A stretch of DNA of 25,082 nt from IMG/VR virus record IMGVR_UViG_3300027752_000105, positions 1 to 25,082 of that record. One strand, 5' to 3'. The notes below the pieces were generated by a model, which was given only the letters and a program-made list of their open reading frames with translations, did not search any database and was not told the DNA's origin. Position 1 is the stretch's first letter; the number at the start of each line of letters is the position of its first letter. Of the stretch, positions 1 to 25,082 are shown in pieces. The stretch is from a virus. The position numbers and the translations under genes were made by a program.

Positions 1-948
1 GTTTTTTAGTTCATATTGCTTTTTACCTTCTGCAAAAACACCTTTTCTAGCATTTACTAATCTTTTAACAACTTCTGTTCTAGCGTCTTCTAAACTTAAA
101 ACGTTATCAGTAACTCTTATAGCTATGTCAGCGACATTAAGTTCACTCTCGAAATCATATAGTATTGAATTTAAAGCATCTTCATTTTGTAAATCGTTAG
201 TCAACTTAGCTTCGTAAGACTTAAGCATTTCTGGATTTATTTCACCTCCTTGTGTTCCTTTATTGTATATACTTTCATTATCTTTCAATATACCAAGGGC
301 TAGTTTGCTATCTTTAAGAAATGGTTGTTTCATTTTATTGTAAGAAACTTCTTGACCATCAAGATCAAATCCTATATTACCGCCAGATAATATTTTAAAA
401 GGAGCATTGACACCTATGTCCGCCACACCATCACCATCCTCATCTGCAAAGCCATATATTCTAGCCGCATTAGAATTAGCATCTCCATTCCCGTTTGAGT
501 ACATGCCATCTAATTGATTCTCAGCGTATTCTACTTTGCCTTTTTTGTAAGCTCCTAATTGGCTTGCCATATTCTTGAAGCTGTTATTAACTCCTTGCAT
601 TATGTCAACATATTCCATGTACTCAGGGCTTGTAGTGTCATCAAACTTAGCTGCTTCTTTAGCTGCGTTAGCATACTCTGATCTTTGTGACATTAAAAAG
701 TTGCGCATAGTCTTTGTTTCCTCAGGGCTAAAACTAGTAAAATCCATATCTGTTTTAAGGTTACCCATATAACTGTTAACCTTACTTTGAATTGCTTTGT
801 TCTTAGCTATTCTACTATCTACCTGTGGAGTAGGGGCACCACCGCTAGCAGAAGAACTTGTCGCAAGTCCCTGAGCAACAGCTTTACCTACGTCTAAAAA
901 TTTCCTACCTGTTTCTTTAGCTCCTTGTATTAATGCGTTATTTGCCAT
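1..948 (-). CDS. Probable internal virion (ejection) protein, partial; C-terminus lies outside the window
   Basis: The frame is open from an ATG at 948 to the window edge, giving about 316 residues with no stop, so the gene is cut at its 3' end. The start follows an A/T-only leader (AAAATAAAATAT), like its neighbours, and lies 11 bases after the stop of the upstream gene. The protein is mostly helical, charged and without a signal peptide. Residues 169-177 read DEDGDGVAD, which fits the DxDxDGxxD calcium-binding loop pattern. The place directly after tail genes and next to a glycine-rich membrane-active-looking protein suggests an internal virion or DNA-ejection protein of a podovirus. That role is inferred from position and general resemblance to uncultured marine phage proteins; no catalytic motif is visible in the part seen. 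Confidence 0.75.
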   Translation of the reverse strand, partial: MANNALIQGAKETGRKFLDVGKAVAQGLATSSSASGGAPTPQVDSRIAKNKAIQSKVNSYMGNLKTDMDFTSFSPEETKTMRNFLMSQRSEYANAAKEAAKFDDTTSPEYMEYVDIMQGVNNSFKNMASQLGAYKKGKVEYAENQLDGMYSNGNGDANSNAARIYGFADEDGDGVADIGVNAPFKILSGGNIGFDLDGQEVSYNKMKQPFLKDSKLALGILKDNESIYNKGTQGGEINPEMLKSYEAKLTNDLQNEDALNSILYDFESELNVADIAIRVTDNVLSLEDARTEVVKRLVNARKGVFAEGKKQYELKN

Positions 949-959
949 ATATTTTATTT

Positions 960-1586
960 TTAACCGTGTCCAACCATTCCGTCAGCACCTCCAAGTACAT
1001 CTAAACCGCTGCCCATTAATCCGCCAACGCCTCCAATTATAGAACCCGTAGCAGCGTCTCTAGCCGCATTTGCTGCACCCAATCTATTCTGAGACATACC
1101 TAACATTGTGTCTGTTTTATCTTTCTCAGCAGCTCTAGAAGCGTAAGCCCCCTGTAGCTCTTGGTTTTGCAGTTGCCCAGCCATTCTTCTTTCAGCCATT
1201 TGATTACCTGCTTCTTGTTGACCAATACTAGCAGACGCTGCCTGAGCATTAGCTGTTTGTTGATTACTCAATGATTGAGCTAAAGCTGCAATTCCAGATC
1301 CACCAGCTGCTCCCTGCAAGGAATCCATTGTATTAGCCATACCTTGATTTTGTTGTTGAGCTATAAAATCCGCTTGCTGCGTGTTAACAGTAAGATCTTC
1401 CATAGTGTTTTCTTGGTTCATCGCTAAATTAGAGGTATCCGCATTTTCCATACGAGCTTTATTCCTGTCAAATTCAGCCTGAGCAGCTTTTTGCTCTCGC
1501 TTTCTTGCTCCACTACCTATTATACCTCCAGCTATTCCAGCGAGGCCTGTTACCGCTCCTTTTAGAGCGCCTACTCCTAATGCCAT
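960..1586 (-). CDS. Glycine/glutamine-rich internal virion-like protein
   Basis: This 208-residue protein has a hydrophobic, glycine-rich first 27 residues followed by a basic patch (GARKREQ). A long Gln/Ala-rich helical middle contains the stretch DLTVNTQQADF and the run GAAGGSGIAALAQ. A second glycine-rich hydrophobic segment closes the C-terminus, from about residue 180. Amphipathic ends around an alanine/glutamine core are the style of podovirus internal virion proteins (T7 gp14-like) that enter the cell envelope during DNA ejection. I recognise this layout from marine phage genomes, but the function is inferred. The gene lies between a small structural gene and another probable ejection protein, and its ATG follows the leader ACAATTTAAT. 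Confidence 0.75.
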   Translation of the reverse strand: MALGVGALKGAVTGLAGIAGGIIGSGARKREQKAAQAEFDRNKARMENADTSNLAMNQENTMEDLTVNTQQADFIAQQQNQGMANTMDSLQGAAGGSGIAALAQSLSNQQTANAQAASASIGQQEAGNQMAERRMAGQLQNQELQGAYASRAAEKDKTDTMLGMSQNRLGAANAARDAATGSIIGGVGGLMGSGLDVLGGADGMVGHG

Positions 1587-1617
1587 ATTAAATTGTTTTA
1601 TAAGTTATTATCACGTA

Positions 1618-1950
1618 TTATTTGCTACTTACAAGAATATCAGACCCTACGGAAAATAATTCCGCATAATCAACGGAATCATTTTTAAACTGCATTTCAG
1701 CATAGTAGCCTTTCAAACCATTAGTATTTACACTTGCTGTTTTACTAAACAGTATAAAGCTATTTAAAGTAGGTCTTGTTAAGCTTGGGTCTATTTCTGT
1801 TGTCACTGTATTTAAGACCCTGTCAATAGCTGTTATCACCCCCATAGCTTGTATATCTACTCCGTTTATATCATTGCTGTAATAAGTTGTGTCTCCTACT
1901 TGTATAGACGCGTTTAAGCGTTGAGGGAATGTTAGTGTTATTGAGTTCAT
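1618..1950 (-). CDS. Small conserved phage structural protein of unknown role
   Basis: This 110-residue, beta-rich protein begins with a segment containing VGDTTYY and MGVITAID, and ends with KGYYAEMQFKN, then AELFSVGSDILVSSK. The C-terminal pattern (GYYAE, AELFSVGSE-like, SSK end) recurs, from memory, in small proteins beside tail genes of uncultured marine phages. There is no signal peptide or membrane segment. It sits between a fibre-like gene and an internal-virion-like gene, so a minor virion protein or tail accessory is plausible. No biochemical function can be assigned. The leader before the ATG is GTTAAAAAAATAAAAT. Confidence 0.7.
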   Translation of the reverse strand: MNSITLTFPQRLNASIQVGDTTYYSNDINGVDIQAMGVITAIDRVLNTVTTEIDPSLTRPTLNSFILFSKTASVNTNGLKGYYAEMQFKNDSVDYAELFSVGSDILVSSK

Positions 1951-1967
1951 ATTTTATTTTTTTAACT

Positions 1968-2864
1968 CTAAGTACAAGGGCCAGAAGACACCACCACTCC
2001 ATTTAAAACGCTAAAAGCAGTATTCCCTGTTGTTGCATACCATTGAACAGTGGATGTTGGGTTTAAAGGGGTAGTTCCATTCGCATCCGTAAAAACAAAG
2101 TTTCCTACAACAGGAACCGTGTTGCTAGCTTGACCAGGAAAAGTCAAATTTGCACTTGCAGTGTTCGCGTTTCGCGTGAAGTGTACAATTTGGGTTAGAT
2201 TGCTACTACACGCGCTTGTGCCTTGTGCTACTGAAGCTTGAACGGATGGTAATTCCGCGGGGCAAGTAACGTAGACTCCCCAACCGGTGGTTGCACATGG
2301 GCCTAAGGCTTGTATAGAGCAGATTCTAGGTGATGCGCTAGTTGGTTTAGGTATAACTAAAGCGCTCCAAATGGTGGCACCAATGTCACTACCCATATAA
2401 TCATTAGCATCAATTGTTATACTTCGATTTTCAACGTTACCATTCGTATCGGTAACCCGCACCCAAGCACTGTTTGCAATCCCCTTAAAATAAGGGTATG
2501 AAATTGATGCTCCAAATTTGGGGGTCAAGCAAGAAACTTGATTTGCAGCTCCTATTACGGTAAAGCCTGAGCTTGCGGTTGGTGTATTAGTGGTCGAAAA
2601 CTTCCCACTCGCAGAATTCGATAGAGTGGTATAGTAAGCTCCGTCATAAAAAACCCTAATTCCATCTGGGATTGACGAAGGGTTGAAATATACCATTATC
2701 GCGCCTGTGTCAGTGGCTTCGCCTCCTGTATCAAAATCTAATTCATAATACCCATCATTTCCAGTTGGAATGGTTGTTGAGACACCACATTCTTCTGTTT
2801 CGCAGGCTGCGCAAGGCGCTTCACTGAGTAAATTTGTACTTGTTAATTCTCTATAGTTTGGCAT
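1968..2864 (-). CDS. Tail-fibre-like protein with shared MPNYR adaptor
   Basis: This 298-residue protein has two visible parts. Residues 1-21 (MPNYRELTS..., CAAC at 18-21) closely match the first 21 residues of the next gene upstream. The rest is Thr/Ser/Gly/Asn-rich beta-type sequence with scattered cysteines. The last 50 residues (VVGNFVFTD...TTPL, ending in a Cys two residues from the C-terminus) look like a short module that repeats in Bacteroidota phage fibre proteins. The shared adaptor suggests both proteins dock on the same tail site and display different outer parts. A receptor-binding or fibre-tip role is inferred from composition and place; no enzymatic motif was seen. Confidence 0.75.
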   Translation of the reverse strand: MPNYRELTSTNLLSEAPCAACETEECGVSTTIPTGNDGYYELDFDTGGEATDTGAIMVYFNPSSIPDGIRVFYDGAYYTTLSNSASGKFSTTNTPTASSGFTVIGAANQVSCLTPKFGASISYPYFKGIANSAWVRVTDTNGNVENRSITIDANDYMGSDIGATIWSALVIPKPTSASPRICSIQALGPCATTGWGVYVTCPAELPSVQASVAQGTSACSSNLTQIVHFTRNANTASANLTFPGQASNTVPVVGNFVFTDANGTTPLNPTSTVQWYATTGNTAFSVLNGVVVSSGPCT

Positions 2865-2874
2865 AATTAATTAT

Positions 2875-3147
2875 TTATGGTTGTGTGGTACATGATATTC
2901 CTGCATCATCGCTATAAAATCCAACCGCAGCAGGGGTTTGTAAAGCGTTTGTATCGTATAAAAGCCCCGTGACAGCAGCTAATGTTGTTATCCCTGTTCC
3001 TGCAGCAAAAACTGTTTTTTGGATTGAGGTTCCGCAGCATAAATCATCTGCTGTTGCGGCGTAGCAGAGTATTAATTGTGAAAAGCATGAAGCACACGTT
3101 GCTTGAGCTAACAAGTTGCCTGATGTTTGTTGTCTGTAATTTGGCAT
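2875..3147 (-). CDS. Small cysteine-containing tail adaptor protein
   Basis: This 90-residue protein is made of two pieces. The N-terminus (MPNYRQQTS..., CASC at 18-21) duplicates that of the gene that follows it in transcription order. Residues 25-86 (LCYA, DLCCGTS, TGLLY, GFYSDD, final Cys) duplicate a module inside the 585-residue protein upstream of it. It is therefore almost entirely assembled from parts found in its neighbours. A role as a tail accessory or fibre adaptor is inferred. It could also be the remnant of a longer fibre gene, but its start, stop and leader (AAATAAATAATT-ATG) are intact. Confidence 0.7.
   Translation of the reverse strand: MPNYRQQTSGNLLAQATCASCFSQLILCYAATADDLCCGTSIQKTVFAAGTGITTLAAVTGLLYDTNALQTPAAVGFYSDDAGISCTTQP
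2890..3075 (-). repeat. CC-type tail module, copy 3 (protein-level repeat)
   Basis: This codes for residues 25-86 of the 90-residue protein. It shares DLCCGTS, TVF, VTGLLY and GFYSDD, in the same order and spacing, with the copy at 3447-3632. The DNA has diverged much more than the protein. Confidence 0.75.
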
Positions 3148-3164
3148 AATTATTTATTTATTTA

Positions 3165-4922
3165 TTATTGATCACACTCACTACAAGTGTTTAATACAGT
3201 AAGTCCAGCAATATCAACAGAGCCTAGCGTACCATCGTCATTTGTCCATTGTTCTTCTGTCTGTGTCAAGTCACCGTACAAAGCAAAACAGCCAAGTGCG
3301 ACAGGAGGAGATGCGTCGGTATAAAGTGATACGGTAGGTACATTAGGTGGATCGTACAGGATTGTATCAGTTCTCGCAACTCTGGTTTCAGAACCATTTC
3401 CGTAGCAACTTCTAAGTAGATAGTAATAGTAAGTAGGTACCGGTATTGTGCACGTTATACTAACGTCATCACTGTAGAAACCATCTTGCGCTTCTACGTC
3501 TAAATCACTTGTTGTATATAAAAGACCAGTTACACTAGCTAAATTAGCAACATTTCCTGCTACAAATACCGTACGAGATTCAGAAGTACCGCAACATAAA
3601 TCTGCTTCAGTTCCTGCATAGCATAACGTTAACTCTGTATATGATTGAACTACGATTATATTAGTTAAATCTAATACCGTTTCCATATTAGTGCCTCCGT
3701 AAGCGTCCATATTACCGCCAACAGCAATAGTACCACCAGTAGCGGGGTCTTGTAAGCTAATTGCGGCTATAGGATAAGCAGCTGTTCCTCCGTTAAGAAC
3801 AGGATTAAGATTACTCCAATCGTCAATTGTTGGTTGCCTAATTAAAATTAAGTTTGAACTTACCATTGGTGTTATACTCCATCCAAAATTTATAACCTCT
3901 GCGGCATCTCCTACAAGGGGAGACTGAAATGGCAAATAAGATTTTACAACGCTACTTTGAGTTGCAATCCCAGCAGGGAATAAAACGCTGAAAGTTACTT
4001 CTGTATTAACTCTTTGTTGTATTGTAAAAGGATTGGGCTGCGTAAATGGGTTAACTAAATCCCCAGACAATAATATTGAATAAGTAGTGTTAGTTGTTAC
4101 GGCTGGGAATACTATTAGGAATGAATATGAACCATTTACTCCCATTGTTATATTTGTTACTAGATCAACACCGTCCATAGCTATTGTAAACACAGATCCT
4201 GAGCTACCAAATACCGTCATAGTTCTAGTTTCTCCTCCAACTCCAATCAAGCTAGTGTTTATTGAATACGCAGAAATTCCTACCGTGGGATTATATATTT
4301 CAGAAGCATTAGCTTCAACTATTATGCTATCTCCGGTGACTGAATAATTTGGAAATGTATAGTTTACAGCAAAATTTACTTGTATAAGATTGCCTGCTGA
4401 GTCGTTAGTAAGTGTTGGAACAATAGAGTAATCAGCTAAGGTACCTATAGCTAAAGAAGCTGTAGGTAGCACTGGGAAGTAGTAGCCATTATCAGCCTTT
4501 ACCACTAGGTTTGCTATTTCTGATGTAGAAAAAATTAAACCATTACCACTATAAGGTGCTGTTGATGTAGGAGGCGTTGGAGGTGAGGTAAAAGTAGTGT
4601 TGTAAGTAACTATCCCGGCTACGGATACCCCAATTAAAGATGCATAGCCTGTTATACACAAAGCTATTAATACATCATTATTAGGCATTTCACTAGGTTC
4701 TATATATAATATTACGCACTCTATGTTAAATCCTGACTGCGTAAAAGTAACGGATTGAACAAAAGGAGGTAACGGGTTTTTAGGTAAAAAATTAGTAGCA
4801 TTTATTTCATACCCCGCATTAGGAGTTATAATCAACGTTACAGAGGGGTGAGCCTGCGTCCAGTCCACTCCTACAGCTTCATTAAAACTTACTACATTTA
4901 CTGTAAAATTGCTAAATGCCAT
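3165..4922 (-). CDS. Large tail-fibre-like beta protein with embedded CC module
   Basis: This 585-residue protein is rich in Thr, Ser, Asn and Val and poor in charge, which suggests tandem beta-sandwich (Ig-like) domains over residues 1 to about 425. I cannot name the domains. A cysteine module follows at 431-492 (LCYA, DLCCGTS, TGLLY, GFYSDD). A C-terminal domain begins with PTYYYYLLRSC and ends in the CxxC motif CSEC, two residues from the end. Its neighbours are the 1511-residue tail protein before it and two small adaptor or fibre proteins after it. A host-recognition fibre or tail appendage is the likely role. An alternative is a carbohydrate-binding BACON-type array as known in crAss-like phages, but I cannot show that from the sequence. 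Confidence 0.75.
   Translation of the reverse strand: MAFSNFTVNVVSFNEAVGVDWTQAHPSVTLIITPNAGYEINATNFLPKNPLPPFVQSVTFTQSGFNIECVILYIEPSEMPNNDVLIALCITGYASLIGVSVAGIVTYNTTFTSPPTPPTSTAPYSGNGLIFSTSEIANLVVKADNGYYFPVLPTASLAIGTLADYSIVPTLTNDSAGNLIQVNFAVNYTFPNYSVTGDSIIVEANASEIYNPTVGISAYSINTSLIGVGGETRTMTVFGSSGSVFTIAMDGVDLVTNITMGVNGSYSFLIVFPAVTTNTTYSILLSGDLVNPFTQPNPFTIQQRVNTEVTFSVLFPAGIATQSSVVKSYLPFQSPLVGDAAEVINFGWSITPMVSSNLILIRQPTIDDWSNLNPVLNGGTAAYPIAAISLQDPATGGTIAVGGNMDAYGGTNMETVLDLTNIIVVQSYTELTLCYAGTEADLCCGTSESRTVFVAGNVANLASVTGLLYTTSDLDVEAQDGFYSDDVSITCTIPVPTYYYYLLRSCYGNGSETRVARTDTILYDPPNVPTVSLYTDASPPVALGCFALYGDLTQTEEQWTNDDGTLGSVDIAGLTVLNTCSECDQ
3447..3632 (-). repeat. CC-type tail module, copy 2 (protein-level repeat)
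   Basis: This codes for residues 431-492 of the 585-residue protein. It matches the module in the 90-residue protein across its whole length and, more weakly, the C-terminus of the 1511-residue protein. Confidence 0.75.
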
Positions 4923-4937
4923 GTTTGTGATTATATG

Positions 4938-7900
4938 TTAATTTGTTTGTTTTATATAAAATCCATCCGCCGCGGGAGATCCATCTATCAATAATACAGA
5001 TGCTGCGTCGATAAATTCTTCGCCATCAAGTATGTAGTAAGTTCCTGTCTGCGGGTTGCAGCAAACTGCTGATTCTGTGCTTCCATATTGCAAGACTATA
5101 GGCACTATTGGCGTAACAGGTGTAAAACAATCAGGATCAATTATATTTGTTACTTTAAATGCGGTTATGTCTGTATCTCCAGTTATAGCACTTGCTCTTC
5201 CAATTCCCTGTACATTAAATTCGTGGGAGTCTACATTGTTATCGCAATCATCTACAAAAAATGTAGGCAATCCTTTTATATAGTTGTAATATTTCCCTTC
5301 TTTATTTATAAGCTCTTTAACCTCACCTTCTTGTAAATCTGTTACTATAGAGTTAGCATACCAGCCTTTAGTTGTTGAAAATTCCGTAGGTATTAATTGC
5401 TGCGCCTGTATTTGAGCTAATGAAAAGTTTTTATCGCCTGTTGCCGTAGTCTTGTATATATATTCACGAGAATCTGTTCCGCTATAACTAATGGTTCTAA
5501 AATCTTTTACAGACGTAGGGCTTTCGTTAAAAATAGCGTTAAACGAGCTTTCATAATAAGGTTCTAATCCACCTGCTTCAGAAGGTCCTTTGCCATAAAA
5601 GTTATTATACGAAGTATTAGAATTCATCTCCCAGATCTTACCTGATTTGAAAGTGTAATAAACATTATTTAAACTAATTCCGTTCTCTGGTATATATGTT
5701 TTTCTAGAAGTCCAACCATTCAGATCATCTTTAAAAGACACTGTAGTCGAATATGTAGGGTACTCATTAATAAACGCACCACATTCCGGATCCTTATTAA
5801 GTCTATCTGTTTTACCAGCTCCTAAGGTCTGTTGCCAGTAAGGAGTAAGATTATTTAAAGTAACGTTGTAATTCCTTGTATCAGCATCCCAAGAACCGAT
5901 TATCTTTTTATTAATTGATAAGTTGTCTTGAAAAAAACCATGCATCCCATAATCCGAAACAGGTGTTATACCGTCATTTGATAACCTTACAACGGTGCCT
6001 CTATTAGAATCTACATAGTATATTCTAAACCCAAATTCAGCAAATGATTCCGGGTGAGTTCCAATACCAAATTCTCCTTTATAAGTTATTGTTTGACCAA
6101 GAACAGCCTTATTAGATGTTACGTTTGAACTACCGTCAGCGTTAAATAAAGCATCCTTACTAGCTAATATCTTCATTGACTTGTTCTCGCACAATGTAAT
6201 TAAATCAGTGTCCCTAGCGTGCAGTTTTTGAATAGAGCCGTATTCGGGATTCAGATCTTTAGTTATGCCTTCAGCTTGTATAAACTGGTTTAAGTTATTT
6301 ACACCTGATATAGAATTAAATATTTGAGAAAATATTAAAGAATTTGCTTTAATTTCTTTCCTATAAGGCACGTCTAATGGAGCGGAAACAATCGGGCCTT
6401 TGTCTATAGTGACAGCATTGTAATCATCTCTTATTCTATTTGATTCAACACCATTCCCGTAAGAAAAGCAATTAAACCAATCTAAAGTTTTATCATCCGC
6501 ATACTCACTAATAGGTATAGCGTTTGAAGCTTGGTGATATATATCTATATCAATAGCTTCTTTTGGCTCCGTTTCAAATATAGCGGGATTAGAAGATGAT
6601 AGTACATCATTTGAATCTACCCCAACTTCTCGTATAATTTCAATACCCGCAGGTGTAAATCCTGATTCAAAATCTTTATTTAACACCACTCTGACGGATT
6701 TTCTAGCGTTAAAATTAGTTGTTCTTGTATATACACCACCAGCTGTCCTCCAGCCTCTTCTTTGATAAAAAACCTCCCAGCTTTTCACCGTATATACACC
6801 GCTTTTTTTTCCGTTTTCATCAAAAAATCTTATAGTGGTATTATTAGCGCTTAAGTAATTATCTAACAATGGAATTGATGGGACAGACTGTTTTATAGGG
6901 GAGCTTTGCCCTCCACCATAAGCTGCAAAACCTACGCCAAACCAATTTGAGCCAGCGACAGGCTTCCTTATTTTTGTTTGCCAATTATTAGAAGGGCCTT
7001 GAGGATCTGTAAACCCCGGGCCCGAAAACCCTCTATTAGATGCACCTGCTCCCCTGTTAGCAATTGCATCAGGGACATCTATAGATTCTAAAATACCGTA
7101 TGTTGGTTCAAACCCTGCAAAAGAGCTTATAACATAGTTGTCAAAATTTGCATCTCTATTTATTTTTGCAAAAAATCTACCTTCGTATTCAGGTTTCTTT
7201 TCTACAATTTTTTCTTTTATAATTACAGTATACTCATTCCCTGCTATTAAACTGTCTAGAAAAAGAGCGTCTTCCCCAAGAGGTTCTTCTAAGGTAATCC
7301 TATATGTTATGTTACTACTATCTGAAGATGATACTGGTCCTCCTGAAGCTATTGCATATTCGCGAGTAACGTTTGTGTCTTGAGCTATTACAATAAAATT
7401 ATCCGCTGCAAATCCTTGGTTGAACCTTGCGTTTTCTGATGTACTAGGACCTTGGAATGAAAATCTTTGAACGCCAACACCTGGATTTGTAGGAGAACCA
7501 CTACTAGGTACTTTAACATCTGCTTCAGCTATGCCTGAAAGCCTAGTTGCTATAAAATCAGGAGCTTCATTTTGTATTGCTAATACTTTAAACCTAGCCT
7601 CAACAGGTACAGCTGAGTTATTATCATGTTCTTTTTTCAGCACCAAGTAGGTTTCTTCCAAAACTTTATTTCTTTCAGACGAAGGGAATGATAACCATAT
7701 GTTTCCATCCTCTGCAAAATAAAACCTATCTAAGGCTATATTGTAATACTCATTAGATATATCCTTTATAAAGTATTTAAAATGTGTTGCAAATGAAGGT
7801 ATATCAGAGCCAGCTAAAGTGGCTATTGCTTTATTTACTTTTGATGAAGCTGTTACAGGTACGAAAAATGAACTATTATTAGTTGTAAATACAGGGGTTT

Positions 7901-9473
7901 CTCTACCGTATTTGTCTAAAAAATTAGCGCCTATTTGATATGTTCTTATTGATTTTAAAGATTGCTCCGGGAATCTAACAGCTTCAGAATGGTTGTTTTG
8001 CTGTATAGCTGTTCTTATTTTTGGCTCTACTAAATCGTATTGTTGAGTATATCCTCCATATATTAATCTATTTCCTGTTATTTCTTGAGCTTTCGCTTGC
8101 AGGGGTACATTATCGTACGGTCTAAGTAGCTGGTTAGAATTGACTATTGCTCCAATTACTTCGTTTAATATTGTAAAGCTAGTTATACTTTTATCAGATA
8201 TTGAATCCACAACATATACCGCAGTGGAGTTAGATGCTTTATAAAGTATTTCAATTTCCTTTACGCTTTCATCTCCCCATTCTAAGTTGCTTAATATAAT
8301 TTCTCGGGCATTGTTAACCATACCTACATTAAAGCCATCGCTTGACAAGTACTCAAATTCACCTCCAACAAATACTGTTTCAGTAAATGGAGAAAATCCA
8401 GAAACCTGATTGTCATTATACTTCCATCTGGTTGCAAATCTAGGAAAAACAAACTCAAACAAAACGCCACTTTCAACCAAAAGAACTTCCCAAACAATCT
8501 CCGGCGTTCTAGGTATATCGGCAGATATAGCCTGTATGTGACACTGCAGTGTGTTACCTTTTTGTAAATTACCTGCTGAATCCAGGGGTCCCACAATCAA
8601 CAATGTTACTTCATATTTTGATAATACTCCCGCAAGTGAAGTTTCTTCCCCTTTTAGAGTTATCATATCTAATGCTTCGTAATTGTCAGGGGCAGGGGTT
8701 GTATTTATAGATACATAACCCAAAGCGTTATCTTCAGCATATGTAGGTAAAGAAATGTACACCAATGGGTCGTTAGGGTCTTCGTATGTAAAATTAGCAT
8801 ATGTTCCACCTCGAATAGTGCTTAACGGAGACAAACCTGTACCTGCTCCCCCTCTTCCGCTTGCGTTAGCTTCAACGGAAGGTGCTGTTAGAGGTTTTTT
8901 CCTTATAACAGTAGTATCAGCCTCTACAAAATCTCTATTATAAATCTTAGAGTGTGTAATAAAATTAGGTGTAGAATTAACCCAATCGTCTATAATTATA
9001 CTTTTTGGTTCTGTTTGATTATCTGTCCAAAGCAATAAGCCTTCTAATATGTTTATACCGGTAATTAAGTTGTCAGCATTAAAATTAAAAATATTTTGTG
9101 TGTCTACTATTAACGGTAAAGTAACTTTAGTAACAGTATTATAACTAACTATTGCATCATTGGTATCTGAAGTGATAAACCAATACACAATATCTGAATT
9201 AGGTTCCGCAATGGAGCCTATACATATAGCATTAGGTAGAAAATCTATATAAACAGCTGGATCCCACGTAGTGTATTCTTTTGTACTAGAATTATAGCTA
9301 GAATATGATTTTTCAGTACTACCTTTTAAATTCTGAAATGTTCCCACCTGAGAGGTATCAGATGAAGCAACTTCTAAATTCAAAGCATCTCGATATTCGC
9401 CATTAGGAAGTAACCTTTCGTCAAGGTCTTTATTCATTTTCCCCCCGGTAAATGTATGTATTAATTCTGGCAT
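4938..9473 (-). CDS. Very large tail 'stabilization'-type protein
   Basis: At 1511 residues this is the largest protein here. It opens with MPELIHTFTGGKMNKDLDER and then PNGEYRDALNLEV, a signature I recognise from large tail proteins of uncultured marine phages and of the crAss-like 'stabilization protein' group. Those proteins occupy the place of T7 gp12 (tail tubular B) after the ring proteins. The body is mixed beta sequence; around residues 1080-1180 a stretch containing CENKSMKIL resembles beta-propeller-like nozzle proteins, though that is only an impression. The final 51 residues (ESAVCCN, DGEEF, AADGFYI) are a variant of the CC module found in the next two fibre-like genes. It starts 5 bases after the upstream stop and is probably translated in series with it. 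No lysozyme or depolymerase motif was seen. Confidence 0.8.
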   Translation of the reverse strand: MPELIHTFTGGKMNKDLDERLLPNGEYRDALNLEVASSDTSQVGTFQNLKGSTEKSYSSYNSSTKEYTTWDPAVYIDFLPNAICIGSIAEPNSDIVYWFITSDTNDAIVSYNTVTKVTLPLIVDTQNIFNFNADNLITGINILEGLLLWTDNQTEPKSIIIDDWVNSTPNFITHSKIYNRDFVEADTTVIRKKPLTAPSVEANASGRGGAGTGLSPLSTIRGGTYANFTYEDPNDPLVYISLPTYAEDNALGYVSINTTPAPDNYEALDMITLKGEETSLAGVLSKYEVTLLIVGPLDSAGNLQKGNTLQCHIQAISADIPRTPEIVWEVLLVESGVLFEFVFPRFATRWKYNDNQVSGFSPFTETVFVGGEFEYLSSDGFNVGMVNNAREIILSNLEWGDESVKEIEILYKASNSTAVYVVDSISDKSITSFTILNEVIGAIVNSNQLLRPYDNVPLQAKAQEITGNRLIYGGYTQQYDLVEPKIRTAIQQNNHSEAVRFPEQSLKSIRTYQIGANFLDKYGRETPVFTTNNSSFFVPVTASSKVNKAIATLAGSDIPSFATHFKYFIKDISNEYYNIALDRFYFAEDGNIWLSFPSSERNKVLEETYLVLKKEHDNNSAVPVEARFKVLAIQNEAPDFIATRLSGIAEADVKVPSSGSPTNPGVGVQRFSFQGPSTSENARFNQGFAADNFIVIAQDTNVTREYAIASGGPVSSSDSSNITYRITLEEPLGEDALFLDSLIAGNEYTVIIKEKIVEKKPEYEGRFFAKINRDANFDNYVISSFAGFEPTYGILESIDVPDAIANRGAGASNRGFSGPGFTDPQGPSNNWQTKIRKPVAGSNWFGVGFAAYGGGQSSPIKQSVPSIPLLDNYLSANNTTIRFFDENGKKSGVYTVKSWEVFYQRRGWRTAGGVYTRTTNFNARKSVRVVLNKDFESGFTPAGIEIIREVGVDSNDVLSSSNPAIFETEPKEAIDIDIYHQASNAIPISEYADDKTLDWFNCFSYGNGVESNRIRDDYNAVTIDKGPIVSAPLDVPYRKEIKANSLIFSQIFNSISGVNNLNQFIQAEGITKDLNPEYGSIQKLHARDTDLITLCENKSMKILASKDALFNADGSSNVTSNKAVLGQTITYKGEFGIGTHPESFAEFGFRIYYVDSNRGTVVRLSNDGITPVSDYGMHGFFQDNLSINKKIIGSWDADTRNYNVTLNNLTPYWQQTLGAGKTDRLNKDPECGAFINEYPTYSTTVSFKDDLNGWTSRKTYIPENGISLNNVYYTFKSGKIWEMNSNTSYNNFYGKGPSEAGGLEPYYESSFNAIFNESPTSVKDFRTISYSGTDSREYIYKTTATGDKNFSLAQIQAQQLIPTEFSTTKGWYANSIVTDLQEGEVKELINKEGKYYNYIKGLPTFFVDDCDNNVDSHEFNVQGIGRASAITGDTDITAFKVTNIIDPDCFTPVTPIVPIVLQYGSTESAVCCNPQTGTYYILDGEEFIDAASVLLIDGSPAADGFYIKQTN
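4941..5093 (-). repeat. CC-type tail module, copy 1 (diverged, C-terminal)
   Basis: This codes for residues 1461-1511 of the large tail protein. The paired cysteines, the central hydrophobic segment and the ADGFY end match the modules at 3447-3632 and 2890-3075. The similarity is weaker and the trailing cysteine is missing. Confidence 0.55.
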
Positions 9474-9478
9474 ATATC

Positions 9479-10396
9479 TTAGTGTTTAATCCACTTGGAT
9501 TGGTTTCTCATTACTTGTACAATCAATTCAGATTTTAACTGAGACAATCTAATTTTAGCGTTTCTTCTGGCTGCTGATAATTCTCTCTTATACCTATTTA
9601 CTAAGTACTCTTGAGTATTTGCTCTAGTTGAAAGCACTGCGTGAAGTATATATTTATATATGGCATCTACCGCAAATTTGTGCACAACCATATCTTCGTC
9701 AGAACCTAATCCGTCGCTTATATATTTTAAAGTTATTATTTTACCCCTAAGGTCCGAACTGAATCTAACAACACCGTTTACATTATCTATATAAAAAGTA
9801 CCATTTGCCTGAGCTAATTCCGGATCTAAGCCGTATCTTCTGCCGTAAGCGTAAAGGCCAAGCAGGTCTGGATTGTTGTTAAAATTAAACGCGTTGTTAT
9901 CAGCAATACTGTTTGACCCATTACTGCTCCATCGTTTTAAGGTTTCAGATTTATCAGCTTTTAATATGTTTCCATCACTGTCATACATGTACTCATAAGC
10001 GTTATCTTGTAAAGGCGCTCTTGGGTTACTGGTAATATTTGTTCTATATATAGGTCTTTCAACACCTTGATTATCTGTCCATGAAAGTTTCGTAAAGTTA
10101 ACATAATCTTGTGGCAAAACAAAAAACAATCCTGGGGGTACTTCTATTTCAACAGCTTTATCCTGAGGTAATAAATCAAAGCTAAATTCTTGAATAGCCC
10201 TCATAGCGTGAAACTGTACGTCTGTTCTTTTTACTTTGGAAATATTTTTATCTTCACCAACATAGGCAACCATAAAAGTATTTATAATATCGTTTATAGG
10301 TACAAATTGATAACCTCCATAATCTTCGTCATGACTATCCCATAATCCGTCTGGACCTAAATAGTATTCCTCTTGTGTTTTATTTATAAGTCCCAT
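9479..10396 (-). CDS. Head-tail connector / ring-type protein
   Basis: This 305-residue protein lies directly before the large tail protein and directly after another connector-like protein. Its layout is an N-terminal acidic segment (GPDGLWDSHDEDYGGYQ), a helical segment with VQFHAMRAIQEFSFDLLP, a beta domain (PPGLFFVLPQDYVNF), and a long basic C-terminal helix. The last part carries HKFAVDAIYKYILHAVLS and RNAKIRLSQLKSE and ends KWIKH. The 'AxrAIqeFsfDLLP ... LPxDYVnf' pattern is typical of tail-tube or ring adaptors that sit under the portal (T7 gp11 role, crAss ring proteins). The assignment rests on order and pattern, not on a specific active motif. The gap to the upstream gene is 3 bases. 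Confidence 0.7.
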   Translation of the reverse strand: MGLINKTQEEYYLGPDGLWDSHDEDYGGYQFVPINDIINTFMVAYVGEDKNISKVKRTDVQFHAMRAIQEFSFDLLPQDKAVEIEVPPGLFFVLPQDYVNFTKLSWTDNQGVERPIYRTNITSNPRAPLQDNAYEYMYDSDGNILKADKSETLKRWSSNGSNSIADNNAFNFNNNPDLLGLYAYGRRYGLDPELAQANGTFYIDNVNGVVRFSSDLRGKIITLKYISDGLGSDEDMVVHKFAVDAIYKYILHAVLSTRANTQEYLVNRYKRELSAARRNAKIRLSQLKSELIVQVMRNQSKWIKH

Positions 10397-10399
10397 ATA

Positions 10400-11149
10400 T
10401 TATGATTTTTCTTGTTGGTTAGTCTGTGATTCCATTCCAGCTGCTACTTGATACATTCCCATATCTTCAATAGCTAAGCCTGCGAATTCTAATATTTTTA
10501 TAACTAACTCTGTTTCTTCAGAAGCGTGTAATTCAAAATCAGTAGATGTTGTAGAGTCGTATAAAGCCTCTCCATAGATCATCTGGTAGCCCCAGGCAGC
10601 TTCTATTGGTTTCTTTATATAATTGCACTTAACATCTGTTATGGTCAATTCAGAAGCTCCGTACACCTTGTAGCCTGAAGTGCTAGCTACAAATACGGGT
10701 CTTGAATTTGTTGGTTTTGTCATTCCTGATTGAGCTATAGCTAAATATTCATTGTAATTTATACGCTCTGCTTCAACCGGAACTTTTGTCGTCACAACTG
10801 TGTTTGGTGTTGGATACAACGATTTTGTAGTAATTGTGTTTTCGTAAACTATAGAGCCTATTCTATATAGGTTAGCAGGGGGATTCCAATAGCTATTGGC
10901 CCACACCATATCTGAGGTAGTTTCGAATATGTTTATTTTTTCATTAAGGATGTTAAGCATGTCTGAGAACTCGGTATCATTACCGGAGAGTCTTCCAAAC
11001 TGATTAATATCATAAAAGTATTGTTCGAATATATCTAGCTGTGCTTGATTAGCAAATAGATTAAATTCTTGAGGAGTAACATATCCTCGTTGTTCTTTAT
11101 TAAGTATTGCTAATACTCTTTGATATACAGTATCTATGCTTACAGCCAT
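10400..11149 (-). CDS. Connector / ring-type structural protein
   Basis: This 249-residue protein begins with a helical domain (YQRVLAILNKEQRGYVTPQEFNLFA would continue into NQAQLDIFEQYF), followed by a beta domain containing WNPPANLYRIGSIVYE and a C-terminal helical segment ending in Gln/Glu-rich sequence. The 'RVL-ILNKEQRGY-TP-EF' start is one I recognise from structural proteins that follow the capsid gene in marine Bacteroidota phages. Together with the next gene it fills the place of the two ring proteins between head and tail. The role is inferred from order. Its leader (AATTAAAAAATAAATT-ATG) lies just after a structured intergenic RNA. Confidence 0.65.
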   Translation of the reverse strand: MAVSIDTVYQRVLAILNKEQRGYVTPQEFNLFANQAQLDIFEQYFYDINQFGRLSGNDTEFSDMLNILNEKINIFETTSDMVWANSYWNPPANLYRIGSIVYENTITTKSLYPTPNTVVTTKVPVEAERINYNEYLAIAQSGMTKPTNSRPVFVASTSGYKVYGASELTITDVKCNYIKKPIEAAWGYQMIYGEALYDSTTSTDFELHASEETELVIKILEFAGLAIEDMGMYQVAAGMESQTNQQEKS

Positions 11150-11174
11150 AATTTATTTTTTAATTATTATAATA

Positions 11175-11215
11175 ATAGGCCACCTTTACAGTAGCCTATC
11201 ACTATAAAAGGTGAC
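11175..11215 (-). other. Structured intergenic RNA: two interlocking stems (possible pseudoknot or weak terminator)
   Basis: On the minus strand the 65-base gap opens with GTCACCTTT (11215-11207), which pairs with AAAGGTGGC (11187-11179) with one G-U pair. A second stem pairs ATAGGC (11199-11194) with GCCTAT (11180-11175). The 3' arm of the first stem lies inside the loop of the second. The two therefore either compete, sharing two bases, or stack as an H-type pseudoknot. The first stem begins in the last base of the TAG stop of the upstream gene. The bases that follow are A/T-rich but not a clean U-run, so termination is only one option. Confidence 0.5.
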
Positions 11216-11994
11216 TATTTAAGTCTTTTTTCTATTGCTTTGTATATTTCCATACCTTCATCCGTCTTAAAGAATGCTGCTAATGCAGAGTAAGGATGTT
11301 CATCGAAAGGTACTGTCATTACTTTTCTGCCACTTTCTCCGTAAGTAAAAGTTCTTTGATCTGGTGATAGAGTTAATATCTTAGCCTCTACAGCCTTTGC
11401 TCCAAAACTTCTTAATTGTACGTTATCGTCTTGAGCTAAGCTCATAAACAATTGAGGTTGGTTTCTAGCAAAAACTAGCACGTCTCTTTTTAATTCTGAG
11501 GATGTCAAGGCATTAACCCCTTCTCCTATTTCAACTCTTAATATAGCTTCTCCTTCTTCAATAGAAAGTGATTTAGCTAAATTTAAAGCTGCTAATTCGT
11601 ATTCAATCCAATCTGATTGATTTTGTGCTATTGCAGCAGGTTTGTATTCTTCTATTATGCCATCCGTGGTATATGGGTGATATAAAGATAAAAGCTTTTG
11701 CAAAACAACGTCGTTTGCCTTAACTCTTAACATACCGTCTCTGAATACTATCCGTCCCATTGTAACTTGACCTTGTTGCTCATCAACAAAACAAGACTTT
11801 TGATTAGTAGCATATCTTAATTCTCTCTGATATCCAACTTCCTCGTCAAACCACAGCAATGCTTTTCTAACACTATGTGTTGTTGGCACTGTAAATACTA
11901 AAGGTTTTTTACCTCTAGTTAATTCGTATAATCTATCTTTGATGATCCATTCATCTTTTTTAGGCGCTTTCGCTGCCGTTGCTTTTATAGCCAT
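11215..11994 (-). CDS. Conserved phage protein next to the capsid gene, function unknown
   Basis: This 259-residue soluble protein has an N-terminal part with PLVFTVPTTHS, then LLWFDEEVGYQRELRYATNQ and an FVDEQQG motif. The middle is helical and contains LNLAKSLSIEEGEAILRV. The C-terminal part contains LKRDVLVFARNQPQLF and ends in a domain with MTVPFDEHPYSALAAFF. The tryptophan-containing FDEE...RYA-NQ-S-F-DEQ pattern recurs, from memory, in marine phages of several kinds, always near structural genes, but I know no proven function. Its place between the capsid terminator and the ring-type genes makes a head-completion or capsid-associated role plausible. A short ATAAT repeat lies in its leader, and there is no purine-rich ribosome binding site. 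Confidence 0.65.
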   Translation of the reverse strand: MAIKATAAKAPKKDEWIIKDRLYELTRGKKPLVFTVPTTHSVRKALLWFDEEVGYQRELRYATNQKSCFVDEQQGQVTMGRIVFRDGMLRVKANDVVLQKLLSLYHPYTTDGIIEEYKPAAIAQNQSDWIEYELAALNLAKSLSIEEGEAILRVEIGEGVNALTSSELKRDVLVFARNQPQLFMSLAQDDNVQLRSFGAKAVEAKILTLSPDQRTFTYGESGRKVMTVPFDEHPYSALAAFFKTDEGMEIYKAIEKRLK

Positions 11995-12033
11995 AATATA
12001 ATATAATATAAATGTTAATGATAAGAGTAATAA

Positions 12034-12060
12034 TTACCCCCGTAGTTTCAACGAGGGTAA
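12034..12060 (-). terminator. Hairpin terminator after the major capsid gene
   Basis: Downstream of the capsid stop, the minus strand reads TTACCCTCGT, a 7-base loop (TGAAACT), then ACGGGGGTAA. This is a 10-pair stem with one G-U pair, followed by the U-containing tail TTATTACTCTTATC. The tail is not a perfect U-run, so termination may be partial. A terminator directly after the capsid gene would raise capsid message relative to downstream genes, as in T7-like phages. The strand choice follows the gene direction. Confidence 0.7.
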
Positions 12061-12073
12061 GAATTACATTAAT

Positions 12074-13525
12074 TTACTCTGTTGTTGTATCTTTGAATAA
12101 TACAAAGTTGTTAGCAGCTTGAGTACATATTGTTCTTTCTGATAAGAAGTGAACATTCATTGCATCCTCGTCACTTGTATAGTTTCCTCCAACTGAACCA
12201 GTAACCCAAGATTTCAAACGTCTGTCATCAGCCTCTGAAGCTCTATAACGGATGTGTAAGAAAGGTCTTGAAATGTTCTGTCCTAATTGTTGGTCATAAA
12301 CTGTAGAAGTTCCGGCTGGTACTAATACACCTTTAATATCGTTAATTGATCCACGAGTTGTAGAATCGTTTAGATATTTCCAGTCAGTCTTGTAAAAGTC
12401 ATAAGAACCTCTTCTGAATCCTGAGAAACCTAAGTTTAAAGCCATATCTTCAGAGTTGTCAAATACACCGTAAGATGTTCCTGCAGCTCCGTAAGAATTT
12501 TGCTGAGCCAACATATTGTCAATAGACAAAGATGTGCTTCTGTCTAAGAATAACATATTCTCTTCAATTGCCCCCTGCTTGTCTAGTTCTTGTAAGATTG
12601 TATCAAACTCCCCAAGACCACTAGTTCCGTCAAAAGCTGCATCATTGTAAACTAATCCTCTAGTCTCAATAGCGTCAAATAAACCTTGAGTACCTGAGAT
12701 AGTCTTCGTTCCTCCTGCATCTGTAAAAGTGCTTTGTGCGCTAGTTGCCTCAACCATACTCATTTCTAAGTAGTCTTCAAAACGAATTCTAGACTCGTGT
12801 TCAGATTTTAAATACCATAAGTATCCACTTGTTCCGATTTCAGTAGTAACTTCAACCCACCCGATTTGAGCAACGTCTGAACCATTTACAGAGTACTTGT
12901 CTCTTAAGATGATTGGTTTGTTACTAAAAGTAGTGAAAGAAGCGTCAACTGAATTACCAGCTAAGCTAGATCCTTTTCCATATTCAGAACCAAATACGAA
13001 TAAGTTAAGAGGAGCTCCTGATGTAGCGCTTACTAATGCAGCGTCTAATGCTCCACTAGCTGTGTCGTATGCTTTAATAGCGTAATTTACAACACTTGCG
13101 CCGGCCGTTGCTGATACAATATAAGCTTTATTAGTTACGTTACCTTTTGAAATAACAACTGTCATTCCAGCTCCTAATAATGGAACTTTTCCATCCGCTC
13201 CAGGAGAAGGTAGAGAAATAATCGTACCCGCTCCATTAGATGTTACAGTATCATAAGCGATATGTAATCTTCCTTGTTCTGACCAAACTACTTGATCTGA
13301 CGCCATAGGCATCTCTGCTCCAACCATACGTAAGAAACCTGTAATCGTTCTGTTTCCAAAACGTTCTACTTCTTTCTCATATACTTCGGGTAAAAATTGT
13401 GAAGTCTCCCAATCCATCTCCGTTAAAGACAAATAATTGTCTCCGAATAATCCTTTTATAGGTCTTGGTGTTAAATGTGCTAAGTTAGCTAAGCCAGCTG
13501 GCTCTGTTTCAAATCCTTGTGCCAT
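12074..13525 (-). CDS. Major capsid protein
   Basis: The length of 483 residues and the position after portal and scaffold fit an HK97-fold major capsid protein. The C-terminal pattern FLHIRYRASEADDRRLKSW, then a glycine-rich loop and HFLSERTICTQAANNFVLF, is one I recognise from capsid proteins of crAss-like and related marine podoviruses. The N-terminal region (LANLAHLTPRPIKGL, ending near FLRMVG) fits the N-arm and long helix. Residues about 95-215 are a Thr/Ser/Ala/Gly-rich beta segment that may be an inserted surface domain. It starts 8 bases after the scaffold stop with the leader AGTAAAAAAATT and is followed by a hairpin terminator, as expected for the most abundant virion protein. Confidence 0.88.
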   Translation of the reverse strand: MAQGFETEPAGLANLAHLTPRPIKGLFGDNYLSLTEMDWETSQFLPEVYEKEVERFGNRTITGFLRMVGAEMPMASDQVVWSEQGRLHIAYDTVTSNGAGTIISLPSPGADGKVPLLGAGMTVVISKGNVTNKAYIVSATAGASVVNYAIKAYDTASGALDAALVSATSGAPLNLFVFGSEYGKGSSLAGNSVDASFTTFSNKPIILRDKYSVNGSDVAQIGWVEVTTEIGTSGYLWYLKSEHESRIRFEDYLEMSMVEATSAQSTFTDAGGTKTISGTQGLFDAIETRGLVYNDAAFDGTSGLGEFDTILQELDKQGAIEENMLFLDRSTSLSIDNMLAQQNSYGAAGTSYGVFDNSEDMALNLGFSGFRRGSYDFYKTDWKYLNDSTTRGSINDIKGVLVPAGTSTVYDQQLGQNISRPFLHIRYRASEADDRRLKSWVTGSVGGNYTSDEDAMNVHFLSERTICTQAANNFVLFKDTTTE

Positions 13526-13532
13526 AATTTTT

Positions 13533-14669
13533 TTACTTTAAATGTTTAAATGATTTTATCCTTAATTTTGAATCGCTGCCCCCACTGTCAACTGATCTTA
13601 TGCTCCACCCACCATTGTTCGGTTTAACATTTTCATGAACACCTCTCGCGCCCATTTTAATGTTTTTCGAATTAGATACGCTTTCTTTCATGGCATCGGA
13701 CTTACCCTGCTCATAGAAATGCTGTGCAACAGAATCTGCATTCATAGCTGTAAACAAACTTTTGTGATAACCTTGAGCATCTGACATTTCACCATCTTCA
13801 TTCAAGAACTTCTTGATAAAATTGTTAATGTCACTCTGACTATTTTTCACAGTTTCCGCATCTTTAACTTTAAATCGGTATTTTTTATCACCAACAGAAT
13901 AATCAAAACCTTTGAAATTCTCATTGAATAATTTACCAGTTTTATCTAAAAACACATTTGTTTGCTTCTCAGCTGTTTGAGTTGCTAATTCATTTTCTTT
14001 TGTATAGCGATTGAAAAAATCTACCGCTTTCTTTTGTTCAGGAGCTAATCTACTACCTCCTTTTATTTCCTCGTAATACGTAGACTTTAAATTGTCTAAA
14101 TATGTTTTAGCTTTTGAAAGCTCTTCTTTCCTAGCTATTTTCTTTTTTATTACATCTCTGTCATCATCAATGTCTTCGTCGAATGCAAAGTTTTCATCTA
14201 ATAAAAACGCTACTTCGTCACCATCTAAATGAGGTTTCGATGTTTGGTAATACTCTTTTAATAACTGATCTTCATCTAAGGAATTGTAGTCTACGTTTAA
14301 TTTTACATAATCTTCTAAGCTTCCTCCGGTTTCATTTATAAAATTAACTACCTTTTGTATATTTTCAGGTAATTCAATACCTAAATCTTTTTCTACAATC
14401 GCTTGCTGAACTTGCTCTTCGAGTTCTTCTACTTGCTCTATAACTTCTTCGTCTGTTATTTCCTGTAAAAATTCACTTTCTAATTCTTCTTGAACAGGTT
14501 CGCTAGATTGAACAGGTTCTGGTTGTTGCGGCACTTCCGCTTCTACTTCTTGTACAGGTTCAACTTGTTGATCCGCAACCACCTCTGGCACTTCTTGCGC
14601 TGCATCAGCACTTGGTTCTACGGGTTTTGATAAATCAATTTTTAGAGTTCCGTCCTCAGAGACAGACAT
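13533..14669 (-). CDS. Scaffold-like protein (main frame from its first ATG)
   Basis: From the first ATG in this frame the protein has 378 residues. Residues 1-95 are very acidic and rich in Glu, Gln, Pro and Val (repeated PVQ/EVE units). The middle is helical with many Asp, Glu and Lys residues. The C-terminus is basic and ends SKLRIKSFKHLK, the kind of tail by which scaffolds bind the capsid shell. Its place between portal and capsid fits a scaffold that is removed during maturation. No protease motif was seen. The true start is doubtful: the frame is open for 34 codons upstream of this ATG without any ATG, GTG or TTG, the gap to the portal stop is 137 bases in a block where gaps are usually under 10, and an ATG at 14773 lies in another frame (separate entry). 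A frameshifted product of 413 residues is possible. Confidence 0.75.
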   Translation of the reverse strand: MSVSEDGTLKIDLSKPVEPSADAAQEVPEVVADQQVEPVQEVEAEVPQQPEPVQSSEPVQEELESEFLQEITDEEVIEQVEELEEQVQQAIVEKDLGIELPENIQKVVNFINETGGSLEDYVKLNVDYNSLDEDQLLKEYYQTSKPHLDGDEVAFLLDENFAFDEDIDDDRDVIKKKIARKEELSKAKTYLDNLKSTYYEEIKGGSRLAPEQKKAVDFFNRYTKENELATQTAEKQTNVFLDKTGKLFNENFKGFDYSVGDKKYRFKVKDAETVKNSQSDINNFIKKFLNEDGEMSDAQGYHKSLFTAMNADSVAQHFYEQGKSDAMKESVSNSKNIKMGARGVHENVKPNNGGWSIRSVDSGGSDSKLRIKSFKHLK

Positions 14670-14737
14670 CGGACCTGATTGTTTTACTTGTTCAACTGTA
14701 GCTGGTGCTTCGGTTGGTGTTTTTGCACGTTTTTTTA

Positions 14738-14744
14738 TTTTAAA
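14738..14744 (-). promoter_or_regulatory. Candidate -1 frameshift site UUUAAAA followed by UAA
   Basis: The heptamer is in frame with the ATG at 14773 as T-TTA-AAA, and the stop TAA is the next codon. GAGGT lies three bases upstream, which is too close to match the classical dnaX-type stimulator. I saw no strong downstream stem. The evidence is therefore the slippery sequence itself plus the frame layout. Confidence 0.45.
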
Positions 14745-14773
14745 CGTACCTCTGTGTTTTGTGCTTCCGCCAT
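14738..14773 (-). CDS. Short 5' reading frame joined to the scaffold frame by a putative -1 shift or indel
   Basis: An ATG at 14773, with an A/T leader (AATTATTTTATC) 33 bases after the portal stop, opens 12 codons (MAEAQNTEVRLK) and then meets TAA at 14737-14735. The last two codons form the heptamer T-TTA-AAA (14744-14738), an exact X-XXY-YYZ slippery sequence in the right phase. A -1 slip would bypass the adjacent stop and continue as IKKRAKTPTEAPA into the scaffold frame. Seven A residues follow directly. Alternatives are a one-base deletion near 14767 (restoring it would give M-A-G-S-T-K-H-R...), a tiny leader peptide, or chance. Which is right cannot be decided from one sequence. Confidence 0.5.
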
Positions 14774-14806
14774 GATAAAATAATTATATAATTGTTATTA
14801 CTATTA

Positions 14807-17239
14807 TTACCTAGGTTCGAAGGAACCTAAGCCAAATCCACCGCCTATTATGTCATTACCTGACGATTCAAAGTCTTTTGGTGGTAAATCTTGTTGTCTT
14901 TGAGCAATCATCTCGCTCTGTTGTGTACCTTGTATCTTAGTACGTTTGTCTTTTCTGTCTTCTGCAGAATTCTCTTTTGATCTCATAGCTTCAACTTCCA
15001 TGTTTTTAAGTTTCATGTTGTATTGAAATTCTAATTCCATCAATTCTTTCTTTGCGCTAACCTCTACTTGTATTCTTTGCTGTTCTATCTGGCCTTTCAA
15101 TTGTTCCAGCTGAGACTTAGTTGCAAATAAAGCTTGGTCTTTCTGAACTTCAGCTTGAGCTGCCACTTGTTGAGCCTGTGCGTTTGCTTGTGCTTGAGCC
15201 TGTATATTGGCTTGTTGCTCTGCTTGCAATCGTTCTTGACGTTTCTTTTGCTTAACCTTTAGCAATTGATTAGCTAATTTTAAGTTTTTAACTTCACGAA
15301 TATCGATAGCATCTGATAAATCTATTAATCCTGCCTGCAAAGCTGTTTGCACATTGTTTTCTAATACCTGTTTTTGTTCGTCATCTGGTCTTAATTCTAA
15401 GAATATACCAAAGTCATGCAAATGTAATTCATTTAGTTCTTCCAAAGTAGCTACATTAAAAGCTCCTATTTTTTGTATAAAAGCCTCTTTAGCTGGATGG
15501 TATTCTAATATATCTGATATCCTAAGTGATAAACACTCCGCCGTTTCTTTTGTTAAAAACAAACCAGCATCTAATATATGTCTTGTAGCTGTATTTGAAT
15601 TTGCTGCTGCCATTTTTTGAATACCAACTAAAGCTCTTGAATCCTGCGTGCTACCGTCTCTCGCTTCGTTTAGGCCGGTTACATCTCTTATCATTTGTAG
15701 ATAGTAATTGTAAGTCTGAATTAGTGTAGCCATTTTCTGTCCACCACTACCAGTTTGTATTTCCTGAATAGGAACTTTACCTGGATTCATATCACCGTCT
15801 TGAGTAAATGATCTACCAATAACAGATCCTGTTTGAAAGAACATATTAAGCGCTTCTTGAGGATTGTAATTAGTTCCGTTACCTAAGTCAACTTCATTAA
15901 TACCGTCAGCATCTAAATAAACGCCGTCAGGTATCATTCTCTGTAATACTTGCTGCAGTTTTAAATGAGTCAATTGAATCATATCAGCAAAACCAGTACA
16001 TCTACTAACTATAGACTCTATCTTGCCTTGATACATTCTCGGAGCGGTAATAGAATAATTCATTTTAACTTTAGATGAATCACTCTTGGGGCGCATCATA
16101 TTCGGAGCCATTTCCCATTTCAATAATAGGTTAGTACCTAATACCATTACCCCCTCGTATAACACTTCTAAAGATCTAGATAGCTTACCGTACTCTGCCT
16201 CGTAAGCTTCTATAGGTGGATCATACTGATCATCCCTTACTATTATTTTCGTTGCGCCAGTAGCTGTTTCTTTAACTTTATAAACCTCATTCATATAAGT
16301 TTTATAATTAAAATATAAAAGCTGTATAACGTTTGAGTCTCTATTGTTGTTAGAAGAGTTTGATAAGTTCTGGTCGTAAACGCCTTTGTTTTGAGTTCCT
16401 TGCTGTTGTATTTGCTCTAGCTGATCCTGTGTTAAATCAGGAAATTGCTTCTTAAGTTCGTTGATAGGTACGAATTTTACTTCACCTACATAATATATAT
16501 CTTGAAAATAAGGATCTTCCGTGTAGGAATAGACCATGTAAGCCGGGTCTACATATTCAACAGTAACTCCGTTAGATTCTGTAAAATTATTTTTAACAGC
16601 TCCAATGCCTAATATAGTTAAATCTTCGTTTATTCTTTTCTTCGTAAGATCGTAATTATTGCTAGTTAGCATAGTATTTATAGCCTCTTCTTCTGCTATT
16701 TCAACGCCTTGCTTGTAGGAAAGCTGCATATGCAAATCTAACTCTTCTTCTGAGTCCGGCAATCTGTCAGGTGCATTTTCAAATAAGTTAATACCAAATT
16801 GCTCTTGAGCAAAGTTATTCAATTCCTCTGTTTGTAAATCTCTGATTATAGATTCCATATAAGCAGTTCTTTTAGAAACTCCATAAGGATCTTGAGAGTA
16901 GGCTGTAATATCGAAACTTCTGTCAGATATACCGTTAACTACTATATCTACAAATTTAGATAAAATAGGTACAGGTTTCCAGTCTAGGTTTAAATAAGAC
17001 AAATCCCCATTTATAGACATTTCGTTCTTGTACTTTTGTATAGGCTGCTCTCCTCTCGCGTACAGTCTCAAACCATGAAATGTATTCTGATTGCTCCTAA
17101 ATCTAGTTGTTCCTGAATTACCATCGAACCATTCATTAGTAATTGCTCTACCAACTTGTAGCCCATAATCTTGAGACATTTTCTCTTGATCACTTACAAC
17201 TTGACTTGGAAAAAAACTATTTGTTACACCTCTAGCCAT
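14807..17239 (-). CDS. Portal protein
   Basis: This 810-residue protein directly follows the large terminase (4-base gap) and precedes scaffold and capsid, the classic portal position. The N-terminal half has a portal-like start (SFFPSQVVSDQEKM), the segment GLRLYARGEQPI-KYK, then LDWKPVPILSKFVDIVVNGI, which resembles the clip and wing region of large podovirus portals. The length matches crAss-like and T7/P22-type large portals. From about residue 660 to 775 there is a long Gln/Ala/Lys/Glu-rich coiled coil containing alternating Ala-Gln repeats, probably the barrel that extends into the capsid. The last residues are glycine-rich. The dodecameric channel role and terminase docking follow from the family. 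Confidence 0.85.
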   Translation of the reverse strand: MARGVTNSFFPSQVVSDQEKMSQDYGLQVGRAITNEWFDGNSGTTRFRSNQNTFHGLRLYARGEQPIQKYKNEMSINGDLSYLNLDWKPVPILSKFVDIVVNGISDRSFDITAYSQDPYGVSKRTAYMESIIRDLQTEELNNFAQEQFGINLFENAPDRLPDSEEELDLHMQLSYKQGVEIAEEEAINTMLTSNNYDLTKKRINEDLTILGIGAVKNNFTESNGVTVEYVDPAYMVYSYTEDPYFQDIYYVGEVKFVPINELKKQFPDLTQDQLEQIQQQGTQNKGVYDQNLSNSSNNNRDSNVIQLLYFNYKTYMNEVYKVKETATGATKIIVRDDQYDPPIEAYEAEYGKLSRSLEVLYEGVMVLGTNLLLKWEMAPNMMRPKSDSSKVKMNYSITAPRMYQGKIESIVSRCTGFADMIQLTHLKLQQVLQRMIPDGVYLDADGINEVDLGNGTNYNPQEALNMFFQTGSVIGRSFTQDGDMNPGKVPIQEIQTGSGGQKMATLIQTYNYYLQMIRDVTGLNEARDGSTQDSRALVGIQKMAAANSNTATRHILDAGLFLTKETAECLSLRISDILEYHPAKEAFIQKIGAFNVATLEELNELHLHDFGIFLELRPDDEQKQVLENNVQTALQAGLIDLSDAIDIREVKNLKLANQLLKVKQKKRQERLQAEQQANIQAQAQANAQAQQVAAQAEVQKDQALFATKSQLEQLKGQIEQQRIQVEVSAKKELMELEFQYNMKLKNMEVEAMRSKENSAEDRKDKRTKIQGTQQSEMIAQRQQDLPPKDFESSGNDIIGGGFGLGSFEPR

Positions 17240-17243
17240 ATTA

Positions 17244-19454
17244 TTATTTTATTATCTCGGATAAATTGCCTTCTTGCTTGTATTTTGCAAATTTAACTTT
17301 CATTGTTCTTTTTTGTATTGGAGCATTCGGTCTGTACAAATCTTTATTGCACGCCATCACTGCTAAACCTGAGCTTATTGCTGCATCAAATTTTGTTCTA
17401 TTATTTATATCAAACTTAGACCAATCATTTAGCGTTTCATTAAAATACATTGTGCCGTAATTTCCATCCGACTTTAAACCTACGTAACTATCAATATACA
17501 TTTCTATAGCTGACGCATGCGCTTGCTTTATATCTTCACTTGAATTCGGTATTCCACCTATTTCTTTTTCTGTTACTGATAACTTATTCCAAAGTTTATC
17601 TGGACGATTCATTGAATACCCACGATAACCTCTTCTTTTAAAATAGTACAAAAGTCTAGGCTTATTATTTTCACATAATAAAGGCATTCCGTAAAATACA
17701 CAAGCCATTAGCACATCTTCAAAAAATATTTCAGCTGTTTGAGGTCTTGCTACATATTCCAAAAAGAAAGTACTCGGTGGAGCATCTTCCATACTAAACT
17801 TAGTTAAACCGTGTAAAGCTCCTTTGGATCCTCTACCGTCAGTTGTTCCGGATATATCATAACTATCACAACCAAAAGCACCCATGTGTTCATTACCTGG
17901 ATGTCTAACTCCGTTTTTTATTACTTGACGATTTTGAATATTGTAAGAAGGAGTCCATGTTATTAAAAACCTACCTTGGGGATTTGGGCTAAACACTACT
18001 CTAGAGTCTTTTATCCCATTTTCCCATTGAAAACTTCCTCTTGTTACAACATTGCTATTAGCTAAATCTTCGTTGTAATCTATTTGTTCATATATTTTTG
18101 CTAAGTTAAAGATACTGTTTTTAGTCTCATCTCTAAAAGCGTGTTCCTCTGTACGCGGGAATTGTCTGTAATATTCATTTAAAGCGTCCTGGTCGCCTTT
18201 TAATCCATCAGCTTCATTATTCCAATGCTCTATGACCCCAACTTCAATAGGGTCTCCGTGTGGGCCTTCACAATCTTCAGGTGGGGTATTGAATACAGGC
18301 ATCCCATAAGCATCAATGAATCCTTCGTAATTCCATTCCATAGGAATGAACAAAGAATATAATCCTGAGCGAGTCTGTCCATTGGCGTTTCTTTTTGTAA
18401 CATCTGATGTTCCATATAATTTCTTAAAGTTTTCACCTCCTTTGTCAAGCGCATTTGAGGTAGACCCCATCATACACTTACCAATAACTCTTGCCCCTAA
18501 TCTTAAGGTTGTTTTCGTAACCCTCCAGTTGTTAAGGATATTGTTCGGCCTTTCCCATTTCCCTGATTCGTCGTGAACGAGTAGTTTAAGTTTCTCTCCA
18601 TCGTACGCATTGTCACCGGTGTTTTTCCAGTCAATCGTGGTGTCAAGACCTGATATGATTTCTTTAGCTTTATTATTGTCGAGTTTTCTCCTGGTGAGCT
18701 TCGAGGCGGGTACACGATAGGCAAGTTCTGTCTTTGGTCTATCCATTCCGTCTTGTACTGGTTTAAAGAAAAACGGGTAGTTGACTGATATCGGTACAAC
18801 TTTATCAGTGAACATTTTCTTTGCATCGGAACCAGATTTGGACAAAATCCCGAATCGTGCATCGCTTGATATGGTTGCCATATTAACTGCCTCCCCAGAC
18901 GCCATGAATGAAAATCCTGAACGTCTATTCTTGAGATAGCACATGCCATAACTCCTTTTGTCTGCTTTGCAAGCTTCCCAGAATATATAGAATAATCTAT
19001 TTGATTCTCGAAATTCTGGCTTCCCAACATCAATCTTGGACCACTGCAAGTACATAAAATGAGTACCAGTAATGTAAGTATCCACATTCTTATTATTGAA
19101 CCAGTGACCGTTTTCTCTTTTATTAAATTGCTCATCTATATATATCCCCCATTTGATTTTAAATTCTTCTGGATAATCCCTCCAGTCAAATATACTAGTT
19201 ATAGACTTTAGTTCCCTAGGATATGCCTCAGGCGCCCATCTGTCTGTTTTTTTGTCTATTTTAGGAGGGGCTTTTGGTAAAGCAATCCTAAGATTTTGTA
19301 TTTCATATATTTCCCCAATTTGCCCAGTCTTACTTATAACAACAACATCATGCTCTTTGTTGTATCCATAATCCCACTTCTTTCCTTTATTTAATCTAGA
19401 AATAGTAGTTAGTTTTATAGGTGTTACAACCTTATATAAGTTTTGAGTATACAT
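17244..19454 (-). CDS. terL: Terminase large subunit (packaging ATPase and nuclease)
   Basis: This 736-residue protein powers DNA packaging and cuts the concatemer. The ATPase part shows a divergent Walker A-like loop at about 174-183 (LKNRRSGFSF), a Walker B segment at about 290-296 (KLLVHDE) and a coupling motif at 329-336 (MGSTSNAL). The nuclease part is RNase H-like, with acidic residues in GCDSYD (Asp530) and TKFDAAISSGLA (Asp690); a middle acid may be Glu595 in LLCENNKP. The N-terminal 100 residues are an extra domain. The length fits the long crAss-like terminases. The start ATG overlaps the stop of the preceding gene by one base (TAATG), suggesting coupled translation. Confidence 0.92.
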   Translation of the reverse strand: MYTQNLYKVVTPIKLTTISRLNKGKKWDYGYNKEHDVVVISKTGQIGEIYEIQNLRIALPKAPPKIDKKTDRWAPEAYPRELKSITSIFDWRDYPEEFKIKWGIYIDEQFNKRENGHWFNNKNVDTYITGTHFMYLQWSKIDVGKPEFRESNRLFYIFWEACKADKRSYGMCYLKNRRSGFSFMASGEAVNMATISSDARFGILSKSGSDAKKMFTDKVVPISVNYPFFFKPVQDGMDRPKTELAYRVPASKLTRRKLDNNKAKEIISGLDTTIDWKNTGDNAYDGEKLKLLVHDESGKWERPNNILNNWRVTKTTLRLGARVIGKCMMGSTSNALDKGGENFKKLYGTSDVTKRNANGQTRSGLYSLFIPMEWNYEGFIDAYGMPVFNTPPEDCEGPHGDPIEVGVIEHWNNEADGLKGDQDALNEYYRQFPRTEEHAFRDETKNSIFNLAKIYEQIDYNEDLANSNVVTRGSFQWENGIKDSRVVFSPNPQGRFLITWTPSYNIQNRQVIKNGVRHPGNEHMGAFGCDSYDISGTTDGRGSKGALHGLTKFSMEDAPPSTFFLEYVARPQTAEIFFEDVLMACVFYGMPLLCENNKPRLLYYFKRRGYRGYSMNRPDKLWNKLSVTEKEIGGIPNSSEDIKQAHASAIEMYIDSYVGLKSDGNYGTMYFNETLNDWSKFDINNRTKFDAAISSGLAVMACNKDLYRPNAPIQKRTMKVKFAKYKQEGNLSEIIK

Positions 19455-19729
19455 TACTTTGATTTCCTTTCAGCAAAACCTTTAAACTCGACTGCTTCAA
19501 TTTCTTTTCTTGGCTTATTTTCTAGTATACGTTCCTCTTCTTCTATACGGTTTAATATTTCAAAAGCGTCGAATATAGCTAACTTTTTAGTTGCGGCAGC
19601 ATTTTTTAATTTATCAGCTGTTAGGTCGTCTTCAGAATCTATTATAGGCTCTTTAGCAACTTTTATCAGCTCTTCAACTGCCACTTGCCCAGCTTGGATT
19701 ATATTCTTCTTCGTTTCCTTGATATTCAT
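19454..19729 (-). CDS. Putative terminase small subunit
   Basis: This 91-residue helical protein lies directly before the large terminase, with a one-base TAATG overlap, where small terminase subunits normally are. It has the pattern DDLTADKLKNAAATKKLAIF followed by DAFEILNRIEEEE, which I recall as a conserved protein next to the large terminase in marine phages. There is a basic C-terminus (GFAERKSK). A clear helix-turn-helix cannot be proved by eye. DNA recognition for packaging is inferred mainly from position. Its start lies inside the preceding gene, a 56-base overlap. Confidence 0.55.
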   Translation of the reverse strand: MNIKETKKNIIQAGQVAVEELIKVAKEPIIDSEDDLTADKLKNAAATKKLAIFDAFEILNRIEEEERILENKPRKEIEAVEFKGFAERKSK

Positions 19730-20264
19730 ATTTGATTGTGATTGAATTAACGGGTACTCGGTATAACCTCTGCCCTTCTATTACAAATTCGTATTCCGAA
19801 CTCGGTTTAAAACCTACTAATGATTCTTCTTTAATTTCATCATTACCAAATTTTACAATACCTATTAATGGTTTTTCAAAATCTACAGAAAACATTTTGT
19901 CTTCTTTTATAGGTTTAACAAAACAGAATCCTTCCAGAGCTTTCCATTCACCATCTCTTTTAAACGCATATATTTGATCAGCTTGAACAGTATAAACATC
20001 TTCGCTTAAATAATTCTTACTATCTTTTTCCTTGCCTCTTACATCTCTAAATCTTCTAAATACATTATGATGCACAATTACGTCGTCACCTTCTTTTAGC
20101 TCTTCATTGCCAACTAATGGTAGATTCAATATTGTACCCACTCTATTAGTATAGCTGTGATTTTGTAAATCTGTATTAAGTAATAATGTTTGTCCCCCTA
20201 TTTCTTTAGAACCTGTGGTTCTATTCCCTTTAGGTGATACTAAATAATTAAAAACACTCTGCAT
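19674..20264 (-). CDS. Beta-rich protein, possibly two GroES-like folds
   Basis: This 196-residue protein appears to consist of two similar beta units. The first (about 20-105) has VGTILNLP, LKEGDDVIVHHN and a closing ADQIYAFK. The second (about 112-182) has FCFVKPI, GIVKFGN, a VGFKPSSEYEF segment and a closing VNSITIKYEY. The order of a capping strand, a G-x-V/I strand, a 'GD-V' turn and a final I-A/I-Y strand resembles the GroES barrel. That is only a fold-level guess, and the usual mobile loop is not clear. It starts one base after the upstream stop (TAG-A-ATG). A role in capsid protein folding or as an assembly chaperone would fit the real chaperonin genes 4 kb upstream, but the function is unknown. 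Confidence 0.6.
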   Translation of the reverse strand: MQSVFNYLVSPKGNRTTGSKEIGGQTLLLNTDLQNHSYTNRVGTILNLPLVGNEELKEGDDVIVHHNVFRRFRDVRGKEKDSKNYLSEDVYTVQADQIYAFKRDGEWKALEGFCFVKPIKEDKMFSVDFEKPLIGIVKFGNDEIKEESLVGFKPSSEYEFVIEGQRLYRVPVNSITIKYEYQGNEEEYNPSWASGS

Positions 20265-20265
20265 T

Positions 20266-20484
20266 CTAGTATTTTAAATCATACTCGATGGATACAGACA
20301 TGTTTTTATTGAAGTCTTTCCAAGGCATTATAGAATCGTTCTTTGTTATATATATAGAGTACTTGTCTTCCTCTTCTAAAATATGAGCTATAGTATGACC
20401 GCCATACACTTCCTGTCCAACAGAATAGTGCATAGCGTCATTCTTATAGTCTTTTCCTATACTTATCTTACGAATTAGGTGCAT
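20266..20484 (-). CDS. Small conserved phage protein, unknown
   Basis: This 72-residue protein begins with MHLIRKISIGKDYKNDAMHY and ends with a segment containing YSIYITKNDSIMPWKDFNKN and VEYDL-like sequence (actual end VSIEYDLKY). It overlaps the preceding gene by 17 bases and is followed after one base by the next start, so it is a real link in the packed series. The pattern 'YSIYI-xND-xx-PWK-FN' recurs, from memory, in small genes of marine phages. There is no signal peptide, membrane segment or catalytic motif. The role is unknown. Confidence 0.6.
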   Translation of the reverse strand: MHLIRKISIGKDYKNDAMHYSVGQEVYGGHTIAHILEEEDKYSIYITKNDSIMPWKDFNKNMSVSIEYDLKY

Positions 20485-20725
20485 CAGTAATAATACCTGT
20501 ATTTAAGTCAATATTAACAGCTCCGTAAATTTCTTCTAAACTTTTCTGCATATCTTTCAACGCGCCAGACTTTATGGATATTGAATGCAATAACTCATGC
20601 TTGTGAGCTTCTACACCTCCTATCTGCAATTGCACCTCGTTGATATCATTAACGATTGTCTTTAAGTCTTTTAATTCTGTTTCAGTTAATTTAACTTCTT
20701 GATTTAATTCTTTTACTTTACTCAT
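20468..20725 (-). CDS. Small coiled-coil protein, unknown
   Basis: This 85-residue protein is largely one or two helices with heptad character: residues 1-33 are Lys/Glu/Leu-rich, then GGVEAHKHELLHSI and a second helix to about residue 65. The C-terminus reads YGAVNIDLNTGIIT. I recall very similar short coiled-coil proteins ('KHELLH ... YG-VNI-L-TG') in many marine phage genomes, with no proven function. Its start follows the leader AAATTAAATTATT and its end overlaps the next gene by 17 bases. An assembly factor or a regulator are both possible. Confidence 0.65.
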   Translation of the reverse strand: MSKVKELNQEVKLTETELKDLKTIVNDINEVQLQIGGVEAHKHELLHSISIKSGALKDMQKSLEEIYGAVNIDLNTGIITDAPNS

Positions 20726-20746
20726 AATAATTTAATTTAATTGTTA

Positions 20747-20896
20747 CTATTTGGTTTTTGTATATGGAAATGCTTTATTTAGCGCTTCTTTTCTTTTGTT
20801 ACATCCGCAATCTCCAGGAAGCTTATCTACTATAGCCTTGATCCCTGTTGCTTTTGTAATTTTTTCTATTGTGTCTCCTAGTCCTTTTGATTCCAT
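20747..20896 (-). CDS. 49-residue protein with GDCGC motif
   Basis: This short gene fills a gap that would otherwise be 170 bases. It starts with an ATG overlapping the stop of the preceding gene by one base (TAATG at 20898-20894) and ends with TAG at 20749-20747. The product is helical and basic: GLGDTIEKITKATGIKAIVD, then KLPGDCGCNKRKEALNKAFP. The CGC pair and the pattern 'TKATGIK-xVD-LPGDCGC-xRK-ALN' look conserved in marine phage genomes, as I remember them. Two close cysteines could bind metal or crosslink, but no function is known. Confidence 0.7.
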   Translation of the reverse strand: MESKGLGDTIEKITKATGIKAIVDKLPGDCGCNKRKEALNKAFPYTKTK

Positions 20897-21363
20897 TAGC
20901 AGTTCCATTTATCTAAAGCTAACTTTTTTCTAGTTGGCTCCCCGTTAGGTTTTTTCATAGCTCCGGGCATTCCACCCATTCTGGCGCAAAATGATTTTCT
21001 ACGCTTAGCATCTTTACTACCTTTTTTAAGTTTAGAAGGCTTTGTTGTAACTGCTGTTTTTAATTTAGATCCAGGATTGTCTCTTTTATAAGCGTCAACA
21101 CCTTTTTGATTTAAACCGCCAGTTTTAGATTTACCTTCTTTACGTGTCCACGCTGCTGTTTTTTTAGCGGGTGACGCTTTATCTACAGCTTTGCTTACCA
21201 AAGAACCGATTACAGCTTTACCAGCCATAGCCAATAGAGGCGCTATTTTTGCAGGTGATTTTGCACAACTTCCTTTTTCCTCCTTCTTTTTACCAGGTAC
21301 TGGAGAATACCCTTCCCAGCATCTTTTTAATACTGGGGATTTAGGTTCTTGCTGGTATGCCAT
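20896..21363 (-). CDS. Basic SPAK-motif protein with DUF6321-like C-terminus
   Basis: This 155-residue, strongly basic protein contains SPVLK at 9-13 and SPAK at 36-39 and 64-67. Between the first two motifs lies a segment with CWEGYSPVPGKK and a second cysteine (GSC). A mildly hydrophobic stretch follows at 41-60. From about residue 72 to the end the pattern AWTRKEGKS, GGLNQKGVDAY, RRKSFCARMGGMPG and KPNGEPTRKKLALDKWNC matches my memory of the DUF6321 domain of marine phage proteins, whose function is unknown. The start overlaps the previous stop (TAATG at 21365-21361), and the end overlaps the next gene the same way. High lysine content suggests a nucleic-acid- or capsid-interior-associated protein. 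Confidence 0.75.
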   Translation of the reverse strand: MAYQQEPKSPVLKRCWEGYSPVPGKKKEEKGSCAKSPAKIAPLLAMAGKAVIGSLVSKAVDKASPAKKTAAWTRKEGKSKTGGLNQKGVDAYKRDNPGSKLKTAVTTKPSKLKKGSKDAKRRKSFCARMGGMPGAMKKPNGEPTRKKLALDKWNC

Positions 21364-22418
21364 TATTTAAAGTATTTCATTTTTAAAGGCGACTTCTTTT
21401 TAAAGAAATCTGGTGTTTTCTTTGGTAACACCCCAGATAGTTTTTCAGTATCTGTAGCTTTTGTTTTGGCTATCTCTGCAAAATTTATAGCCTTTGATGA
21501 ATTTACCGATCCTTCTTTAATAGCTTTATCTTGTGCAGTTTTTCCTCCTACATCACTTAACTTCATGTCTCTCTCTGCGTCCAGTACATCTTTACCACTT
21601 TTAGTACTTATGTTTTGCTTAGACTGTCTTTTTACGCTTTCATTCTCACCTGTAGAAACAGCTAAATTGTCTTTCGCTTGTTGCCCTTGTCTTTTTAATC
21701 TTTGATCTCTTTTATTGTATTTTTTACCCGAACCCTCTATAGCATTACCATCTTTGTCTTTTTTTATAGTGGAAGGATCAATAGCTCCTGATCTACGTAG
21801 ATTTCTATCAACTTTCCTTTGAGCAGCTTTCTTAGTTCTAGCTGTATGCTTTCCAGCTCTAACAGTGTTACGTCTGTCTAAAGAAGTTTGAGCATCACCT
21901 TTATCTCTAGTTTTGTTTGCCGTAAATTGATTGCTTGTTGTAGTCTCTCCTTTAACTATTTCTTTTTTCTTTGTATCTGGTTTAAATACTCCAGTACCTA
22001 TGGTGTTGTTAGCTTTACCCTCCTTAGTTGGGTTAAGCGTGCCATAAGTTTTCATATTGTAAGCATTCACTTCTTCTTGAGACACCCCTACGTCAGCCGC
22101 CGTTTTAATTCTGGTTTTTTCTTCTCCAGGAACATTAACTTCTTTTTCAGTATCTGGAGCGGTTTCAGTTTTAAGAACATTAACACCTACTTTTGTTGAT
22201 TCTACAGGTTTATCATCATTGTTCTGCTTAAATGGAGAAGCCTTCATAGAATACCCTCTCATCTTACTTGGTGATGGAATATCTTTAGTCTGATTGTTTC
22301 CGTGAACGCCGGCAGGACCAACGTTTAATAAAGGTTCTTTCACACCTTTCTTTTGATTAAATAAGCCAGTGCTTACTCTTGCCGTGATCGGCGTGTTTTT
22401 ACTACCTTTAATTCCCAT
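21363..22418 (-). CDS. Large low-complexity SPxK-motif protein
   Basis: This 351-residue, Lys/Thr/Asn-rich protein is probably largely disordered. Near the N-terminus it carries TPITARVSTGLFNQ and LLNVGPAGVHGN, then SPSKMRG (49-55) and SPFK (61-64). The C-terminus is SPLKMKYFK, with SPLK at 343-346. The centre has a basic stretch rich in Arg and Lys (about 185-250). The PITAR block is shared with the preceding gene's product. It ends with the TAATG overlap to the DUF6321-like gene. I do not recognise a fold. A virion-interior, DNA-binding or protease-processed protein is possible (see findings). Confidence 0.7.
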   Translation of the reverse strand: MGIKGSKNTPITARVSTGLFNQKKGVKEPLLNVGPAGVHGNNQTKDIPSPSKMRGYSMKASPFKQNNDDKPVESTKVGVNVLKTETAPDTEKEVNVPGEEKTRIKTAADVGVSQEEVNAYNMKTYGTLNPTKEGKANNTIGTGVFKPDTKKKEIVKGETTTSNQFTANKTRDKGDAQTSLDRRNTVRAGKHTARTKKAAQRKVDRNLRRSGAIDPSTIKKDKDGNAIEGSGKKYNKRDQRLKRQGQQAKDNLAVSTGENESVKRQSKQNISTKSGKDVLDAERDMKLSDVGGKTAQDKAIKEGSVNSSKAINFAEIAKTKATDTEKLSGVLPKKTPDFFKKKSPLKMKYFK

Positions 22419-22437
22419 TGTGATTAGTTATTAGTTT

Positions 22438-23049
22438 TTAAAATTTCAGTGTTGGTGCTTCCATGTCGTCCATCGGATTAGTGGCTCCTAAATTTGTATC
22501 AATTTTTTTAGCTTTAGGTACATCTAATGCTTCTTGCTTTTCCTTTGTTTTTTCTGGAGCTAAGTCAGCGGTTTTACCTTTTGTACTTTTATCAGGTTGA
22601 TTAAGAGCGCCTCCTACAATAGATCCAACGTCTACAAATTCCTTGTTAGTATTTGCAGCCCCGTCAACCAATGCTTGGTTCATCTTAAGTGGTGAGTTTT
22701 TAGCTCTTGCTGTAATAGGTAAACAAGTCTTTTTAGCAGGGCTTCCTAAATTACCGCTGTAACCATCCTGAAAATAAGCTTCACCTCCATAAAAGTTTTT
22801 ACTAATTTTAGCAGGAGATCCTATACTATATCCATTGTTGCCTTTAACCCCTAATCCTTGGGGGCCTATCTTTTTAGCTGGAGACGTATTTCTTTTATTA
22901 AAAGAACTCATAGCTTGTTTCAAAGATACATCTTCTCCGCCAACACCTTGACGGTCGCCAGCTGCAGATTTGTCTTGAAATCCAGCTTGATTCCTGCTTT
23001 TAGTTTCTTTATTTAACCCACTAGCTTGACCTCTAAATGTTATTGCCAT
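22438..23049 (-). CDS. SPAK-motif protein with four copies
   Basis: This 203-residue basic protein has SPAK at 56-59, 78-81 and 103-106 and SPLK at 119-122, spaced 22, 25 and 16 residues apart. Between the third and fourth lies CLPITARAKN, sharing PITAR with the next gene's product. A segment around 82-101 is Gly/Tyr-rich (NFYGGEAYFQDGYSG). The rest is low complexity, ending in an acidic patch (DDMEAP). It begins two bases after the upstream stop. There is no signal peptide or enzymatic motif. The regular motif array suggests binding or cleavage sites. Confidence 0.7.
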   Translation of the reverse strand: MAITFRGQASGLNKETKSRNQAGFQDKSAAGDRQGVGGEDVSLKQAMSSFNKRNTSPAKKIGPQGLGVKGNNGYSIGSPAKISKNFYGGEAYFQDGYSGNLGSPAKKTCLPITARAKNSPLKMNQALVDGAANTNKEFVDVGSIVGGALNQPDKSTKGKTADLAPEKTKEKQEALDVPKAKKIDTNLGATNPMDDMEAPTLKF

Positions 23050-23051
23050 AA

Positions 23052-23405
23052 TTATGATTTTTTATATGCTTCGTTTTCCCATTCAAAATCAGGATGCCCT
23101 TCGTTCATGGTAGCTCTTTTGTAAACTCTTGCTGGTGATCTTGTATCTCTTTTCCAAGTTACAGAATCTTCAGAGTATTGTAATCTCCCTTGAGCTAGTT
23201 GATCTAAGTGAACCTTTTCGTGTTCTACAGCACCCTCAACCTCTTTATCAGAAAGTTTATTGCTTACGAAAATTGTTCCGTCTCTGTTAGCTTCAGCTTC
23301 AACTCCATCCTCTAAATCGTCTTTAACGATCACAGGTGTTCCAAATTGAGAAGTCTTTTCGTGAATACCAAACACATCACTATGAGATTTAAGCTTGAAT
23401 GCCAT
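23052..23405 (-). CDS. Minimal HExxH zinc-metalloprotease-like protein
   Basis: This 117-residue protein contains HEKVH at 62-66 inside a helix preceded by SDKEVEGAV, the classical zinc-binding HExxH of zincin proteases. A possible third ligand is one of the glutamates in FEWENEAY (108-112) near the C-terminus. The N-terminal part is beta-like, with DGTIFVSNKLS just before the helix, as in small phage metallopeptidase-like proteins. It also carries SPAR at 90-93, related to the SPAK motif of its neighbours. Length is well below normal for secreted zincins, and no signal peptide is present, so it would act in the cytoplasm or virion. It starts with a TAATG overlap with the preceding gene. Catalysis is inferred from the motif only. 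Confidence 0.72.
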   Translation of the reverse strand: MAFKLKSHSDVFGIHEKTSQFGTPVIVKDDLEDGVEAEANRDGTIFVSNKLSDKEVEGAVEHEKVHLDQLAQGRLQYSEDSVTWKRDTRSPARVYKRATMNEGHPDFEWENEAYKKS

Positions 23406-23800
23406 TATACTTTTCTGTCTTGACCGCCTCCTGAAGCGCGCGTTCCCGCTTTACGCATAAACTTACTGGTTTCTTTAGGTTTTACATAACCTTCATCACC
23501 CGGTTGCTTTGGTTTGGTCACTTTAGTAGAAAGTGCTTTTCTAATTTTAGCTGGTGATGGGGCTGGTTTTGGTGTTTTTTCATCTTTCTTATTGCTCCCT
23601 TTCACTAACTTCTTTTTTTCGTACGGAGGTAAAGCAACGTTTTTTCCATCGGGTCCAAAAACAGAGTTGTCTTTCATTTTCTTCTTCTCAGAGACAGTCA
23701 TGTTTTCTGCTGCAACCATTTTTTGTTTTGCTGGTGATGTTACAGATCCCCTACCTGCTCCTAAACTGTTTGGTCCAATTCCTTTTCCGTTGTTTGCCAT
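23405..23800 (-). CDS. Lysine-rich SPAK-motif protein
   Basis: This 131-residue protein is very basic and probably disordered: Gly/Asn-rich at the start (NNGKGIGPNSLGAGRGSV), Lys/Pro-rich in the middle, and ending in RASGGGQDRKV. SPAK occurs at 22-25 and 82-85. It is the first of five neighbouring genes with this motif, and its stop overlaps the start of the HExxH gene (TAATG). The role is unknown; see the finding on the SPAK cluster. A DNA-condensing or capsid-interior protein would fit its charge. Confidence 0.68.
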   Translation of the reverse strand: MANNGKGIGPNSLGAGRGSVTSPAKQKMVAAENMTVSEKKKMKDNSVFGPDGKNVALPPYEKKKLVKGSNKKDEKTPKPAPSPAKIRKALSTKVTKPKQPGDEGYVKPKETSKFMRKAGTRASGGGQDRKV

Positions 23801-23815
23801 TTTATTGTTTTTAGT

Positions 23816-24256
23816 TTATCTTTCTTTATCTTTTATCATATCGTCAATAGCTTTGTTGTAAACCTTATCCGTGTATGTTTTGTTCTTGTAAAAGGTACTT
23901 CTAGCAGACGTTGGTAAATCCTCTTCTCCTAGTAGTATCCTGTAAATTCTGTTTATTAAACTTTTACATTTATAAGAGGTACTATATATATTAGTCTTCA
24001 TAGTAGTCCTATTCCTTTTTCTCCAAACATCAATCCATCCCTCTCTTCTTAATCTCTCCCATCTTGCTTTATCCCAAGAGTATGTATAAACACCGTCTAT
24101 GAAATCATTACGTGTAAATTGCTTTTTGCAATCCAAATATATTAATAATTCAATGTCAGCGTCTTTAAGGTCATAAGTTTTACAGGCCCATTTTCTAACA
24201 AGCCTGTAATACTTAAGTAGATTCATTTCTCTTAAATCACTTGAGTCTAGCTTCAT
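23816..24256 (-). CDS. Winged-helix (MarR-like) DNA-binding protein
   Basis: Residues about 12-110 of this 146-residue protein read like a winged helix: a first helix (YYRLVRKWACKTY), ADIELLIYLD for the second helix, QFTRNDF before the recognition helix, then DKARWERLRREGWIDVWRK and a basic wing (RNRTTMKTNIY). A further helix (LINRIYRILLG) follows, then a basic tail. The 'L-YL ... FT--DF ... W-RL-REGWI-VW' order is typical of MarR-like folds, though no ligand or partner can be given. It overlaps the GroES-like gene by four bases (ATGA type). It could be a phage transcription regulator, but operator sites are not visible. Confidence 0.7.
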   Translation of the reverse strand: MKLDSSDLREMNLLKYYRLVRKWACKTYDLKDADIELLIYLDCKKQFTRNDFIDGVYTYSWDKARWERLRREGWIDVWRKRNRTTMKTNIYSTSYKCKSLINRIYRILLGEEDLPTSARSTFYKNKTYTDKVYNKAIDDMIKDKER

Positions 24257-24510
24257 TCCACTAAAACTACATCCCCTATAGTAATTACAAAATACAATTT
24301 ATCATTCCACTCTATCCCGTGTCCTGCGTGTTTATCGTATCTAACAACATCGCCTTCTTTAAGAAAATCTATTTTATCGCCTACGCTAATTATGTTACCC
24401 TTTAAGTACCTAACGTCGTGGTTTTGGCTTTGTGTTATTTCAAGTCCTCCTACTGTCTTCGGAGCTTCTTTAATTTTGTCGATTATAATAAAGTGATTAA
24501 TTGCTTTCAA
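24253..24510 (-). CDS. GroES-like co-chaperonin, shortened
   Basis: At 85 residues this is shorter than the usual 95-97. It begins with a beta strand (MKAINHFIIIDKI) followed by a mobile-loop region with TVGGLEITQSQ, comparable to the GGIVLT loop that docks on GroEL. Then come GNIISVGD, the KEGDVVRYDKHAG turn and a closing VITIGDVVLVE. Compared with bacterial GroES, the segment between the VGD strand and the next strand is only a few residues long, so the roof hairpin appears to be missing, as in T4 gp31. It would cap a GroEL ring, host or phage. The start overlaps the GroEL-like gene by 14 bases, and the order GroEL then GroES is the reverse of bacterial operons. Confidence 0.82.
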   Translation of the reverse strand: MKAINHFIIIDKIKEAPKTVGGLEITQSQNHDVRYLKGNIISVGDKIDFLKEGDVVRYDKHAGHGIEWNDKLYFVITIGDVVLVE

Positions 24511-25081
24511 GAGATCTTACGTTTGAGATTATACAATCTGCGGATATAATTGTCTTTACCACACTAACAGCGTTTTTAAGTGCTGATTTTGTAACCAAAA
24601 CCGGATCTATAATACCAGCTTTAATCATATTAACTTCTTTACCTGTTTTAACGTCTATACCTCTATTTTTTATAACTTGCTTCTTGATTTCAACAATACC
24701 AGCATTATCTAGTATGGTGTAATAAGGAGATCGTATAGAATCTAATAACAACTTGTATCCGTCATCTTTAGGTTTGATCTTGTTGGAAGCATTTAATAAT
24801 GCAATTCCGCCGCCCGCTACTATTCCTTCTATTAAAGCCGCTTTTGTAGCGTGTAGCGCATCATCAACCCTATCTTTTTTTTCTTTCAGTTCAACCGCTG
24901 AATCAGCACCTACTTTAATAACACCAACTTTACCAGTCAGCATAGACAATCTTTTTTCTAATTTTGTCTTTATGTAAGCATTTGTTTCTTTGTCAATTTT
25001 AACTTTAACCTCTTCGATGCGCTCTGTTAAATCTAAAGTACTATCTTTGATTTGTAAAATTGTGTTTTTAGCGTCTGTAAC
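24497..25081 (-). CDS. groEL: GroEL-like chaperonin, partial; N-terminus lies outside the window
   Basis: The frame is open to the window edge and gives the last 194 residues. It aligns with the lower apical/intermediate and equatorial regions of GroEL: GKVGVIKVGADSAVELKEKK, DDALHATKAA, then EGIVAGGGIALL (the GGG nucleotide loop) and NMIKAGIIDP, where the Asp matches ATP-contacting Asp495 of E. coli GroEL. It ends CIISNVRSLESN with no glycine-methionine tail. A TTG at 24949 lies inside this conserved sequence and is not the start. The region between the GGG loop and the last ATP motif is a few residues shorter than in E. coli. It probably folds a phage structural protein together with the GroES-like neighbour. 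Confidence 0.9.
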   Translation of the reverse strand, partial: VTDAKNTILQIKDSTLDLTERIEEVKVKIDKETNAYIKTKLEKRLSMLTGKVGVIKVGADSAVELKEKKDRVDDALHATKAALIEGIVAGGGIALLNASNKIKPKDDGYKLLLDSIRSPYYTILDNAGIVEIKKQVIKNRGIDVKTGKEVNMIKAGIIDPVLVTKSALKNAVSVVKTIISADCIISNVRSLESN

Positions 25082-25082
25082 G

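Follow-up and report, generated by a model that had tools for sequence, protein, structure and literature searches.

A short S-P-x-K motif at protein module junctions of a marine phage suggests packaging into the virus head and trimming there

Results

We analysed a 25,082-nucleotide stretch of viral DNA (IMG/VR record IMGVR_UViG_3300027752_000105, positions 1 to 25,082; hereafter the window). It is part of the genome of a marine phage; among named phages, flavobacterial podoviruses are its nearest relatives, and its lineage probably has a Bacteroidota host. Five consecutive minus-strand open reading frames (ORFs) at 20896–23800, here called gpA to gpE, share a short Ser-Pro motif; all window features given below by position lie on that strand. 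The basic gpA (155 aa, 20896–21363, net charge +28) carries SPVLK (21325–21339) ahead of a CWxGY module, SPAK (21247–21258) behind it and a further SPAK (21163–21174) immediately ahead of an Arg/Lys-rich C-terminal module (SPAK-KT-AAW), which belongs to Pfam PF19846, DUF6321 (73 bits, cut-off 28.5; phrog_4689, E 7e-29), a family without assigned function in which the leader ahead differs by phage group. gpB (351 aa, 21363–22418) consists of a PITAR/EPLLNVG leader, SPSK (22263–22274), SPFK (22227–22238), a variable basic middle and a C-terminal SPLKMKYFK containing SPLK (21381–21392). It had no match above cut-off in Pfam and PHROG family searches; 32 non-redundant homologues conserve its N-terminal block and a C-terminal FFKKKSP.KmkYFK, keeping PSPSK, SPFKQ and the C-terminal SPxK around an unconserved middle. 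In gpC (203 aa, 22438–23049), three SPAK sites (22873–22884, 22807–22818 and 22732–22743) and an SPLK behind PITAR (22684–22695) lie between GPQGLG-like, FYGG and PITAR modules, so that the PITAR block is indeed common to the 351-aa and 203-aa products, as had been observed earlier. The basic gpE (131 aa, 23405–23800) has a KGIGPNSLG leader and two SPAK sites (23726–23737 and 23546–23557), and the gene at its place varies strongly in length among relatives.

An earlier note on this DNA had counted 13 motif copies in these five adjacent products, and a pattern count for SP-x(1,2)-[KR] returned exactly that number (seven SPAK, two SPLK and one each of SPSK, SPFK, SPAR and SPVLK), confirming the cluster as observed in the window. 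Shuffling the residues within each of these proteins gave a mean of 1.45 sites and a maximum of 6, and because none of 5,000 reached 13, the motif frequency exceeds the lysine/proline expectation, a check set beforehand, and composition is ruled out as its cause. The narrower SP[AVLIFM][KR] occurred 11 times against 0.21 expected, and permuted controls showed no enrichment (KxPS 0, PSxK 0, APxK 1, NPxK 1). No copy had been noticed in the other products, which are nearly free of the motif: their 7260 aa hold two sites, SPIK in a 1511-aa product and SP-x(2)-R in a 259-aa product. The description of all five products as basic and of low complexity fits four, whose net charge ranges from +10 to +33; it does not fit gpD, which is acidic (net charge −6) and predicted to be folded.

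gpD (117 aa, 23052–23405) is a putative mini zinc metallopeptidase (H62-E63-x-x-H66, E110) with a HEKVH zinc-binding motif at 23208–23222. In 42 aligned sequences H62, E63, H66, W109 and E110 are invariant, and the invariant HExxH with its downstream glutamate would make gpD a zinc peptidase of the HExxH+E type, as in SprT, IrrE (PprI) and the minigluzincins abylysin and selecase; gpD differs from these in its low identity, middling Z scores and, in one clade, a six-residue [ST]Px[KR] loop. Its model (pLDDT 80.2) had PprI/IrrE as the top PDB structure by Z score (6.1 over 82 residues, 7% identity), abylysin scored 4.0 over 70 residues (19% identity), and Foldseek returned no PDB match below E 0.001. 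The model also resembles viral SprT-like models, and two jumbo-phage proteins, one annotated as an ImmA/IrrE metallopeptidase, match a distant gpD homologue; tblastn with gpD as query matched none of 50,697 phage records. That the HExxH protein itself bears SPAR (23127–23138), as the earlier note had it, holds true. By alignment and model, the site lies in a six-residue hairpin-loop insertion between HExxH and E110. The loop carries [ST]Px[KR] in 22 of the 42 sequences and is shorter and motif-free in the other 20.

Across relatives, in a set of 181 non-redundant sites with any third residue, from genes of at most 700 aa, position three is A in 100, F in 21 and L in 11, with A/F/L/V/M/I together accounting for 148, and position four is K in 167 and R in 14. 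The SPKK minor-groove motif of histone H1 reads S/T-P-K/R-K/R; SP[KR][KR] makes up only 5 of the 181 sites and is absent from the window, where none of the 12 SPx[KR] sites of the five products has a basic third residue. Since that residue is rarely basic, SPxK is almost certainly a specific recognition motif and not an SPKK DNA clamp. The residue after the motif is most often Q (45), K (43), M (15) or I (11) in 162 sites, a set whose third residue is hydrophobic or one of S, T and C and thus never K or R, and Gln adjoins the motif 46 times against 6.1 expected in 155 sites. Single proteins carry up to six copies, and SP[LM]KMxYFK flanks are conserved at C-termini. Judged by these sequences, S-P-x-K-[Q/K/M] acts as a short linear motif placed where modules join. 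The motif also occurs in 12 of 120 portal homologues and in 1 of 153 TerL homologues.

The same modules recur in T4-like marine phages, which share DUF6321, CWxGY and DACYK with the window group but join them at glutamate. A C-terminal DUF6321 like that of gpA is found in the cyanophage T4-GC 119 proteins (P-SSM2 PSSM2_123, P-HM1 PHM1_110 and S-SM1 SSM1_115) and in Syn9 gp114, most of which have CWxGY and DACYK ahead of it; their junctions contain Glu (VNE-G, FQE-K) where the window group has SPxK. We counted contexts that are distinct, yet not independent lineages, after dropping window-type loci found by junction-containing patterns and three T4-like contexts equal to the search pattern. Of the junctions ahead of DUF6321, 63 of the 64 T4-like ones hold E and 8 of the 9 window-type ones hold SPx(x)K, the single window-type exception (L102) being a domain start set wrongly. 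Ahead of CWxGY the figures are 50 of 55 and 12 of 14, and ahead of DACYK 11 of 13 and, as SPMK, 1 of 1. No T4-like context has SPx(x)K, and no window-type DUF6321 or CWxGY context has a Glu-class junction, although in one of the 14 CWxGY contexts (L185, ESPAK-CW) an E additionally stands five residues ahead. Unclassified loci are mixed (DUF6321: 13 E, 5 N-terminal, 3 other; CWxGY: 7 E, 10 other). The fuller but biased window-type counts give SPxK in 11 of 16 DUF6321 contexts and, by the strict pattern, in 5 of 12 CWxGY contexts, 6 of the remaining 7 being SPxLK.

The T4-like DUF6321 junction is typically hydrophobic-x-E-(G/A), the kind cut by T4-type proteases: of 58 junctions, 51 have E at −2 and 39 have [VLIMF]xE, for which the background is 0.10. 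The site of T4 gp21 is (L/I)xE. Stand-alone modules begin their ORFs at the same junction (MAKTAAW in L287 and L294, MPKDACYKK in L294); neither contig gave a HExxH match, L287 being cut off upstream. In homologous modules, SPxK thus occupies the place that Glu protease-type sites have in T4-like phages. A general T4-style N-terminal targeting sequence was rejected as an explanation, a crude test on DUF6321 proteins finding such leaders in 3 of the 64 T4-like sequences, 6 of the 35 unclassified ones and none of the 43 of window type.

Many relatives have the cassette in the same order, placed between GroES and TerL. Modules have been shuffled and duplicated from one gene to another, and a second cluster of motif-type genes is present in 8 of the 9 further-read contigs. 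Loop-free HExxH homologues come mostly from cassettes in which SPxK sites are few or missing; owing to a strand effect, two records in the group without HExxH (n = 7) contributed hardly any counted sequence (0 aa for L007 and 357 aa for L294). The gpD loop changed only twice on the tree, and the co-occurrence of motif and protease is therefore essentially that of one clade; among eight independent pairs with contrasting SPxK content, an average of 0.3 showed a loop difference, leaving independent co-evolution of loop and motif unsupported. The proposed link between the motif and small HExxH genes is thus real in gene order, but the co-occurrence is not statistically independent. The SPxK cluster is absent from 47–50 kb stretches of five TerL relatives (L007–L011), four of them isolates and the fifth a named metagenomic genome, where genes with the motif had at most one scattered site each. 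The relatives examined included neither an isolate with the motif cluster nor a virion proteome of a motif-bearing phage.

Searches for a conventional head protease in 18 related contigs, all fragments, gave no S78 or ClpP-type match (positive controls matched) and no gp21-like Peptidase S77 match, the latter search having matched no control genome either; a protease of an unfamiliar kind may have escaped these searches. None of 72 major capsid protein (MCP) and 77 scaffold homologues contains SP[AFLM]K, a set that includes relatives without the cassette motif, and the motif is likewise absent from the window's own MCP and scaffold. The T4-GC 119 homologue is annotated 'similar to S-SM1 protein' in P-SSM2 and P-HM1; in the P-HM1 stretch that note also marks gp13, 14, 15, 18, 19, 20, 21, 23 and 3, and is missing from gp16, gp17, scaffold gp22 and the replication genes. 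S-SM1 virions were analysed by mass spectrometry (PMC3037559). From these annotation notes, the T4-like cyanophage version of the module protein appears to be a virion protein. We found no paper on DUF6321. As far as titles and the opening of abstracts tell, none of the papers listed for SPAK, SPLK or SPxK motifs deals with phages, and none of those listed for prohead proteases together with metalloproteases reports a prohead metalloprotease.

Discussion

Because the tag stands where better-known phages have a protein-cutting site, its position suggests a label for proteins that are packaged into the virus head and trimmed there. In the reading that we consider best, and to which we give an even chance, the five genes would form a cassette of internal, packaged head proteins, four of them encoding basic, low-complexity cargo built from small modules and the fifth the mini zinc metallopeptidase. 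Cargo would enter the procapsid by its motif-bearing leaders and linkers, SPxK sites would be cut at head maturation, and the freed modules would stay, and later eject, with the DNA, gpD being the likeliest cutting enzyme. That the four basic products are head-internal cargo is probable; whether SPxK is cut, and not bound only, is finely balanced; and that gpD does the cutting is somewhat doubtful. The earlier proposal, co-packaged internal proteins with the motif as cleavage site, capsid-targeting tag or DNA unit, is supported in part: head-internal proteins with a junction motif have good comparative support from the shared T4-like modules, the Glu swap and a T4-like cyanophage version that appears to be a virion protein, and the DNA unit is disfavoured by the scarcity of basic third residues.

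The closest parallel is the set of T4 internal proteins (IPI–III and Alt), whose capsid-targeting sequence is trimmed by gp21 and which likewise have a short motif at the leader or module junction, x-x-E there and S-P-x-K here. In T4 the shell and core are also cut, whereas in the window group MCP and scaffold are motif-free, and the window cassette, unlike the T4 internal-protein system, includes a metallopeptidase. The proteases of T4, phiKZ and SPN3US cut after Glu, and phiKZ and SPN3US ejection proteins are processed at SxE and AxE (PMC5694885). The shared principle would be a cleavage motif, particular to each phage, in head-internal proteins; motif, enzyme class and phage type differ. 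A bolder version, in which a second, independently evolved head-internal maturation system replaces the serine prohead protease with a mini zinc metallopeptidase cutting S-P-x-K, its modules exchanged with T4-like phages that re-fitted Glu sites, we regard as rather unlikely.

Sequence alone cannot separate cleavage from docking. SPxK could be a docking or co-packaging tag that is never cut and binds the MCP interior, scaffold or portal, with copies giving avidity and the metallopeptidase tagged for co-packaging, a serious though less probable alternative. It would account for a tag inserted as a hairpin loop in a predicted folded enzyme, where, on the model, a cut between HExxH and E110 would split the enzyme, and for the variable copy number and the extended SP[LM]KMxYFK flanks, which resemble a docking peptide; in a near-twin genome a second metalloprotease-like protein begins MRSPFKKKF (L186 67-825). 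The motif-free MCP and scaffold and the essentially single-clade co-occurrence also weigh against cutting. Docking alone leaves unexplained why the motif sits at T4-like Glu site positions and at the starts of stand-alone relatives.

The basic charge of four products and the Arg/Lys-rich DUF6321 would suit an SPKK-like minor-groove unit of DNA-condensing proteins, but the mostly hydrophobic third residue, the preference for K over R at the fourth, the location of sites at module joints and the tag in an acidic enzyme make this very improbable. Lineage-specific drift of a favoured flexible linker, partnerless and spread by module duplication and recombination, agrees with the shuffling of modules and with a motif that largely follows one clade; it is an unlikely account of a motif kept in 162 non-redundant contexts with a Gln preference beside it, and of a gpB that retains its three sites despite an unconserved middle.

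If the packed-and-trimmed reading is right, a metallopeptidase would join the known head-maturation enzymes, DUF6321 modules would gain a function class in hundreds of phage records (539 found), and the tag might be usable for loading foreign proteins into heads. The tag would also be a searchable signature of packaged proteins in abundant uncultured marine phages, whose head contents are otherwise unreadable; one scan found at least 600 TerL-bearing stretches of this phage group.

An SPxK-rich gene cassette conserved among phage relatives

The earlier note's count of 13 Ser-Pro-x-Lys-like motifs in five adjacent minus-strand genes (20896–23800, gpA to gpE) was correct: SP-x(1,2)-[KR] occurs 13 times in their products against 1.45 expected by shuffling, and SP[AVLIFM][KR] 11 times against 0.21. 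The motif cluster is therefore real and not due to composition, and it is conserved. The description of all five products as basic fails for the HExxH product, which is acidic. IMG/VR scans with the HExxH protein and with TerL returned 93 and at least 600 relatives, respectively, of which 80 were kept in each case. Gene calls on many contigs gave the order GroES, 146-aa gene, variable SPAK-rich gene, HExxH gene, gpC, gpB, DUF6321 gene, small genes, GroES-like gene and TerL; the cassette is conserved, with some losses and some insertions.

Among 181 non-redundant SPx[KR] sites (any third residue, genes no longer than 700 aa, chance occurrences not removed), the third residue was A in 100, F in 21, L in 11, S and T in 7 each, V and M in 6 each, G in 5, I in 4 and basic in 5, and the fourth was K in 167 and R in 14. 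The 162 sites with a hydrophobic residue, S, T or C in third place (fourth residue K in 156, R in 6) continue most often with Q (45), K (43), M (15) or I (11), and Gln directly follows K 46 times against 6.1 expected (155 sites). Over 32 non-redundant homologues, gpB conserves its SPSK, SPFKQ and C-terminal SPxK segments but not its central part.

Module junctions carry glutamate in T4-like phages and SPxK in the window type

SPxK lies between small modules that reappear in varied combinations. Counted over unique proteins, many of them closely related, it follows the GIGPxxLG leader within 35 residues in 15/16, precedes KNFYGG within 15 residues in 32/35 and follows it within 35 in 34/35, and comes after PITxR in 97 of 125. 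The DUF6321, CWxGY and DACYK modules are common to the window type and T4-like marine phages (Syn9 gp114, P-SSM2 PSSM2_123, S-SM1 SSM1_115), where a glutamate adjoins or stands near the module start. With loci classed by tblastn to neighbouring genes, and those found by a junction-containing search pattern left out, E precedes DUF6321 within five residues in 63 of 64 T4-like loci (the remaining one is N-terminal) versus SPx(x)K in 8 of 9 window-type loci; for CWxGY the counts are 50/55 and 12/14, and for DACYK 11/13 and 1/1. Unclassed loci gave 13 E, 5 N-terminal and 3 other for DUF6321, and 7 E and 10 other for CWxGY. Within the T4-like set, E stands at −2 in 51/58, the −1 position is Gly or Ala in 48/58, and [VLIMF]xE is found in 39/58 against a background of 0.10. 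In L294, and in L287, which is truncated on its upstream side, the search turned up no HExxH gene; these two window-type loci encode the same modules as separate ORFs starting at the junction (MAKTAAW; MPKDACYKK). Separately, at L065 10001–10486 an HExxH protein is joined via SPMK to a DACYK module, known from cyanophage proteins.

Indirect virion evidence comes from GenBank annotation. In the stretch of P-HM1 that was read, the remark 'similar to Synechococcus phage S-SM1 protein' stands on gp13, gp14, gp15, gp18, gp19, gp20, gp21, gp23, gp3 and the DUF6321 protein (T4-GC 119), and is absent from gp16, gp17, gp22, uvsY, uvsW, gp55, gp46, gp47, one tail fibre gene and one 'minor coat protein'; in the P-SSM2 stretch it marks only gp13, gp14, gp15 and T4-GC 119. 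We infer that this remark denotes detection in S-SM1 virions, because PMC3037559 reports mass spectrometry of these virions (41 proteins). The S-SM1 record itself annotates its DUF6321 protein as hypothetical.

The predicted metallopeptidase and the proposed role of the motif

In gpD, the 117-aa HExxH product (23052–23405), H62, E63, H66, W109 and E110 are invariant across 42 aligned sequences. Its predicted structure (mean pLDDT 80) resembles solved structures with middling scores: IrrE/PprI with Z of 6.1 and 5.8, a regulator from Mycobacterium, SprT-type proteins, Wss1 and minigluzincins with Z near 4, and further zinc peptidases; Foldseek found no PDB match under E 0.001. The gpD loop bearing [ST]Px[KR], between strands 81–84 and 93–96, is six residues longer than in homologues lacking the motif (22 with, 20 without). 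The proposed clustering of SPxK proteins with small HExxH genes stood as a co-occurrence: among 96 cassettes, at least two SPxK genes accompany 61/73 with the loop, 3/16 with HExxH and no loop, and 0/7 without HExxH, two of these seven being hardly measured. In a tree built from neighbouring genes (90 rows), however, the loop changed just two times and comparison of independent pairs lends no support, so the association represents one clade, and repeated co-evolution of enzyme loop and SPxK is not supported. SPxK genes persist in more distant loop-less relatives (for example L087, L089 and L091, and L353, a locus on a genome contig).

The head proteases of T4, phiKZ and SPN3US cleave after Glu (PMC5694885), gp21 removes short N-terminal peptides from T4 internal proteins, and a targeting leader is known for IPII and IPIII (PMC9958956). 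The cassette probably works like the T4 internal-protein/gp21 system, from which the window lineage departs in the Glu site. In this lineage SPxK would do the job of xxE, marking trimming points of packaged proteins during head maturation; this reading explains the swap of junctions most simply. Searches of 18 related contigs, which are fragments, showed no S78 or ClpP-type protease, making the cassette metallopeptidase the first candidate for the cutting enzyme, possibly a new class for head-protein trimming. An S77 search had no matches in these contigs, but it had none in control genomes either and so carries no weight. We regard cutting at SPxK as an evenly balanced proposition. Against it count the absence of SP[AFLM]K from 72 MCP and 77 scaffold homologues, the tag within the enzyme's own hairpin, and the extended conserved flanks at the gpB C-terminus. 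All three are equally compatible with SPxK as a docking tag, bound rather than cut, a reading we entertain tentatively.

Genome context, host and second SPxK clusters

The window, which spans the whole of a virus record of 25,082 bases, encodes in order TerL (phrog_6681, E 2e-161), portal, a putative scaffold, virion structural proteins and tail-like proteins; upstream lie GroEL (end only), GroES and the 146-aa gene, and the cassette sits between the latter and the small genes preceding TerL. The acidic product after the portal, without a PHROG match, is taken for the scaffold, and one virion structural protein for the major capsid protein. In TerL comparisons Podoviridae sp. ctfjg026 was the closest named genome (62%); next came phages of Flavobacterium (44%; genus Elemovirus), of Cellulophaga (37%) and of Tenacibaculum (32%). 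Named relatives infect the flavobacterial genera Flavobacterium, Cellulophaga, Tenacibaculum and Maribacter, and the host is likely a member of the Bacteroidota. Relatives of gpD in a genome collection came from two MAGs, one of Sphingobacteriales and one of Alphaproteobacteria, and, as a weak match, from a Paraburkholderia; the two MAG contigs resemble phage of the window's group, and L353 and L354 appear to be such contigs binned into bacterial MAGs (Alphaproteobacteria, Sphingobacteriales).

A second set of small SPxK genes is present in eight of nine related contigs whose further parts were read (L169, L170/L171, L173, L175, L177, L179, L182, L185), after a gene of ~2840–3010 aa in all but L185. 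In the ninth, G017, a near-twin of the window phage, a 2891-aa gene is followed by a 252-aa HELGH protein (L186 67–825, minus), metalloprotease-like and beginning MRSPFKKKF. Its tblastn relatives lie in four phage records, all crAss-like (27–31%), among them a 'morphogenesis protein' of cr108_1 and, in cr125_1, a hypothetical gene flanked by those for the portal and the major head protein; SPxK is absent from these two proteins.

By eye, lysis-like or tail-fibre-like genes replace the cassette, or lie beside it, before TerL in L287, L294 and L125, so this slot is a variable region. Besides the GroES at 24253–24510, a second GroES-like protein (19674–20264, phrog_13932) lies two genes ahead of TerL, with a homologue in the same position in many relatives. 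A 53-aa protein (20747–20908, KGLGDTIEKITKATGIK...DCGCNKRKE) adjoins the DUF6321 gene and has a tblastn match in 66 of 95 loci having both flanking genes. Three adjacent tail-region products (2875–3147, 3165–4922 and 4938–9473) share, by eye, a Cys-containing motif: LCYAATADDLCCG, LCYAGTEADLCCG and LQYGSTESAVCCN.
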